Part shown: in pieces, positions 1 to 64,000 of the stretch
Position numbering within the stretch: position 1 is the stretch's first letter
Layout: the number at the start of each line of letters is the position of its first letter
Assembly (NCBI RefSeq): GCF_000242635.2
Contig: NC_017770.1
Coordinates: forward strand, 496,001-560,000
Origin: Solitalea canadensis DSM 3403
Lineage (GTDB): Bacteria; Bacteroidota; Bacteroidia; Sphingobacteriales; Sphingobacteriaceae
Reading direction: 5' to 3'
DNA: 64,000 nt
Translations under genes and position numbers: made by a program
The notes under the pieces: generated by a model
Told to the model about the DNA's origin: nothing
What the model saw: only the letters and a program-made list of their open reading frames with translations
The model's database searches: none

Positions 1-1554
1 GTTCGCAAAGCCGTTGAAAGGTCAACGTTTGTAACACTTGATGGGGCAGAACGTAAACTGTCGGCTAATGATCTGATGATTTGCAATGAGCAGGAAGAAA
101 TGTGTATTGCAGGAGTTTTCGGAGGATTAAATGCAGGTGTTAAAGAAACTACTAAAGCCATTTTCCTGGAGTCGGCTTATTTCAGTTCAGTTTCTGTTCG
201 CAAAACAGCAAAACTTCATAATTTAAAAACAGATTCATCGTTCCGTTTTGAACGTGGAACTGATCCGGAAGCAACAGTGTATGCTTTAAAACGTGCAACT
301 TTATTGATTAAAGAGGTTGCTGGCGGATCTGTTTCGTCTGATGTAATTGATATTTATCCTACCGTTATTAAGAAGGCAGAAGTGGATGTTACGTATAAAA
401 ACGTATATCGCTTAATCGGAAAGCAGATTCCGGCAGAAGAGATTAAATCGATTTTAAAAGGCTTGGGTATTGAAATTCTTTCAGAAAATGCTGAAGGTTT
501 TAAAGTAAGTGTTCCTACCAATAAAGTGGACGTTACCCGTGAAGTTGATATCATTGAAGAGATTTTGCGTATTTACGGGTATAATAATGTTGAAATCCCT
601 ACTATTTTAAATTCTTCATTGTCTTTTGCAATTAAGCCTGATCGTGAGAAACTGCAAAATGTTGTTTCTGATTTCTTTACAGCCAATGGCTTTAATGAGA
701 TTATGTCGAACTCATTAACCAAGTCGGCTTACAGTCAACTTACTGCTACGATCAATCCGGAAGAAAATGTAGTTATTCTAAATCCATTAAGTACTGATCT
801 TGACGTAATGCGCCAAACATTATTGTTCTCAGGTTTAGAGGCCATTGCTTATAACCAAAACCGTAAGAATGCAGATGTGAAGTTCTATGAGTTTGGTAAA
901 ATCTATAAAACGATAGAAAATGGTTATTACGAGGAACCTCGTTTGGCCTTATTTGTAACAGGCAGAAAGGAAATAGAGCAGTGGAATGCATCCGCAAACC
1001 AAGTTGACTACTTTTTGTTAAAAGGTTATGTAGATGCCATAATTAAGAAACTAAAGGTTTCTGTTGCATCGTCAGAAGTTATCAATAACGATATTTTTGC
1101 TGAAGGATTGGCTTATAAAAAAGGCAAAAATGTAATTGTCCAGTTTGGACAGGTGAGTAAAGCTGTTTTAAAGAAATTAGATATAGATAAGCCTGTATTC
1201 TATGCTGACTTTAACTGGGAATATCTATTGAAGGTTCAGTTAAATAACGTTGCGGAATACAAAGAAGTGGCAAAATTTCCTGCTGTTCGTCGAGACTTGT
1301 CTATGTTGTTAGATAGTTCGGTGAATTTCGCTTCATTAAAAGAAATTGCTTTTCAAGTTGAAAAGAACTTACTGAAAGAAGTAAATATTTTTGATAAATA
1401 TGAGGGAGATAAGCTTCCTCAAGGTAAAAAGTCATATGCATTGAGCTTTGTCATTCAGGATGAGGAGAAAACCCTTACCGATAAGCAAATAGATGGCATT
1501 ATGCAAAAACTGATTGCTGGGTTTGAAAAAGTAGGAGCGGAGATCAGAAAATAA
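1..1554 (+). CDS. pheT: Phenylalanyl-tRNA synthetase beta subunit, 3' part
   Basis: This is the beta chain of the alpha2-beta2 enzyme that charges tRNA-Phe in the cytoplasm. The open frame runs from base 1 without an initiator, so the 5' end lies outside the window; the first ATG at 76 is internal, because the preceding codons (FVTLDGAERKLSANDLM) already read as family sequence. The visible 517 residues cover the end of the B3/B4 editing region (FRFERGTDPE), the B5 domain (NKVDVTREVDIIEEILRIYGY) and the C-terminal ferredoxin-like anticodon-binding domain (FPAVRRDLSMLLD). The next genes, a coiled-coil protein and zapA, follow on the same strand. Identity is very secure. Confidence 0.97.
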   Translation, partial: VRKAVERSTFVTLDGAERKLSANDLMICNEQEEMCIAGVFGGLNAGVKETTKAIFLESAYFSSVSVRKTAKLHNLKTDSSFRFERGTDPEATVYALKRATLLIKEVAGGSVSSDVIDIYPTVIKKAEVDVTYKNVYRLIGKQIPAEEIKSILKGLGIEILSENAEGFKVSVPTNKVDVTREVDIIEEILRIYGYNNVEIPTILNSSLSFAIKPDREKLQNVVSDFFTANGFNEIMSNSLTKSAYSQLTATINPEENVVILNPLSTDLDVMRQTLLFSGLEAIAYNQNRKNADVKFYEFGKIYKTIENGYYEEPRLALFVTGRKEIEQWNASANQVDYFLLKGYVDAIIKKLKVSVASSEVINNDIFAEGLAYKKGKNVIVQFGQVSKAVLKKLDIDKPVFYADFNWEYLLKVQLNNVAEYKEVAKFPAVRRDLSMLLDSSVNFASLKEIAFQVEKNLLKEVNIFDKYEGDKLPQGKKSYALSFVIQDEEKTLTDKQIDGIMQKLIAGFEKVGAEIRK

Positions 1555-1644
1555 GATATCATTATTAAAAATCAGGAATTAAGATTTTTTTATATATTAC
1601 AGAATTCTTATTCTTGATTTTTTCTTAAGGAATCTGAAAAATCT

Positions 1645-1935
1645 ATGAGTGAACTGGTAAAAACGCTTGAGCATCTTCAGCAAAAAATGCAAAAACTAAT
1701 GGTTTTGCATAATAAACTGCAAAAAGAGCATATGGAACTTTTAGCGGAACTGAATGAAGCAAAAGAGGTATCAGAGACCCGTAGAACAACGATTTTGGAG
1801 TTGGAAGATCAGTTAAAAGCAGCAAGATTAGCTTCTTCTTTATCAGGAGGTAGTGAAAAGGCTCTTGACATCCAACAAAAAATTAACGAATTTGCGAAAG
1901 AAATAGACAGGTGCATTGAGCTCCTGACTAAATAA
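1645..1935 (+). CDS. Small coiled-coil protein upstream of zapA
   Basis: A 96-residue cytoplasmic protein made almost entirely of heptad-like, charged helix (residues about 1-60 and 70-96), with no signal peptide or membrane segment. It ends 22 bases before the zapA start and is probably co-transcribed with it. Short coiled-coil proteins in this position are common in Bacteroidota, and a role near the divisome as a ZapA or ZapB-like partner is plausible from context only. No catalytic motif is visible and I do not recognise a named family. Confidence 0.75.
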   Translation: MSELVKTLEHLQQKMQKLMVLHNKLQKEHMELLAELNEAKEVSETRRTTILELEDQLKAARLASSLSGGSEKALDIQQKINEFAKEIDRCIELLTK

Positions 1936-1956
1936 ACTCGTGATTTAGTGCTCAAA

Positions 1957-2250
1957 ATGGGAGAAATTTCCATTAAAATAAATATTGCTGATAGGGTGTA
2001 CCCGTTGCGTATAAATGCATCGGAGGAAGAGGTTGTGAGAAAAGCTGCCAAAGAAATTAATGACCGCATAAAGATGCTGATGCAAAATTATGAGGTCAAA
2101 GACAAACAAGATCTGTTGTCGATGTGCGTTTTGCATTACGCTACAGCAGCTTTGAAGTTTGATGGGAAACGATTGATTGAAGATGAAGGCATTTCCGAAA
2201 AAATTGCTGAATTGGATCAACAGCTGACACAATACCTGTCGGGGCAATAG
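1957..2250 (+). CDS. zapA: Cell division protein ZapA
   Basis: ZapA binds FtsZ and cross-links its protofilaments at the division ring. The 97-residue product has the family layout: an N-terminal beta-rich globular head (GEISIKINIADRVYPLRI) and a C-terminal coiled coil (EISEKIAELDQQLTQYL). A GTG lies nine bases upstream at 1948 in frame, but homologues begin with MGEISIKI-type sequence, so I place the start at the ATG at 1957. It sits between the small coiled-coil gene and a probable 6S RNA, a position resembling the zapA-ssrS neighbourhood of proteobacteria. Confidence 0.9.
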   Translation: MGEISIKINIADRVYPLRINASEEEVVRKAAKEINDRIKMLMQNYEVKDKQDLLSMCVLHYATAALKFDGKRLIEDEGISEKIAELDQQLTQYLSGQ

Positions 2251-2261
2251 TATTTTAGTAC

Positions 2262-2369
2262 AAGTATAAATTTAACCGCAGTTAAATTTTATATAAATCA
2301 CCATTATTTGGTTAGGTTGTATCAGCCTGTGGGTGTTTATATAAGTTTTAGTTGCGGTTTTTTATTTTT
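2262..2369 (+). ncRNA. ssrS: Candidate 6S RNA between zapA and rny
   Basis: The 130-base gap can fold into one long interrupted hairpin: AACCGCA (2274-2280) pairs with TGCGGTT (2353-2359), TTATATAAA (2289-2297) with TTTATATAA (2336-2344), and CACC (2299-2302) with GGTG (2332-2335). Two roughly 8-base strands between the first two stems form an internal bubble, and a T-rich run (2358-2370) follows the 3' arm. A near-consensus -7 box (TATTTTAG, 2251-2258) lies just upstream. Long hairpin, open bubble and location next to zapA fit 6S RNA, which binds and regulates RNA polymerase. The ends are approximate, and a strong rny leader or terminator is the alternative. Confidence 0.6.
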
Positions 2370-2380
2370 TTACTTATCGA

Positions 2381-3934
2381 ATGGAAATTATTTTATATGT
2401 AGTAGTGGCGCTTGCAGCAGGTATCGGAATTGACCGTTTCTTGCTACGACGTCTTTTCAAAAACCAGGAAATTATAGCCAAAACAAAGGCTAAACAGTTT
2501 CTGAAAGACGCCGAGGCGCAAGCCGAGATCCTAAAAAAGGATAAGCTACTGGAAGCTAAGGAGAAATTCCTTCAGCTTAAAGCAGAACATGAGAAGGAGA
2601 TTAACCAAAAGAATCAGGTTGCTGCTCAACGAGATAACTCGTTAAAACAAAAAGAACAATCACTTAACCAAAAGATTGAAAACGTAAACCGTAAAGACCA
2701 GGAGCTTGAGGCTGTTAAAACCAACCTTAACAAGCAATTGGATGTGGTTGAGAATAAGAAGAAAGAAGTTGAGGATCTTAAAAAAGAGCATGTCTCTCAA
2801 CTGGAAAAAGTAGCTGGTTTAACGGCTATTGAGGCCAAAGAGCAATTGGTTGAGCAATTAAAAGAGGAAGCTAAATCGCAAGCAATGGCATCAATTAAAG
2901 ATGTGATTGAAGATGCCAAGCTTACAGCCACCAAAGAAGCTAAGAAAATTGTAGTACAAACAATACAGCGTACGGCAACGGAAGCTGCAATTGAAAACAC
3001 AGTTTCTATCTTTAACATCGAAAGTGATGAGATTAAAGGCCGCATCATTGGCCGTGAAGGTAGAAATATCCGTGCTTTAGAAGCTGCTACAGGTGTTGAA
3101 ATCATTGTAGACGATACTCCTGAAGCAATTATCCTCTCTTGTTTTGACCCAGTTCGTCGCGAAATTGCCCGTCTTTCATTACACCGTTTAGTAACCGACG
3201 GTCGTATTCACCCTGCACGTATTGAAGAAGTTGTTTCTAAAACCAAGAAACAATTGGAAGATGAAATCGTGGAAATTGGTGAGCGTACCGTTATTGATTT
3301 AGGTATTCATGGTTTGCACCCTGAATTGATCCGTATGGTGGGACGTATGCGTTACCGTTCTTCTTATGGACAAAACTTGTTACAACACTCACGTGAAGTT
3401 GCAAATCTTTGTGCTACTATGGCTGCTGAATTAGGTTTAAATGTGAAGCTAGCTAAACGTGCCGGATTGTTACACGATATTGGTAAAGTTCCTGATGATA
3501 ATCCGGAAACTCCACACGCATTATTGGGTATGCAATTGGCTGAAAAGTATAAAGAGCATCCTGATGTTTGTAATGCAATTGGAGCTCACCACGATGAAAT
3601 CGAAATGACCAGCATTATTTCTCCGATTATTCAGGTATGTGATGCTATTTCAGGTGCTCGTCCTGGTGCCCGCCGTGAGGTGGTAGAAAGCTACATTAAA
3701 CGTCTTCAGGATCTGGAGAACTTAGCGCTTTCTTACCCTGGTGTTGAGAAAACGTTCGCAATCCAGGCTGGTAGAGAGTTACGTGTAGTGGTTGATTGTG
3801 AGAAAATTTCAGATCAACAAGCAGAAAAATTGGCTTTTGATCTATCAACCAAGATTCAAACAGAAATGACTTATCCTGGTCAGATTAAAGTGACCGTTAT
3901 ACGTGAAAGCCGTTCTGTAGCTTACGCGAAGTAA
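2381..3934 (+). CDS. rny: Ribonuclease Y
   Basis: RNase Y is a membrane-anchored endoribonuclease that starts mRNA turnover. At 517 residues it has the usual full length and order: an N-terminal membrane segment (residues about 1-20), a long charged coiled coil (about 30-190), a KH RNA-binding domain ([18 protein letters not shown]) and an HD phosphohydrolase domain with the metal-binding HD pair in LLHDIGK (about H365/D366). The ATG at 2381 directly precedes the membrane segment and follows the candidate 6S RNA. A clear terminator at 3961 ends the unit. Confidence 0.97.
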
Positions 3935-3960
3935 TAAGTTTAGGATATTCGAAATATAGA

Positions 3961-3986
3961 AGCCCGACATTTTGTTGGGCTTTTCT
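3961..3986 (+). terminator. Terminator after rny
   Basis: AGCCCGACA (3961-3969) pairs with TGTTGGGCT (3973-3981), with one G-T wobble, a three-base loop and a following T-rich tract. Confidence 0.85.
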
Positions 3987-4053
3987 TATAATTGACAATT
4001 TATATTAAATTAGAATTTTAAAAACTATTAATTAACCAATCAATACATAAGAA

Positions 4054-4548
4054 ATGGGTTCAGTAACCAAGTCAACAGAAAACGCTCCAAAACTTGTAGA
4101 TCAGTATTTTGACAAATATGCTGAAAGTCACCAGAATAAGACCAATAAACTAATTCACTGGATTTGTGTTCCTGCGATTGTATTTAGCCTCATTGGATTA
4201 TTATGGAGTATCCCTGTGCCATGGAGTTTCATGTTCCTTAACTGGGCCAGCTTTGTGATCGCATTTGCTTTGTATTATTATTGGCAGCTTTCTCCTCGAT
4301 TGGCTATGGTAATGGTTATAATAATGGCCCTATTCTCTTCACTGTATGTACTTATTGAGCAGCGTGTTGGGTTATCTGGGTTAGCAATAGTATGTGCTAT
4401 TATCTTTGTTGTTTCATGGGTTTTTCAATTTATTGGTCATAAAATTGAAGGAAAAAAACCGTCATTTTTAAATGATATCAAGTTCTTATTGATTGGTCCT
4501 ATTTGGTTATTACATTTCATCTTCAAAAAACTGGGGATATCCTATTAG
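4054..4548 (+). CDS. Mpo1-like (DUF962) membrane protein
   Basis: A 164-residue protein of the Mpo1/YGL010w-like family, whose yeast member is an Fe-dependent dioxygenase that acts in alpha-oxidation of 2-hydroxy fatty acids. Family marks visible are the N-terminal YAESHQNKTNKLIHW block with spaced histidines, four hydrophobic segments (about 38-55, 60-78, 84-104 and 110-130), and QFIGHKIEGKKPSFLND with another conserved histidine. It is a single-gene unit between two terminators. The bacterial substrate is unknown, so the enzymatic role is inferred from the family. Confidence 0.82.
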   Translation: MGSVTKSTENAPKLVDQYFDKYAESHQNKTNKLIHWICVPAIVFSLIGLLWSIPVPWSFMFLNWASFVIAFALYYYWQLSPRLAMVMVIIMALFSSLYVLIEQRVGLSGLAIVCAIIFVVSWVFQFIGHKIEGKKPSFLNDIKFLLIGPIWLLHFIFKKLGISY

Positions 4549-4574
4549 TAAATTTAAACTTAGCATGATATTAT

Positions 4575-4600
4575 AAACCCGCCGTTAAGCGGGTTTTTTT
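4575..4600 (+). terminator. Terminator after the Mpo1-like gene
   Basis: AAACCCGC (4575-4582) and GCGGGTTT (4589-4596) form a perfect 8-bp stem with a 6-base loop and a T run. The following 240 bases up to 4842 are AT-rich and show nothing I can call apart from the promoter box. Confidence 0.92.
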
Positions 4601-4842
4601 AGTTTAAGAAAATCGGATAAAGACTACATCAAAGTGCTGAATTTTACATTAAGGTTAACTTAAAATGTAGTGTTAAAGCCAGCCGTGCATTTTTAGTTAA
4701 TATGATGACGAATATTGTTATTTAGGTTAATTTATTGATATCCAGTTAATTGTCTGTATTCTTATAAGTTTGTTAACATAAATATAATCAATACGTTATC
4801 TAAGATTAATTGATAATTAACATCGGCTTAACCTAGTCGCTC

Positions 4843-4850
4843 TACTTTTG
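4843..4850 (+). promoter_or_regulatory. Promoter -7 box of the TonB receptor gene
   Basis: TACTTTTG fits the Bacteroidota -7 consensus TAnnTTTG exactly. Transcription would begin near 4855-4857. The in-frame TTG at 4848 is part of this box and therefore cannot be the start codon. No good -33 TTG at 18-20 bases upstream was found. Confidence 0.6.
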
Positions 4851-4874
4851 CCTGAAACAAAATATAAGGTAAAA

Positions 4875-7676
4875 GTGAAAAATAATTGTATTTCAAAGTT
4901 CCTCTCGTTAACGATTCTGATGCTAATCATTTCGATAACAACTGCGATGGCCCAAAATGGTAAAATCATAGGAAAGGTAACAGATAAAGGTTTTAATGAG
5001 CCGATTGTCGGTTTACCGGTAATTGTGAAAGGATCTCAAAAAGTATCTCCTACATCAATTGACGGTCGTTATGAGTTATCACTCCCGGCTGGAACTTACA
5101 CTTTAGAGTTTAAATATATCAGTTATAAAACAAAAGTTGTTTCAGAAGTAGCAGTAAAAGCAGGGAAAGTTACCGAACTAAATGTAGTAATGGATGATGC
5201 AGCAACTGAGCTAGGTGAGGTAGTAGTAGCTTCAAGTTATAAAAAAGAATCGGTTAATGCACTTTATTCTTTGCAGAAAAGTAACATACGTGTATCTGAT
5301 GGCATTTCTGCAGAGGTTATTAAAAGATCCCCTGATAAAAATACAAGTGAAGTTCTTAAACGTATAAGTGGTACAAGTATTCAAGATAATAAGTTCGTCG
5401 TCGTAAGAGGTCTAAGTGATAGATATAATGTTTCTTTGATGAATAACGCAGCGTTACCAAGCACTGAAACTGATAAGCGAGCTTTTTCCTTTGATATTAT
5501 TCCATCTAACCTAATTGATAATATCGTTATTAATAAAACAGCTTCTCCTGACCTTCCTGGTGATTTTTCAGGTGGTGCTGTACAAATAACAACTCGAGAC
5601 TTTCCTGTGGAGCCTGTTTTCTCGTTTACTTTAGGAACTGGTATCAATACTCAAAGCACTTTTAAAGATTATCAATCTGCTAATACTGGAACATTGGATT
5701 TTCTTGGTTTCTTAGATAATTCAAGAAATCTACCATCATCTTATACCGCGGTACGTAATAACTATCCGGCAATGCCGATTAGTGATGCACAGCAAGTTTC
5801 AATGGCATTCCCCAATACCTATGGTGTTGCGAAAACCGGAACAACACTTCCAAATGCTAATATGCAGTTGACCATTGGCAACAATAAGAATTATCAATCT
5901 GGTTCAAGATTAGGTTATTTAGCTTCATTGAGTTATAGAACTCAACGTGATATTTTATTACGAGAACGTTCAGATTATAACTTGGATAAAATTCAGGTTG
6001 TTAGAAACAATGATGAATTATATAACTATTCTAATAATCTGGGTGGACTTTTAAACTTTGCTTATTCAAAAGGTAATAACAAATTTGCGCTGAAGAACTT
6101 CTATAATAATACTTTTAAAAATAGTTACGCTGATCGTAATGGTTTGATCACAGATGAATCAGGTGGTAACAATCTTAATAACATCGGTTCATTTAACGAC
6201 GTGTACCAAAGTTCATTGTTCAACTCAGTTTTAGAGGGGCAGCATTTATTATCAAAATCAAATATCAATATTGATTGGAATGCTTCATTTGCCAACACAA
6301 GTAAAGATCAACCAGATCAAAAAATTGTGGAAGCCATTAAATCTGATGGATCAACTGACCCTTATTACGTTACCCTATCTAACTATAATAGCCCTGCCAT
6401 TCAAAATGCAGGTAGAGTATACAGTAAATTAAATGAGAATGTTTACAGTGGAAATTTAAATGCTGCTATTCCATTTAAACTGTTCAATGAAAACCATAAG
6501 ATCAAAATTGGTGGAACATCTGTATATCGTTCAAGAGATTTTAAAATTGATGCATTGGGTTATGCTTCGGCTGGATTCAATCCGGTTAAAATAGATCTAG
6601 CTAATGGTGTAAATTTTAATAATATTTTCTCACAGCAGTCAATGCAGTCAAATAACCTGATGTTAAGTGTTATTTCATCAAATTCATATGATTATGATGG
6701 TACCGTTAACACCAATTCGGGCTATGTGATGTTTGACAACAAATTAGCTAAAAATCTTCGTTTAATTTGGGGTGCTAGGGTGGAAGCATTTAAAATGGAT
6801 CTTACTCCAGCAAAAAATAAAGCTGCTAAACAGGAATATAACCAAACAGACATCCTTCCTTCGGCTAACTTGATTTACAGTGTTACTGAAAAATCAAATA
6901 TCAGAACATCCTTCTCAAAGAATGTAAATCGTCCTGAGTTTAGAGAAATTGCTCAATTTCAATATTTTGACTTCGAAACAGACTTTAACATTGTTGGTAA
7001 TCCAAATTTAAAAATTGCCAAAATCACTAATGCGGATGTACGTTATGAGTTTTATCCGGCAGCTGGTGAAATTATATCAGTAAGTGCATTCTATAAGAAA
7101 TTTGAAAACCCAATCGAACAAACCAATAATGGTAGTCGTGTATTCACTTTTGTGAACGCAGAAAGTGCAAATGACTATGGACTTGAAATTGAATTAAGAA
7201 AGAAACTTTCATTTTTTGGAGGTGCTAACTTCTGGAATAACATGAATTTCTATGTAAATGCATCTTATATAAAATCTGATGTAAAATTAGGAACAGATGT
7301 TCGTCAGCGTCCATTACAAGGTCAATCACCTTATTTGATCAATTCAGGTTTGCAGTATAATGATGGAAAGTTTGGGGCTAACATTATGTACAATCGAACT
7401 GGACAACGCATGCTGTACGTAGGTACAAGTGGTGGTGCGGATATTTATGAGGCTCCACGCGATATTATCGATTTACAAATAAGTCATAAAATGTTTAAAG
7501 ATAATGCGGAGTTACGTTTAACTGCCGGAGATATTCTTGCACAACAGATCCGTTATTACTACAACTTTGGTGGTTCAACCAATTATCAAGCAGAAAGTGA
7601 TCGCGTTATAAACTCAATTCAACCAGGACGTACTTTCTCGTTGAGTTTCTCTTATAACCTTCCTTATAAGAAATAA
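4875..7676 (+). CDS. TonB-dependent outer-membrane receptor
   Basis: A gated outer-membrane transporter powered by TonB. I choose the GTG at 4875: it gives a clean signal peptide (MKNNCISKF..., cleavage after AMAQ, about residue 27), follows a purine-rich stretch and lies about 20 bases after the expected transcription start. Domains in order are the signal peptide, a carboxypeptidase-regulatory-like beta-sandwich (about 30-115), a plug (about 125-240, with VVRGLSDRYN and TASPDLPGDFSGGAVQI) and a beta-barrel to residue 933. The plug is not SusC-like. Two paralogous lipoproteins follow on the same strand and are the likely surface partners. The substrate is unknown. Confidence 0.93.
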   Translation: MKNNCISKFLSLTILMLIISITTAMAQNGKIIGKVTDKGFNEPIVGLPVIVKGSQKVSPTSIDGRYELSLPAGTYTLEFKYISYKTKVVSEVAVKAGKVTELNVVMDDAATELGEVVVASSYKKESVNALYSLQKSNIRVSDGISAEVIKRSPDKNTSEVLKRISGTSIQDNKFVVVRGLSDRYNVSLMNNAALPSTETDKRAFSFDIIPSNLIDNIVINKTASPDLPGDFSGGAVQITTRDFPVEPVFSFTLGTGINTQSTFKDYQSANTGTLDFLGFLDNSRNLPSSYTAVRNNYPAMPISDAQQVSMAFPNTYGVAKTGTTLPNANMQLTIGNNKNYQSGSRLGYLASLSYRTQRDILLRERSDYNLDKIQVVRNNDELYNYSNNLGGLLNFAYSKGNNKFALKNFYNNTFKNSYADRNGLITDESGGNNLNNIGSFNDVYQSSLFNSVLEGQHLLSKSNINIDWNASFANTSKDQPDQKIVEAIKSDGSTDPYYVTLSNYNSPAIQNAGRVYSKLNENVYSGNLNAAIPFKLFNENHKIKIGGTSVYRSRDFKIDALGYASAGFNPVKIDLANGVNFNNIFSQQSMQSNNLMLSVISSNSYDYDGTVNTNSGYVMFDNKLAKNLRLIWGARVEAFKMDLTPAKNKAAKQEYNQTDILPSANLIYSVTEKSNIRTSFSKNVNRPEFREIAQFQYFDFETDFNIVGNPNLKIAKITNADVRYEFYPAAGEIISVSAFYKKFENPIEQTNNGSRVFTFVNAESANDYGLEIELRKKLSFFGGANFWNNMNFYVNASYIKSDVKLGTDVRQRPLQGQSPYLINSGLQYNDGKFGANIMYNRTGQRMLYVGTSGGADIYEAPRDIIDLQISHKMFKDNAELRLTAGDILAQQIRYYYNFGGSTNYQAESDRVINSIQPGRTFSLSFSYNLPYKK

Positions 7677-7758
7677 GTTAATTTGATAATATCTAGTTCT
7701 CAATTACTTAACATTTGAATTAAATATTTGCAACATAAATTTTAAGCGAAATCAAGAA

Positions 7759-9144
7759 ATGAAAAAATTATTAGGTCTTTCAATTTTAGTAGCCACAACC
7801 GCTTTAGTTAGTTGTAGCAAAAGTGATGATCCAACTCCAACTCCTCCAGTAAATACGGATACCAACATTCGTGGCGTTATCAGTAAAAACATTACCCTTA
7901 CTAAGGATAAAACTTGGACATTACGCGGTCCTATTTACGTAACTGCAGGTGCAACTGTTACAATTGAAGCAGGTACTAAGATCGTAAGTAAAAAAGACTC
8001 AGCAGGTATTCTTGTAATTACTCCTGGCTGTAAAATCAATGCAGCTGGTACATCTTCAGCTCCTATTGTATTCACTTCTGGTGAAACAAATCCTGCCCCT
8101 GGTGATTTCGGTGGTATCGTGATTTCAGGTAAAGCAACTGTTAATGGTAACCACAAAACTGTTGAAGGTGGTTTAGATCCTAAGTACTCAGCAATATGGG
8201 GAGCTACAGAAGCTACCAAATCACAAGCTAACGACGCAGATAACTCAGGTGTTATGCAATACGTTCGTATTGAGTATGCTGGTAAAGCTGTTTCTCCAGA
8301 CGTTGAGTTAAACGGTTTAAGTTTATATGGTGTAGGTAGCGGTACAACTTTTGACCATATTCAGGTTACAAGAGGTGTTGATGATGCTTTTGAATTCTTT
8401 GGTGGCACGTTCAATGCAAAATATCTTATCGCTTACGGTAACGGTGATGATGATTTCGATTTTGATGATGGTTTCCGTGGTAATTTACAGTATATCATCT
8501 CGATTAAAGATCCTAATGTAACTGATAACAAAGGAACTTCAGGTGACTATTCTAATAACATTGAGAGTGATAATACTGATGGTAAAACTGGTCCTTACAC
8601 AACTACTCCGGTTACAAAAGTTAATATTTCAAATGCAACTTTAGTTGGTCCTGGAAACACTCCAAACTCGCCAGTATGGAATAACTACGGTTACGGAAAT
8701 CGTTGGAGAAGAGGTTCAACCTTCAATGTTGCTAACTCAATTATTATTGGTGTTAAATTAAACGGTGTTTCTATTGAATCTAATGAAGCTGCTCAGTCAT
8801 TCAATGATGGTGGTAGTACCTTTAAGAATAATATCCTTCAAACTTTAGCAGCTGCTCCTTATCGTGTTGGATCTGATGTAACTACTGTTGCTGGATTTAA
8901 TCCGGCTAAAGTACAGGAACTTGCTTTGACAACTGTTTATGCAGCTTCAGCTGATGATGTTAAATTAACCGATCCATTCAACTTTGCTAAACCAAACGTT
9001 GCTCCTAAAGCTGATTCTCAAGCTTTAACAATGGGAACTAAGTTTGAAGGCGTTTTTGCAGCAGGATTTGATAAACCTAACTACGTAGGTGCTGTTTCAG
9101 CTGCAGCAGACTGGACTACCGGTTGGACAGCTTGGGGTAAATAA
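7759..9144 (+). CDS. Predicted surface lipoprotein, partner of the TonB receptor (copy 1)
   Basis: A 461-residue lipoprotein. The signal peptide ends in a lipobox (LVSC), and the mature start CSKSDD carries acidic residues resembling the Bacteroidota lipoprotein export signal, which suggests display on the cell surface. The body is rich in short G/N/D-punctuated beta strands, as in right-handed beta-helix folds (GATVTIEAGTKI, GDFGGIVISGKATV), and includes an aspartate-rich loop (NGDDDFDFDDGF) that could bind calcium. The C-terminus DWTTGWTAW recurs in the next gene, so the two are paralogues. It lies 82 bases after the receptor gene. Function is unknown. Confidence 0.8.
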   Translation: MKKLLGLSILVATTALVSCSKSDDPTPTPPVNTDTNIRGVISKNITLTKDKTWTLRGPIYVTAGATVTIEAGTKIVSKKDSAGILVITPGCKINAAGTSSAPIVFTSGETNPAPGDFGGIVISGKATVNGNHKTVEGGLDPKYSAIWGATEATKSQANDADNSGVMQYVRIEYAGKAVSPDVELNGLSLYGVGSGTTFDHIQVTRGVDDAFEFFGGTFNAKYLIAYGNGDDDFDFDDGFRGNLQYIISIKDPNVTDNKGTSGDYSNNIESDNTDGKTGPYTTTPVTKVNISNATLVGPGNTPNSPVWNNYGYGNRWRRGSTFNVANSIIIGVKLNGVSIESNEAAQSFNDGGSTFKNNILQTLAAAPYRVGSDVTTVAGFNPAKVQELALTTVYAASADDVKLTDPFNFAKPNVAPKADSQALTMGTKFEGVFAAGFDKPNYVGAVSAAADWTTGWTAWGK

Positions 9145-9173
9145 TTTTTCACTTATTACCTTTATTATATTTT

Positions 9174-9205
9174 AAGGCTTTCTCGTAATGAGAAAGCCTT
9201 ATTTG
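9174..9205 (+). terminator. Hairpin between the twin lipoprotein genes
   Basis: AAGGCTTTCTC (9174-9184) and GAGAAAGCCTT (9190-9200) form a perfect 11-bp stem with a 5-base loop, followed by ATTTG, which is only weakly T-rich. It may lower expression of the second lipoprotein or stabilise the upstream transcript rather than fully terminate. Confidence 0.7.
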
Positions 9206-9227
9206 CTTAAATTTGTTTAATACATTA

Positions 9228-10565
9228 ATGAAAGTCTTTTACTTTTTTGGTTTTCTGTTTTTACTTTCGGTTGTATCAGGATGTAAAAAAGATGAAAATG
9301 TTAATTCTGCGACTTGGGAATTAACCGGTGAAATAACGCAAAATACAACCCTGAAAAAAGGCGTCTATAACATGATAGGTTTTGTTTACGTTAAAAACGG
9401 AGCAACACTTACAATTGAACCCGGAACTATTATAAAAGGGGATAAAAACTCCAGAGCTACCCTTATTATAACTAGAGGGTCTAAAATAATTGCGGATGGT
9501 GCACCTACAAATCCAATTATTTTTACCTCATCTCAACCAATCGGACAAAGGGCCCCAGGAGATTGGGGTGGGATAGTGCTGCTAGGAAGAGCCCGTATTA
9601 ATAATCCAGGAGGAGAGAGCATTATTGAAGGAGATCTGAATGATGTTTTCGGTGATGGAAGATATGGAGGAACTAATGATCATGATAATTCCGGAACGCT
9701 ACGATATGTTAGAATTGAATATCCTGGGATTCCTTACCAGATTGACAACGAAATAAACGGTTTAACATGTGGCGGTGTCGGTAATGGAACTACTTTAGAG
9801 CACATTCAGGTTTCCTTTTCTGGTGACGATAGTTTTGAGTTTTTTGGCGGAACTGTTAATGCTAAATATTTAGTTTCGGTTCACGCTACTGATGATAATT
9901 TCGACTTTGATAACGGTTTTTCAGGTAAATTACAGTTTATCGTAGCCCAGCAAGATCCTGCTTATGCAGATAATGCAGGTACAGGAGCTTCAAATGGTAT
10001 TGAATCAGATAACGATGCAAACGGTACTACAAATACTCCAATCACTCGTCCTGTAATTTCAAACATGACTTTAATAGGTGCTAATTCAACTGCAAATGCT
10101 CATCATGCGGCTGGTAACCACTGGAGAAGAAGCTCTAAATTAGTAGTTCGTAACTCAATCATTACAGGTTTTGCTATGGCAGGTGTACTTATTGAAAGCG
10201 CAAATGCGGCTTCTTCTTTAGCAGACGGTACATCAGAGTTTAAAAACAATCTGGTATTTGGTATTGCAAAACCTTACGGTACTAAAAGCACTACACCAAC
10301 TTATGCTGATGACGCTGCATTAGCTTCTGCTGCTGTATTATTTGGTAATGTTACTTTAGTAGCAGCAACCGATGCGGGCATCAATGATCCATTTAATCAA
10401 ACTGCTCCTAACTTTTTATTAAAAGCAGAATCACAAGCTAAAACCGGATCTGTATTCACCGGATTAGATAGTTTCTTTACGCAAGTGGCTTATAAAGGTG
10501 CATTTGATACAACAAATTGGACAGCAGGATGGGCTAATTTTAACCCTCAAAATACAGCCTACTAA
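9228..10565 (+). CDS. Predicted surface lipoprotein (copy 2, paralogue)
   Basis: A 445-residue lipoprotein. A TTG at 9213 is in frame, but the ATG at 9228 gives a compact signal peptide with lipobox VVSGC, so I start there. The mature end CKKDEN matches a K-(D/E)2-like surface-export signal. It mirrors the preceding gene throughout: GATLTIEPGTII, GDWGGIVLLGRA, an acidic loop (ATDDNFDFDNGF) and a terminal NWTAGWANF block. This is a tandem duplication that has diverged considerably. No enzyme motif is visible; ligand capture for the upstream receptor is inferred from gene order. Confidence 0.8.
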   Translation: MKVFYFFGFLFLLSVVSGCKKDENVNSATWELTGEITQNTTLKKGVYNMIGFVYVKNGATLTIEPGTIIKGDKNSRATLIITRGSKIIADGAPTNPIIFTSSQPIGQRAPGDWGGIVLLGRARINNPGGESIIEGDLNDVFGDGRYGGTNDHDNSGTLRYVRIEYPGIPYQIDNEINGLTCGGVGNGTTLEHIQVSFSGDDSFEFFGGTVNAKYLVSVHATDDNFDFDNGFSGKLQFIVAQQDPAYADNAGTGASNGIESDNDANGTTNTPITRPVISNMTLIGANSTANAHHAAGNHWRRSSKLVVRNSIITGFAMAGVLIESANAASSLADGTSEFKNNLVFGIAKPYGTKSTTPTYADDAALASAAVLFGNVTLVAATDAGINDPFNQTAPNFLLKAESQAKTGSVFTGLDSFFTQVAYKGAFDTTNWTAGWANFNPQNTAY

Positions 10566-10590
10566 GCTAATCTGTTATTATAGTAGCACA

Positions 10591-10628
10591 AGCAAAAGGG
10601 CTTTCTCCACAGAGAAAGCCCTTTTGCT
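10591..10628. terminator. Bidirectional terminator between convergent genes
   Basis: A perfect 17-bp stem (10591-10607 with 10612-10628) and a 4-base loop lie between the converging lipoprotein and acyltransferase genes. AAAAG and CTTTT in the arms give a partial T tract in both directions. Confidence 0.85.
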
Positions 10629-10664
10629 ATATATTCTCAAATTTTCTTATTCTCAAATTCCCAC

Positions 10665-12419
10665 CTATACTCCCTGCGAAAGTTTCTCCATTTTATCCTC
10701 TGGAATATCCTTAAGATTTAAAACAAGGAAACCATCCAATGCATTTTCAAATTTCGGATCTATATTAAAGCAAATGATCTTTGCATTTAACTGAATGTAC
10801 TGACGTAACAGAACAGGAATCTTGATATTGCTAATTTCAATTTGAGAGATTAATGTATCAAGCGATTTTAATGATTTATATTGCTCAATCAGTACATCGG
10901 TGTCAACATTATTATGCTTAACCTTGAATTTAGTTTTTGGTGAAACCAATTTCGCCAATTGCTCATCATAAAAATTCTTAGTAATGAAATCAATGATCAA
11001 CGATTGAGAAAGGTTAGAAAAGTTGTTACTAATACTAACTGGTCCGATCAGGTATTGATATTCAGGATGCTTTAACACATAGGCACGAATTCCCTTCCAA
11101 AGTAAAAATAAAGGCAAAGGTTTTTGCTGATACTCTTTAACAATAAAGGAACGACCCAACTCAAGCGAGTGTTTCAGGATACCATTCATCTGATCCTTGA
11201 TATTGAAAAGCGTATTAATGTAAAAGCCTTTCTTACCGTAAGCGTAGAAAATATCATTGCCTCGGCCAATACGATAAGCACCAACTAATTTTTTTGCATC
11301 CTTATCCCATATAAATAAATGGCGGTAATAAAGATCAAACTCATCCAGGTCTATTTTCTTATTAGTACCTTCTCCAACTTCCCTGAAGGTAATTTCTCTT
11401 AATCGGCCAATTTCCCTAATAATATTAGGAATTCGTTGCGTTTTAGCAATGTAAACCTCGTAGTTCTTTTCGGTATAAACTAATGCCTCGTCTCTTATTT
11501 GGGCAACATCTTTTTCAATCAGATCCTGTGGAGTCGCTTCAACAACATCTTCCGGTCTTTTTAATACACTAAACAGATCTTTCACAAAGAAGCGGTTTAC
11601 ATCTGTGTCAAAAGCTGAATTTAATGCATAGGTACGTGCTCTCAAATAGCGTAAAGAACGTTCAGGTGTTGATAAACCATTATATTCAGCAGGCATGATA
11701 GGTTTGCCGACACGTAACTTAATAGTGTTCCCTTTTTTATTGAATAATTCAGAAGGAAGTTTTACAGTCCGTAAAGATGGGTGGATAAGTCCTAATAAGT
11801 GGAACAAAACACCATTATTACCGTGGAAATAAATAGGTACAACCGGAACTTGCGCTTTCTGGATCATCTTTCCTACAATCGACGACCATTTTTTGTCTGT
11901 AACTGTTTGCGCTTCCGCATCATAAGTGGATACTTCTCCAGCCGGGAAAATTCCAACAGGAATGCCATTTTGTAACTGTTCCATGGTGGCCTTCATACCG
12001 CCTAAACTCGAAACACTTTTAACATTCTCAAATGGATTAACACCTATAAAGTAATCTGCAATATTTGGGATTTTCTTCAATAGAAAGTTAGCCATAACTT
12101 TGGCTTCAGGTCTTACAGAGGTAAGCAATTTAACCAAAATTAATCCTTCAACTCCTCCATATGGATGATTGGCTATTGCAATAAATCCACCTTCTTTTGG
12201 TATATTCTTAAGATCGTCTTCATCAAATTCAACAGTAATTCCTATATCCTCTAATACTCCGTCAATAAAATCAACGCCTTGTTTATCTGAGTTCTCAGCA
12301 AATACTCTGTTTACTTTGTTGATCTTGGTCAACTCCATCAGTAGTTCGGCAAGGCCAGGCATTTTCAGCTTATCAAGTTTAGTGGCCTTTGCAAACTCAT
12401 TTTTCGTGATCAACTTCAT
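10665..12419 (-). CDS. OlsF-type bifunctional aminolipid acyltransferase
   Basis: A 584-residue protein joining two acyltransferases. The N-terminal half is PlsC/OlsA-like: ANHPYGGVEG (about 83-92) is the modified H-X4/5-acid motif and GIFPAGE (about 156-162) the phosphate-binding-type motif. The C-terminal half (about 330-584) is GNAT/OlsB-like, with REITFREVGEG and LVGAYRIGRG. In OlsF enzymes the OlsB-like part N-acylates an amino acid (ornithine, or glycine in some Bacteroidota) and the PlsC-like part adds the second acyl chain, making phosphorus-free membrane lipids. It is monocistronic and divergent from the helix-hairpin-helix gene. Family confidence is high; the amino acid used is not visible from sequence. 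Confidence 0.85.
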   Translation of the reverse strand: MKLITKNEFAKATKLDKLKMPGLAELLMELTKINKVNRVFAENSDKQGVDFIDGVLEDIGITVEFDEDDLKNIPKEGGFIAIANHPYGGVEGLILVKLLTSVRPEAKVMANFLLKKIPNIADYFIGVNPFENVKSVSSLGGMKATMEQLQNGIPVGIFPAGEVSTYDAEAQTVTDKKWSSIVGKMIQKAQVPVVPIYFHGNNGVLFHLLGLIHPSLRTVKLPSELFNKKGNTIKLRVGKPIMPAEYNGLSTPERSLRYLRARTYALNSAFDTDVNRFFVKDLFSVLKRPEDVVEATPQDLIEKDVAQIRDEALVYTEKNYEVYIAKTQRIPNIIREIGRLREITFREVGEGTNKKIDLDEFDLYYRHLFIWDKDAKKLVGAYRIGRGNDIFYAYGKKGFYINTLFNIKDQMNGILKHSLELGRSFIVKEYQQKPLPLFLLWKGIRAYVLKHPEYQYLIGPVSISNNFSNLSQSLIIDFITKNFYDEQLAKLVSPKTKFKVKHNNVDTDVLIEQYKSLKSLDTLISQIEISNIKIPVLLRQYIQLNAKIICFNIDPKFENALDGFLVLNLKDIPEDKMEKLSQGV

Positions 12420-12444
12420 TTGTTCTTGGTATGTGTTTAATCTG

Positions 12445-12479
12445 CAAAAATAAGATTTAGGTCGATATATATGCGACCT
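12445..12479 (-). promoter_or_regulatory. Promoter box and inverted repeat upstream of the aminolipid gene
   Basis: On the minus strand TATTTTTG (12445-12452) fits the -7 consensus and lies 25 bases before the start codon. Immediately upstream of it an inverted repeat, AGGTCG (12459-12464) and CGACCT (12474-12479), falls where polymerase or a regulator would sit, so it may be an operator. Confidence 0.45.
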
Positions 12480-12605
12480 GTTAAATATACTTATTTAATG
12501 CAGATGCTATTATTTCTTTAAAATTAATTCTTGGTTTATTGTGTATTTCCTTACAATTATGATATTTGAACCTTAGCAGCTATTTAAAAATTTTATTAAT
12601 CTATC

Positions 12606-13505
12606 ATGAAAAGTTTTCTCAAAACTTGGTTCTCTTTCTCACGTAAAGAGTTAAACGGTTTATTTGTGTTAATGTTAATTTGTTTCATTACAATAATTTC
12701 AACATTCTGTTTTCCTTCTTTTTTCACGGAGCCTCCAACCGATTTTTCATCATTTAAAAAAGAAATCCGGGAGTTCGAAGCAAATAATCATCCCACAGCA
12801 ATAAAACCGCATTCTTTTGTTAGCTCCGCCAATAAGGAAAGCACACGCAATATAAAACTTACTTCTTTTGATCCTAATACTTTATTATACAAAGATTGGT
12901 TACAATTAGGTTTCTCCGAAAGGCAGGCTACTGTTGTAATGCATTATCTTGAAAAAGGCGGACGTTTTAGGAAGAAGGAGGATATTAAAAAGATTTATTC
13001 TTTTAGCCAGGCTCAATATGAACAATTAGCACCATATATAGTAATTGGTAGCAGCGACAAAGTAGTATCCTCAATATCAGAAACACTTTTTCCTGCGAAA
13101 TCTGAAAAAATAATTGAACTCAACGCTGCTGATTCTTTGCAGCTTATTTCTCTTAAGGGCATAGGACCTGTTTTGGCCCGGAGGATAATAAAATACAGAG
13201 ACCGTTTAGGCGGTTTTTATGCAAAAGAGCAATTAAAAGATGTGTACGGGCTAGACAGTTTAGTATATTTAACTATTGAAAGATCAATTTCAGTAGATCT
13301 TACTAAGATTAAGCTAACCAATATAAATACGGCGTCGTTTAATGAATTGAGGCATTATCCTTACCTGACCAATAAACAGATCAATGCATTGTTAAATTTT
13401 AGAAAGCAGCACGGCTTATTTTCCTTAGTAAATGATATCATAAAGTATGATATTATAGACAACAACACGTTCAACAAAATATTGCCGTATCTGAGTATCG
13501 ATTAA
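12606..13505 (+). CDS. ComEA-like helix-hairpin-helix protein with membrane anchor
   Basis: A 299-residue protein with an N-terminal membrane segment (about 16-36, ELNGLFVLMLICFITIIS) and at least two or three helix-hairpin-helix DNA-binding units in the remainder: LGFSERQATVVMHYLEKGGRF (about 100-120), LISLKGIGPVLARRIIKYRD (about 180-200) and a last unit at about 240-270 (LRHYPYLTNKQINALLNFR). The middle unit carries the canonical GIGP hairpin. The layout resembles ComEA DNA receptors, but this lineage's proteins are longer and are not shown to take up DNA. It stands alone, divergent from the aminolipid gene. Confidence 0.8.
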   Translation: MKSFLKTWFSFSRKELNGLFVLMLICFITIISTFCFPSFFTEPPTDFSSFKKEIREFEANNHPTAIKPHSFVSSANKESTRNIKLTSFDPNTLLYKDWLQLGFSERQATVVMHYLEKGGRFRKKEDIKKIYSFSQAQYEQLAPYIVIGSSDKVVSSISETLFPAKSEKIIELNAADSLQLISLKGIGPVLARRIIKYRDRLGGFYAKEQLKDVYGLDSLVYLTIERSISVDLTKIKLTNINTASFNELRHYPYLTNKQINALLNFRKQHGLFSLVNDIIKYDIIDNNTFNKILPYLSID

Positions 13506-13588
13506 TTTACCAGCAAAGTTTTATTCATCAGCAGGTTAATGCGTAACTTTCGAGTTCCAACAAAGTTTTTTTATAATAATATTAGATC

Positions 13589-14122
13589 ATGAACATTGAA
13601 CAGCAGATTAAAGCAGTAGTAAGAGACGTTAACGATTTTCCAAAACCAGGAATTGTATTTAAAGACATAACACCCATTTTAAGAGACCCTAAACTTTGTG
13701 ATGCTATTGCTGAGGCATATGTTCAACGATTAAACGGAATAAAAATTGATGAGGTTGCTGCAATAGAAAGTCGTGGCTTTTTATTTGGTATGATGATAGC
13801 TCATAAACTATTAGTTCCATTTGTCCCTATTCGTAAAAAAGGAAAATTGCCATGCAAAACTGTACAGCAATCTTACAATTTAGAATATGGTGAAGCTATA
13901 ATTGAAGTGCACGAGGATGGAATAGAAGCTGGTAAAAATGTACTAATTCATGATGATTTGTTAGCAACCGGTGGTACAGTCGAAGCAGCAGCTAAACTAG
14001 TAGAGAAATTGGGTGCTAATGTAGCAGCAATATCTTTCTTAGTGGAGTTGGATTTTTTGAAGGGGCGTGATAAGCTATTACATCACTCAGAACACATAAT
14101 TTCATTAGCAAATTATCAATAA
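13589..14122 (+). CDS. apt: Adenine phosphoribosyltransferase
   Basis: Converts adenine and PRPP to AMP in purine salvage. The 177-residue length is typical. Visible are the N-terminal FPKPGIVFKDITPIL block that contacts adenine, ESRGFLFG, and the PRPP-binding loop VLIHDDLLATGGT (about 118-130). It lies 83 bases after the preceding gene and 14 bases before an acyl-CoA dehydrogenase gene, so the two may share a transcript although their functions are unrelated. Confidence 0.97.
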   Translation: MNIEQQIKAVVRDVNDFPKPGIVFKDITPILRDPKLCDAIAEAYVQRLNGIKIDEVAAIESRGFLFGMMIAHKLLVPFVPIRKKGKLPCKTVQQSYNLEYGEAIIEVHEDGIEAGKNVLIHDDLLATGGTVEAAAKLVEKLGANVAAISFLVELDFLKGRDKLLHHSEHIISLANYQ

Positions 14123-14136
14123 CCTTTATAAACCTT

Positions 14137-15306
14137 ATGATGACCAATTTAATTTATGATGAAGCTATGTCAACACCATCTGAAAACCTGCGGATGGTGC
14201 ATGAAATGGCACGTGACTTTGCCGAAAAGTATATCCGTCCTCACGTGATGGATTGGGACGAAAGCCAGGAATTTCCTATTCACATTTTTAAACAATTAGG
14301 TGAATTAGGGATGATGGGCGTTTTAGTTCCTGAACAATATGGAGGGGCAGGCTTTGGCTATTTTGAGTATGTTGCCATTATTGAAGAAATTGCAAAAGTA
14401 TGTGGATCAATAGGTTTATCACTTGCTGCACATAACTCTTTGTGCACAGGCCATATATTGCAATTCGGAAATGATGAACAAAAACAACGCTGGTTGCCGA
14501 AACTTGCTACTGCTGAATGGATTGGTGCTTGGGGCTTAACCGAAGCAAATACCGGTTCTGATGCATTGAGAATGAATACAACAGCAGTAAGAGATGGTGA
14601 TTATTACATTATCAATGGTAGTAAAAATTGGATTACACATGGTAAATCAAGTTCTGTTGCTGTGATTATGGCAAGAACAGGCGAGCGTGGAGATTCGAAC
14701 GGAGTTTCAGCTTTTGTTATCGAGAAAACGACTCCTGGTTTTACTCATGGTAAAAAAGAGAATAAACTTGGTATGCGTGCTTCTGAAACTACTGAATTGA
14801 TTCTTGATAATGTCCGTGTTCACAAGGATAATATGTTAGGACAGGAGGGAGACGGATTTAAGCAAGCAATGAAAGTTTTGGATGGTGGACGTATTTCAAT
14901 TGCAGCACTATCACTCGGAATTGCAAAAGGTGCGTTTGAAGCAGCTAAAGCTTATTCAAAGCAACGGCAGCAATTTGGGAAACCAATATGTGACTTCCAG
15001 GGTATTTCTTTCAAACTTTCTGATATGGCTACTGAAATTGAAGCTGCTGAATTGCTGATTCATCAGGCAGCATATAAAAAGAATGTAGGTGAAAAGATGA
15101 CAAAGGAGTCTGCAATGGCTAAATATTTTGCCTCAGAAGTTGCTGTTAGAGCCGCTAACGAAGCGGTACAGATTTTTGGAGGGTATGGTTATACAAAGGA
15201 TTTTCCTGCTGAAAAGTATTATCGTGATGCTAAATTATGCACCATAGGAGAGGGTACATCGGAAATCCAGAAAATTGTTATTGCCAGAGAAATCCTTAAA
15301 GACTAA
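14137..15306 (+). CDS. Acyl-CoA dehydrogenase
   Basis: A 389-residue FAD enzyme that introduces the alpha-beta double bond of acyl-CoA and passes electrons to ETF. The standard three-part layout is present: N-terminal helical domain, middle beta domain with the FAD/substrate signature WGLTEANTGSDALRMNTTA, and C-terminal helical domain (RQQFGKPICDFQGISFKLSDMA) with the catalytic-base region CTIGEGTSEIQ (about E372). The size and motifs resemble short-chain or butyryl-CoA dehydrogenases. Two ATG codons occur in tandem at 14137/14140. A strong terminator follows. Confidence 0.93.
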   Translation: MMTNLIYDEAMSTPSENLRMVHEMARDFAEKYIRPHVMDWDESQEFPIHIFKQLGELGMMGVLVPEQYGGAGFGYFEYVAIIEEIAKVCGSIGLSLAAHNSLCTGHILQFGNDEQKQRWLPKLATAEWIGAWGLTEANTGSDALRMNTTAVRDGDYYIINGSKNWITHGKSSSVAVIMARTGERGDSNGVSAFVIEKTTPGFTHGKKENKLGMRASETTELILDNVRVHKDNMLGQEGDGFKQAMKVLDGGRISIAALSLGIAKGAFEAAKAYSKQRQQFGKPICDFQGISFKLSDMATEIEAAELLIHQAAYKKNVGEKMTKESAMAKYFASEVAVRAANEAVQIFGGYGYTKDFPAEKYYRDAKLCTIGEGTSEIQKIVIAREILKD

Positions 15307-15333
15307 TAATAAATAAAAAGTATAGCGATTTAG

Positions 15334-15362
15334 AAGCCAGACCTTGCAAGTCTGGCTTTTTG
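15334..15362 (+). terminator. Terminator after the acyl-CoA dehydrogenase
   Basis: AAGCCAGAC (15334-15342) pairs perfectly with GTCTGGCTT (15350-15358) around a 7-base loop; T residues follow. Confidence 0.9.
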
Positions 15363-15394
15363 CATTATTTTAGATTTATCAACCAAAAACAAAT

Positions 15395-16108
15395 ATGAAG
15401 AGAATAATTACACTATTGTTTGCTATTTCTGTTGCATTAACTGTATATGCGAATCTGAATCATTTAGCAGAAATCAGATTGATTGCAAAGCCACTTATCA
15501 TGGTTTTTGTAGCTTGGCTATATACATTAAATACAGTCGACTTAATTGAGAAAACGAATAAAACGGTCCTTTTAGCTTTCTTATTTTCCTGGATTGGAGA
15601 TATAGCCTTGTTGTTTGCAGATGATTCATCTAAAGCTCCTGGTTTCTATTTTTTCATTACGGGTCTGGTTAGCTTTCTGACTGCCCATTTACTGTATATT
15701 ACTGTATTCAGAAAAATTGCAGCAACCTCGCCGGCAAGTGATATTCCTATCACAAAAAGAATATTAATGCTTGTACCTGTTGGGTTTATTGCTGCAGTGC
15801 TGATCTTCTTTATAATACCACATTTAGGCCCTATGTTGATTCCGGTTAGTGTGTATGCAATTGTGATCTCATTAATGACAATATCCGCCATTGCATTATA
15901 TAATAAGGTCTTTATGGCTAATTTTAATCTAATATATGCGGGTGCCGTATTTTTCATGATCTCTGACATGACGTTGGCTTTTAACCAGTTTGTATCTCCA
16001 AAACCTATACTTGGCGTAATTGTGATGATTACTTATGGAGCTGCACAGTACTCAATCATGCGAGGCTTAAGTAAGGTAAGTTTAATGACCGCCAGACAAT
16101 TAGTTTAA
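15395..16108 (+). CDS. YhhN/TMEM86-family membrane protein (lysoplasmalogenase-like)
   Basis: A 237-residue integral membrane protein with about eight hydrophobic helices. The family signature lies around FLFSWIGDIALLF (about 66-78), with a second conserved acidic site in FFMISDMTLAFNQF (about 187-200). Animal TMEM86B members cleave the vinyl ether of lysoplasmalogens; whether this bacterium contains plasmalogens is unknown, so the reaction is a family-level guess. It is a stand-alone gene directly before the rpsU promoter. Confidence 0.85.
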   Translation: MKRIITLLFAISVALTVYANLNHLAEIRLIAKPLIMVFVAWLYTLNTVDLIEKTNKTVLLAFLFSWIGDIALLFADDSSKAPGFYFFITGLVSFLTAHLLYITVFRKIAATSPASDIPITKRILMLVPVGFIAAVLIFFIIPHLGPMLIPVSVYAIVISLMTISAIALYNKVFMANFNLIYAGAVFFMISDMTLAFNQFVSPKPILGVIVMITYGAAQYSIMRGLSKVSLMTARQLV

Positions 16109-16122
16109 TAGATTAAAAATAG

Positions 16123-16154
16123 TTTGATAATCAGTTATTTTCTGTTTACCTTTG
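16123..16154 (+). promoter_or_regulatory. rpsU promoter
   Basis: TTTG (16123-16126), a 20-base spacer and TACCTTTG (16147-16154) match the Bacteroidota consensus promoter. The transcript would start near 16160 and have a leader of about 26 bases, which rules out the in-frame TTG at 16124 as a start. Confidence 0.8.
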
Positions 16155-16165
16155 TCGTCCCACTG

Positions 16166-16174
16166 AAAGGAGGT
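16166..16174 (+). promoter_or_regulatory. Extended Shine-Dalgarno of rpsU
   Basis: AAAGGAGGT matches the full anti-SD of 16S rRNA and lies 12 bases before the ATG. Strong SDs are rare in this phylum, so this one is probably regulatory. Confidence 0.75.
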
Positions 16175-16186
16175 ATTATCAAGGGT

Positions 16187-16378
16187 ATGATTATCATTAA
16201 CGTAAAAGAAAACGAAGCAATTGATAAGGCGCTTAAGCGTTTTAAGAAGAAGTTTGAAAAAACAGGTGTATTGCGCGAACTAAGAAGCCGCCAAGCCTTT
16301 GAAAAGCGTTCTGTAGCTCGTAGAACCGAGGTTAAGAAAGCGATTTACAAGCAATCTCTTCAGCAAGAGAATCAATAA
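16187..16378 (+). CDS. rpsU: 30S ribosomal protein S21
   Basis: Ribosomal protein bS21, 63 residues, very basic (KALKRFKKKFEKTGVLRELRSRQAFEKRS is spread over residues about 14-42). It lies at the 30S platform by the 3' end of 16S rRNA. The start is the ATG at 16187, because homologues begin with MII-type sequence and the promoter at 16123-16154 lies inside any longer reading. The gene is monocistronic, flanked by its own promoter and a long terminator hairpin. In Bacteroidia ribosomes bS21 helps hide the anti-SD, so the perfect SD upstream suggests feedback control of its own translation. Confidence 0.95.
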   Translation: MIIINVKENEAIDKALKRFKKKFEKTGVLRELRSRQAFEKRSVARRTEVKKAIYKQSLQQENQ

Positions 16379-16399
16379 TTCTTTTTGCTATTATATATT

Positions 16400-16440
16400 A
16401 ATGGTCGTATATTTCACTAAAATATACGACCATTTTTATT
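16400..16440 (+). terminator. Terminator after rpsU
   Basis: A 15-bp perfect stem (16400-16414 with 16420-16434), 5-base loop and T-rich tail. Confidence 0.92.
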
Positions 16441-16506
16441 TTAAGTTTTTCAGAAAAAGTTACAGCAATATCAATTACGCTTTATCTTTCTATTTAATAT
16501 CCTTGA

Positions 16507-17388
16507 ATGCATACAGAAAGTTTCTTCCGATATCTTGAATTTGAAAAACGTTATTCAACTCATACCTTGATATCTTATAAAAATGATATCGAACAATTTT
16601 TGTCATTTCTAACGCAATTTGAAATTACGGCGTGTGCTCAGATTACACACGCGATAATAAGATCGTGGATGGTGGAATTGCTGGATAATGATCAAAGTGC
16701 CTCAACCGTAAATAGAAAACTCTCAACATTACGTACCTATTTTAAGTTCCTGCATCGCGAAGGATTCATTAATAACAATCCTGTAATCAAAGTTCAGGCA
16801 CCTAAGAAGGAAAAAAGGCTTCCTGTTGTTATTGAAGAAAGTGCAATTGAAAATTTACTGGATAAAGTTGAATTTGGTGAAGGTTTCAGTGGTAGGCGAG
16901 ATAAGCTTATTGTAGAAATGTTTTATCAAACAGGTATGCGATTAGCTGAACTGATCAATTTGAAAAATGAAGATGTGAATTTTTACTCTCACACTATAAA
17001 GGTGTTAGGAAAACGCAACAAAGAACGGATAATACCAATTACAAAAACATTTGGAAGTTTAATTTTAGATTACGTAATTGTTAAAAATTCCAACGGACCG
17101 GATAACAAAAGCGACTTCCTTTTCGTTACCAATAAAGGAGAGCAATTGTATCCTAAATTTGTTTATAACCTAATTAATAATTGTCTTTCACAGGTAGCAA
17201 CTATTGAAAAAAAGAGTCCCCATGTATTAAGACATACGTTTGCGACTCATCTATTAAACAAGGGGGCTGAACTAAATGCAATAAAAGAACTTTTAGGACA
17301 TGCTAGTTTAGCGGCCACCCAGGTATATACACACAATACCACAGAACGATTGAAATCTATTTATAAACAAGCCCATCCAAGGGCCTAA
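16507..17388 (+). CDS. Tyrosine recombinase XerC/XerD
   Basis: A 293-residue site-specific recombinase of the size used for chromosome-dimer resolution at dif. The N-terminal SAM-like domain (about 1-90) binds the core site; the C-terminal domain has all catalytic residues: R145 (TGMRLAEL), a lysine in the GKRNKER hairpin (about 169-172), H239 and R242 (HVLRHTF), H265 (LLGHAS) and the nucleophile Y274 (TQVYTH). The position between rpsU and hpf, without any mobile-element context, argues for a housekeeping Xer protein rather than an integrase. XerC versus XerD cannot be settled here. Confidence 0.92.
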   Translation: MHTESFFRYLEFEKRYSTHTLISYKNDIEQFLSFLTQFEITACAQITHAIIRSWMVELLDNDQSASTVNRKLSTLRTYFKFLHREGFINNNPVIKVQAPKKEKRLPVVIEESAIENLLDKVEFGEGFSGRRDKLIVEMFYQTGMRLAELINLKNEDVNFYSHTIKVLGKRNKERIIPITKTFGSLILDYVIVKNSNGPDNKSDFLFVTNKGEQLYPKFVYNLINNCLSQVATIEKKSPHVLRHTFATHLLNKGAELNAIKELLGHASLAATQVYTHNTTERLKSIYKQAHPRA

Positions 17389-17396
17389 TTTTAAAA

Positions 17397-17403
17397 AAGG
17401 AGG
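17397..17403 (+). promoter_or_regulatory. Strong ribosome binding site of hpf
   Basis: AAGGAGG lies four bases before the hpf ATG at 17408. It is one of the few real SD sequences in the window. Confidence 0.7.
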
Positions 17404-17407
17404 AACT

Positions 17408-17749
17408 ATGAAAATTCGTGTGCAATCCATTCGTTTCACAGCCGACATCAAATTAATTGACTTTATTCAACGCAAGTTAGATAAACTTGATTCGTTTTTT
17501 GATCACGTGATAGACGGAGATGTTTTTCTGAGGCTCGACAAAGCTGAGGATGATGCGAACAAGATTGTAGAAATTAAAATTAATATTCCCGGAAAAGACC
17601 TCTTTGTAAAAGAACAGCGTCAGTCGTTTGAAGAAGCCACCGATGTTGCCGTAGAATCATTAGCCAAACAACTAAAAAAGCATAAAGAAAAATTAAGGAC
17701 ACATTTGGGAAAAGCAGACTCACCTGTAGTAGCTGAACCTGAATTTTAA
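17408..17749 (+). CDS. hpf: Ribosome hibernation promoting factor, short form
   Basis: A 113-residue HPF/RaiA-type protein that binds the 30S decoding region in starved or stationary cells and blocks tRNA and mRNA sites. The beta-alpha-beta-beta-beta-alpha fold is readable: MKIRVQSIRFTAD, helix LIDFIQRKLDKLDSFF, strands with VFLRLD and VEIKINIPG, and a helix ending in the basic KQLKKHKEKLRTH. The long C-terminal dimerisation domain is absent. It starts 19 bases after the recombinase stop and is probably co-transcribed with it. Confidence 0.92.
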   Translation: MKIRVQSIRFTADIKLIDFIQRKLDKLDSFFDHVIDGDVFLRLDKAEDDANKIVEIKINIPGKDLFVKEQRQSFEEATDVAVESLAKQLKKHKEKLRTHLGKADSPVVAEPEF

Positions 17750-17773
17750 AATAAATCAACAATAAAACTTAAA

Positions 17774-17806
17774 AAACCACCGGTCAAAAGCTGGTGGTTT
17801 TTAATT
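17774..17806 (+). terminator. Terminator after hpf
   Basis: AAACCACCGG (17774-17783) pairs with CTGGTGGTTT (17791-17800), with one G-T pair and a T-rich tail. Confidence 0.88.
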
Positions 17807-17951
17807 TTTTTAAATTTGATTGAATGAAAGTGGGTGAGAGGAATCAAGTAAAAGTAGTTTGCTGCATACTCTTGTAAATTGGTAGAATAAATTTTTCTTC
17901 CTGACTATCAAAGTCAAAGGAGATATTGGTAAAAAAAAGTTATAAATATTC

Positions 17952-17980
17952 TTGCTATTACGAGTAAAATACTACTTTTG
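17952..17980 (+). promoter_or_regulatory. Upstream promoter P1 of the tRNA-tuf operon
   Basis: TTG (17952-17954), an 18-base spacer and TACTTTTG (17973-17980). A small hairpin (GCCG-CTT-CGGC, 17983-17993) would sit at the very start of the transcript. Confidence 0.65.
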
Positions 17981-17996
17981 CAGCCGCTTCGGCAAT

Positions 17997-18006
17997 GTTC
18001 TTTGAA
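17997..18006 (+). promoter_or_regulatory. boxA-like element downstream of P1
   Basis: GTTCTTTGAA resembles antitermination boxA and the leader motif seen before rRNA genes in this phylum. A near copy lies at 18163. Confidence 0.4.
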
Positions 18007-18087
18007 GGTACAAAAATCAGGATTTATGATAGCGTTAGTGCTGTTTTTTAGTTCTGAACTCAAACAAAAAAATATTTTAAAATAAAT

Positions 18088-18117
18088 TTTGAGCGAGAAT
18101 AATTTTTTGTACATTTG
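18088..18117 (+). promoter_or_regulatory. Downstream promoter P2 of the tRNA-tuf operon
   Basis: TTTG (18088-18091), an 18-base spacer and TACATTTG (18110-18117), the same geometry as P1. A 7-bp hairpin (CTTAACA 18124-18130 with TGTTAAG 18139-18145) would open the transcript. Confidence 0.7.
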
Positions 18118-18162
18118 CAATCCCTTAACAAAAGCAAATGTTAAGAGATAACAAAGAAAGTA

Positions 18163-18172
18163 GTTCTTTAAA
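18163..18172 (+). promoter_or_regulatory. boxA-like element before the first tRNA
   Basis: GTTCTTTAAA, a near copy of the element at 17997, lies ten bases before tRNA-Thr. It may be an antitermination signal for the untranslated tRNA part of the operon. Confidence 0.4.
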
Positions 18173-18182
18173 ATATAAAAAC

Positions 18183-18258
<76 letters not shown>

Positions 18259-18284
18259 GAGATGGTAATTCATTACTGTCGGAT

Positions 18285-18365
18285 GGGGGGGTTCCAGAGC
18301 GGTCAAATGGGACGGACTGTAAATCCGTTACTTCGGTTTCGAAGGTTCGAATCCTTCCCCCCCCA
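18285..18365 (+). tRNA. tRNA-Tyr (GTA)
   Basis: A class II tRNA with an extended variable arm and anticodon GTA in GGACTGTAAATCC. The acceptor stem is seven consecutive G-C pairs (18285-18291 with 18358-18364). Discriminator A; the CCA is not encoded (ACAC follows). Confidence 0.95.
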
Positions 18366-18438
18366 CACTAACAATAAAGAAAAGAATGGTTGATTTTGCT
18401 TGTCAGAGTCAACCATTTAAATTCTAAAAATATTACAA

Positions 18439-18511
18439 GCGGGAGTAGCTCAGTTGGTAGAGCGACAGCCTTCCAAGCTGTAGGTCGCGGGTTCGAGCCT
18501 CGTCTCCCGCT
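18439..18511 (+). tRNA. tRNA-Gly (TCC)
   Basis: Acceptor GCGGGAG (18439-18445) with CTCCCGC (18504-18510); anticodon TCC at 18472-18474; discriminator T; CCA not encoded. The T stem contains two G-T pairs. Confidence 0.96.
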
Positions 18512-18596
18512 CTCTTGTAATCAGAAAAGTTAACAGTTAGACATTTTTCCTTAAAGAAAGATAATCCTAGCGGTTAACCTTTGATTGTTAGACGAG

Positions 18597-18671
18597 GCCT
18601 TTGTAGCTCAGGGGTAGAGTACATCCTTGGTAAGGATGAGGTCATGGGTTCAAATCCCATCAAAGGCTCCA
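18597..18671 (+). tRNA. tRNA-Thr (GGT)
   Basis: Acceptor GCCTTTG (18597-18603) with CAAAGGC (18661-18667); anticodon GGT at 18629-18631; CCA encoded at 18669-18671. It lies 55 bases before the tuf start. Confidence 0.96.
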
Positions 18672-18726
18672 AATTAGTTCTGCTAATTTTTAATCAATTA
18701 TAAAACTACATTAAGTAAAAAATAAA

Positions 18727-19914
18727 ATGGCAAAAGAAAAATTTGACCGTTCCAAGGAACACTTGAACATTGGAACAATTGGTCACGTTGACCACGGTAA
18801 AACTACCTTGACTGCCGCTATCACTAAAGTATTAGCAGATGCAGGTTTGTCAGAAGCTCGTTCATTCGATTCTATCGACTCTGCTCCTGAAGAAAAAGAG
18901 CGTGGTATTACCATTAACACTGCACACGTTGAGTACTCTACTGCTACTCGTCACTATGCACACGTTGACTGTCCAGGTCACGCTGACTATGTGAAAAACA
19001 TGGTTACTGGTGCTGCTCAGATGGACGGTGCTATCTTGGTAGTAGCTGCTACTGATGGTCCTATGCCACAAACTCGTGAGCACATCCTTCTTGCTCGTCA
19101 GGTAGGAGTTCCTAAAATTGTTGTGTTCATGAACAAAGTAGACATGGTTGACGATCCAGAATTGTTAGACCTAGTTGAAATGGAAATTCGTGAATTATTA
19201 TCATTCTATGAATTCGACGGTGATAACACTCCAATTATCCGTGGTTCTGCTCTTGGTGGTTTGAACGGCGATGCTAAATGGGTTGCTACTATCATGGAAT
19301 TAATGAATGCTGTTGATACTTTCATCCCAGTTCCACCACGTTTGAAAGATCTTCCTTTCTTGATGCCTGTTGAAGACGTATTCTCGATCACTGGTCGTGG
19401 TACAGTAGCAACTGGTCGTATCGAGCGCGGTGTGATCAACTCAGGTGACCCAGTTCAAATCATTGGTATGGGTGCAGAAGATTTGAAATCAACTGTTACT
19501 GGTGTTGAGATGTTCCGTAAAATCTTAGATTACGGTGAGGCTGGTGATAACGTAGGTTTATTGTTACGTGGTATTGAGAAAACTGATATCCGTCGTGGTA
19601 TGGTTATCGTGAAACCAGGTTCAGTAACTCCTCACGCTGACTTCAAAGCTGAGATCTATGTATTGAGCAAAGCTGAAGGTGGTCGTCACACTCCATTCTT
19701 CAACAAATACCGTCCTCAGTTCTATTTCCGTACTACTGACGTAACTGGTGAGATTTCACTTGAGCCAGGAGTAGAAATGGTAATGCCAGGTGATAACGTT
19801 ACAATCAACGTTAAATTAATCAGCGCAATCGCTATGGAAAAAGGTCTTCGTTTCGCTATCCGCGAAGGTGGTCGTACCGTAGGTGCTGGTCAGGTAACTG
19901 AAATCGTTAAATAA
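18727..19914 (+). CDS. tuf: Translation elongation factor Tu
   Basis: GTPase that delivers aminoacyl-tRNA to the ribosome. It is 395 residues, full length, with three domains. The G motifs are GHVDHGKT (about 19-26), the switch region [24 protein letters not shown] (about 81-92) and NKVD (about 136-139). The C-terminal domains include [12 protein letters not shown] and [11 protein letters not shown]. Codon choice is strongly biased (CGT, GGT, ACT), as expected of a very highly expressed gene. It is the fifth gene of the tRNA operon and is followed by a hairpin and tRNA-Trp. Confidence 0.99.
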
Positions 19915-19930
19915 TTTTAACAAAATATAA

Positions 19931-19968
19931 AACAATGGCGTTTGGTTCGCTGAATGCCATTGTTTTTT
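19931..19968 (+). terminator. Hairpin between tuf and tRNA-Trp
   Basis: AACAATGGC (19931-19939) pairs with GCCATTGTT (19956-19964) over a 16-base loop, followed by T residues. tRNA-Trp starts only a few bases on, so this may be partial termination or a processing site. Confidence 0.7.
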
Positions 19969-19972
19969 CCAC

Positions 19973-20043
19973 ACGGGTGTAGTTCAAGGGTAGAATGTCG
20001 GTCTCCAAAACCGCTGATGGGAGTTCGAATCTCTCCACCCGTG
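19973..20043 (+). tRNA. tRNA-Trp (CCA)
   Basis: Acceptor ACGGGTG (19973-19979) with CACCCGT (20036-20042); anticodon CCA at 20005-20007; discriminator G; the CCA tail is not encoded. It stands between tuf and secE, a classic bacterial position. Confidence 0.96.
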
Positions 20044-20146
20044 CAAGATGTTAGGTTAATAGTTTTTATATTGGTTTCTTGATTTTATTTAAAGGAAACC
20101 CGTAAAATACTATTAACCATTCATTGTATCTAATAACGTAGTTTTA

Positions 20147-20344
20147 ATGAGCAAGGTAGTAGAATACATCAAAGAATCTAAAAACGAGTTGTTGAATCAT
20201 GTTACATGGCCTACAGCTTCAGAATTGTTTAACAGTGCAATGGTGGTTATAGTTGCTTCAGGCATCATGGCAGGAATTGTATTTGCAATGGATGAGGTAT
20301 TTGGTCACGTATTGATCGAATCGTTTTACAATTTGTTCTCTTAA
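20147..20344 (+). CDS. secE: Preprotein translocase subunit SecE
   Basis: The small essential subunit that clamps SecY in the protein-export channel. At 65 residues it is the minimal single-span form: an amphipathic N-terminal helix (VEYIKESKNELLNHVTWPT, with the conserved WPT) and one membrane span (about 28-60). The tRNA-Trp/secE/nusG order is standard. The ATG at 20147 is the only sensible start. Confidence 0.96.
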   Translation: MSKVVEYIKESKNELLNHVTWPTASELFNSAMVVIVASGIMAGIVFAMDEVFGHVLIESFYNLFS

Positions 20345-20358
20345 TTCGGAGGTAAGGG

Positions 20359-20901
20359 ATGAGTGATCAGTTAAAATGGTATGTAGTAAGAGCCGTTAGT
20401 GGTAAGGAGAAAAAGGTTAAGCAATACATAGAGGCTGAGATCAACCGCTTAGGCTTTAACCATCTCGTTCCTCAGGTGCTTATTCCAATGGAAAAAGTAT
20501 ACCAGATGCGTAACGGTAAAAAAATTGCCAAAGAACGCAACTTTTTCCCTGGCTATGTTCTTATTGAAGCACAGCTTGATGGTGAGTTAGAACATATTAT
20601 CAAAAATATAAATAGCGTTATCGGTTTTCTTGGCGACAAGGATGGTACTGCTATTCCTCTGCGCCAGTCTGAAGTTAATCGTATCTTAGGTACTGTTGAC
20701 GAAATTTCTGCACAGGGTGAAACAACCGGAGTTCCTTATTATGTGGGTGAAAACGTTAAGGTAATGGACGGTCCTTTCAATGGCTTCACAGGAGTTATTG
20801 AAGAGGTGAATGAAGAAAAGAAAAAGCTCAAGGTTATGGTTAAAATATTTGGCCGGAGAACTCCTTTAGAGCTTAATTACATGCAAGTAGAAAAAGAATA
20901 A
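20359..20901 (+). CDS. nusG: Transcription elongation and antitermination factor NusG
   Basis: NusG rides on RNA polymerase, alters pausing and links it to Rho or the ribosome. The 180 residues hold the NGN domain (about 1-115: [15 protein letters not shown] and [14 protein letters not shown]) and the KOW domain (about 125-180: [18 protein letters not shown]). A true SD, GGAGGT at 20348-20353, lies five bases before the ATG, and the gene follows secE by 14 bases. The hairpin and promoter at 20909-20971 separate it from rplK. Confidence 0.98.
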
Positions 20902-20908
20902 CTAAATA

Positions 20909-20971
20909 TTTGATAATGTGGCGCAAAAGATTTACTTTTGCGCCTCATTAATTTTATATTAATGAGTTTTT
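20909..20971 (+). promoter_or_regulatory. Overlapping hairpins and rplK promoter
   Basis: Hairpin A pairs GGCGCAAAAG (20920-20929) with CTTTTGCGCC (20935-20944). Hairpin B pairs CTCATTAAT (20944-20952) with ATTAATGAG (20958-20966) and is followed by T5, so it is terminator-like. TTTG (20909-20912), a 20-base spacer and TACTTTTG (20933-20940) form a consensus promoter whose -7 box is the loop end and 3' arm of hairpin A. The same DNA can thus end nusG transcripts and start rplK ones. Confidence 0.75.
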
Positions 20972-21033
20972 CAATACAAATGTTACTTATTGCTTCCACA
21001 ATTGTTTAACATTTCTTAATTAACAAACGAGAC

Positions 21034-21471
21034 ATGGCAAAAGAAGTTAGTGCGCTTGTTAAATTACAAATTAAAGGTGGTGCTGCTAACCCTTCTCCTC
21101 CAGTAGGACCTGCATTAGGTGCTAAAGGTGTGAATATCATGGAGTTCTGTAAGCAGTTTAATGCTAGAACCCAAGATAAACCGGGTAAAGTACTTCCTGT
21201 TGTAATTACAGTTTACGCCGACAAGTCGTTTGATTTTATCATCAAAACACCTCCTGTAGCTATTCAGTTACTGGAAGTGACTAAACTTAAAAGCGGTTCG
21301 GCTGAGTCAAACCGTAAAAAAGTTGCTTCTGTATCTTGGGAACAAGTACGTACAATTGCAGAGGATAAAATGCCTGACTTAAACGCGTTTACTATTGAAT
21401 CAGCAATGTCAATGGTTGCTGGTACAGCACGCAGTATGGGTATCACCGTTTCTGGTGAACGTCCATTTTAA
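21034..21471 (+). CDS. rplK: 50S ribosomal protein L11
   Basis: uL11 forms the base of the L7/L12 stalk on 23S rRNA. It is 145 residues: an N-terminal domain with [19 protein letters not shown] and a C-terminal rRNA-binding domain ([19 protein letters not shown]). It is the first gene of the rplKAJL-rpoBC cluster, after a promoter at 20909-20940; the expected leader is about 85 bases. Confidence 0.98.
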
Positions 21472-21500
21472 TGAATTATTAAATTATTAAGGGTAAAACA

Positions 21501-22199
21501 GTGGCAAGATTAACAAAAAATCGCAAAAAAGTATTATCCCTGTTGGAGAAAGATAAAGCTTACTCTCTACAGGAAGCCTCTGCCTTAGTAAAAGAGATCA
21601 CCACTACCAAGTTCGATGCTTCGGTTGATTTAGATATTCGTTTGGGTGTTGACCCACGTAAAGCTAATCAAATGGTAAGAGGTATCGCTGTGTTACCACA
21701 CGGTACCGGTAAAACTGTTCGCGTTTTAGTACTTTGTACTCCAGACAAAGAGCAGGAAGCTAAAGAAGCCGGTGCTGATTATGTAGGCTTGGATGATTAT
21801 ATTACTAAGATTGAGCAAGGTTGGACTGATGTTGATATCATCATCACCACTCCTGCTTGTATGGCTAAAGTAGGTAAGTTAGGCCGAGTTTTGGGTCCAC
21901 GTAACTTGATGCCAAATCCTAAATCAGGAACTGTAACTAACGAGGTTGGTAAAGCAGTAACTGACGTTAAGGGTGGTAAAATTGACTTCAAAGTTGATAA
22001 AACCGGTATCATTCATACCTCAATAGGTAAAGTATCATTTGCTCCTGAGAAAATTTACGAGAATGCGTTAGAAGTAATTCAAACAATCTCTCGTTTAAAA
22101 CCTTCAGCTGCCAAAGGTACCTACTTTAAGAGTATCCATATGTCGAGTACCATGAGTTCCGGCATTCATGTTGAAACTAAATCTGTAGCGGGAATCTAA
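21501..22199 (+). CDS. rplA: 50S ribosomal protein L1
   Basis: uL1 forms the mobile L1 stalk that guides deacylated tRNA out of the E site, and in many bacteria it represses its own operon. It is 232 residues with [17 protein letters not shown], the family signature. Translation starts at a GTG (21501), since no in-frame ATG gives a normal N-terminus ([20 protein letters not shown]). It is 29 bases after rplK. Confidence 0.97.
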
Positions 22200-22202
22200 G
22201 AC

Positions 22203-22730
22203 ATGAACAGAGAAGAAAAAAATGTAATCGTTCTCGATCTTAAAGAGAAGATGGAGACGTACGGTACTTTTTATATTACCGATACTTCAAATCTAACTGT
22301 TGCTAAGATTAACGCGATCAGAAGAAAATGTTTTGAAAGAGACATTAAATTCCAGGTAGCTAAAAATTCTCTTATTCGTAAGGCAATGGAAGCTACAGGT
22401 GTTGATTACAGCCCGTTATTCGCTGCTTTGAAAGGTACTTCAGGTGTAATGTTTTCTAATACAGGAAATGTACCTGCTAAACTAATCAAAGAATTACGTA
22501 GCGAAAAAGGTGCTGAAAAGCCTATCTTAAAAGGTGCTTCAATTGAGCAAGCATTCTTTGTTGGCGACAATCAGTTAGATACGCTTACGGCGATTAAATC
22601 TCGTCAAGAGCTTATCGGTGATATCGTTGGCTTGTTACAATCTCCTGCTAAAAACGTTATTTCTGCGTTGAAATCAGAAGGTGGAAAACTTGCAGGTATC
22701 ATCAAAACATTATCAGAAAAAGGTGCGTAA
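22203..22730 (+). CDS. rplJ: 50S ribosomal protein L10
   Basis: uL10 anchors L7/L12 dimers at the stalk. It is 175 residues: an N-terminal rRNA-binding domain (AKNSLIRKAMEATG) and a C-terminal helix for L7/L12. Only three bases separate it from rplA, so the long L10 leader that mediates autoregulation in other bacteria has no room here; control must act elsewhere. Confidence 0.97.
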   Translation: MNREEKNVIVLDLKEKMETYGTFYITDTSNLTVAKINAIRRKCFERDIKFQVAKNSLIRKAMEATGVDYSPLFAALKGTSGVMFSNTGNVPAKLIKELRSEKGAEKPILKGASIEQAFFVGDNQLDTLTAIKSRQELIGDIVGLLQSPAKNVISALKSEGGKLAGIIKTLSEKGA

Positions 22731-22792
22731 GCTACCATAAGAATGCTTACATTTAATTAATTTAGTATTTAAACTATCAAATTTTTATAAAA

Positions 22793-23173
22793 ATGGCAGA
22801 TTTGAAAGCGTTTGCTGAACAATTGGTAAACTTAACAGTTAAAGAAGTTAACGAGCTTGCTCAGATTTTAAAAGACGAGTACGGTATTGAGCCTGCTGCT
22901 GCAGCACCTGTAATGGTTGCTGGTGGTGCTGCTGGTGCTGGTGCTGCTGTTGAAGAAGAAAAAACTTCTTTTGATGTAATTCTTGCTGACGCAGGTGGTC
23001 AAAAATTAGCAGTTGTTAAATTAGTTAAAGACTTAACTGGTTTAGGCTTGAAAGAAGCTAAAGACTTAGTAGACGGCGCTCCAAAACCTTTAAAAGAAGG
23101 TGTTGCTAAAGACGAAGCAGAAGCTTTGAAAAAGCAATTAGAAGAAGCTGGTGCTAAAGTTGAAATTAAGTAA
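22793..23173 (+). CDS. rplL: 50S ribosomal protein L7/L12
   Basis: bL12, the multicopy stalk protein that recruits translational GTPases. It is 126 residues: an N-terminal dimerisation helix (about 1-32), an Ala/Gly-rich hinge (about 34-52) and a C-terminal factor-binding domain ([20 protein letters not shown]). It is followed by a strong hairpin that separates it from rpoB. Confidence 0.98.
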
Positions 23174-23190
23174 TTACTTATTTCACATAT

Positions 23191-23236
23191 AACAGGAGGA
23201 GACTCTTCCCAAAAGGGAGAGTCTATTCCTGTTTTT
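23191..23236 (+). terminator. rplL-rpoB attenuator or terminator hairpin
   Basis: A two-part stem: AACAGGA (23191-23197) with TCCTGTT (23227-23233), and GACTCTTCCC (23201-23210) with GGGAGAGTC (23215-23223, one bulged T), with an AAAA loop and a T run. It probably reduces read-through into rpoB. Confidence 0.8.
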
Positions 23237-23341
23237 ATCTGTTTATCTTAATTTATGCGAATCTGCTGATAATGAGTTAGTTATCGGCAATTTACAGATG
23301 TTTGAAACCTTTAATAGTTTTCACTCTCAAACTTTATTCCC

Positions 23342-26300
23342 TTGGCAAACAACACTAATAATTCGCAAAGAGTAAGTTTCGCTACAAGTAAACATGTATT
23401 AGATTATCCGGATTTTCTGGATGTTCAGTTGGAATCATTCCAGCAGTTCTTTCAGTTAGATACTACCGCTGATGATCGTCATACTGAAGGCTTGTTTAAA
23501 GTATTTAGCGAGAACTTCCCAATTTCCGATTCTCGAGGCATCTTCGTACTTGAGTTTTTGGATTATTTCATTGATCCGCCTCGTTATGATATCCAAGAGT
23601 GTATTGAACGCGGTTTGACTTACAGCGTGCCATTAAAAGCTAAGCTTAGGTTGTATTGTACCGATCCGGAACACGAAGATTTCGAAACAATTGTACAGGA
23701 TGTGTACTTAGGTACAATTCCTTACATGACACCTAAAGGTACTTTTGTGATCAATGGGGCTGAGCGTGTTATTGTGTCTCAGCTACACCGTTCACCGGGC
23801 GTATTCTTCGGTCAAAGCCGTCACACTAATGGTACTAAGCTTTACTCGGCTCGTGTAATTCCTTTTAAAGGTTCATGGATTGAGTTTGCTACTGACGTTA
23901 ACAACGTGATGTATGCTTACATTGATCGTAAGAAAAAGTTCCCTGTAACTACGTTGCTGCGTGCCATCGGGTATGATTCTGATAAAGATATCCTTGAGTT
24001 GTTCGACCTAGCTGATGAGGTTAAGGTTAGCAAATCTGGATTGAAAAAATATGTTGGCCGTCGTTTGGCTGCCAGAGTTTTACGCAAATGGGTTGAAGAT
24101 TTCGTTGATGAGGATACCGGTGAAGTGGTATCTATTGATCGTAACGAAGTGATCATGGAGCGTGAAACCATTCTTGAAGAAGATCATATCGATTTGATCA
24201 TCGACGCTGGCGTTAAGTCAATTATTTTGACTAAAGATGACGTTACTACTGCTGATCATGCCATTATATATAACACGCTTCAAAAAGATACTTCAAACTC
24301 TGAAAAAGAAGCTGTTGAGCACATTTACCGTGCTTTACGTAATGCAGAACCACCTGATGAGGAAACAGCTCGCGGTATTATTGAGCGTCTGTTCTTCTCG
24401 GATAAACGTTACGATTTAGGTGATGTAGGTCGTTACCGTATTAACCGTAAACTAGGTTTAGATACCGATGAGGATACTAAAGTATTAACTAAGGTAGATA
24501 TCATTGAGATTGTTAAGTATTTAATTCGTTTGATTAACGCGAAAGCGGATGTTGATGATATTGACCACTTGTCAAATCGTCGTGTTCGTACTGTAGGTGA
24601 ACAATTATATGCTCAATTCGGTGTAGGTTTAGCTCGTATGGCTCGTACCATTCGTGAGCGTATGAACATTCGTGATAACGAGGTGTTCACACCAACCGAT
24701 TTGATCAATGCACGTACATTATCTTCTGTGATTAACTCGTTCTTTGGAACTAACCAGTTATCACAGTTCATGGATCAAACCAACCCATTGGCGGAGATCA
24801 CGCACAAACGTCGTCTTTCAGCTTTAGGTCCTGGTGGTCTTTCTCGTGAGCGTGCAGGTTTCGAGGTTCGTGACGTTCACTATACGCACTATGGCCGTTT
24901 GTGTACAATTGAAACGCCAGAGGGTCCGAACATCGGTCTTATTTCTTCTCTTTGTGTTCATGCTAAGATTAACAATTTAGGTTTCATTGAAACTCCTTAT
25001 CGTAAAGTAATTGATGGTAAAGTTTCAGTGGATGAACCTGTAATCTACATGAGTGCTGAGGATGAAGATGGAAAAACAATTGCACAGGCAAATGCACAAT
25101 ACGATGATAAAGGTAACTTCTTAACGCCTAAAGTTAAATCACGTTACGAAGGTGACTTCCCGGTAATTGAACCCGAGAAAATCGACCTTATCGATATTGC
25201 ACCAAACCAAATTACATCAATCGCTGCTTCATTGATTCCTTTCCTTGAACACGATGACGCCAACCGTGCGTTGATGGGTTCGAACATGCAGCGTCAGGCA
25301 GTACCATTGTTACGTCCTGAATCTCCAATTGTTGGTACCGGTTTGGAAGGTCGTGTTGCATCTGACTCACGTACATTAATGAATGCTGAAGGTGATGGTG
25401 AAGTTGTGTATGTTGATGCTAACAAAATCACTATCCGTTACGAGCGTACAGAAGATGACCGCTTAGTATCATTCGATGGTGATGAAAAATCATATTCATT
25501 AATCAAGTTCAAGAAAACCAACCAAAGTACTTGTATCAACTTGAAGCCCATCGTTAAGAAAGGTCAAAAAGTTAAAAAAGGACAAGTGCTTACCGAAGGT
25601 TATGCTACTCAAAATGGAGAATTAGCATTAGGACGTAACTTAAAAGTAGCGTTCATGCCTTGGCAAGGTTTCAACTTTGAGGATGCGATTGTAATCTCTG
25701 AGCGTATCGCACGTGAAGATATCTTTACCTCATTGCATATCGAAGAGTTCGAACTTGAAGTTCGTGATACAAAACGTGGTGAAGAGGAATTAACTCCGGA
25801 TATTCCTAATGTATCGGAAGAAGCTACTAAAGACCTTGACGAAAACGGTATTATCCGTGTAGGTGCTGAGGTGAAAGAAGGCGATATCCTGATCGGTAAG
25901 ATTACTCCAAAAGGTGAGTCAGATCCTTCACCAGAAGAAAAATTATTACGCGCAATCTTTGGTGATAAAGCCGGTGATGTAAAAGATGCTTCATTGAAAG
26001 CTTCTCCATCAATTAACGGTGTGGTTATCGATACCAAATTGTTCTCTCGTGCTAAGAAAACTTCTAAAAACGATGAGAAAGCGCAATTGGAAAAATTAGA
26101 TGCTCGTCATAATAATAACAATAACAAGCTAAAAGATACTTTAGTAGAGAAGTTGTTTGAGCTAGTTAATGGTAAAACATCTCAAGGCGTTTATGATAAC
26201 TATAAAGAGTTATTAATCGCTAAAGGAGTGAAGTTCACTCAGAAGATGTTAGCTGAATTAAACTACGAGAACATCAATCCTAATAAGTGGACAACTGATA

Positions 26301-27148
26301 AAGATAAAAATGATCAAATCAAGTTGTTACTTCATAACTATGGCATCAAAGTAAACGAAGAACTTGGAGATTACCGTCGTCAGAAATTCGCTATCAGCGT
26401 AGGTGACGAGCTTCCTTCAGGTATCGTTCAGATGGCTAAAGTATATGTTGCTAAAAAACGTAAGCTTAAAGTAGGGGATAAGATGGCAGGTCGTCACGGT
26501 AACAAAGGTATTGTTGCCCGTATTGTACGCGACGAAGATATGCCATTCTTAGAGGATGGAACTCCGGTTGATATCGTGTTGAACCCACTTGGTGTACCTT
26601 CACGTATGAACTTGGGTCAGATCTACGAAACTATCTTAGGTTGGGCAGGTAAAGAGCTTGGTATCAAGTTCGCTACTCCGATCTTCGATGGTGCGACCCA
26701 TGCTGAAGTGGAAGATTGGATCAAGAAAGCTGGTGTTCCAGAGTCGGGTAGAACTTACCTGCACGATGGGTTAACCGGTGATCGTTTCCACCAGCCAACT
26801 ACAGTAGGTATTATTTACATGCTGAAACTTGGTCACATGGTTGACGATAAGATGCACGCACGTTCTATCGGTCCATACTCACTTATTACTCAACAACCAT
26901 TGGGTGGTAAGGCACAGTTTGGTGGTCAGCGTTTCGGTGAGATGGAGGTTTGGGCATTGGAAGCTTTCGGTGCTGCAAATATTCTTCAAGAGATCCTTAC
27001 TGTTAAGTCTGATGATGTTATCGGTCGTGCTAAAACTTACGAAGCCATTGTTAAAGGTGAAAACCTTCCAACTCCGGGCGTGCCAGAATCGTTCAACGTA
27101 TTGGTACATGAGTTACGCGGCTTAGGCTTAGACGTTACATTAGAATAA
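23342..27148 (+). CDS. rpoB: RNA polymerase beta subunit
   Basis: Catalytic beta subunit, 1268 residues. It starts at a TTG (23342): the next residues [17 protein letters not shown] are the usual N-terminus and no ATG precedes them. The rifampicin-pocket region is about 465-500 ([30 protein letters not shown]); active-site contacts include [12 protein letters not shown] (about 1050) and [14 protein letters not shown] lineage-type insertion with an asparagine run (RHNNNNNK) lies near residue 920. It is followed by rpoC after 89 bases. Confidence 0.99.
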
Positions 27149-27154
27149 TGATTG

Positions 27155-27214
27155 AAAGAATGAATGAGTGGATGGAAGAGCAATCTTTAACGTTCACTCA
27201 TTCTGACATTCTTT
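27155..27214. repeat. Inverted repeat between rpoB and rpoC
   Basis: AAAGAAT (27155-27161) and GAATGAGTG (27162-27170) pair with ATTCTTT (27208-27214) and CACTCATTC (27195-27203); a 4-base bulge interrupts the second arm and the loop is 24 bases. There is no strong T tract, so mRNA processing or stability seems likelier than termination. Confidence 0.7.
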
Positions 27215-27237
27215 AATTCTCTCATTTAAAATTGAAT

Positions 27238-30200
27238 ATGTCGTACAAAAAAGAAAATAAGATCAAAAGTAATTTTACCAAAATTACGATCAGCCTTGCA
27301 TCGCCTGAGAATATCTTAGAGCGCTCAAGCGGCGAGGTATTGAAACCAGAAACGATCAACTACCGTACGTATAAGCCGGAACGTGATGGTTTGTTCTGCG
27401 AGCGTATTTTCGGTCCTGTGAAGGATTATGAGTGTGCCTGTGGTAAATACAAACGTATCCGTTATAAAGGCATTGTGTGCGACCGTTGTGGTGTTGAGGT
27501 TACAGAGAAAAAAGTACGTCGCGAGCGTATGGGTCACATCAACTTAGTTGTGCCTGTTGCTCACATCTGGTACTTCCGCTCATTGCCAAACAAAATCGGT
27601 TACTTGCTAGGCTTACCTACCAAGAAATTGGATTTGATCATTTATTACGAGCGTTATGTGGTTATTCAGCCGGGTGTTAAAGCTCAGGATGGTATCCAGT
27701 ATCTCGATTTCTTAACAGAAGAGGAATATTTAGATATATTAGATACTCTTCCTAAAGAAAACCAATATTTAGACGACAAAGATCCTAATAAATTTGTTGC
27801 AAAAATGGGTGCTGAAGCTCTTCAGGACCTATTGGGCCGCTTACAATTAGATCAATTGTCATATGACTTGCGTCATCAGGCTGCTAATGAAACTTCGCAG
27901 CAACGTAAAAACGAAGCTTTGAAACGCCTTCAGGTAGTAGAAGCTTTCCGTGGTGCACAAGCTAATATCGAAAACCGTCCGGAATGGATGATCGTTAAGA
28001 TCGTTCCTGTAATTCCACCTGAATTACGTCCTTTAGTTCCTTTGGATGGTGGTCGTTTTGCAACTTCAGACTTGAACGATTTATATCGTCGTGTGATCAT
28101 CCGTAACAACCGTTTGAAACGTTTGATCGAGATCAAAGCTCCTGAAGTGATTTTACGTAACGAAAAACGTATGTTACAGGAAGCTGTTGACTCGTTATTC
28201 GATAACTCACGTAAAGTTAACGCTGTTAAAACTGAGGGTAATCGTGCTTTGAAATCACTTTCAGATATCCTGAAAGGTAAACAAGGTCGTTTCCGTCAAA
28301 ACTTGTTAGGTAAACGTGTTGACTATTCTGCGCGTTCGGTAATTGTTGTAGGTCCTACCTTAAAATTACACGAGTGTGGTTTACCTAAAGATATGGCTGC
28401 CGAGCTGTTCAAACCATTTATCATTCGTAAGATGATTGAGCGTGGTGTTGTTAAAACGGTGAAATCAGCTAAAAAGATTGTTGATCGTAAAGACCCATTA
28501 GTTTGGGATATCTTGGAAAACGTACTGAAAGGTCACCCTGTAATGCTAAACCGTGCGCCAACGCTGCACCGTTTAGGTATTCAGGCTTTCCAACCTAAAT
28601 TAGTTGAAGGTAAAGCGATTCAGTTACACCCATTAGTATGTACCGCATTCAACGCCGACTTTGACGGTGACCAGATGGCTGTTCACGTTCCACTTGGTAA
28701 CGCAGCTGTTTTGGAAGCCCAAATCTTAATGTTGGCAGCACACAACATCCTTAACCCTGCAAACGGTACTCCAATCACCGTACCTTCGCAAGACATGGTA
28801 TTGGGTCTGTATTATATTACCAAAGGACGTAAGTCCACTCCTGATCGCATTGTTCGTGGAGAAGGTTCAATTTTCTACAGCCCAGAGGAAGTTCGCATTG
28901 CGTTAAATGAAAACCGTATTGATTTACACGCGTGGATCAAGGTTAAAGTAAACACTGTTGATGAGAACGGTGAACCTGTAAATAAGTTAATTGAAACTAC
29001 TGTAGGACGTGTTATCGTAAATGAGTTCTCTCCTGTAGAAACTGGTTTCATTAACGAATTGTTAACCAAAAAATCGCTTCGTGATATTATTGGTAACATC
29101 GTGAAAATTACAGGTATGGCTCGTGCCGCTAGATTCCTTGATGATATTAAGGAGTTAGGTTTCCAAATGGCGTTCAAAGGAGGTTTGTCATTCAACTTGA
29201 AAGACGTTACCATTCCAGAAGAAAAAGCTATTTTGTTAAATCAGGCGCAAGATGAAGTTGATGAAGTAATGAACAACTATAACATGGGTTTCATTACCAA
29301 CAACGAGCGTTACAATCAGATCATCGATATTTGGACACGTATCAACTCTCGCCTAACTGATCACTTGATGAAGCAACTTGCTTCAGATAATCAAGGTTTC
29401 AACTCAGTATACATGATGTTGGATTCAGGAGCCCGTGGTTCTAAAGAGCAGATTCGTCAGCTTTGTGGAATGAGGGGTTTGATGGCTAAACCACAAAAAT
29501 CAGGTTCAGGTGGTGAAATTATCGAGAACCCGATCCTTTCAAACTTTAAAGAAGGTCTGTCGGTACTAGAGTACTTTATCTCTACCCACGGTGCTCGTAA
29601 AGGTTTGGCGGATACGGCCTTGAAAACTGCCGATGCTGGTTATTTGACTCGTCGTTTGCATGACGTAGCACAAGATATGGTGGTTTCTGAGCCGGATTGT
29701 GGAACATTACGTGGTGTGCTTACTTCTGCATTGAAAGATAACGAAGAAATCGTTGAGCCATTATATGAGCGTATCTTAGGTCGTGTTGCTCTGAATGATG
29801 TAATTGATCCATTAACCAATGAGACACTTGCGCATGCAGGTGAAGAAATCACTGAAGAAGTTGGTCAACGCATTGAAGAGTCAGCTGTAGATGCTGTTGA
29901 AATTCGTTCGGTACTTACCTGCGAATCTAAACGCGGTACTTGTGCTAAGTGTTACGGTCGTAACCTTGCTACTGGTAAAATGGTTCAGATCGGTGAAGCT
30001 GTCGGCGTAATTGCAGCACAGTCAATCGGTGAGCCAGGTACCCAGCTTACACTTCGTACCTTCCACGTCGGTGGTACTGCATCGAACATTGCTGCTGAAT
30101 CACAGATCAGTGCTAAGTTCCCTGGTAAATTGGAGTTCGAAAACATTCGTACCGTTACCTTGAAAAATGATGATGGTCAGATTGAAGTTGTGTTAGGTCG

Positions 30201-31512
30201 TTCAGGTGAGATTCGTTTGATCGAAGAACACACTGGTAAAGTGATCATGACCAATAACATTCCTTACGGAGCTCACTTATTTGTTGTTGATGGACAGAAA
30301 GTTGAAAAAGGTGCTACTATCTGTAGTTGGGACCCATATAACGCTGTCATCGTTTCAGAATATACCGGTAAAGTTGAGTTTGAAGCAATTACTGAAGGTG
30401 TAACCTTCCGTGAAGAGTCAGATGAACAAACTGGTCACAAGGAGAAGGTAATTATCGATAGCCGTGATAAAACGAAGAACCCTGTTATTCGTATTGTTGG
30501 CAAAGATGGTGAAAAAGGTTACAGTATCCCTGTAGGAGCTCACATTGCTGTTGATGAAAGTGAAAAAGTATCATCAGGACAGGTTCTTGTTAAGATCCCT
30601 CGTTCTGCTGGTAAAACCCGAGATATCACCGGTGGTCTTCCTCGTGTTACCGAATTATTCGAGGCACGTAACCCATCGAACCCAGCAATCGTTACTGAGA
30701 TCGATGGTGTTGTTACCTTGGGCGGTGTGAAACGTGGTAATCGTGAGATCATCATTGAATCGAAAGACGGAGAGATCAAGAAATACCTGGTATCATTATC
30801 TAAACACATTCTTGTTCAGGATAATGACTTTATCAAAGCAGGTATGCCGTTATCAGACGGATCTATCAGTCCTACTGATATCTTGGCAATCAAAGGTCCA
30901 GGTGCAGTACAAGAATACTTAGTAAATGGTGTTCAAGAGGTATACCGTTTACAAGGTGTGAAAATCAATGATAAGCACTTTGAGGTTATCGTTCACCAAA
31001 TGATGCAAAAAGTGTTGATCGAAGATCCGGGAGATACTCGTTTCTTAGAGCGTGAAGCCGTAGATAAGCTTGACTTTATGGATGAGAACGACAGCATGTT
31101 CGACAAGAAAGTTGTTGTTGATCCGGGAGAGTCAACCTCGTTGAAAAAAGGACAAATCGTTACAGTTCGTAAACTACGTGATGAGAATTCTATCTTAAAA
31201 CGTCGTGATATGAAATTAGTTGAAGCGCGTGATGCGGTTCCTGCTACTTCAAGTCCGGTGTTACAAGGTATTACCCGTTCATCATTAGGTACTAAGAGCT
31301 GGATTTCGGCAGCTTCCTTCCAGGAAACTACTAAAGTTCTTAATGAGGCAGCAATCGCAGGTAAAACTGACTACATGTTAGGCTTGAAAGAAAACGTGAT
31401 CGTTGGTCACTTGATCCCTTCAGGTACTGGTATGCGTGATTATGATCGCATGATTGTTGGTTCACGTGAAGAATACGAAAAACTATTAGCTTCTAAAGAA
31501 GACGAAGACTAG
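27238..31512 (+). CDS. rpoC: RNA polymerase beta' subunit
   Basis: Catalytic beta' subunit, 1424 residues. The ATG at 27238 is preferred to the in-frame TTG six bases upstream, as homologues begin MSYKK. Visible are the first zinc ribbon ([20 protein letters not shown]), the Mg-binding loop NADFDGDQM (D474, D476, D478), the trigger-loop/bridge region and the second zinc site ([13 protein letters not shown]). It ends the operon at a strong terminator. Confidence 0.99.
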
Positions 31513-31548
31513 TCTTAATCTTCAGCAAGTAAAAGTTTAATCATATGC

Positions 31549-31585
31549 AACAGGCTGCTCATTATGAGTGGCCTGTTTGTTTTTA
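31549..31585 (+). terminator. Terminator of the rpoBC operon
   Basis: AACAGGC (31549-31555) pairs with GCCTGTT (31571-31577), and inside it CTCA with TGAG; a T-rich tail follows. Confidence 0.9.
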
Positions 31586-31668
31586 GGTCAATAAATCACG
31601 ATAAGGATTACTTTATCTATTTTTAAATGGGAGTAATCATAATAAAATCAGTGTAATCATACCACATA

Positions 31669-32616
31669 ATGAAATTTAAACTTGGAGATTTTGTAAGATT
31701 TGTTGATGAACGTCGGGAGGGATATATAACCCGGATCATTAACGATCAGATGGTTGGAGTTACTGGCGATGACGACTTTGAAATCCCTGTGCTCGTAACC
31801 AAAATTACACCTGTGCACGGAACTCATTTAGACGATGATAATGAGCATAAGGAAACAAAGACAGCTGTAATTACTGAAGGACCGATTGTAACCAGAGGAG
31901 TTTATTTAGCAATTACTGAAGATCCTCGTGTTAAGGCAGTTATTCATTTGCACGTTGTAAATGAAACTTCGTTATCGTTACTGTTGAGTACCACACTTGA
32001 ACGTCAAAAAAAATTCAGGGGAGATTTTATAGGTGTTATCGATCCTAATTCAGCAGTTAAAATACATGCTTTATCAATGACGGAGCTGGATAATTGGCCC
32101 ACTTTTCATTTTCAAGCCTTATTTAATACTTCAGCGGATTTAAAACCATTACAGCCTTTGGTAAATTCTCTTAAATTAAAAGCCAAGGATTTTTCAATGA
32201 GCAAGAAACAAGTGAATTTGTTAAGCACTACTGCCTGGCTGTTCAGACTTGATGAGGCTGAAGTTGTTATTGATCCGGATAAATTAAAAGAAAGCTTCTT
32301 TAAATCTCCGGATGAAAAAATAGTTATTGATAAACCAGCAAAGGAGGTTGACTTACACATCGAAAAATTAAGAGATGATTATCAATTTCTTTCGAATACT
32401 GAAATTATTAAAATTCAATTGGAGCAATTTCATCGTTCTTTAGATGCGGCAATTGTGCATCATTTACCTTCTATAGTGTTTATTCATGGAGTAGGTAATG
32501 GAACTTTAAAACATGAGCTTTATAAAGTACTGAGTAAACATACTCATGTTCGAACTTTCCTTGATGCTAAAAAAGAAAAGTTTGGTTTTGGGGCAACAGA
32601 GGTTCTACTGAAATAA
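31669..32616 (+). CDS. DUF2027-Smr domain protein
   Basis: A 315-residue cytoplasmic protein. The N-terminal part (MKFKLGDFVRFVDERREGYITRI, then a beta-rich domain to about 200) matches the DUF2027 family of Bacteroidota. The C-terminal 85 residues are a Smr domain with VDLHIEKL and the motif IVFIHGVGNGTLKHEL; Smr domains occur in MutS2 and can nick DNA or cleave RNA at branched structures or stalled ribosomes. There is no MutS ATPase part. It has its own unit downstream of rpoC. The cellular role is unknown. Confidence 0.88.
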   Translation: MKFKLGDFVRFVDERREGYITRIINDQMVGVTGDDDFEIPVLVTKITPVHGTHLDDDNEHKETKTAVITEGPIVTRGVYLAITEDPRVKAVIHLHVVNETSLSLLLSTTLERQKKFRGDFIGVIDPNSAVKIHALSMTELDNWPTFHFQALFNTSADLKPLQPLVNSLKLKAKDFSMSKKQVNLLSTTAWLFRLDEAEVVIDPDKLKESFFKSPDEKIVIDKPAKEVDLHIEKLRDDYQFLSNTEIIKIQLEQFHRSLDAAIVHHLPSIVFIHGVGNGTLKHELYKVLSKHTHVRTFLDAKKEKFGFGATEVLLK

Positions 32617-32650
32617 TCATTCTGTTACCTTCTTTTAAACGTGCTTATGC

Positions 32651-32658
32651 TATATTTG
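32651..32658 (+). promoter_or_regulatory. Promoter -7 box of the DUF3467 gene
   Basis: TATATTTG fits TAnnTTTG and lies 19 bases before the ATG, implying a very short leader. No clear -33 TTG. Confidence 0.45.
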
Positions 32659-32677
32659 ATCATTAAAGTTTACTACA

Positions 32678-32989
32678 ATGGAAGAGAACAACGAAAATCA
32701 ATTAAATATTGAATTGTCAGAAGAAATTGCAGAAGGTATTTACTCTAATTTGGCGATCATAACGCATTCATCAACCGAATTTGTGCTTGATTTTGTTCGT
32801 ATTATGCCGGGAGTTCCAAAAGCAAAAGTGAAATCACGTATTGTTCTTACTCCAGAACATGCAAAACGTTTATTATTGGCTTTAGATGATAATATTCACA
32901 AATATGAGCAGGTAAACGGGAAAATCAGAACACATGAAGGACAACCAGCGTTACCAATGAACTTTGGAGGACCGACCGCTCAAGCATAG
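32678..32989 (+). CDS. DUF3467 protein
   Basis: A 103-residue soluble protein. The block NLAIITHSSTEFVLDFVRIMPGVPKAKVKSRI followed by LTPEHAKRLLLALDDNI is the DUF3467 signature. Members commonly lie near rpoC in Bacteroidota, as here; a transcription-linked role is sometimes suspected from this but is unproven. A perfect terminator follows. Confidence 0.9.
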   Translation: MEENNENQLNIELSEEIAEGIYSNLAIITHSSTEFVLDFVRIMPGVPKAKVKSRIVLTPEHAKRLLLALDDNIHKYEQVNGKIRTHEGQPALPMNFGGPTAQA

Positions 32990-33012
32990 ATTTTAACGTG
33001 TCACTATTATGT

Positions 33013-33047
33013 AAAAATGCGCAAACATGATTTTGCGCATTTTTCTT
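33013..33047 (+). terminator. Terminator after the DUF3467 gene
   Basis: A 13-bp perfect stem (33013-33025 with 33032-33044) around a 6-base loop, then T-rich sequence. Confidence 0.92.
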
Positions 33048-33093
33048 TTAGGGTATTAAGGTGATCTTTGCTGCGCAATCTAAATGCTTAACA

Positions 33094-33708
33094 ATGATAA
33101 TCCAAGAATTCTTAAAATCTGAATTAGCTCAATCAATAACTTACATTTCGTATAGAAAATTAATTGAAGATCTTCTTAAGCAAAATTTGACAACCGGAGA
33201 GGATAATTCACCGGATTTGCTGGAGTATGCGCGTATGAATGTTCAGCGTATGAATCGATGGGATAAAACATACACTCCTTCATCTCGATTAACTGAAACA
33301 GTTAAGAGCTATCAACGTAAAGAATATTGGTTGATACTTACAGAAGGGTGGTGTGGAGATGCAGCTCAGAATATTCCAGTGATTAGTAAGATTGCTGAGT
33401 TAAATCCGGCAATTCAATTAAGAGTGATACTTCGGGATCAGCACCTTGATCTTATGGATCAGTATTTAACAAACGGTGGAAGAAGTATTCCTAAACTTAT
33501 TCGTATTGATGCTGAAACTTTTGAGGTGGTTGGAACTTGGGGTCCACGTCCGGCTATATTACAAGAAAGAGTTTTGCAAATGAAAAATGAATTAGGTTTA
33601 GGCAAAGAAGAAATGGCTCTTGAAATTCATTTATGGTATGCTAAAAATAAAGGGCAGGCATTGGAAGAAGAATTCATGTCAATGCTCGAAGAAATAGTTA
33701 ATGTTTAA
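33094..33708 (+). CDS. Thioredoxin-like protein lacking the second active-site cysteine
   Basis: A 204-residue cytoplasmic protein of the Thioredoxin_9-like group. I start it at the ATG at 33094; a GTG at 33061 is in frame but adds nothing family-like. The thioredoxin strand-loop-helix reads YWLILTEGWCGDAAQNIPV, with C87 followed by G-D-A where CxxC would have a second cysteine. The conserved cis-proline region is SIPKLIRID. With only one active-site cysteine it cannot perform normal dithiol exchange and might act as a monothiol or binding protein. Confidence 0.85.
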   Translation: MIIQEFLKSELAQSITYISYRKLIEDLLKQNLTTGEDNSPDLLEYARMNVQRMNRWDKTYTPSSRLTETVKSYQRKEYWLILTEGWCGDAAQNIPVISKIAELNPAIQLRVILRDQHLDLMDQYLTNGGRSIPKLIRIDAETFEVVGTWGPRPAILQERVLQMKNELGLGKEEMALEIHLWYAKNKGQALEEEFMSMLEEIVNV

Positions 33709-33726
33709 AATTTAAAAAATTAAAAG

Positions 33727-33761
33727 AAAGCGAACTAGTGATGATTAGTTCGCTTTTTTAT
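33727..33761 (+). terminator. Terminator after the thioredoxin-like gene
   Basis: AAAGCGAACTA (33727-33737) pairs perfectly with TAGTTCGCTTT (33746-33756); T run. Confidence 0.92.
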
Positions 33762-34053
33762 TTCATAAGCTGCAGAGATAAATTTTTCTTTATCACTCCA
33801 AATTTTTATCTTATGCACAAATAAGCGCCCGGTTAAATGATCGTAAATACTGTTAGGCTAATTAAAAGAACCCGATTTTTTTAAGTGAAAAAATGTTTTT
33901 CTATTACTTTCCATCTACTTCCGTTTAGTCCTTTATAAAGGCAAAATAAGTACGCAGTTTTTTATTAGAAGTGTTGCAAATGCTCGCTTCAAAATTTGTT
34001 GCATTCTAGTTTTCTGAACAGAAAATAGGAATGGCAGGTTATTTTTACAATTA
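33762..34053. other. Intergenic region without recognised features
   Basis: About 290 AT-rich bases before the AAA ATPase gene. TAGTTTTC near 34007 is one base off the -7 consensus; otherwise I see no gene, repeat or hairpin. Confidence 0.5.
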
Positions 34054-35157
34054 ATGGGAGTACATCCTACAAAAAACAATATGGAAAATTTCTTTACACA
34101 GAAGACACTCACTATAAATAACATATTTAGCAATAACTTTATTGACGCAGGTAATTTATATATACATTGTTTTAATGCATTACCAAGTCGCCATTTTATA
34201 AATCATATTGATGGAGAAAAGTTGTTTCCAGAATTAAAAGAGAAATATGCAACTTTTATAGCCAATGAATATGTATATCGGTATTACGAAAAAACAAAAA
34301 GAAGGTTTGCATTTGATAAAACTCTTCTGGTATTAACTAATCAGGTTATCCTTGAGTTAGACGATTACTATTGCGAAATATATCACGATGGAGCTGATTC
34401 AGAGTTTTTAGCAGAATTGGTTCAGTTCGTTGTTCAATACAAAGAAAGACAACGTAAACAACCTCTTGAGATAAATTTAATTGTGAAAGACGGCTCATCA
34501 TTTGATTTAAAATCAATGGAAATAAAGCGTACAAAACTAAACCTTGATTTATATTATGAAGATGATTTTAAAGAGGTGGATGAAATTATCAGGAAGCGGT
34601 TGAATAAAAATAATGATAAAGGAGTTGTATTGTTACATGGTTTACCAGGAACAGGTAAAACAACTTATTTACGTTACCTAATTGGTAAAATAAAAAAAAG
34701 GGTACTTTTCTTATCTCCCAATATAGCAGAAAACTTAATGAATCCGGACTTAATTCAATTATTAATTGATAATCCTAACAGCGTTTTAATTATTGAAGAT
34801 GCCGAAAATGTAATTATGGACAGAAGATCAAACAATAGTTCTTCAGTTTCAAACTTATTGAATATTTCTGATGGACTATTATCTGATATTTTGAACACCC
34901 AACTGATTTGTACTTTTAACAGCTCTTTAACATTAATTGATAGCGCCTTAACACGTAAAGGAAGATTAATTGCAAAGTATGAGTTTGGCAAGCTAGGAGT
35001 AAAAAAAGCGCAACGCTTGAATGATCATTTAGGATTTGATAAACAAATACTTCAACCTATGACATTGGCAGAAATTGCAAACCCTCATGAAAGTAATTAT
35101 GAAAGCAAGCAATTTGAAATTATAGGTTTTAGAAAGAATGGAGTGTTAAATAATTAA
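34054..35157 (+). CDS. AAA+ ATPase of unknown role
   Basis: A 367-residue protein. The N-terminal 170 residues are not a domain I recognise. The AAA core follows: Walker A GLPGTGKT (about 196-203), Walker B VLIIEDAE, a sensor-1-like asparagine in LICTFN, and an arginine segment ALTRKGRL as in Bcs1/FtsH-like AAA proteins. The closing part is short. A second ATG at 34081 (MENFFTQ) is equally possible as start. It has no partner gene: both neighbours are separated by terminators. A remodelling chaperone is likely, with unknown target. Confidence 0.82.
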   Translation: MGVHPTKNNMENFFTQKTLTINNIFSNNFIDAGNLYIHCFNALPSRHFINHIDGEKLFPELKEKYATFIANEYVYRYYEKTKRRFAFDKTLLVLTNQVILELDDYYCEIYHDGADSEFLAELVQFVVQYKERQRKQPLEINLIVKDGSSFDLKSMEIKRTKLNLDLYYEDDFKEVDEIIRKRLNKNNDKGVVLLHGLPGTGKTTYLRYLIGKIKKRVLFLSPNIAENLMNPDLIQLLIDNPNSVLIIEDAENVIMDRRSNNSSSVSNLLNISDGLLSDILNTQLICTFNSSLTLIDSALTRKGRLIAKYEFGKLGVKKAQRLNDHLGFDKQILQPMTLAEIANPHESNYESKQFEIIGFRKNGVLNN

Positions 35158-35189
35158 TATTCCAAAGTATTGCTTGCAAAAGCAAAATA

Positions 35190-35226
35190 AAAAAGCCTTT
35201 TAGCCACAGAAGCTAAAAGGCTTTTT
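35190..35226. terminator. Bidirectional terminator between convergent genes
   Basis: A 15-bp perfect stem (35190-35204 with 35212-35226), loop CACAGAA, with A and T runs giving a T tract in both directions. Confidence 0.93.
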
Positions 35227-35245
35227 GTTAATTGTGGTTAATTTA

Positions 35246-36232
35246 TTATTGTACCAATAAATTACATCCCCTGATATCGCTATTATCAAAACGGCCTAAT
35301 ATCTCAAAAGAGCCATCCTGATAAACCTTCCCCAGATCTTGAGTTGCAATAAATGAGCAAGAGTTAATATTAGAAAGGTCAATAATGTTTACACCGCCAG
35401 TTTGGGTTTGAGAAGTTAATGTAAGTGGATCATTCGTATCACGTGTTAATACTTTCATCCATGGTGGGCAGCGAAAAATACCTTTGCCATCGGAATAGCC
35501 TTGTGAAAGCAATTCAGTCATACCATATTCCGAATGGATCTCACTAACCCCAAATCCTTGTTGTAATATATCGTGTAATTCTTCCCGCACCATTTCTTTA
35601 CGTTTGCCCTTCATACCACCTGTTTCCATTACAATAGTGTGCTTTAACTTCATTGGGTATTTCTCAATAAAATCAAGCAGGGCATAGGTAACGCCTATTA
35701 ATATGGTTTTCTGTCCATTGTTCTCCTGTTCCAAAATTGCCTGATAAAGATCTTCATGATTATGGAGGAAAAAGCCGCTTTTTTCATGGCCCGATAATTT
35801 AATCAGGTCCTCAATCATTAAGATCAATGATGATCCTTCACGCTCCAGGTAGGAGGGAAGTAAAGCAAGAAAACAATAGTCAGACGGTTGGCCATAAAAG
35901 CATTCAAATGCCTTGGTAAAACTTTCTGTATAAACTGAAACGTCACTTACGAGATGCCTGCTTTGGATCATTCCTGTTGTTCCAGAACTACTAAAAACTA
36001 TTTCTGCTTGCTGAATTTCCGTAATAACTTCATGCGTTTTAAAGAAACTAATTGGCAAAAAGGGTATATCTGAATAACGTTTAATAGAATTAGGAACAAT
36101 CTTAAGGTGCTGTAAATATTCCTTGTAAACAGGATTAGTTTCTGCTTGGTAAGCAAAAACAGAGAGACTTAACTTGTCAAATGCCTCTGTGTTATTAATT
36201 GAAAAAATATCGGAGTATGCGGGTTTGTTCAC
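35246..36232 (-). CDS. LuxE-like acyl-protein synthetase family protein
   Basis: A 328-residue member of the ANL adenylate-forming superfamily, closest in form to LuxE, which activates fatty acids for the luciferase aldehyde system. The nucleotide loop reads FSSSGTTGMIQSRH (about 82-95); further conserved blocks are METGGMKGKRKEM, EYGMTELLSQGYS and a C-terminal DLGKVYQDGSFEILGR. There is no lux context; in Bacteroidota such genes are scattered and probably activate another carboxylic acid. The start is a GTG at 36230-36232 with a -7 box directly upstream. Confidence 0.82.
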   Translation of the reverse strand: MNKPAYSDIFSINNTEAFDKLSLSVFAYQAETNPVYKEYLQHLKIVPNSIKRYSDIPFLPISFFKTHEVITEIQQAEIVFSSSGTTGMIQSRHLVSDVSVYTESFTKAFECFYGQPSDYCFLALLPSYLEREGSSLILMIEDLIKLSGHEKSGFFLHNHEDLYQAILEQENNGQKTILIGVTYALLDFIEKYPMKLKHTIVMETGGMKGKRKEMVREELHDILQQGFGVSEIHSEYGMTELLSQGYSDGKGIFRCPPWMKVLTRDTNDPLTLTSQTQTGGVNIIDLSNINSCSFIATQDLGKVYQDGSFEILGRFDNSDIRGCNLLVQ

Positions 36233-36236
36233 GCAA

Positions 36237-36244
36237 CAAAGGTA
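36237..36244 (-). promoter_or_regulatory. Promoter -7 box abutting the LuxE-like start codon
   Basis: On the minus strand TACCTTTG fits TAnnTTTG and ends five bases before the GTG, implying a nearly leaderless mRNA. There is no TTG at the expected -33. Confidence 0.4.
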
Positions 36245-36260
36245 ATGAACCCAAATCTTT

Positions 36261-36296
36261 AAAAAAATTCAGCCCCCAAGATAAACAAGGAGGCTG
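36261..36296 (-). terminator. Terminator of the penicillin-acylase-family operon
   Basis: On the minus strand CAGCCTCC and GGGGGCTG (36289-36296 with 36270-36277, one wobble) form a stem followed by AATTTTTTT. Confidence 0.85.
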
Positions 36297-36330
36297 ATGG
36301 TATATAAACGATTAGGGTTGCAAATTAATG

Positions 36331-36348
36331 CCGAACAATATTGTTCGG
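36331..36348. repeat. Perfect 18-base palindrome
   Basis: CCGAACAATATTGTTCGG is fully self-complementary and lies eight bases beyond the stop of the small membrane protein. It is followed by no T tract in either direction, so it is not a typical terminator; it could be a protein-binding dyad. Confidence 0.8.
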
Positions 36349-36355
36349 TTCCTCA

Positions 36356-36700
36356 TTACTTTTTATCTGTTTTTAAAGCAACTTTACAGAAGTAACCTGT
36401 TAAGGCAGCAGTTCCAGCAGCTAATCCACCTACGATGGAGGTAACCAGGATTAGAACCATTGGTGATTTTACTGTTAGCATTTCGGCTACTTTTCCAGTT
36501 AAAATTCCTCCGGTGCTAAAGTGAATAAATAAACTATAGCATAACCAAGTAATGAACACTGCCGCAAAACCAGCTAAAAAACTTTTTCCGGCTCGCTCTC
36601 CTTTCCAAATAGCAATAATAAATGGCGCCACCATAATTATCCACCAAGGCAAGAAGAATTGCAAAATAGCACAGATTATTAATATTAAGAAAAATATCAT
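36356..36700 (-). CDS. Small membrane protein of unknown function
   Basis: A 114-residue protein with about four hydrophobic segments (residues about 3-31, 40-60, 62-72 with a glycine-rich link, and 78-106). There are no recognised motifs beyond glycine-rich membrane helices (SIVGGLAAGTAALTGYF). It starts 11 bases after the stop of the acylase-like gene, so they form one operon; a link to that enzyme is inferred only from this. Confidence 0.8.
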   Translation of the reverse strand: MIFFLILIICAILQFFLPWWIIMVAPFIIAIWKGERAGKSFLAGFAAVFITWLCYSLFIHFSTGGILTGKVAEMLTVKSPMVLILVTSIVGGLAAGTAALTGYFCKVALKTDKK

Positions 36701-36711
36701 AAAATTTAATT

Positions 36712-39141
36712 TTATTTTTTAATTGTTAATGTAGATAATATTCTTTTATCCTTATCTGTAGGATTCAACAAATAAACCAATTCGTTAAGTTTTCCATCAG
36801 ACCAGGTATCAATCATATTGTCATAATACCAGCTTCCGGGATTACCGGATTGTCCACCAGGATAAACTCCAAAAGCTTTAACATTTTTGCCTAATTGAAC
36901 AACCATTCTCCATGATGGACCGTTATGTTCACTCAATGCATTTACAGAAGCCTTACTGCCTCCATTAAATAAACGTTTGCTGTTAAAACCAGGAATTTTT
37001 GCCAAATGTGGTACATAGGTGTTTTTTACTTTTCCCCATTGCCAATTATCTCCCATTGTACCGTATTTTTTGGTAAGACTATCAATTGCTTTTTTATAGC
37101 TTTCAGTTATCAGATCTGTCAGCGTTTCTTTTTTAGGCGTATTGATATTATCAACCCAACGAGCGTTTTGTTCATTTAATATTATTTGAACAGTCCTATC
37201 TCGTGAAGGGTAACGCATCACACCTCCCTTTCCGGTAAATTCATCGGCCCAAATTGCATCTCGCAGCTCATTGTACCATAATTCAAATACGGTAGCGGCT
37301 ATTTCATTTGCATTGTAATAGTTGTTCCAGTTATTTACCAACGTGTAACTTTCAATCTCTTCTTTTTTAGATAGCTGACTTTGATCCAATAATGATAACA
37401 TTGTTGTTCGGACGTTTTCGGCATGAACGCTGTAATTATCATTCTGTAAATTACGGAGCGAATCAATGGTGATATTGTTCATTTTTGCCAAACGTTGATT
37501 AATTCGGGTACCTCTTTCATAAGGAGCAAACTCCCAGTTGAGATAATACGGATAAGTAGGATCAGTGCTGGATTGATTAGCTGAGCTCACAAATCCTCTG
37601 GTTGGATTTTTAACAGTCGGGTTTTGTTCAGCAGGGATCCATCCTTGCCAATCATTTTGTGGGTCAGAACCATCAAGTACAAATTTGCCCTGATCTTTCC
37701 ATTTTAATGGATACTTTCCATTTGGAGTTATCGCAATATCGTTTTCATTATCTGCGAATACGAAATTCTGAGCCGGGGCTGTGTATAATTTCAAAGCCTC
37801 ACGGTAATCAGTATAATTTTTAGCACGATTTAGTTTATAGAAAGTCGAAAGCTCATCTGATTTATCATGAGCAATCCAACGCATTGCCGTTCCAACCGGA
37901 ATGTTATCATTAAAAGGTTTTTGTGGTGCAATGTAAGTTACCGGTCCTTGATGAGTATAAAGAACCGTGTCAATTATGCTTTTTCCACCTCTTATACCAA
38001 TTGTTTCAATGCGCTTGGTAACCTTATTCCATTTATTGTTGAACCAGTATTCTTCTTTCTTATTGTCTTTGAATTTTACCTGGTACCAATCTAGTACATC
38101 TGCATCCACATTGGTAACACCCCAGCTAACATCTTTGTTAAATCCAATTATTACATGCGGAGATCCTGGTAATGAAACACCATACACATTTACAGTAGGA
38201 GTAACGATCTGGATTTGGTACCAAATTGAAGGTAATGTAAGATCAAGGTGAGGGTCATTAGCGAGAATAGGCATGCCTGTTGCAGTTTTACTACCTGAAA
38301 CAGCCCAGTTGTTGCTGCCAATTCCTTCAATTTTTTCCTGAGGACGAATTGAATCTGTCATCAACGCTAAAAAGCTTTGTGAGGGGGTAGGTACTTTTAG
38401 TGCATTAAACTCCCATTTTGTACCTACAGGAATAATTGGATCTTCACGGAATGGATAATCCCTGAACAAGTCTTTTACTATATCGGGCCCATATTGCTTC
38501 AGGATGTTTGTTAAATAGAAATCATCAGAGCCTCCGGCTAATGTTGAAGTCATTTGTTTCAATAACAAAGCACATTTCAGCGGTGTCCAATCTTCCGGTT
38601 TATAATCTAAAATCTTGAATTCGATCGGGTAATCTTTTGGAGAAAGAGAAGTAATATAGGCATTGATACCTGCTGTATAAGCTTCAACTACCATCCGACT
38701 CTTAGGGTTTTCCATCATTCCTTTTAGGGATTGTTCAGCCCCATACATCATTCCTGTTCTTCTTTTATACCGGTCCAATTCAATCGCCTTTTCTCCAACT
38801 ACCTCTGAAATTCTTCCTCCCGCAAAACGGGTTTGAAAATCCATTTGCCATAAACGGTCTTTGGCGGTAACATATCCTTGAGCAAAGTAGGCATCATAAT
38901 CATTTTTAGCGAAAATATGAGGGATCCTATTTTCGTCGTACATGATCTTTACTTCTTCTTTTACTCCAGGTAAAGAAAGGTTCTGTTCATTGGGCATTGA
39001 CTTTTTTTCTGCGTTTTGCCAAAACCCTGTATAGGGGCTTAAAAAACTACCTAATGGGGGCACCGGACCTGTTTTGTTATTCATTATATAGAACAGTGCA
39101 CCCGAAACGCCCAGCATAATTACTGCTTTTGCTATTTTCAT
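36712..39141 (-). CDS. Penicillin acylase family Ntn hydrolase
   Basis: An 809-residue precursor with an N-terminal membrane anchor or signal (residues about 4-21). The family is self-processed at a serine that becomes the nucleophile: here S276 in GIGSNNWAVSG. The alpha-chain region holds FAKNDYDAYFAQGYVTAKDRLWQMD; the beta chain carries ANDPHLDLTLPS and VNASYDASH-like histidine/asparagine contacts (NPTRGFVSSANQSS). Such enzymes cleave amides of acylated amino acids or quorum-sensing lactones as well as beta-lactam side chains; the natural substrate is unknown. It is the first gene of a two-gene minus-strand operon. Confidence 0.9.
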   Translation of the reverse strand: MKIAKAVIMLGVSGALFYIMNNKTGPVPPLGSFLSPYTGFWQNAEKKSMPNEQNLSLPGVKEEVKIMYDENRIPHIFAKNDYDAYFAQGYVTAKDRLWQMDFQTRFAGGRISEVVGEKAIELDRYKRRTGMMYGAEQSLKGMMENPKSRMVVEAYTAGINAYITSLSPKDYPIEFKILDYKPEDWTPLKCALLLKQMTSTLAGGSDDFYLTNILKQYGPDIVKDLFRDYPFREDPIIPVGTKWEFNALKVPTPSQSFLALMTDSIRPQEKIEGIGSNNWAVSGSKTATGMPILANDPHLDLTLPSIWYQIQIVTPTVNVYGVSLPGSPHVIIGFNKDVSWGVTNVDADVLDWYQVKFKDNKKEEYWFNNKWNKVTKRIETIGIRGGKSIIDTVLYTHQGPVTYIAPQKPFNDNIPVGTAMRWIAHDKSDELSTFYKLNRAKNYTDYREALKLYTAPAQNFVFADNENDIAITPNGKYPLKWKDQGKFVLDGSDPQNDWQGWIPAEQNPTVKNPTRGFVSSANQSSTDPTYPYYLNWEFAPYERGTRINQRLAKMNNITIDSLRNLQNDNYSVHAENVRTTMLSLLDQSQLSKKEEIESYTLVNNWNNYYNANEIAATVFELWYNELRDAIWADEFTGKGGVMRYPSRDRTVQIILNEQNARWVDNINTPKKETLTDLITESYKKAIDSLTKKYGTMGDNWQWGKVKNTYVPHLAKIPGFNSKRLFNGGSKASVNALSEHNGPSWRMVVQLGKNVKAFGVYPGGQSGNPGSWYYDNMIDTWSDGKLNELVYLLNPTDKDKRILSTLTIKK

Positions 39142-39324
39142 TATTCGGTTAAATAATTGGTTGAAGAAATAATATTATGAACATTTTTTGTTTATCAAAA
39201 CACTATATTAAAAATGTGCAGATGTTGATAACTAAATTCTTCTGCAAGCATAAAAAAAATTTGCATTATTCCTTTTTTTAATATCTTAGAACCCTAAGAC
39301 CAATTTGAAACCTATTTATTATTT

Positions 39325-42243
39325 ATGAAACAGAACTACAAAAGAATTTTGATGGTGACGGGCTTGCTATTGTTATTCCAGATTGTAGCGTTTGCACAGT
39401 CGGCTGTAACAGTAACGGGTACCGTGAGAGACAAGGCCACCAAGGAAACACTTCCCGCGGTGACGCTTATGATTAAAGGAAAAAACAGTGGAACGGCTAC
39501 CGACGGAAAAGGTGAATTCACACTTAAAACAAACACTCCAACACCCTTCGTATTAGTGGTTACGTACCTGAGTTATAAAACACAGGAAGTTACCGTAAGT
39601 GCACCTGGCAAAATTGATATTGAATTAGAACCAGATGCTGTATTAGGACAGGAAGTGGTAGTTGCTGCATCACGCGTGGAGGAAAAAATATTAGAATCGC
39701 CGGTTTCGATTGAAAAGATGGGCTTACAAGCCATCAAATCGGCTCCAGCACCCTCGTTTTATGATGCATTAGCAAACCTGAAAGGTGTTGAAATGAGCAC
39801 CCAGAGTTTAACCTTTAAATCGGTTAATACTCGTGGTTTTAATGCTAATGGCAATACAAGAATGGTGCAAATGATTGATGGTATGGATAATCAGGCACCT
39901 GGCTTAAACTTTTCAGTAGGTAACATCGTTGGTATCACAGAACTTGATCTTGAAAATGCGGAATTAATTCCAGGAGCAGCTTCAGCTCTGTATGGTCCAA
40001 ACGCAATTAATGGTATCGTATTATTGAACAGCAAAAATCCATTTAATTATCAAGGTTTTAGCGCTTTGGTAAAAGGTGGAATGCAAAGCGAATCAAGCAG
40101 ATCTAAAACCAATACTCCATACTACGACGTTGCATTACGTTTTGCCCATGCTTTTAACAATAAATTCGCTTTTAAATTGAATTTTGCCATGTTAGGAGCT
40201 GATGACTGGCAGGCCAATGATTTTCGTGATCAAAGTATGTTTAACGGATTTGATCTAAACAGTGGAAACAGAGCTTCTAACCCTGGTTATAATGGTGTAA
40301 ACACTTATGGTGATGAAATATTCACAAATATGTATGATGCATTAAAACCAGCAGCTTTAACTCCTAATAACCCATTAGGAATGGGAGTACAACAACTTTC
40401 AACTGCAACAGGTGGTACATTAACTCCAGAAATGATCTATAATGGTTTCATGCCGTCGAGAGACAAAACAAATGTCTCAAGAACCGGATATATGGAAAGA
40501 GATCTAACTGATTATGATACTAAAAACATGAAGTTTAATGCTGCGTTGCATTATCGAATTAATGATAATGTTGAAGCATTCCTTCAAGGTAGTTACGGTA
40601 CAGGAACAACTGTATATACTGGAGCGGATCGTTATTCAATCAAAAACTTTAAAATGGGCCAGTATAAAGCAGAAGTAAAAGGAAGTAATTTCTATGTACG
40701 TGCTTATACAACCCAGGAACGTGCAGGTGATAGTTATGCCTCAGGTACTCTTGGGCAAGGTATTAACGAAGCCTATAGCCCAAGTCGCCAACAATGGTTC
40801 CCAGAATATTTTGGCATTTATGCGGGCGGTATTCCAGCACAAGGAGGAAGTCCAGCAGTACCTGGTGCATTTACAACTTTTGCTGGTGTTTTCCAACAAG
40901 CGATGGCGAGTGGTCAAACTCCTGAAGCAGCTTACCAAGCTGCAAGTCAGGCCGCTAAAAATAATTCGGGTAATTTTAATACTCTTGCTCGTGGTTATGC
41001 AGATAGAAATCGTTTGATGCCCGGTACTGATGCTTATGAAGCAGCAGCAAATACTATTCGTGAGAAAGCGATTCCTGGAGATGCAAGTGGTGTTGGAGCT
41101 CGTTTTGCTGATAAAACCAATTTATATCAACTCGAAGGAATGTACAATTTCATGAAAGAAATTACATTCATGGAGATGTTGGTTGGTGCAAACTACCGAG
41201 TTTATGACCTTAACTCGGAGAAAACGTTGTTCGCATTAGACGATAGTGGTAATGAATTTAACATTAAAGAATGGGGTGCATATATTCAATTAGGAAAGAA
41301 AGTACTGGATGACAAGTTGAAACTTTCTGGTTCATTGCGTTATGATAAAAATATGAACTTTAAAGGTCAGTTTTCTCCACGCTTATCAGCAGTATTAACT
41401 GTAGCTAAAGATCATAACATCAGAGCTTCATACCAAACTGGATTCCGTATTCCAACTACTCAAAACCAATATATCGATCTAAATACTCCACAAGCTCACT
41501 TAATTGGTGGTTTGCCATTCTTGCGCGAGCGTTATGGTTTAAATACTGGTACGGTTTACTCTTTAGAGTCTGTTCAGGCAGGTACTCCTCAACAATATCA
41601 ATTCAAAGACTTTAATCCTGAAAAAGTAATTTCATACGAAATTGGGTATAAAGCGTTAATTAATAGAAAGTTATTGGTTGATGCTTATGTTTATAAGAGC
41701 GATTACAAAAACTTCATCGGAACTCAGGTGGTAATTCAACCTGTAAGCCCAACTCAACAGAATGTATTCTCATTCCCAGTTAATAATGATAAAACCATTA
41801 AAACTTGGGGCTGGGCTTTAGGGCTTGATTATTCATTACCTTCTAACTTTGTTATTGGCGGAAACGTTTCTTACAATAAACTTACCAACGAATCAGATTT
41901 AGGCGGAATGTATGCTGAATACAATACTCCTGAATTCCGTTATAATATATATGTAGGCAACCGTAATATTGCTAAGTCAAACTTTGGCTTTAACATTACT
42001 TACAGATGGCAAGATGACTTTATCTGGCAATCAACTTTTGTAGGTGTTAACTTACAAGCTGCAAATGGTAGCTACATTCCATCTTACGGAACTTTAGATG
42101 CTCAAATTAGCAAAGCTTTCCCTAAAGCTAAAACAACAGTAAAAGTCGGTGCTTCAAACCTTCTTAATAAATCATACATCCAATCATGGGGTAACCCAAC
42201 AGTTGGTGCAATGGGCTATATCTCATTGGGATATAATCTATAA
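39325..42243 (+). CDS. TonB-dependent outer-membrane receptor
   Basis: A 972-residue receptor: signal peptide (about 1-25, ends FAQ), carboxypeptidase-regulatory-like domain (about 28-110), plug (about 120-235; SVNTRGFNANGNTRMVQMIDGMD and GAASALYGPNAINGI) and a 22-strand-type barrel. The end GYISLGYNL finishes with an aromatic-flanked hydrophobic strand, as outer-membrane proteins do. The TonB box region is EVVVAASR. There is no SusD or lipoprotein gene alongside, unlike the 4875 receptor. It is divergent from the acylase operon and ends at a terminator, so it is monocistronic. Ligand unknown. Confidence 0.94.
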   Translation: MKQNYKRILMVTGLLLLFQIVAFAQSAVTVTGTVRDKATKETLPAVTLMIKGKNSGTATDGKGEFTLKTNTPTPFVLVVTYLSYKTQEVTVSAPGKIDIELEPDAVLGQEVVVAASRVEEKILESPVSIEKMGLQAIKSAPAPSFYDALANLKGVEMSTQSLTFKSVNTRGFNANGNTRMVQMIDGMDNQAPGLNFSVGNIVGITELDLENAELIPGAASALYGPNAINGIVLLNSKNPFNYQGFSALVKGGMQSESSRSKTNTPYYDVALRFAHAFNNKFAFKLNFAMLGADDWQANDFRDQSMFNGFDLNSGNRASNPGYNGVNTYGDEIFTNMYDALKPAALTPNNPLGMGVQQLSTATGGTLTPEMIYNGFMPSRDKTNVSRTGYMERDLTDYDTKNMKFNAALHYRINDNVEAFLQGSYGTGTTVYTGADRYSIKNFKMGQYKAEVKGSNFYVRAYTTQERAGDSYASGTLGQGINEAYSPSRQQWFPEYFGIYAGGIPAQGGSPAVPGAFTTFAGVFQQAMASGQTPEAAYQAASQAAKNNSGNFNTLARGYADRNRLMPGTDAYEAAANTIREKAIPGDASGVGARFADKTNLYQLEGMYNFMKEITFMEMLVGANYRVYDLNSEKTLFALDDSGNEFNIKEWGAYIQLGKKVLDDKLKLSGSLRYDKNMNFKGQFSPRLSAVLTVAKDHNIRASYQTGFRIPTTQNQYIDLNTPQAHLIGGLPFLRERYGLNTGTVYSLESVQAGTPQQYQFKDFNPEKVISYEIGYKALINRKLLVDAYVYKSDYKNFIGTQVVIQPVSPTQQNVFSFPVNNDKTIKTWGWALGLDYSLPSNFVIGGNVSYNKLTNESDLGGMYAEYNTPEFRYNIYVGNRNIAKSNFGFNITYRWQDDFIWQSTFVGVNLQAANGSYIPSYGTLDAQISKAFPKAKTTVKVGASNLLNKSYIQSWGNPTVGAMGYISLGYNL

Positions 42244-42276
42244 GAACAAGTAAAGAATCATATTAATTGATAAAAC

Positions 42277-42313
42277 AAACAGGTTATCTCTCCAAAGAGA
42301 TAACCTGTTTTGT
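42277..42313 (+). terminator. Terminator after the second TonB receptor
   Basis: A perfect 15-bp stem (42277-42291 with 42296-42310), loop CCAA, T-rich tail. Confidence 0.93.
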
Positions 42314-42408
42314 TTTAATGCATTCAAAAGATTCATTTAAATGAAATTAGTTATTGTTATTTAACTAATTGTTGCCGATATTGAAAACCAAACCAATCCC
42401 TAAATATT

Positions 42409-43071
42409 ATGGCACCCATCAAAGCCTGCATTTTTGACCTTGACGGGGTTATTGTGAATACCTCCAACTACCATTACCTGGCGTGGAAACGTTTAACCAA
42501 TGAGTTAGGTTTTGACATTACCGAAGCTGATAACGAACAATTAAGAGGTGTTAGTCGTATGGAATGTTTGCGAATAATCCTCAGCATTGGCGGTGTTTCT
42601 GTGTCGGCAGATCAGTTATATGATTTGGCTGAGAAAAAGAATAACTGGTATTTGGAGTATGTTCAAAAAATGGACGAACATGAAATTTTACCCGGTGCAG
42701 CCGAATTTATTCAAGCTGCAAGAGAGTCGGGTTTAAAAGTAGCGATAGCCTCCGCTAGTAAAAACGCAGGAATTATTTTAAGGAGAGTAAAACTCGATAC
42801 CGTTTACGATGCATTAGTTGATGGAAATACAGTAAACAGAAGTAAACCAAATCCGGATATTTTTTTGCGTTCGGCAAGAGAATTGAATGTTGATCCCGAA
42901 AATTGTATCGTATTTGAAGATGCTATTTCTGGCATTCAAGCGGCACATAATGCAGGTATGCGCTCCATTGGAATTGGCTCCGATATTATGTTGAAAAATG
43001 CGCACATGGTTGTTCCTTCATTAGGAGTCATGAGTTTAGAAGATCTTTATTCATTGGAAAACTTCGCCTAA
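42409..43071 (+). CDS. pgmB: Beta-phosphoglucomutase
   Basis: HAD-family enzyme that interconverts beta-glucose-1-phosphate and glucose-6-phosphate in breakdown of maltose or trehalose by phosphorylases. It is 220 residues. The nucleophile motif is FDLDGVIVNT (D10 and D12); the cap domain holds LRGVSRMECL, the family-specific substrate loop; later HAD motifs are IASASKN, SKPNPDIFLR and VFEDAISGIQAA. It lies 158 bases before the GH31 gene on the same strand, consistent with alpha-glucan use, though no phosphorylase gene is in the window. Confidence 0.93.
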   Translation: MAPIKACIFDLDGVIVNTSNYHYLAWKRLTNELGFDITEADNEQLRGVSRMECLRIILSIGGVSVSADQLYDLAEKKNNWYLEYVQKMDEHEILPGAAEFIQAARESGLKVAIASASKNAGIILRRVKLDTVYDALVDGNTVNRSKPNPDIFLRSARELNVDPENCIVFEDAISGIQAAHNAGMRSIGIGSDIMLKNAHMVVPSLGVMSLEDLYSLENFA

Positions 43072-43229
43072 CCATACCTGGTTTCCGATCATTTTGTTAT
43101 CTTAAGATGACTGTAATTTTTTATCGGCAAGTTGTTTAAGTGATCAAAGTGTTATATTTACACTAAATATCATTTTTCTGGACAGGAATTTGTTGAACAG
43201 AAAATAAGTGATTACTAAACCGGCTGATT

Positions 43230-45701
43230 ATGGATAACTACACTGACTTAAGCAACATGATTGATCCGGAGTTGAAAGTTTCAGACCAAAACGATCATAT
43301 AGAGGAGGAAAAATTCCTCAATAATCCAATAGTAACAGTAGGCCCTGTTACCAAGCAATACCTCAAATCGGTTAAAAATTATGTAACCGATGGCAACCGT
43401 TTTGTATTCTCCGACGGTTCTTCAAAAGTTCAGATTTCAGTAATTAGTGATGAAATTATTCGTGTGCGAATGGCTCCTCAGGGAACTTTTCTTGCCGATT
43501 TTTCTTACGCGTTACAAGAGTTTGCGCATGAGATCACTTCAGTTGTGATAAAAGAAACTCCTCATGAATACCTGATCTCTACTCCGAAGGTAACTTGTTC
43601 CATCGCCAAAGAAACTTTCTTGATTTCATTTCTGGATGAAAAAGGACGGGTGATGAATGAAGATGCCAGACCAATGCATTACGAAGAAAATGTACAATTT
43701 GGTGGTTATTATGTTTATTGCAGTAAAGTTTGTACGGATACGGAAGACTTTTATGCGATGGGGGATAAGCCAACGGAATTTAATCTTCGGGGTAAGCGTC
43801 TCGTTCTTTGGAATACGGATACCTATGCATTTGCTAAAAACCAAGATCCTTTATATAGGAGTATTCCTTTTTATATAGGTCTTAACGAAGGTCGTAGTTA
43901 TGGTATTTTCTCGGATAATACTTTTAAAACACATTATGATTTTGCGGTAGAACGTAAGGATCGAACCAGTTTTTGGTCGGATGGAGGTGAGCTGAACTAT
44001 TACTATATCCATGGTCCGCAAATGATTGATGTAGTAAAACGATATTCACATCTTACCGGAACCCATGCAATGCCCCCAATGTGGGCATTGGGGTTCCATC
44101 AGTGCAGGTGGAGTTATTATCCCGACCAAAAAGTTAAAAGTATTGCCCGAACATTCAGAGAAAAGAAAATTCCTTGTGATGCAATTTACCTGGATATTGA
44201 CTATATGAATGGTTACCGGTGCTTTACCTGGAATAATACCTATTTTCCTAATCCCAAACAAATGTTGGATGGCCTACAGGATATCGGGTTTAAAACAGTG
44301 GTTATCATAGATCCGGGTATTAAAGTCGACGATAATTATTGGGTATTCAAAGAAGGAAAAGCCAATAATTATTTCTGCAGAAGGTGCGATGATTATTTTA
44401 TGGAAGGAAATGTTTGGCCGGGAAGATGCCAATTTCCTGATTTTACCAACCCAAAGGTACGTACCTGGTGGGGGGGGCTATTTAAAGAACTTGTAGAAAC
44501 GGGTGTAGATGGTGTGTGGAATGATATGAATGAGCCTGCAGTTTTTGGTTCAGGATCATTCCCTGATGATGTTCGCCATAATTTTGATCACCATAGAGGA
44601 TCGCATCGGAAGGCGCATAATGTATACGGAATGCAAATGGTGAGAGCTACTTATGAAGGTTTAAGTAAACTCCAAAAGAATAAGCGTCCGTTTACCATAA
44701 CACGTGCAGGTTATTCTGGCGTACAGCGTTATTCTTCTGTGTGGACAGGCGATAACGTTGCTTCATGGGAACATTTGAAGTTGGCTAACATTATGTGTCA
44801 GCGTTTGAGTATCTCTGGTATTTCATTCTGCGGAACCGATATTGGCGGTTTTACCGGCGAGCCTGATGGTGAGTTATTTACCCGTTGGATTCAATTGGGG
44901 GTATTCACTCCGCTCATGCGTGCCCACTCCGCAGGAGATACACGGGAGCGCGAACCATGGTCATTCGGGGAACCTTATGAAACCATCTGTCGTAAATTTA
45001 TTGAGTTACGCTATAAGTTACTGCCCTATCTGTATTCGGCATTTTGGCAACACCATAAATACCATTTGCCAGTTGTGCGTCCAGTAGTAATGTTAGAGCC
45101 AGAGATTCACATTAATCATTACCGTGAAGATGAATTTACGTTTGGTGAAAAGATATTGGTATGTCCGATATTAGAAGCAGGAGCGGTTAATCGCAAAGTG
45201 TATTTGCCAAATGGTACGTGGTATAATTACTGGACACAGCAAAAATATAAGGGTGGGAAGGAGTTTGTAATTAGTTCTCCACTTGATAGTATGCCTATTT
45301 TTGTAAAGGCAGGATCGGTAATACCCGAGGCTCCGGTAATGCAATATGTAGGCGAGTTTGAACCGGAAGTGATGTTCCTGAAAACTTGGTATACAGATAA
45401 GGAAGCAACCTCCTTACTATACGAAGATCATGGTGATACTTTTGCCTATAAGCAGGATATATACCTTGAGAAAACTTTTAGGGTGAAAGGCAGCAACGGC
45501 AGTTTTACAATGGAGCAAAAGATGGAAGGTTTGTATACTCCACGTTACGAGAAATACCAGCATACTATTTACGGCTTACCATTTAAGGTAAGACACATTG
45601 AGGTAGACGGTGTCGAAATAAAACGTTTTGCAATCGATGAACAAGGCGTGTTAGAGTTTTCGAGTACGAAGAAATTTAAGAAGATCGAAGTACTTGCATA
45701 A
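43230..45701 (+). CDS. Glycoside hydrolase family 31 alpha-glucosidase
   Basis: An 823-residue GH31 enzyme that releases glucose from alpha-glucans. The order is an N-terminal beta-sandwich (about 1-270), the catalytic barrel starting at MPPMWALGFHQCRWSYYP, nucleophile D432 in WNDMNEPAVFG, likely acid/base D570 in RAHSAGDTREREPW, and C-terminal beta domains. No signal peptide is visible, so it is probably cytoplasmic. pgmB lies upstream; the pair suggests intracellular maltooligosaccharide metabolism. A palindromic repeat follows the stop. Confidence 0.95.
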   Translation: MDNYTDLSNMIDPELKVSDQNDHIEEEKFLNNPIVTVGPVTKQYLKSVKNYVTDGNRFVFSDGSSKVQISVISDEIIRVRMAPQGTFLADFSYALQEFAHEITSVVIKETPHEYLISTPKVTCSIAKETFLISFLDEKGRVMNEDARPMHYEENVQFGGYYVYCSKVCTDTEDFYAMGDKPTEFNLRGKRLVLWNTDTYAFAKNQDPLYRSIPFYIGLNEGRSYGIFSDNTFKTHYDFAVERKDRTSFWSDGGELNYYYIHGPQMIDVVKRYSHLTGTHAMPPMWALGFHQCRWSYYPDQKVKSIARTFREKKIPCDAIYLDIDYMNGYRCFTWNNTYFPNPKQMLDGLQDIGFKTVVIIDPGIKVDDNYWVFKEGKANNYFCRRCDDYFMEGNVWPGRCQFPDFTNPKVRTWWGGLFKELVETGVDGVWNDMNEPAVFGSGSFPDDVRHNFDHHRGSHRKAHNVYGMQMVRATYEGLSKLQKNKRPFTITRAGYSGVQRYSSVWTGDNVASWEHLKLANIMCQRLSISGISFCGTDIGGFTGEPDGELFTRWIQLGVFTPLMRAHSAGDTREREPWSFGEPYETICRKFIELRYKLLPYLYSAFWQHHKYHLPVVRPVVMLEPEIHINHYREDEFTFGEKILVCPILEAGAVNRKVYLPNGTWYNYWTQQKYKGGKEFVISSPLDSMPIFVKAGSVIPEAPVMQYVGEFEPEVMFLKTWYTDKEATSLLYEDHGDTFAYKQDIYLEKTFRVKGSNGSFTMEQKMEGLYTPRYEKYQHTIYGLPFKVRHIEVDGVEIKRFAIDEQGVLEFSSTKKFKKIEVLA

Positions 45702-45712
45702 GAAGAAAAAGC

Positions 45713-45762
45713 TCACGCAAAGACGCCAACAGTATTAAATAATCCTTTGCGTCTTTGCGTGA
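45713..45762. repeat. Palindromic repeat R1 (CGCAAAG family)
   Basis: TCACGCAAAGACGC (45713-45726) and GCGTCTTTGCGTGA (45749-45762) form a perfect 14-bp inverted repeat with a 22-base loop between convergent genes. Related sequences lie at 47879, 61412 and 63651. Confidence 0.85.
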
Positions 45763-45767
45763 TTCTA

Positions 45768-46178
45768 TTATTCTTCTAGTCTTATCATACATTTCATATC
45801 GGTATTATTAATATACCATTCAACGCAATAGCCTTGCGGATCTAAACCCGGTTGTGATAGTAATTCATTAAAAGTGCGACTAATACTTGAAATGTCTTTC
45901 GCATAGTCTCTTAGTGTTTCACTGATGTAATTGCCTTTTTTTAAGACCAGTGATTCCAGGTTTAACTTTTCAGCCTCGCCGGGAGTCATTTCTTCAGCTG
46001 CAGCACGGTACACGATGCCTGAGCCATTTTCTGGCCGGGAGATTCCGAAATATTTTCGGTCTGTACTATACGGAATCATCTTATGAAGTTTTTGATGTGC
46101 TGGTAAAATACCATCCGGAAATGAATCAGCAGTTACATAAAACACCTTAATGTCATTATCGATTTTTAACTTTTCCAT
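45768..46178 (-). CDS. GyrI/AraC-effector-domain-like small protein
   Basis: A 136-residue soluble protein resembling stand-alone effector-binding domains (GyrI-like, SRPBCC-independent SOUL-type fold): FGISRPENGSGIVYRAAAEE, KKGNYISETLRDYAKDISSI and a terminal QGYCVEWYINNTDMKCMIRLEE. Such proteins are often labelled transcriptional regulators, but no DNA-binding domain is present here. It may bind a small molecule. It is monocistronic and separated from the SRPBCC gene by a terminator of that gene. Confidence 0.65.
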   Translation of the reverse strand: MEKLKIDNDIKVFYVTADSFPDGILPAHQKLHKMIPYSTDRKYFGISRPENGSGIVYRAAAEEMTPGEAEKLNLESLVLKKGNYISETLRDYAKDISSISRTFNELLSQPGLDPQGYCVEWYINNTDMKCMIRLEE

Positions 46179-46272
46179 AACTAATCGTTTTGAGTATAAC
46201 CATCTTTATACAAATTTAAACGACAGTTCTCTTTAATGTGAGTGATATAGCGACAGATAAAGGGGGTAAATG

Positions 46273-46305
46273 CGTAAAAAATGCCTGCAGATATGCAGGC
46301 ATTTT
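46273..46305 (-). terminator. Terminator of the SRPBCC gene
   Basis: AAAATGCCTGCA (46278-46289) pairs with TGCAGGCATTTT (46294-46305); read on the minus strand the stem runs into a T6 tract. Confidence 0.88.
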
Positions 46306-46322
46306 CAGGTCAACTTGCTTTT

Positions 46323-46784
46323 TTAACTAGCTTCCTGTTGTACTTTATTAATATGTGGTTTTCCAACACCTGTTGTTAAAAGCTGATACAAGCTATCTAA
46401 AAAATGGTTCCATCCTGCACTGCATACCTCATAGCAATAAAAGTCTGGTGTTAAACCCTCATGAGTGAGAGTTAAGGTGGTAGTTGAGCCATCGGAGTCA
46501 ATATCCCAAATCATTTTTGTGCCTTCCCATTCATTTCTTGCAGGAAGATCATGGTCAATGTATGCTTCTAAACATAACCAAACCACTTTTTTGTCAGGAA
46601 TAATATCAGTAACCCGCATTCTTTTCTTTGTTCCGTTAAACCAGATCCTGTATTCATCTCCTACTGTTTCTGAATTGCCTGAGAGTCCATCACTCCACCA
46701 ATCCTTAATACCGGTAGTAAGGTACTTAAATACATCATGTGGACTGTTGCCGACACTAATGCTCTTTTTAAAATTCTCTTTCAT
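46323..46784 (-). CDS. AHSA1/SRPBCC-family protein
   Basis: A 153-residue START-like hydrophobic-pocket protein of the Hsp90-activator-homologue group. Visible motifs are FKKSISVGNSPHDVFKYLTTGIKDWWSD, TKMIWDIDSDGSTTTLTLTHEG and CSAGWNHFLDSLYQLLTTG. The ATG at 46784 gives the normal N-terminus; a TTG at 46820 in frame would add 12 atypical residues. It is divergent from a GlxA-type regulator 122 bases away, so that regulator is the obvious candidate to control it. Confidence 0.88.
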   Translation of the reverse strand: MKENFKKSISVGNSPHDVFKYLTTGIKDWWSDGLSGNSETVGDEYRIWFNGTKKRMRVTDIIPDKKVVWLCLEAYIDHDLPARNEWEGTKMIWDIDSDGSTTTLTLTHEGLTPDFYCYEVCSAGWNHFLDSLYQLLTTGVGKPHINKVQQEAS

Positions 46785-46905
46785 TGTAGTAAATTTTAGA
46801 AGAACTAATTTATCTAACAAAACAGGTTAGTTGGTGTGTGTAAAATAGACTATTTAAGGGGTGGATTTGGACAAACTTATATGGTATCTTTAAAGAAAAA
46901 AGTCG

Positions 46906-47877
46906 ATGAAAGAGTTAGTTATTTTGGTTCCCAATGGGCAGAATAATATCAGCAGTATTGCCGGATCTCATAAATTATTTTCCCGTGCAAATGATTATTA
47001 TAAAAGGATGCATAATAAGCAGGTTTTTAATATTCAGTTGGCTGGTACTGCCAAAAAGGTTGACTTTGATGAAGGATTGTTCTCTGTAAAAACTCAGGTT
47101 AATATTGTCGATTTGGATAAGGTCGATCTAATTGTTATTCCTTCCTTAGATCATAATTATGATAAAGCTATTAAGCTTAACCCGGATATTATTGATTGGT
47201 TGATAGAAAAGTATAAAGAAGGAACTGAAATAGCTACCATTTGTACAGGCGCATTTCTGCTGGCTGCCTCAGGTTTGTTGGATAACAGAAAATGCTCAAC
47301 ACATTGGATCACTGAAGATGTTTTTAGAAAGAAATTTCCTAAAGTGAATTTATTAAGTGGAGGATTAATAACCGACGAACATGGTATTTACACTAACGGA
47401 GGCGCTTTTTCATTTCTTAACCTTCTTTTGTATTTAGTTGAAAAGTATTATGACTGTGAAACGGCTATTTATTGTTCAAAGCTATTTCAGATCGATATTG
47501 ACAGAGATAGCCAATCGGCATTCTCTATTTTTACCGGGCAAAAAGATCATAATGATGAAATAGTGATAAAAGCACAATCTGTGATTGAAAGTAATTTCAA
47601 GGATAAAATATCTTTTGAAAACTTGGCGAATGATTTTGCAATCAGTAGACGCAACTTTGATCGTCGATTTATAAAGGCCACCGGAAACCGGCCGGTTGAA
47701 TATCAGCAACGGGTAAAAGTGGAGGCGGCAAAACGCAGCTTCGAAAATAGCCGCAAAAACATTAATGAAGTTATGTTTGATGTTGGTTATAGCGATGTAA
47801 AAGCATTCAGAACCATTTTTAAGAAGTTAACTGGATTAGCTCCGGTTGAATACAGGAATAAATATAATAAAGGGTGA
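46906..47877 (+). CDS. GlxA-type AraC-family transcriptional regulator
   Basis: A 323-residue regulator with an N-terminal DJ-1/PfpI-like domain (about 1-190; TICTGAFLLAASGLLDNRKCSTHW around the nucleophile-elbow cysteine) and a C-terminal AraC double helix-turn-helix domain (about 225-320; ISFENLANDFAISRRNFDRRF and INEVMFDVGYSDVKAFRTIF). It is divergent from the SRPBCC gene. The ligand is unknown. Confidence 0.93.
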   Translation: MKELVILVPNGQNNISSIAGSHKLFSRANDYYKRMHNKQVFNIQLAGTAKKVDFDEGLFSVKTQVNIVDLDKVDLIVIPSLDHNYDKAIKLNPDIIDWLIEKYKEGTEIATICTGAFLLAASGLLDNRKCSTHWITEDVFRKKFPKVNLLSGGLITDEHGIYTNGGAFSFLNLLLYLVEKYYDCETAIYCSKLFQIDIDRDSQSAFSIFTGQKDHNDEIVIKAQSVIESNFKDKISFENLANDFAISRRNFDRRFIKATGNRPVEYQQRVKVEAAKRSFENSRKNINEVMFDVGYSDVKAFRTIFKKLTGLAPVEYRNKYNKG

Positions 47878-47878
47878 A

Positions 47879-47904
47879 AACCGCTAAGGCGCTATGACGC
47901 AAAG
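47879..47904. repeat. Repeat R2, half-unit of the CGCAAAG family
   Basis: AACCGCTAAGGCGC (47879-47892) is identical to the start of R4 at 63651; TGACGCAAAG and a T7 run follow. Only one arm is present. Confidence 0.75.
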
Positions 47905-47980
47905 TTTTTTTGAGCATTATAGATAAGCTTGAGTGCATGGTAGACTTAGGGGGCTTTACTTTGGTACTCTTTGCATACCA

Positions 47981-48476
47981 TTATTCATTCATCAGTCTTA
48001 AGAATTCACCATCAATTATAAGCAGCTTAACACCATTTGCCGATAATGAACGATGTGAACTGAGATCATCTGAAACGATGTATGACATTCCTTTACGTAG
48101 AGTCCTATTAAGATACCATTATTTTTATCCTGTTTTCCTACCCCCCACTTATTAGCAATCCTTAATGTAAAATCATCAAACTTTTCTTTTGAGGCATGTA
48201 GTGAATCGATTGTGACAATGGCAATTTCAATGGTCGTTTCTTTTTCGAATGCAGTAATTATACTATCAAGTTTTTTTCTTCTTCTTTTGAAAACAGATGT
48301 TCCTTGTCATTAACCCAACCGTTTGGGGTGTATAAATTTATGGCCATTTCTCTAATTATGGCGATGCTTTTTTGTCTATAATATGCATTTGACGGTGTGT
48401 CACTAATTTGAGCATAGGTGCAGGTGTCAGAGAATAAGAAGCTCAGTAATATTGTTGATCTAATCAATAAAGTCAT
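47981..48476 (-). pseudogene. Decayed TPM-domain (TLP18.3/Psb32-like) secreted protein gene
   Basis: An intact start (48476) encodes a signal peptide and the beginning of a TPM domain (GWVNDKEHLFSKEEEK). The frame breaks at a run of seven A (minus strand, near 48270); in the next frame the domain continues (LDSIITAFEKETTIEIAI, then KFDDFTLRIANKWGVGK). Near 48100 a second shift joins an unrelated-looking tail (GVKLLIIDGEFLRLMNE, stop at 47981). One missing A explains the first break; the second looks like a deletion junction. The rest of the 47905-48678 gap holds nothing else I can call. Confidence 0.7.
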
Positions 48477-48678
48477 AACAAAAATTTGGTGTTGTATTGA
48501 ATCTCATCAGTTGGGATAGCAAAATCAATATGCTGGTTAAAATAATGGATTAACAGATTGCAATTAAGAAAATTTCATTTTACCTAAATATGAGTATTGT
48601 CTCCTTCAGGAATATAATTATTTTTAACCCATAGTAAATTGTATACAGTTATAGGAAATTTTAATTAGCAAAAATTAC

Positions 48679-49860
48679 ATGAAATCTCTTCTACCCATTC
48701 TTTTTATGCTGCTCAGTTTTCAAGTTTACGCTCAAACAAAAAAGAATCCTCCAATCAAGAACAGTACAGATGTTGAAAAAGGGTACCGGATCATTTATGA
48801 TTATAAAAACGGGACAATTGAAACCTTCAAGAACGGTGAAAAGGTTCAGCAGTTGAGACCCATAGTAGGTAGAATAGTTCAAATCTCAGTGAAAAATTAT
48901 AATCCCTATACTGATAGTATTATTGCAGCAGTTTCGTTTTCTGATCGAAATACAGAAGATGCTGCCGCTTTCAAAGGTTTGATTGCGAAAAATGCTAAAC
49001 TCGAAGAAAAAGAGGGAGAAGAACCTGGAAAGGGGCTTGATCAATCCTTAGACTCAGCCAAACTTAAAAAAGTTAAGTTAGAACTGGATGAGGCTTATGG
49101 TAAAGCGCAATTAATGAGCATCGATGCACTTGAATCATACGTGGCAACAACATCAATAAAAATCAAAGGAGAGTTAGGGGTTGAGAAAGTGACAGTAGAT
49201 CAGATTCAGGAAAAGTTGAAAGATTCTGAACGTAATAAATCTGTAGTCAAAGATTTAGTTGCAGGCGTTGTAGTTGCTTATCAAAGACTGATTTCATTTA
49301 AGGTATTAGTTGCTGTTCCGGTACAAATACAAAATAAAGATGTGATCTCCATTACATTTAATAACCATAAAAATCCTGCTATAGCCCCGTTGCAATTTGA
49401 TTACCTGGTTCAGGGTGGAGTAAAAATTGACTTTAGTACTGGTATATTCATTAACGGATTAGTGGATGAAGACTATTACCTGAAATCAGATGGTCAGGGC
49501 GGAGGAATAATTACAGCGAAGGATAACGGTAATTACAACCTGGGCTTTGGGATTCTGTCTCATTTATATTCCCGAACTGGAGGACGAGTAAATTTTGGAT
49601 TAACAACAGGATTATTGACCGATGCAACTGCTAATCTGCGTTTATTGGGTGGTGGCAGTATTTTATTGGGAAGCGAATCTCGTTGGGTAATTTCAGGCGG
49701 AGCTGTTTTAGGTAAAGCAAAGAAATTAACTAATGGTTACAATGCAGGTGATACATTTGCCGGAGATGAGGCCGAAATACCTTATACTGATAAATTTAGC
49801 ACTAAATGGTTTGTAGGTATTACCTATAATTTTGGTGGTTTTAATATTGGCAAAAAGTAG
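48679..49860 (+). CDS. Secreted protein with possible outer-membrane barrel end, unknown
   Basis: A 393-residue protein with a signal peptide (cleavage after VYAQ, about residue 19). The middle (about 90-190) is charged and helical; the last 140 residues alternate polar and hydrophobic positions with many glycines (GVKIDFSTGIFING, NLGFGILSHLYS, VNFGLTTGLLTD, WFVGITYNFGGF), as in small outer-membrane barrels. I do not recognise the family. A lipoprotein gene follows after 13 bases, so they are probably an envelope pair. Confidence 0.7.
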   Translation: MKSLLPILFMLLSFQVYAQTKKNPPIKNSTDVEKGYRIIYDYKNGTIETFKNGEKVQQLRPIVGRIVQISVKNYNPYTDSIIAAVSFSDRNTEDAAAFKGLIAKNAKLEEKEGEEPGKGLDQSLDSAKLKKVKLELDEAYGKAQLMSIDALESYVATTSIKIKGELGVEKVTVDQIQEKLKDSERNKSVVKDLVAGVVVAYQRLISFKVLVAVPVQIQNKDVISITFNNHKNPAIAPLQFDYLVQGGVKIDFSTGIFINGLVDEDYYLKSDGQGGGIITAKDNGNYNLGFGILSHLYSRTGGRVNFGLTTGLLTDATANLRLLGGGSILLGSESRWVISGGAVLGKAKKLTNGYNAGDTFAGDEAEIPYTDKFSTKWFVGITYNFGGFNIGKK

Positions 49861-49873
49861 AGGGAATAATCAA

Positions 49874-50350
49874 ATGAGAAAACATATCCTTTATTTATTA
49901 CCGCTCATCACCACGATGTTATTTATGATGATAGCATGTAATTCTACTCAACTTGCAGTTAGCGGCCCAGTTGCTGATGGCTGGCAGGATTCAATCGCAA
50001 ATAATACTTCTATTATTAAAATAATTACTCATTTGGATAATAAAAGTTTGAGAAGAACTGCTCTTGAGTTATGTGAAAAGCATCGCATACTATTAGACGT
50101 GGAGAGCTCTTCATCACAACATTGGTATACGTTAGCCAAAGTAAAGCCTTTAGAACGGCTCTCAATGCAGTTTCAGGATAGTGTGATGTTGCTCTCTGCA
50201 GAAAAGCAACTGTATGGATTAAATGGTAATTATTGGGATAAGTTAAGATTGAATACTTCTGAATGGCACTTAAGTATTAAGCAAATCGAATTATTAATGA
50301 AGGGTTTCCCTAAAGGAAAAATAGTATATAATAAGCCTGTAGGAAATTGA
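49874..50350 (+). CDS. Small lipoprotein, unknown
   Basis: A 158-residue lipoprotein with signal peptide MRKHILYLLPLITTMLFMMIAC and lipobox cysteine at about 22. No acidic export motif follows (CNSTQLAV), so a periplasm-facing location is likelier than the surface. The start is the ATG at 49874; a longer frame opens at 49832 inside the previous gene but lacks sense. There are no known domains. Probably translated from the same mRNA as the preceding secreted protein. Confidence 0.7.
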   Translation: MRKHILYLLPLITTMLFMMIACNSTQLAVSGPVADGWQDSIANNTSIIKIITHLDNKSLRRTALELCEKHRILLDVESSSSQHWYTLAKVKPLERLSMQFQDSVMLLSAEKQLYGLNGNYWDKLRLNTSEWHLSIKQIELLMKGFPKGKIVYNKPVGN

Positions 50351-50373
50351 TTTTTCCAACCACCCAAGGCTTT

Positions 50374-50419
50374 AGTTCTTTTAAGTGGACTCGAAAACGT
50401 GGGCCACTTAAAAGTAACT
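50374..50419. repeat. Long hairpin between convergent genes
   Basis: CTTTTAAGTGG (50378-50388) pairs with CCACTTAAAAG (50404-50414), extended outside by AGTT with AACT across one bulge. There is no T tract, so it is not a standard terminator. Confidence 0.7.
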
Positions 50420-50464
50420 ATTAAATTAAAAATGCTGTTCGGCTGGAATTAACTTTTTTAATGT

Positions 50465-51667
50465 TTACTTTTTTAACTCCGGAAGTATTCTGGCTAATTC
50501 ATATTCCCGATCAATACCTTTGTCAAGCCGATTATAATATGATTTTAATTTATTAAAAACAGTAGGATCCATCTTTTCAGAAGTTCTGTGTTTGATGATT
50601 TTACTCAATGCTTGTATTCCCCAATATTGCCCAAATGCGGTAGGGTCAGTAGCTATCGCATCAACCAATTCACCTAAGTATTCTTCATTGGGCTTTACAT
50701 TTAGCCAAACATAACCAATTAGTCTTTTCCCATCATTTCTATCCTTTAATGCTGCATCAATATCATAAGTTTCAATGAGTGAGATAATTGCCATCATACC
50801 CTTAACAACTTCTGTCATTTTGCTGGTTCGTGCAGGTCCAGGTTTCATGGTGTTACGAATCTCATTATAATTGGCTGCCGATTGAAGTAGATTTTCTAGT
50901 GAACTTCCATGAAGTGATGTATCTGGAGAGGTAATTAATGCAAACTCAGCTTTTTGCAAGGCACTTTGAGCTGCCCCTGCTGCTTCTTTTGCTTTTTGGG
51001 CAATTTCCTCTGTTTTTTGTGCAGTCCGCTCCGTTTTTTGAGCGATAGAAAGAAGGGTTCTTTGATCTGCTTCAGAAAATAAAACAGCCAGGTAAAGTCG
51101 TGTTGTAATGTAGGCAAAGAGAAATCCAAAAATAGTATAGGCGATTATAATACCATATGCTGATGCGATTGCCATTTTTGAAGGTGTAATTTGTGGTTCA
51201 CTTAAACCGGAAGCAAGAATTGTTGCTGCATTGTTTAAAAACGGTGGGATTCTGGTTAGATTAACCAATCCTAAACCAACGATAATTTTGGTAAGCCAAT
51301 CGGAGATTTCGGTAAGGTTAGTATTAACTTGTTGCTGATAAATAGGAGCCTGCTTACTGAGATCAATTTTGGTCACTTCCGCATTATCTGATTCAGGTAT
51401 TTTTGCTTGATTACTTTGAAGAATTTTAGGGATTCCGAATAAAAAACCGGTTATGGCTCCAATAAAAAGGCAAGCAAGCATCCATAACAGAATGGTTATC
51501 TTTCCTGTTAATGTAGTACCGAAAAAGATTACGATTAATGCTCCAATAATAAACATACAAACAGAAAAGAGGTTTAGAATGCCCCTTCCGCTGGGATTGG
51601 CAAGGCCTTTCTTTTTGTTTGACCCAGGGGACTCAACTGAATCTTGAAGTTGCTCCTGTGTTTTCAT
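50465..51667 (-). CDS. Four-helix membrane protein with cytoplasmic helical domain, unknown
   Basis: A 400-residue protein. Four membrane segments (about 29-50, 55-77, 125-145 and 168-195) surround the conserved-looking block NTNLTEISDWLTKIIVGLGL. An alanine-rich coiled coil with a repeating AQKTE/AQKA pattern (about 208-245) follows, then a helical domain (about 255-400; NYNEIRNTMKPGPARTSKM). I recall similar membrane modules attached to varied signalling or immunity-type domains in other bacteria, but cannot verify that here. It has its own unit. Function is unknown; a membrane sensor is a guess. Confidence 0.65.
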   Translation of the reverse strand: MKTQEQLQDSVESPGSNKKKGLANPSGRGILNLFSVCMFIIGALIVIFFGTTLTGKITILLWMLACLFIGAITGFLFGIPKILQSNQAKIPESDNAEVTKIDLSKQAPIYQQQVNTNLTEISDWLTKIIVGLGLVNLTRIPPFLNNAATILASGLSEPQITPSKMAIASAYGIIIAYTIFGFLFAYITTRLYLAVLFSEADQRTLLSIAQKTERTAQKTEEIAQKAKEAAGAAQSALQKAEFALITSPDTSLHGSSLENLLQSAANYNEIRNTMKPGPARTSKMTEVVKGMMAIISLIETYDIDAALKDRNDGKRLIGYVWLNVKPNEEYLGELVDAIATDPTAFGQYWGIQALSKIIKHRTSEKMDPTVFNKLKSYYNRLDKGIDREYELARILPELKK

Positions 51668-51766
51668 TTTTCAAGACGGAATGCTATTTAAAGTAGGCTG
51701 TTGTATTAATATACTAATAATCATTTAGTTATGAAAGTTTTTGTTGTTAAAAAAACCCAGTTATCA

Positions 51767-51808
51767 TTAAAAAAACAAACCCTCACAAGTCGTTACTTGC
51801 AAGGGTTT
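51767..51808 (-). terminator. Terminator of the 85-residue membrane protein gene
   Basis: AAACCCT (51777-51783) with AGGGTTT (51802-51808), and inside it CAAGT with ACTTG; on the minus strand a T-rich tract follows. Confidence 0.85.
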
Positions 51809-51830
51809 ATCAATTTAAAACTACATTCGA

Positions 51831-52088
51831 TTATTTGTGCCTAAGCACAGGCAATAATTTCTTGTTCTTTTTTCGTACAATTTTAAATGAGAAATACAAC
51901 CAGCAACTAACAATGGACAGGACCGTTAGCAACATAATCAGATTACTTGATTGCCACAACTGATGGTCAATTACCTGGTTGTGAAAGTCGATGTCTAAAC
52001 GATGTTTCAGACTATACATTATCAAACAGCCAAGAACTGACACAAATGTTAATTTAGCGATGGTGGTTAATTTTTTAGAAAGCGTCAT
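51831..52088 (-). CDS. Small two-span membrane protein, unknown
   Basis: An 85-residue protein with two hydrophobic segments (about 10-28 and 47-68) and a basic tail (KIVRKKNKKLLPVLRHK), which suggests both ends in the cytoplasm. No family recognised. It is monocistronic, with a strong terminator. The 240 bases upstream (52089-52328) contain no feature I can support. Confidence 0.6.
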   Translation of the reverse strand: MTLSKKLTTIAKLTFVSVLGCLIMYSLKHRLDIDFHNQVIDHQLWQSSNLIMLLTVLSIVSCWLYFSFKIVRKKNKKLLPVLRHK

Positions 52089-52328
52089 AAAGTGTTAGTT
52101 TGTAGTTGTTTACGACTTCTGTTTGTAAAGGTTGCATGCTTTTGTCAGTCTTTTGTAAAGCTTACTTGATCAGTATTTTCTAAATGTCCTTTGATGAGTC
52201 AAAAGAAGACTCAGCATTGGTAACTTTAATTTCCTTGTACTCCGATAAAAAAGGCGAGAGTCACCATAATTAATACTCAATTCATTATAATCGGATAACA
52301 TAAATACTAATTTCACAAAAAAATGAAC

Positions 52329-52628
52329 TTATTTTGCAGGTAAAACGGCTTTCATGGGATAAACCTCATAATGGTTGATTTTACTTGCCGGATCATTATC
52401 GATAAGAGTTTTAACCTCTTCTTCTGAACTGGCTTCTACTATTCCAACTCCAAATGCACCATTCGGGTCAAATACCGGACCAAATACAATAACTTTTCCT
52501 TGGTTCATTAAATCCATCCAATAGGCTACATGCTGTTGCATAATAGCTTTTTCTTCATTATTCATGTCCATAGCAAAAGTAGGACGGGAGGCTACTAATT
52601 TTAGGTAGAAATGTTTTTTCTCAGACAT
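52329..52628 (-). CDS. YciI-family protein
   Basis: A 99-residue ferredoxin-like-fold protein. The family pattern is visible: FYLKLVASRPTF, the Q-Q-H histidine near residue 33 (IMQQHVAYWMDL), GPVFDPNGAFGVGIVEA with the conserved aspartate, and DNDPASKINHYEVYPM. The histidine/aspartate pair suggests a small enzyme, but YciI substrates are mostly unknown. Stand-alone gene. Confidence 0.88.
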   Translation of the reverse strand: MSEKKHFYLKLVASRPTFAMDMNNEEKAIMQQHVAYWMDLMNQGKVIVFGPVFDPNGAFGVGIVEASSEEEVKTLIDNDPASKINHYEVYPMKAVLPAK

Positions 52629-52716
52629 CGTAAATTTAGTTGTATTAAATAAACGACAAGTGTAAGCATAATTTGTATAATTAAGAAGATGATCAAATAG
52701 TGGCGGCTATCATTCT

Positions 52717-53468
52717 CTACAAACCTTCAAACTTAAAGGGCTTTGTGGTAACAAAGCTGGTAGCTGCATTTCCGACATAAGTTTCATTATTAGATAGATT
52801 CAGTTCCTTCACCGGAGCTTTTTCTGAAAAATTAACCGTTTTAAAATCTACCCAAAAGGTATTGGGGGTTAATGCAGATTCAAAATAGTAAACCAGATTT
52901 TTATGGTCTGATACCGTACGCCAAGCGTGTACTTGATATATTGAGCTGGTTGGGAGTAGAGATTCCAAACGGAACCGAACAATTTCTTATTACACTGAAA
53001 ACACTTGCGACTGCAATATGGGTGTCTTCGGATTGTGGAATTGAATTAATGTAGAATGAAGCCCTCACAAAGCGGTCAGCCGCTCTGTTAGTTCCCGGTA
53101 ACATAGTCCACCTATCTCATGCCAATATCGTTTAGAGCAAGTTGCTTGTAGAATATCGGAGAATTGGTCCTTACAGTGTATGATTGGTAACAAGTTTTCC
53201 ATTAATGTATTCAAAAATGGCATTATCGCCACTAGCATCAGACACTGATAGATAAAGTGTGGTAAGCCGTGATTGTCGCGGAACATTCGCAGTAATGATG
53301 GTGAAATTTTCCTTTTGAAGTTCATTTACAACTTCAGCAACGGCCTGTTAAAACCAGGCCATTAGGGCCTTTGTAAACCACTCTGGTGCAGCTATATAAA
53401 CGAATTGGTAGTGAAATAATCAGAAGAGTTAACCAAACTAATGCAAGTATTTTGATCTGTTGTTTCAT
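52717..53468 (-). pseudogene. Decayed choloylglycine hydrolase/penicillin V acylase family gene
   Basis: The ATG at 53468 opens a signal peptide (MKQQIKILALVWLTLLIIS) directly followed by the catalytic-cysteine start SCTRVVYKGPNGLVLTG, then a stop. The domain resumes in other frames: VAEVVNELQKENFTIITANV, then NSPIFYKQLALND, then LPGTNRAADRFVRASFY with SVFSVIRNCSVPFGIST, then WRTVSDHKNLVYYFES to the stop at 52717. The first join also lacks much of the N-terminal domain (an internal deletion); at least three further single-base shifts follow. It is clearly inactive as a protein. Confidence 0.88.
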
Positions 53469-53685
53469 GCGTAAAATAGATAGAGAATTTCAGAGAGTAT
53501 TATTGTGTAACCCAGTTTATTAAATCTACCTAATTTTTGGTGTTAAGCAAAGAGTCAGTTGATTTTGTCGGGCAGCTAAAAATGTAATTAAATTTAAGAG
53601 AGCAGTGCAAAAGAAGATAGCGTACTCCGTTAATGCGGGTGTTTTACTATATTTATTGAAATGGTTAATTCAAATTTAAAGCTCT

Positions 53686-54204
53686 ATGACACGATTTTTT
53701 AAAGTTCTCCTATTTGTATTCGCTTTCTTCGGTTCTGCACCTATCTTGTATGCCCAACAAATTAAAGACGGTGAAACGCTTAATTTAAATGGATTAGATG
53801 TTACGTTTCGAATTCTTAATAAGGAGGTAACAGATGTAAAAGGCGTAAGCTTTGATAAGTACAAGGTATCAGCTACAGTGAAAAATAATACAGGTAAATC
53901 ATACAACGCCCGACTAACTACTTATCCATCTGTTGAAGCTATTGCTGCAAGTAAAATTGTAGAATTAAATTGTATAAATGCGACAGGTGCAAAACTGACT
54001 TCAAAGAAACTGGATGTAAATATGAATGAGCATCGGATTGTTGTTACCTATCTAACCATGAATAAAGAAGGGAAAACAGTAAATTCTACAATGACCATAA
54101 CAGTAGGATATTATTTGGATCCAGGTCAAACAGTACAAGGGGAGGCAAATTTCATAGTACCTAAAGGAGAAACACCTCAGGTAAACGTACATACATTACA
54201 ATAG
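53686..54204 (+). CDS. Exported protein of unknown function
   Basis: A 172-residue protein with a signal peptide ending LYAQ (about residue 24). The mature part is beta-rich (LNLNGLDVTFRILNKEV, YKVSATVKNNTGKSYNARL, TMTITVGYYLDPGQTVQGEANFIVP), like immunoglobulin-type or FxLYD-type sandwiches. There is no lipobox, catalytic motif or named family. Monocistronic, with its own terminator; the 215 bases before it contain nothing else I can call. Confidence 0.7.
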   Translation: MTRFFKVLLFVFAFFGSAPILYAQQIKDGETLNLNGLDVTFRILNKEVTDVKGVSFDKYKVSATVKNNTGKSYNARLTTYPSVEAIAASKIVELNCINATGAKLTSKKLDVNMNEHRIVVTYLTMNKEGKTVNSTMTITVGYYLDPGQTVQGEANFIVPKGETPQVNVHTLQ

Positions 54205-54217
54205 TTCTTTAGCTCAG

Positions 54218-54263
54218 AAAACGGCTGAATGCATTAATATTACTGTATTCAGCCGTTTTCTTG
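54218..54263 (+). terminator. Terminator after the exported protein gene
   Basis: AAAACGGCTGAAT (54218-54230) pairs perfectly with ATTCAGCCGTTTT (54247-54259); T-rich tail. Confidence 0.88.
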
Positions 54264-54349
54264 TTTTATAGAATGCTTTTATAAAATAATCATCTATTGT
54301 TTTTTAGGAAGGAGTCAGAAGAAAGAGTTCGAATAGACAAGGTTTCAAC

Positions 54350-55117
54350 CTACGAATTGGGTGAAACAGAAGAGACTAACCGACAATAATCACACTTAAA
54401 ATCAAAAACTGAATGCAGCTGCTTTTTTAAACTCCATTTTTTGTTGCATGACGGACAAGGAGTTTTCAATTGATCACCTTTAATTTTTCTGTAGTTATGC
54501 AAATAATAATAGGTCGGCGTATTGGTTAGTTCTTCAATTTTTTTACAGATTTCACGTCCTTGTTTTGATAATGAAGAGTCGAAGTTTTGCATTTGATTTA
54601 ATCCCCATCGTTCACCAACTTCACTATTCATTTGTAATGTATCGCATGAAATATAATTGGATTCCCAACTTAAAATAGGCATATAACCATAATCGTAGTA
54701 TTCAGGAAGCTTATACAATGGTACCGGCATATAGCAATTTCCGCATTTTACAGGAGATGAAATGGAAAGGTAATTGGTTATTAAAATATAAAAAGCAGGT
54801 TTTGCACATTTACAAGCACTTTCATAATCATGATAAGATTTGCCAACGGTGCTAAATTGTAGTTTAGATGCACACAACTCTTCAATTTTGAGTGTCTGAC
54901 GGTTTACATACCTATTATTGTAATTCTTATGAAGAGACTCGTCTTCATGCGTATAGGGTAAACTGATAATTTTATTACCGGAAGTGTATTGAGATTCAAT
55001 CTTTCCTTGTGTTTGTCCACTGCCTCGGTAATGTGACATTAAAATATCAAACTGATCTTCAATAAGTACTATGTCTACTCCTGAGTTGATTTCTAATGAT
55101 ATTTCCTGAATATACAT
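54350..55117 (-). CDS. DUF2310 zinc-ribbon protein
   Basis: A 255-residue cytoplasmic protein of the DUF2310 family, described as zinc-ribbon-containing and possibly nucleic-acid binding. Family blocks seen are PVKCGNCYMPVPLYKLPEYY, WESNYISCDTLQMNSEVGERW and the C-terminal CPSCNKKWSLK followed by CDYC, giving several CxxC metal sites. No neighbour suggests a pathway. The function is unknown beyond the family description. Confidence 0.85.
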   Translation of the reverse strand: MYIQEISLEINSGVDIVLIEDQFDILMSHYRGSGQTQGKIESQYTSGNKIISLPYTHEDESLHKNYNNRYVNRQTLKIEELCASKLQFSTVGKSYHDYESACKCAKPAFYILITNYLSISSPVKCGNCYMPVPLYKLPEYYDYGYMPILSWESNYISCDTLQMNSEVGERWGLNQMQNFDSSLSKQGREICKKIEELTNTPTYYYLHNYRKIKGDQLKTPCPSCNKKWSLKKQLHSVFDFKCDYCRLVSSVSPNS

Positions 55118-55270
55118 TGAGTATGAAAGGTTTTAGCATGTTTATTGAATTTCAAAACTAAAAGAAATCTCAGTTAATAATTAATAGCGTAGTTAGTTAA
55201 TTATCATTTTGCTCAAGTCCATCAACTTTGTTATATCGAAATCCAAATCAAAATTTATAAGTTTGTGCTA

Positions 55271-55654
55271 ATGAGAAAGGCATATTCAATATTGCTATTG
55301 TTTTTTTACTTGTTCAGCACTACAGAGCTGCATGAACTGGTGAAAATTCCTATTCTCGTTGAGCATTATTACCATCATAGTGCTGCTAATAACAATGAAT
55401 CATTGATAACCTTTATTAATGAGCATTATTTTTCAGGAGATATTCATGATGAAGATTACTCCCAGGATAAAAAGCTGCCGTTTAAGTCAAATGATAATTG
55501 TGTATTGGCAACAACATCAGTAGCAGTTAATCCCGAATTATTTACAATTGTAAAACCTGCAATTTTTTCTATCGAACGAAATTACAAGGTTGAAAAGAAT
55601 ATCCATTTTTCTTCTGACTACCTGTCATCTATCTGGCAACCACCCAAAGCTTAA
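55271..55654 (+). CDS. Small His-rich exported protein of the metal-efflux locus
   Basis: A 127-residue protein beginning at the ATG at 55271 (a GTG six bases upstream is also in frame). An N-terminal hydrophobic signal is followed by ELHELVKIPILVEHYYHH and a second cluster (INEHYFSGDIHDEDYSQD), histidine/acid-rich stretches that could bind metal. It ends IWQPPKA. Small proteins of this type commonly precede czcA in Bacteroidota; a metal-sensing or buffering role is inferred. The 150 bases to czcA contain no terminator. Confidence 0.72.
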   Translation: MRKAYSILLLFFYLFSTTELHELVKIPILVEHYYHHSAANNNESLITFINEHYFSGDIHDEDYSQDKKLPFKSNDNCVLATTSVAVNPELFTIVKPAIFSIERNYKVEKNIHFSSDYLSSIWQPPKA

Positions 55655-55805
55655 CCCCTCTATTATCTTTTTAGTAAACTTTTAAATGGTGCTTTTGTGC
55701 TGTTTATAGTTTTTACTGTTTTTTTAAAAAAATAATCGTAAAATTTTCACTTACTGTTCTTTACACAAAAAGAAAGTCACTTTTTGGCAGTAAAACATTC
55801 TTACT

Positions 55806-58800
55806 ATGCTTGATAAGATCATTTATTTCTCCATAAAGAATAAATTGGTCATTGGGTTGTTCACACTTGCTTTAATAGCCGTTGGTGTGTACTCATTAAC
55901 CCGTTTACCAATAGATGCAGTGCCTGATATTACAAATAACCAGGTACAAGTAATTACTTATGCACCCTCACAGTCGGCCCCAGATATTGAACGACTGGTT
56001 ACCTATCCCATTGAACAAACCATGGCAACGATACCCGGAATTGAAGAAGTGCGATCTTTTTCCCGTTTCGGTTTATCAGTTGTAACTGTGGTTTTTAAAG
56101 AAAACGTTGATGTGTATTGGGCACGTCAGCAAATTAGCGAAAGGTTAGGACTGGCCAAAGAGCTTATTCCTGATGGTGTTGGAACTCCGGAAATGGCACC
56201 GTTAACCACAGGACTGGGCGAAATCTATCAATATGCTATTCACCCTAAAAAGGGATATGAAGACAAATATGATGCTACGGAATTACGAACCATACAAGAT
56301 TGGATTGTAAAAAGGCAACTGCTAGGAACGCCTGGAGTAGCAGAAGTGAGCAGTTTTGGAGGAAATGTAAAGGAATATGAGATCGCTATTAATTCTGATA
56401 AGTTACGCAGTTTGAATGTGAGCATCGACGAACTGTTTACTGCCCTTAAAAAAAACAATCAGAATACAGGAGGAGCTTATATAGATCGAAAACCCAATGC
56501 TTATTTCATTCGTTCAGAGGGTTTGATCAATAACCTGGATGATATAGGCAAGATTGTGGTAAGAACTAACAGCAATGGAACACCTGTTTTGATTCGTGAT
56601 GTTGCTGAAGTAAAGTTCGGTTATGGCGCACGTTATGGAGCGATGACCTATAACGACAAAAACGAAGTGGTTGGAGCTGTAGTTATGATGCTTAAAGGAG
56701 AAAATTCCTCCAAAGTGATCAAAAATGTAAAAGAACGAATCACTCAAATCTCCAAAACACTACCCGAAGGGTTAGAAATAGAGCCGTTCTTAGATCGCAC
56801 CAAATTAGTGGATAAAGCAATAAACACAGTTTCAAAGAACCTGGCAGAAGGAGCACTGATTGTCATTTTTGTCTTGGTGTTATTATTAGGAAACCTGCGC
56901 GCAGGTTTGGTGGTTGCCTCTGTTATTCCTCTTGCTATGCTCTTCGCCATTACGCTAATGAACTTCTTTGGAGTATCAGGCAATCTCATGAGTTTAGGAG
57001 CTATTGATTTTGGATTGATTGTAGATGGAGCTGTGATTATTGTAGAAGCTACCATGCATCATCTTGGGTTACGTACTCTCGACCGAAGGTTAACCCAAGG
57101 CGAGATGGATAAAGAGGTGTTTGAATCTACCCGAAAAATCAGAAATAGTGCGGCTTTCGGAGAAATCATTATCCTGATCGTTTACCTACCTATTTTGGCG
57201 TTGGTGGGAGTGGAAGGTAAAATGTTTAAACCAATGGCGCAAACAGTTTCCTTTGCCATTTTGGGTGCATTTATCTTATCGCTTACCTATGTTCCGATGA
57301 TGAGCGCTTTATGTTTGAGTAAAAAGATAGAACATAAACGTACAATTGCAGATTGGATCATGGAGTTCTTCCACCGTATCTACAACCCGATTATCCGTTG
57401 GGCATTACATAAACGTGCATTCGTAATCATCACTGCAATAGTATTGTTTATCGGAAGCTTGTTTATGTTCAGCCGTTTAGGTGCTGAGTTTATTCCCTCA
57501 TTAGATGAAGGTGATTTTGCTGTGGAAACAAGGGTAATGACAGGTGGAAGTATTAGTCAAACCGTGGAAGTGGCTCAGAAATCAGCCAAGGTCCTTTTGG
57601 CAAATTATCCGGAGATAAAAGAAGTAGTAGGTAAAATTGGATCAAGTGAAATTCCTACAGATCCCATGCCTGTGGAGGCTTGTGACTTGATGGTTATTTT
57701 AAAGGATCGTTCTGAATGGACAAGCGCCGATTCTAAGGATGAACTTGCTGAGAAAATGCAAAAAACCTTGGAGGATAATATTCCGGGAGTAGCCTATGGT
57801 TTTCAGCAACCTATTCAAATGAGGTTTAATGAGCTGATGACAGGCGCCCGTCAGGATGTGGTGTTAAAAGTTTATGGAGAGGATCTGGATATGCTGGCCA
57901 GGTACGCCTCACAGATTGGGAAAGTAGCTGCAGGAACCGAAGGAGCGAAAGATCTTTATGTGGAAAAGGTCAGTGGTTTACCACAAATTGTAATTAATTA
58001 TAACCGTGATCGGATTGCCCAGTTCGGTTTAAGTATAGCAGAAGTTAATCAAGCAATTAACACAGCTTTCGCCGGACAGGCTGCAGGTTTTGTTTACGAA
58101 GGGGAAAAACGTTTTGCATTAACAGTACGATTAGCAAAACAAAGTCGCCAAAGCATTGAAGATGTTAAAAACTTGTATGTAAGCTCTTCGGATGGACGCC
58201 AGATCCCTCTGGAACAGGTGGCAGACGTAGAAATGCAGATCGGACCAAGTCAAATTCAACGTGACGATGCTAAACGCAGAATTATCGTCGGATTTAACGT
58301 TAGAGGCCGGGATGTGGAAAGTATTGTTAATGAGGTGAAAAGTAAAATTGAGAAGGATGTCAAATTTGCGCCCGGTTATTATGTAACCTACGGAGGTACA
58401 TTTAAAAACCTGGAAGAAGCACGTTTACGATTAAGTATCGCGGTTCCGGTGGCCTTATTACTTATTTTATTACTGTTGTTCTTTACATTCAAATCAATAA
58501 AACACAGTCTGCTTATTTTTACAGCCATTCCACTTTCTGCAATTGGGGGCGTGTTAGCGTTATGGTTGCGTGATATGCCATTCAGTATTTCGGCTGGGGT
58601 AGGGTTTATTGCATTATTTGGTGTGGCAGTACTTAACGGTATAGTATTGATCGCTGAGTTTAACCGGTTGAAGAAGGAAGGGTTAACTGATATTAAAGAA
58701 ATAATCTTCAGGGGGACAAGCACTCGCTTGCGTCCCGTAATCATGACAGCTGCGGTAGCTTCATTAGGTTTCTTGCCAATGGCTTTATCAGGGTCGGAAG

Positions 58801-60158
58801 GAGCAGAGGTTCAACGTCCGCTTGCAACTGTAGTTATTGGTGGTTTGATTACAGCTACCATTCTAACGCTGGTAGTGTTGCCTGTTTTATATATGTATTT
58901 TGAGAAAATTAAGATCAGAACAACAGCCAATGTTATTGGTGGATTGGTTGGTTTGTTATTTCTTATCCCAACCAAAACAAATGCACAACAACTTTCATTG
59001 GATTCGGCGATTAAAGTAGCAATTGAACGTAACCATGTAATTAAAACCGCTTCATTGGGAATTGATCAGCAGAAACGATTAAAAGGAACTTCAATTGATC
59101 TCCCTAAAACGGAGGTATCCTTAATGGCCGGACAGTATAATGGTCCAAGTAAACAGGATAAGAATATTACCATTTCTCAATCACTTCCGTTTCCGACTGT
59201 GTTTTCAGCAAATGCGGCATTAGCCAACGAAACGATCAAAAGCGCGGAATTTAAAAAAACGGTGTCAATTAATGATCTTACCTTACAGGTAAAGCAAACT
59301 TATTATACACTTCAGTATTTGCTAGATACAAAGTTGTTGTTTATACAGCAAGATAGTTTATATGCCCAATTTTTGAGGGCTTCGGACCTTCGATATAAAA
59401 CAGGAGAAAGTACATTATTGGAAAAATCGGCAGCCGAAACGCAGCGAAATGAAATCCATAATCAGTTGCGCATAAATGAAGCTGATATCGATATTGAACT
59501 TAATAAATTTAATGTATTATTGAATGGGGCCGGTTATTCAGTGGTGCATGTTCCGGCTAAAGAACGGGTTTATGGATTTACTGAACAAAGTGCTGCAATT
59601 ACCTATAACCCTAACTTGTCGTACTTTAAACAACAAGTGAACATAGCCGGACAACAAAAACGGGTTGAGCAAAACCGCATGCTTCCGGATTTAACACTTG
59701 GATATTTTAATCAATCATTAATTGGTTATCATGATGTAAATGGTCAGGCTCAATATTTTGGCGCTTCAGATCGTTTTCAGGGATTCCAGGTTGGAGTTGC
59801 CATTCCATTATGGTTTAAATCTCAATCATCAAAAATCAAAGCTGCAGATATTCAGAAGCAAATAGCTCAAAATGAATTTGAATTGGCCGAGAAACAGCTG
59901 AGTGGTTCCTTCACCCAAAGTTATGCGCAGTATCAGAAAAACCTGAAAAGCATTGCTTATTATCGGGAGAGCGCTTTACCAAATGCGGAGCTAATCATTA
60001 AGCAGTCGCAGGAAGCCTATAGGTTAGGGGAAATTCCATATTCAGAATATTTATTGAACATGCGTCAAGCTTTATCGATCAAGGAATCCTATTTAAAGTC
60101 TTTATTAGAGTTAAATCAAAGTGTTATTATGCTTGAGTATCTCACCGGGAAAAATTAA
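55806..60158 (+). CDS. CzcA-type heavy-metal RND pump fused to a TolC-like outer-membrane factor
   Basis: A 1450-residue fusion. Residues 1 to about 1035 are a complete HME-RND pump with 12 expected membrane helices and the proton-relay region AIDFGLIVDGAVIIVEA in TM4. Next comes a short hydrophobic stretch ending KTNA/QQ (about 1042-1060), like a signal peptide, then a TolC/CzcC-type coiled-coil outer-membrane factor (about 1061-1450; LSLDSAIKVAIERNHVI, LRYKTGESTLLEKSAAETQ, LPDLTLGYFNQ). With the adaptor gene 49 bases downstream it makes a complete tripartite exporter, probably of Zn, Cd, Co or Cu/Ag. Similar fusions recur in Bacteroidota. Confidence 0.93.
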   Translation: MLDKIIYFSIKNKLVIGLFTLALIAVGVYSLTRLPIDAVPDITNNQVQVITYAPSQSAPDIERLVTYPIEQTMATIPGIEEVRSFSRFGLSVVTVVFKENVDVYWARQQISERLGLAKELIPDGVGTPEMAPLTTGLGEIYQYAIHPKKGYEDKYDATELRTIQDWIVKRQLLGTPGVAEVSSFGGNVKEYEIAINSDKLRSLNVSIDELFTALKKNNQNTGGAYIDRKPNAYFIRSEGLINNLDDIGKIVVRTNSNGTPVLIRDVAEVKFGYGARYGAMTYNDKNEVVGAVVMMLKGENSSKVIKNVKERITQISKTLPEGLEIEPFLDRTKLVDKAINTVSKNLAEGALIVIFVLVLLLGNLRAGLVVASVIPLAMLFAITLMNFFGVSGNLMSLGAIDFGLIVDGAVIIVEATMHHLGLRTLDRRLTQGEMDKEVFESTRKIRNSAAFGEIIILIVYLPILALVGVEGKMFKPMAQTVSFAILGAFILSLTYVPMMSALCLSKKIEHKRTIADWIMEFFHRIYNPIIRWALHKRAFVIITAIVLFIGSLFMFSRLGAEFIPSLDEGDFAVETRVMTGGSISQTVEVAQKSAKVLLANYPEIKEVVGKIGSSEIPTDPMPVEACDLMVILKDRSEWTSADSKDELAEKMQKTLEDNIPGVAYGFQQPIQMRFNELMTGARQDVVLKVYGEDLDMLARYASQIGKVAAGTEGAKDLYVEKVSGLPQIVINYNRDRIAQFGLSIAEVNQAINTAFAGQAAGFVYEGEKRFALTVRLAKQSRQSIEDVKNLYVSSSDGRQIPLEQVADVEMQIGPSQIQRDDAKRRIIVGFNVRGRDVESIVNEVKSKIEKDVKFAPGYYVTYGGTFKNLEEARLRLSIAVPVALLLILLLLFFTFKSIKHSLLIFTAIPLSAIGGVLALWLRDMPFSISAGVGFIALFGVAVLNGIVLIAEFNRLKKEGLTDIKEIIFRGTSTRLRPVIMTAAVASLGFLPMALSGSEGAEVQRPLATVVIGGLITATILTLVVLPVLYMYFEKIKIRTTANVIGGLVGLLFLIPTKTNAQQLSLDSAIKVAIERNHVIKTASLGIDQQKRLKGTSIDLPKTEVSLMAGQYNGPSKQDKNITISQSLPFPTVFSANAALANETIKSAEFKKTVSINDLTLQVKQTYYTLQYLLDTKLLFIQQDSLYAQFLRASDLRYKTGESTLLEKSAAETQRNEIHNQLRINEADIDIELNKFNVLLNGAGYSVVHVPAKERVYGFTEQSAAITYNPNLSYFKQQVNIAGQQKRVEQNRMLPDLTLGYFNQSLIGYHDVNGQAQYFGASDRFQGFQVGVAIPLWFKSQSSKIKAADIQKQIAQNEFELAEKQLSGSFTQSYAQYQKNLKSIAYYRESALPNAELIIKQSQEAYRLGEIPYSEYLLNMRQALSIKESYLKSLLELNQSVIMLEYLTGKN

Positions 60159-60207
60159 TCAGTCGGTCGGATATCCACTAATACAATAGAGTTTTAATAA
60201 TCAGAAA

Positions 60208-61407
60208 ATGAAACGTAATTATTTATATATAACGATCTTAATGGTGCTTGTTTCCTTATCGGGCTGTGGGAGCAAAGCAAATAAACCTGACGCCGAAACG
60301 AAAACTGAAGAAGGTACGCAGGCTGAGCACGGACATGAGACTGAGGTCGAGTTTACAGCATTGCAATATAAGGCTGCCGGCATTCAATTGGGCACAATTG
60401 AAGAACGTGAGTTAGGATTAACAATTAAAGCAAATGGAGTTTTAGATGTTCCTCCTCAAAATCTTGTAAGTATTTCTGTTCCATTCGGAGGATTCCTCCG
60501 TTCTACAGATCTGTTGCAAGGAACTCGTGTTAAAAAAGGACAATTGATTGCAACGATCCAAAATCCGGACTATATCCAATTTCAACAAGATTACCTGGAG
60601 TCCAAGAGCCAGCTTGAGTTTTTAGAAGCCGAATATAAACGACAAGAGGAATTGGCAGCGGCTAATATTAATGCAAAAAAGACCCTTCAGAAAGCTAAAG
60701 CAGAGTATTTGTCGGCACGTGCACGAGTACAAGGATTAAAAGCTAGATTGCAGTTGATAAATATAAATCCATCGTCAATTGAAAATGGAAACTTTAAGAG
60801 TACCGTTTCTGTTTATTCTCCAATAACGGGTTATGTTACAGCTGTAAATGTAAATGTGGGTTCTTTCGTTAATCCGACGGATGTACTTTTTAAGATTGTT
60901 GATACCGAACATTTGCATGCTGAACTAACTATTTATGAGAAAGATATGCCTAAACTGAAAATAGGTCAAAAGGTGCGGGTTTATCTTTCGAATGATAAAA
61001 AGGAACGGGTCGCTAAGGTCCATTTAATAGGTAGAGAGGTGAGTAATGATCGAACAATAACCGTACATTGTCATTTAGATGAAGAAGACATTTCTTTGAT
61101 ACCAGGTACTTTTTTAAGTGGTATTGTTGAAACGGGAGCCTCAAAAGTCGCTTCGTTGCCGGATGAAGCTATTGTGCAAAATGGTGAAAGTAAAGTGATC
61201 TTTGTTTCAGAAGGGTCAAGGAAAGAAGGAAATGAAGTAGTTCAATTGTTTAAGGCCGTTGAAGTAACAACTGGAGTTTCTGATGGTGGTTTTACAGAGA
61301 TAATAGTACCGGAGGGTATGAATAAAAAGGCTTCAGTAGTGCTTAAAGGAGCATTTGATATTTTATCTAAAATGAATAGCGGCGAAGAAGCCGGACATGC
61401 CCATTAA
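60208..61407 (+). CDS. RND periplasmic adaptor (CzcB/CusB type)
   Basis: A 399-residue membrane-fusion lipoprotein linking the pump and channel. Lipobox LSGC; no acidic export motif after it, consistent with staying in the periplasm. Domains are the lipoyl/barrel-sandwich (VSISVPFGGFLRSTDLLQGTRVKKGQLIATIQ and VYSPITGYVTAVNVNVGSFV), a helical hairpin of coiled coil (about 130-190), a beta-barrel and a membrane-proximal end. The N-terminus (AEHGHETEVE) and C-terminus (AGHAH) carry histidines that may bind metal. It is in the czc operon. Confidence 0.93.
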   Translation: MKRNYLYITILMVLVSLSGCGSKANKPDAETKTEEGTQAEHGHETEVEFTALQYKAAGIQLGTIEERELGLTIKANGVLDVPPQNLVSISVPFGGFLRSTDLLQGTRVKKGQLIATIQNPDYIQFQQDYLESKSQLEFLEAEYKRQEELAAANINAKKTLQKAKAEYLSARARVQGLKARLQLININPSSIENGNFKSTVSVYSPITGYVTAVNVNVGSFVNPTDVLFKIVDTEHLHAELTIYEKDMPKLKIGQKVRVYLSNDKKERVAKVHLIGREVSNDRTITVHCHLDEEDISLIPGTFLSGIVETGASKVASLPDEAIVQNGESKVIFVSEGSRKEGNEVVQLFKAVEVTTGVSDGGFTEIIVPEGMNKKASVVLKGAFDILSKMNSGEEAGHAH

Positions 61408-61411
61408 GGGT

Positions 61412-61596
61412 AACCGCAAAGACGCGTAGGGTGCTAAGATTTTTTAAGCCTAAAACTGGGTAAATCTTAGCGCCTTTGCGTGCATTTTGCGTCTTCGCGC
61501 CTTTGCGGTTTGAAAATAATAGACACTGAGACGCTACGATTTTTTAGTCTTAAACTGGGATAAATCTTAGCGTCTTAGCGCCTTTGCGGTTTGAAA
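61412..61596. repeat. Compound palindromic repeat R3 (CGCAAAG family)
   Basis: AACCGCAAAG (61412-61421) is the complement of CTTTGCGGTT at 61501-61510 and 61582-61591. Inside, CTAAGATTT (61434-61442) pairs with AAATCTTAG (61462-61470). The right half repeats about 80-100 bases later (AAACTGGG, AAATCTTAGCG and CGCCTTTGCGGTTTGAAA twice), so it is a tandem near-duplicate. Confidence 0.8.
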
Positions 61597-61675
61597 TAAT
61601 ACAACCATTTTCAAAAATTATATAAGATTAACCTGTAATTGGGTGTTATTTTTGTTAAAAGGAGTAAAATAGTTC

Positions 61676-63649
61676 ATGCGTCATCCATATTTTCATCAAG
61701 GAGGTCATGATGATTGTTGTAGTATAGAACACAATCATGTTAAAGAAACAACCAAACAGGTTCAGGATACTTCCTTAACATCGCCCTATAAAGAATATAT
61801 ACCTTCTATTATCAGTTTTGTGCTGTTAATGATAGGTTTATCCTTAGATCATTTTGTAAAGCCTGATTTTTTTAAAAGTTATGTCAGACTTACCTGGTAT
61901 CTGATCGCATATCTACCAGTAGCATGGTCGGTTATTCTCACTGGTTTGAAATTGATCAGAAAAGGAGAGGTATTTACCGAATTCTTTTTAATGACTGTAG
62001 CCACATTAGGTGCATTTTATATTGGAGAGTATCCGGAAGGAGTAGCTGTAATGCTCTTTTATTCGGTTGGAGAGTTGTTTCAGGGAGCGGCTGTTAAAAG
62101 AGCAAAGGGTAATATTAAAGCATTGCTTGATGTTCGTCCCGATTCGGCTACGGTAATAAGAAATGATGTAGCCACTATCGTACATCCTGAAAAAGTGGGA
62201 GTCGGAGAGATCATTAGTTTAAAACCGGGAGAAAAAGTGCCATTGGATGGAACTATTATCGATGGATATAGTTCTTTTAACACAGCTGCACTAACCGGTG
62301 AAAGTAAACCTAAAACAATAAGAGCCGCAGAAACAGTGCTTGCCGGTATGATCAATATTGATCGTGCAGTAATGGTTCGGGTAACCAAAAAATTTACTGA
62401 AAGTTCATTGGCGCGTATACTAGATATGGTGCAAAATGCATCAGCACGTAAAGCTCAAACAGAGCTATTTATCCGGAAGTTTGCCAAAATTTATACGCCA
62501 ATTGTGGTTTACCTGGCTTTAGCGGTAATTTTCCTCCCTTATTTTTTTGTGAGCGATTACGTATTCAATGATTGGTTATATAGAGGATTGATTTTTTTGG
62601 TGATTTCTTGTCCATGTGCGTTGGTAATTTCGATTCCTCTAGGCTATTTCGGCGGAATTGGTGCTGCCTCACGTAATGGTATCCTGTTTAAGGGATCAAA
62701 TTATCTGGATCAGGTAACTAAGCTAACCACCGTTGTGATGGATAAAACCGGAACACTTACAAAAGGTGTTTTCAATGTGCAGGAAGTAATTTCAGCTAAT
62801 GGAGATAAACAGAAACTCATCAACTATGCAGCTGCACTTGAAAGTCATTCGACACACCCGGCAGCCAAAGCCATTATTTCCTATGCAAATGGAAGCGTAC
62901 AATCAGCATCGCTCAAGGCAATGAATGTACAAGAAATAGCGGGCCATGGTCTAAAGGGGGAGGTGAATGGTAGTGTGGTATTGGCCGGAAATGCAAAACT
63001 ATTAGCCAAACATGCAATTGCATATCCGAAAGAATTGGATGCGGTAGTGGACACTGTGGTGGCGGTAGCTATCGATGGAAACTACGCTGGTTACTTTACC
63101 ATTGCAGATGAACTAAAAGAAGATGCGCAACAAGCAGTGAAAGATTTGCATAATGCAGGTGTAAAGGAATTAGTAATGCTTTCGGGAGATAAGAGCAGTG
63201 TGGTACAAAAAGTTATTAAAACATTAGGTATTGAAAAGGGCTTTGGTGACTTGCTGCCTGAAGGAAAGGTTCAGAAAGTTGAAGAGATAAAAAGTGATCG
63301 GTCTAAAGTAGTCGCTTTTGTTGGCGACGGAATAAATGACGCTCCTGTACTTGCATTAAGCGACGTTGGTATCGCAATGGGAGGTTTAGGTAGCGGTGCG
63401 GCTATCGAAACTGCTGATGTGGTTATTCAAACGGATCATCCTTCAAAAATTGCTACTGCAATCAATATTGGGAAAGCTACACAACGTATCGTATGGCAAA
63501 ATATTGGTTTAGCGATGGGAATCAAAATCATTGTACTCATTTTGGGTGCAGGAGGTGTGGCAAGCATGTGGGAAGCCGTTTTTGCTGATGTTGGAGTGGC
63601 ATTGTTGGCTATATTGAATGCAATAAGAATACAAAGAATGAAGTTTTAA
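61676..63649 (+). CDS. Heavy-metal P1B-type ATPase (Zn/Cd/Co-like)
   Basis: A 657-residue ATP-driven metal exporter. Membrane helix 6 carries CPC (C312-P-C314 in ISCPCALVIS), the phosphorylation site is D356 in DKTGTLT, the actuator loop has TGES and the hinge is GDGINDAPVLALSDVGIAMG. An aspartate in the last helix (FADVGVALLAILNA) resembles the P1B-2 Zn/Cd/Pb group. The N-terminus has no HMA domain but a His/Cys tail (HQGGHDDCCSIEHNH). The ATG at 61676 is preceded by AAGGAG 12 bases upstream. It follows the czc operon across a repeat. Confidence 0.93.
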   Translation: MRHPYFHQGGHDDCCSIEHNHVKETTKQVQDTSLTSPYKEYIPSIISFVLLMIGLSLDHFVKPDFFKSYVRLTWYLIAYLPVAWSVILTGLKLIRKGEVFTEFFLMTVATLGAFYIGEYPEGVAVMLFYSVGELFQGAAVKRAKGNIKALLDVRPDSATVIRNDVATIVHPEKVGVGEIISLKPGEKVPLDGTIIDGYSSFNTAALTGESKPKTIRAAETVLAGMINIDRAVMVRVTKKFTESSLARILDMVQNASARKAQTELFIRKFAKIYTPIVVYLALAVIFLPYFFVSDYVFNDWLYRGLIFLVISCPCALVISIPLGYFGGIGAASRNGILFKGSNYLDQVTKLTTVVMDKTGTLTKGVFNVQEVISANGDKQKLINYAAALESHSTHPAAKAIISYANGSVQSASLKAMNVQEIAGHGLKGEVNGSVVLAGNAKLLAKHAIAYPKELDAVVDTVVAVAIDGNYAGYFTIADELKEDAQQAVKDLHNAGVKELVMLSGDKSSVVQKVIKTLGIEKGFGDLLPEGKVQKVEEIKSDRSKVVAFVGDGINDAPVLALSDVGIAMGGLGSGAAIETADVVIQTDHPSKIATAINIGKATQRIVWQNIGLAMGIKIIVLILGAGGVASMWEAVFADVGVALLAILNAIRIQRMKF

Positions 63650-63650
63650 T

Positions 63651-63798
63651 AACCGCTAAGGCGCGGAGACGCTAAGAAAATAGCAATATAAAGAGTAAAT
63701 AGTATGTAAAGCCGCTAAGAATTGTTCTCTTGGCGACTTAGAGGCTTTGTGTGCATTTTATCTTAAAAAGCCTTAGCGTCTTTGCGGCTTTGCGTGCA
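63651..63798. repeat. Palindromic repeat R4 (CGCAAAG family)
   Basis: AACCGCTAAGGCGC at 63651-63664 equals R2. GACGCTAAG (63668-63676) pairs with CTTAGCGTC (63772-63780), followed by TTTGCGGCTTTGCGTG. It lies between the ATPase and glgB genes. Confidence 0.8.
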
Positions 63799-63838
63799 AT
63801 TTTATAACTTACACCAATATGTTATAACATTCTAGACT

Positions 63839-64000
63839 ATGCATTATTCTCCTTCCGTACTTCTTTACAGTAGATTTTCAGATTTCGACATTGGTCTTTT
63901 TAAAGCTGGTAAGCATTTTAGATTATATGATAAGCTGGGGTCGCATGTGGTGGAGCATGAAGGAACAACAGGTACCTATTTTGCAGTTTGGGCCCCTAAT
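63839..64000 (+). CDS. glgB: 1,4-alpha-glucan branching enzyme, 5' part
   Basis: The first 54 codons of a gene cut by the window end. The reading MHYSPSVLLYSRFSDFDIG then LYDKLGSHVVEHEGTTGTYFAVWAPN is the typical opening of the N-terminal CBM48 domain of GlgB, which makes alpha-1,6 branches in glycogen. Other CBM48 enzymes start similarly, so the assignment is likely but not certain from this fragment. Confidence 0.82.
   Translation, partial: MHYSPSVLLYSRFSDFDIGLFKAGKHFRLYDKLGSHVVEHEGTTGTYFAVWAPN

Follow-up and report, generated by a model that had tools for sequence, protein, structure and literature searches.

Within the window, the 64,000-nucleotide stretch of Solitalea canadensis DSM 3403 DNA analysed here, a single gene appears to encode a polyprotein in which an RND efflux pump and a TolC-like outer membrane factor (OMF) are made as one chain that is very probably cut by signal peptidase I after A1060 rather than left tethered. 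Cutting in two is considered very probable because the joint between the two parts resembles a normal signal peptide in relative after relative.

An initial claim of the first-pass annotation, that a pump and a TolC-like factor share one reading frame, was borne out by profile searches with the 1450-residue protein. Pfam ACR_tran covers residues 5-1032 (956 bits against a cut-off of 28) and NCBIfam TIGR00914, CusA/CzcA, covers residues 1-1034 (1200.7 bits against a cut-off of 701.45), which identifies the first part as an HME-RND pump whose TM12 ends at approximately residue 1032. Behind it, Pfam OEP (PF02321) matches two stretches (117 bits against a cut-off of 22), the best being residues 1262-1448, and the type I secretion TolC model TIGR01844 scores 38.7, below its cut-off of 225.15. 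The solved sequences closest to the pump, among the best 60 of 83 chains, are ZneA (4k0e) and CusA (3k07/3t51); none of these 60 covers the joint, their best stretches stopping by query residue 1040. The OMF part alone gave no sequence match to solved structures at E<=0.01, and Foldseek analysis of its model returned TolC, CusC (3pik) and OprM at probability 1.00, placing it in the OMF/TolC family. The TM4 of the pump carries the stretch DFGLIVDGAV, which we take to be linked to divalent metals; from this stretch and the adjoining Zn/Cd-type ATPase only, metal ions are the predicted substrate. The neighbouring adaptor, which scores 128.3 against the narrower TIGR00999 (CzcB/NccB), under the cut-off of 319.3, is by its sequence the putative third part of the same tripartite pump. 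The small frame upstream of the pump has no match in Pfam or NCBIfam, and similar-ending small frames also lie upstream of the pump in loci L347, L379, L391, L404 and L363. The genome holds two Peptidase_S26 (signal peptidase I) frames.

Table 1 Features of the pump-OMF gene and its neighbourhood in the window (protein residues are those of the 1450-residue chain)
Feature	Coordinates	Strand	Description
Small frame	55265..55654	+	Upstream of pump; predicted secreted or anchored, end IWQPPKA
Pump-OMF gene	55806-60158	+	1450 aa, ATG to stop, no internal stop
RND pump part, CusA/CzcA-type heavy-metal efflux	55806..58901	+	Residues 1-1032; ACR_tran, TIGR00914
n-region	58902..58931	+	Residues 1033-1042, EKIKIRTTAN, net positive; cytoplasmic side inferred
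h-region	58932..58970	+	Residues 1043-1055 (V1043-P1055), VIGGLVGLLFLIP
c-region TKTNA	58971..58985	+	Residues 1056-1060; predicted signal peptidase I cut after A1060
Mature OMF, TolC/CusC-like (predicted)	58986..60155	+	Residues 1061-1450, 390 aa; two OEP stretches, AlphaFold2, Foldseek
Periplasmic adaptor, CzcB/CusB-like membrane fusion protein	60208..61407	+	Pfam HlyD_D23, TIGR01730 over cut-off
Zn/Cd-type P1B ATPase, adjoining metal exporter	61676..63649	+	TIGR01525, TIGR01512 over cut-off

The joint lies where the first-pass annotation had put it and reads EKIKIRTTAN-VIGGLVGLLFLIP-TKTNA↓QQ, with the charged E1033-N1042 followed by the hydrophobic V1043-P1055 and the site TKTNA1060↓Q1061Q. 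This is the full grammar of a signal peptide: a positive n-region, an h-region and small residues by the (-3,-1) rule, as in Sec/signal peptidase I substrates. Since the signal starts at residue 1033 and not at the protein N-terminus, we call the joint an internal variant that 'works like' a signal peptidase I substrate. The peptide crossing the window's joint, over NAQQ, is TNAQQLSLDSAIK.

To place the joint among its relatives, residues 971-1450 were used as a query, and matches at E<=1e-30 were found in at least 128 of 395 sampled Bacteroidota genomes, a lower bound because at most four candidates were scored per genome. A match is not always a fusion, and a query spanning the pump end and the OMF tilts the search towards fusions. 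The homologue set consists of the DNA of 127 loci from the matches listed, some genomes giving more than one locus; two free OMFs (G146:C8 and G086:C3) were placed among the split relatives and not in the fused set. All frame counts rest on frames translated directly from DNA, and homologue counts represent related sequences rather than independent events. In 126 of the 127 loci, TM12, the joint and the OMF share one stop-free frame; the exception is L153, with a TAA in the joint. The 127 joints scored below are these 126 fused loci plus the window, L153, as a split locus, being left out of all joint counts. When loci picked as fused were read at full length, 43 of 43 were single stop-to-stop frames of 1437-1537 aa, four of which reach the edge of their stretch. 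The best 80 named loci comprise 72 scored fusions and eight unscored loci: L363, which is fused (its pump-end motif was missed), L356 and L399, which are cut by contig ends, L347 and four split loci. Complete replicons with the fusion include a chromosome (L329) and a plasmid (L374); its distribution is wide, and the tree points to an old origin. Eight plasmid records listed at 99-100% coverage are named just 'CusA/CzcA family heavy metal efflux RND transporter', a label that hides the OMF half and makes it easy to assume that the protein works in one piece.

The first-pass annotation had proposed examining homologues for the small-residue cleavage motif, and the motif is conserved. The pattern [AVSTGIL]x[AGS]Q follows the hydrophobic core in 115 of 127 joints; 1000 shuffles gave 39 +- 5 (maximum 55), and only 9 of 464 other TM segments from 44 pumps have it. 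In a second set, the best 80 named loci, it was present in 68 of the 72 scored fusions (500 shuffles, 22.3 +- 3.8, maximum 33). Sites were scored by a simple rule, and a Q at +1 or [AS]Q is built into the motif, spacing and identity analyses; the counts free of this bias are the blind +1 count and those for -3 and -2. With the site picked blind to +1, Q occupies +1 in 89 of 126 sites (71%) and +4 in 21 of 126, one of the 127 joints having no site by the rule and being dropped. PMC5837995, in the portion consulted, gives the same 71% on average for signal peptidase I substrates of Bacteroidetes (the 'Q-rule'). Position -3 is A/V/S/T/G in 95 and position -2 in 16 of the 119 joints with [AS]Q, against a background of 38.7%; the 8 joints lacking [AS]Q were dropped from the spacing, -3/-2 and identity counts. 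From the last charged residue to the cut, the median is 18 residues in fused proteins (n=119); the 36 free OMFs that have an [AS]↓Q site give 17, and a further 38 of the 85 free OMFs carry a lipobox. The h-region retains only about 20% pairwise identity versus 78% in TM12 of the same homologues. It is nevertheless hydrophobic in all 127 joints (lowest mean Kyte-Doolittle 2.0). A net positive n-region is found in 125 of them, and in 117 of the 119 joints that have [AS]Q. A few joints have weak sites (L077, L154), and the 8 of 127 without [AS]Q include L051, which has Cys at +1.

Split relatives occur inside the fused clade, and 10 of 12 are followed by a free OMF gene that has, by eye, its own signal-like N-terminus. 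Some are split by a TAA stop in the joint (L153/L245), and in L188 the pump stop and the OMF start overlap (ATGA), with genes likewise overlapping in L190. The tree has 10 changes between the fused and split states, with approximately nine reversions to split genes. In L347, a similar joint precedes unrelated cargo in place of the OMF, which suggests that the internal signal may be re-used for a different exported protein.

A second class of fusions, built on an AcrB-type pump, has a mid-chain lipobox directly before the OMF part. Its Cys is invariant in 32 of 32 sequences read (a count made without shuffle control, 31 of the 32 coming from one genus) and in 31 of the 32 the OMF part has no other Cys. 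Free OMFs of this class also carry a lipobox, by eye. Cutting by signal peptidase II at the lipobox would be the best explanation of these features. Efflux polyproteins probably arose at least twice in Bacteroidota, in different RND subfamilies, and would be resolved by the general export machinery: signal peptidase I at A↓Q in the metal pumps, and signal peptidase II at an internal lipobox in the AcrB-type pumps, giving an acylated outer-membrane lipoprotein from the middle of a polytopic protein.

The first-pass annotation had left the choice between a chain cut in two and a tethered channel. A covalent tether, with the joint as a 13th transmembrane helix fixing a 1:1 pump-channel pair, agrees with the stop-free frame, with a hydrophobic joint long enough to span a membrane and with the breadth and age of the fusion, but we regard it as highly improbable. 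It is the -3/-1 residues and the +1 Q that are conserved and not the helix sequence, the spacing from the last charge to the cut is like that of signal peptides, and fused genes have repeatedly reverted to split ones. The sections of PMC4754349 consulted put the inter-membrane distance at about 23 nm and the periplasmic reach at 10 nm for the OMF and 7 nm for the RND pump, with no direct contact, so the OMF tip would stand about 13 nm from the inner membrane (23 nm minus 10 nm). The window's linker between the h-region and the first OMF helix has about 10 residues, at most about 3.5 nm, and therefore cannot bridge the membranes over that published distance. Some homologues have longer linkers (a crude pattern gives up to 45 residues), which would suit a tether better and weaken the geometric argument there. 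The AlphaFold2 model is confident from Q1061 on: its ten-residue means are 48-52 at residues 1021-1060 and 71-98 (mostly >=86) from 1061 on. The lipobox kept in the AcrB-type fusions also speaks against a tether, as the N-termini of lipidated OMFs are described as anchored in the outer membrane (PMC4790312 and PMC13082787, in the parts consulted). With the motif conserved, cutting is strongly favoured, and the tether is geometrically implausible.

It is likewise improbable that the OMF is also or mainly a product of translation started internally at a Met close to the joint, with the fused product a minor read-on or a matter of translation coupling only. The n-region has twice the expected Met (46 observed versus 22.7 expected over 127 joints), in places as MK- right before the h-region, and the window has an ATG at Met1030, 30 residues ahead of the site. 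However, 81 of the 127 joints have no Met in the n-region stretch, which rejects internal initiation as a general mechanism, and a Met at the window's position is common to only 4 of 127, window included. The fused chain would still need processing, and the Met excess is equally expected from relics of former start codons, although with this enrichment internal initiation may still occur in some species. A fusion that is only apparent, produced in assembly or annotation by a missed stop or frameshift, might be suspected from the split versions with a stop in the joint or overlapping genes; it has a negligible probability and is refuted by read-through in 126 of 127 loci, 43 of 43 full-length frames and 72 of the 80 named loci (plus L363, L356 and L399), the complete chromosome and the complete plasmid among them.

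The favoured reading, a polyprotein cut at A1060, draws on the single frame, the conserved signal-peptide grammar, the confident model from Q1061, the signal-like N-termini of OMFs in split relatives, the lipobox class and L347. For it we infer the following route, cleavage and assembly included. After insertion in the inner membrane the pump would have a cytoplasmic C-terminus, as general RND topology suggests for TM12. Next, residues 1033-1060 would act in the translocon as an internal signal peptide and bring the OMF part across into the periplasm; the cut after A1060 would be made by signal peptidase I. The pump would keep a 28-residue signal-peptide stub as a 13th hydrophobic stretch, later trimmed or retained. 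The freed OMF of 390 aa from Q1061, its N-terminal Gln predicted to be cyclised to pyroglutamate, would fold, trimerise, move to the outer membrane and rejoin the pump through the adaptor encoded next door. What the fusion would gain is equal, co-translational synthesis at one place, not a tether. The strict 1:1 ratio expected by the first-pass annotation is not supported in that form, since co-synthesis means equal synthesis yet the parts need not stay 1:1 after the cut.

No description of a pump-OMF fusion was found in the literature consulted, including portions of PMC8277102, PMC6281302, PMC11213822, PMC10434189 and PMC4446572; PMC4827864, as far as its consulted text goes, is about different outer-membrane pore protein fusions. 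A cut chain would leave current models of tripartite pumps as they are, but would require that Sec and signal peptidase handle a signal peptide preceded by twelve transmembrane helices and, for the AcrB-type class, that the lipoprotein pathway take up a mid-chain precursor. An exact new N-terminus is predicted in each case, and annotators would gain a rule: split such entries into two mature proteins.

Among known systems, the window's pump is like CusCBA/CzcCBA (HME-RND) in its subfamily (TIGR00914), its OMF fold (CusC, 3pik) and the adaptor next door. CusCBA/CzcCBA have separate genes for pump and OMF, whereas in the window a single frame encodes both, with a signal peptide between them. Another parallel is Bradyrhizobium FbcH, which is made as a joint precursor of cytochrome b and cytochrome c1 and divided by signal peptidase at a signal inside the chain. 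There too a polytopic inner-membrane protein runs on into an internal signal peptide and then an exported protein; in the window this layout is read from the sequence, and the cutting is predicted. The two proteins released from FbcH remain together in an inner-membrane complex, whereas the window's second product must leave for the outer membrane. The joint shares the A↓Q site and, at the group mean, the Q frequency of the Q-rule substrates of signal peptidase I, but the signal peptides in the consulted portion of PMC5837995 are N-terminal and the window's is internal; inner-membrane proteins are noted there as remaining to be tested. The AcrB-type fusions, finally, resemble lipidated OMFs of the OprM/CusC type in having a lipobox directly before the OMF, but in the fusions about a thousand residues of polytopic membrane protein come before that lipobox.

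The first-pass annotation had read a single frame as a CzcA pump followed by a TolC-like factor, and this was confirmed by profile searches of the intact frame, which returned ACR_tran, TIGR00914 and OEP. Together with the adjoining adaptor frame, the fusion is predicted to encode one tripartite metal exporter (pump, channel and adaptor) in two frames. A profile search of the S. canadensis genome (one contig, 5.2 Mb) gave 14 ACR_tran matches and 33 OEP stretches. Twelve of the 14 ACR_tran matches are over cut-off, two of these being halves of one broken pump, and, judged from the listed frame lengths, the window pump is the only one of its genome with an outer-membrane factor (OMF) in frame. 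A CzcA-like pump at G000:C1:3015763-3018874 is split over two adjacent frames, which match query residues 1-421 and 427-1034, and represents either a broken gene or a sequence error. The AcrB-type pump at G000:C1:4601460-4604552 has one in-frame TAG within its matched stretch. The small frame upstream of the window pump had no match in Pfam or NCBIfam profile searches and is perhaps a metal-binding accessory protein; frames with a similar ending lie upstream of the pump at the homologue loci L347, L379, L391, L404 and L363.

Features of the pump-OMF fusion and its surroundings
Feature	Position	Strand	Description
Small frame	55265-55654	+	directly upstream of pump; ends IWQPPKA
Pump-OMF fusion frame	55806-60158	+	intact, 1450 aa
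RND pump part	residues 5-1032		Pfam ACR_tran; TIGR00914 CusA/CzcA over cut-off
OMF part	C-terminal part of fusion frame		two OEP stretches
Adaptor	60208-61407		downstream of fusion frame
Zn/Cd-type P1B ATPase	61676-63649		downstream of fusion frame and adaptor

Residues 971-1450 were matched at E<=1e-30 in at least 128 of 395 genomes sampled over the phylum, with at most four candidates scored per genome. From the rows listed, 127 homologue loci were taken (27, L030-L056, plus 100 further stretches), and one stop-free frame crosses the joint in 126 of them. Full-length reading of 43 stretches selected as fusions showed a single stop-to-stop frame, 1437-1537 aa long, in every case. Among the best 80 loci of the matches listed for named genomes, 72 are fusions in which over 350 aa follow the TM12 motif. 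L363 is a further fusion, and in L356 and L399 the fused frame runs off the contig. In L347 the pump is fused to other cargo, and L378, L379, L391 and L404 are split. Genera named in the records are, among others, Flavobacterium, Chryseobacterium, Pedobacter, Chitinophaga, Hymenobacter and Dyadobacter. Plasmids carry fusion copies as well; among the 15 rows listed of 3574, the eight with 99-100% coverage are annotated solely as a pump. A fused pump-OMF (L385, 5001-9338) also stands in a record named Glaciecola amylolytica (Gammaproteobacteria) and shares a clade of the pump tree with L214 and the Dyadobacter copy L368, reflecting horizontal transfer or a mislabelled record.

By its grammar, the joint between pump and OMF is a predicted signal peptide. 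In the window it consists of the net positive EKIKIRTTAN, then VIGGLVGLLFLIP, then TKTNA/QQ (slash, predicted cut). The 119 joints anchored by [AS]Q share 78% pairwise identity over the 34 TM12 columns, about 20% over the h-region and about 10% in its two flanks, while A, V, S, T or G occupies position -3 in 95, -2 in 16 and -4 in 64 joints (background in the same stretch, 38.7%). Conservation of the cleavage site in homologues, a check proposed in the first-pass annotation, bore it out: after the hydrophobic core, 115 of 127 joints carry the small-residue motif [AVSTGIL]x[AGS]Q; 1000 shuffles gave 39 +- 5 (maximum 55), and of 464 hydrophobic segments elsewhere in 44 pumps, 9 have it. Eight of the 127 lack [AS]Q, and L077 and L154 have weak sites. 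When sites were picked by -3 and -1 alone, Q stood at +1 in 89/126 joints (71%) and at +4 in 21/126. The +1 frequency equals the mean for Bacteroidetes signal peptidase I substrates reported in PMC5837995 (between-species SD about 10 points), an exact agreement that is partly luck because the phylum sampled here is wider than the group covered there. The last charge and the cut are separated by a median distance of 18 in fused joints (n=119), compared with 17 in those free OMFs that have an [AS]/Q site (n=36). A script assigned 36 of 85 free OMFs to this site, 38 to a lipobox and 11 to neither, and reading by eye found an A/Q site in eight free OMFs encoded by the S. canadensis genome. The joint of L051, in the metal-pump class, has Cys at +1 (SAEA/C), differing from a classical lipobox.

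A second class of fusions carries a lipobox instead. G002, a genome of the window's family, encodes a 1521-aa fusion of an AcrB-type RND pump with an OMF (L247), and 71 of 80 sampled genomes of its genus match at E<=1e-100. In all 32 AcrB-type fusions whose joints were read (L248, L249, L282, L298-L326), the pattern [LVIFMAT][ASTVIGLF][GAS]C is present, with n- and h-regions varying in length and sequence. In 31 of the 32, the OMF part has no Cys besides this one; the lipobox count is a raw tally, to be set against a Cys background of 0.4% in these proteins. Most free OMFs of this class examined by eye also have a lipobox. The set comprises few independent events, because 31 of the 32 come from one genus. 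L282, from another family, looks like a separate fusion, since its OMF is closest among free OMFs compared to that of the split L291 (54% identical) and is 27% identical to that of L248. It would be difficult to account for a lipobox Cys preserved in mid-chain if no cut took place at that point. Translation showed further AcrB-type relatives, listed with long frames, to be split, and they were rejected as fusions.

The first-pass annotation had left two outcomes, a chain cut into pump and OMF or a channel tethered to the pump. An AlphaFold2 model of residues 1021-1450 (alignment of 36 rows) gave ten-residue means of 48-52 for 1021-1060 and 71-98, mostly at least 86, from 1061, so that the confident fold is modelled to begin at the predicted new N-terminus; Foldseek matched the modelled OMF to TolC, SilC, CusC (3pik) and OprM. 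In reconstituted MexAB-OprM (PMC4754349), the membranes lie about 23 nm apart; the OMF extends 10 nm and the RND pump 7 nm into the periplasm, and the two do not touch directly. Subtraction of the OMF reach from the spacing leaves about 13 nm between the inner membrane and the OMF tip. The OMF N-terminus is farther still, because the N-terminal Cys of OprM is anchored in the outer membrane (PMC4790312; PMC13082787). In the window, the h-region and the first OMF helix are separated by about 10 residues, which would give a tether a reach of 3.5 nm at most. By a crude pattern in 117 homologous joints, the first helix starts a median of 6 residues past +1; for the longest linkers (45 residues) the geometric argument is weaker.

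Split relatives point the same way. In 10 of 12 split relatives within the fused clade, the next gene encodes an OMF whose N-terminus, judged by eye, is itself signal-like; L189 (adaptor next) and L378 (another gene next) have no OMF after the pump. At L188 (pump 73% identical) the pump stop overlaps the OMF ATG, and at L245 a TAA lies inside the joint; L190 (pump 68% identical), L191, L192, L193, L194, L379, L391 and L404 are likewise split. The fused/split label requires 10 changes on a FastTree tree of 143 pumps (L399 counted as fused), for which the simplest account is a single old fusion followed by about nine reversions, although change counts alone cannot tell gains and losses apart. 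Return to the two-protein state is thus easy, as would be expected were that state the functional one in any case. In one draft genome (Cyclobacteriaceae bacterium), an unrelated domain, about 170 aa long, follows a similar signal-peptide-like joint (L347, 4938-8696), and the OMF is a separate next gene with its own signal peptide. A small frame at L391 (8383-8748, LYKKAFDLAMQIFQLSKQF...), presumably of four-helix-bundle type, lies between split pump and OMF. Separate chains could also arise from internal translation starts: n-region Met is two-fold in excess just before the h-region (46 observed vs 22.7 expected in 127 joints), which fits relics of start codons and equally internal starts in some species.

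Taken together, joint grammar, split relatives, the lipobox class and geometry lead us to strongly prefer a predicted cut by signal peptidase over a tether. A literature search, with most subscription journals outside its scope, found no paper on processing of this pump-OMF fusion; to our knowledge, within the literature searched, what is new lies in the breadth of evidence, the agreement with the Q-rule and the class with an internal lipobox. With cleavage predicted here from sequence, the window fusion would work like an internal-signal polyprotein such as FbcH.
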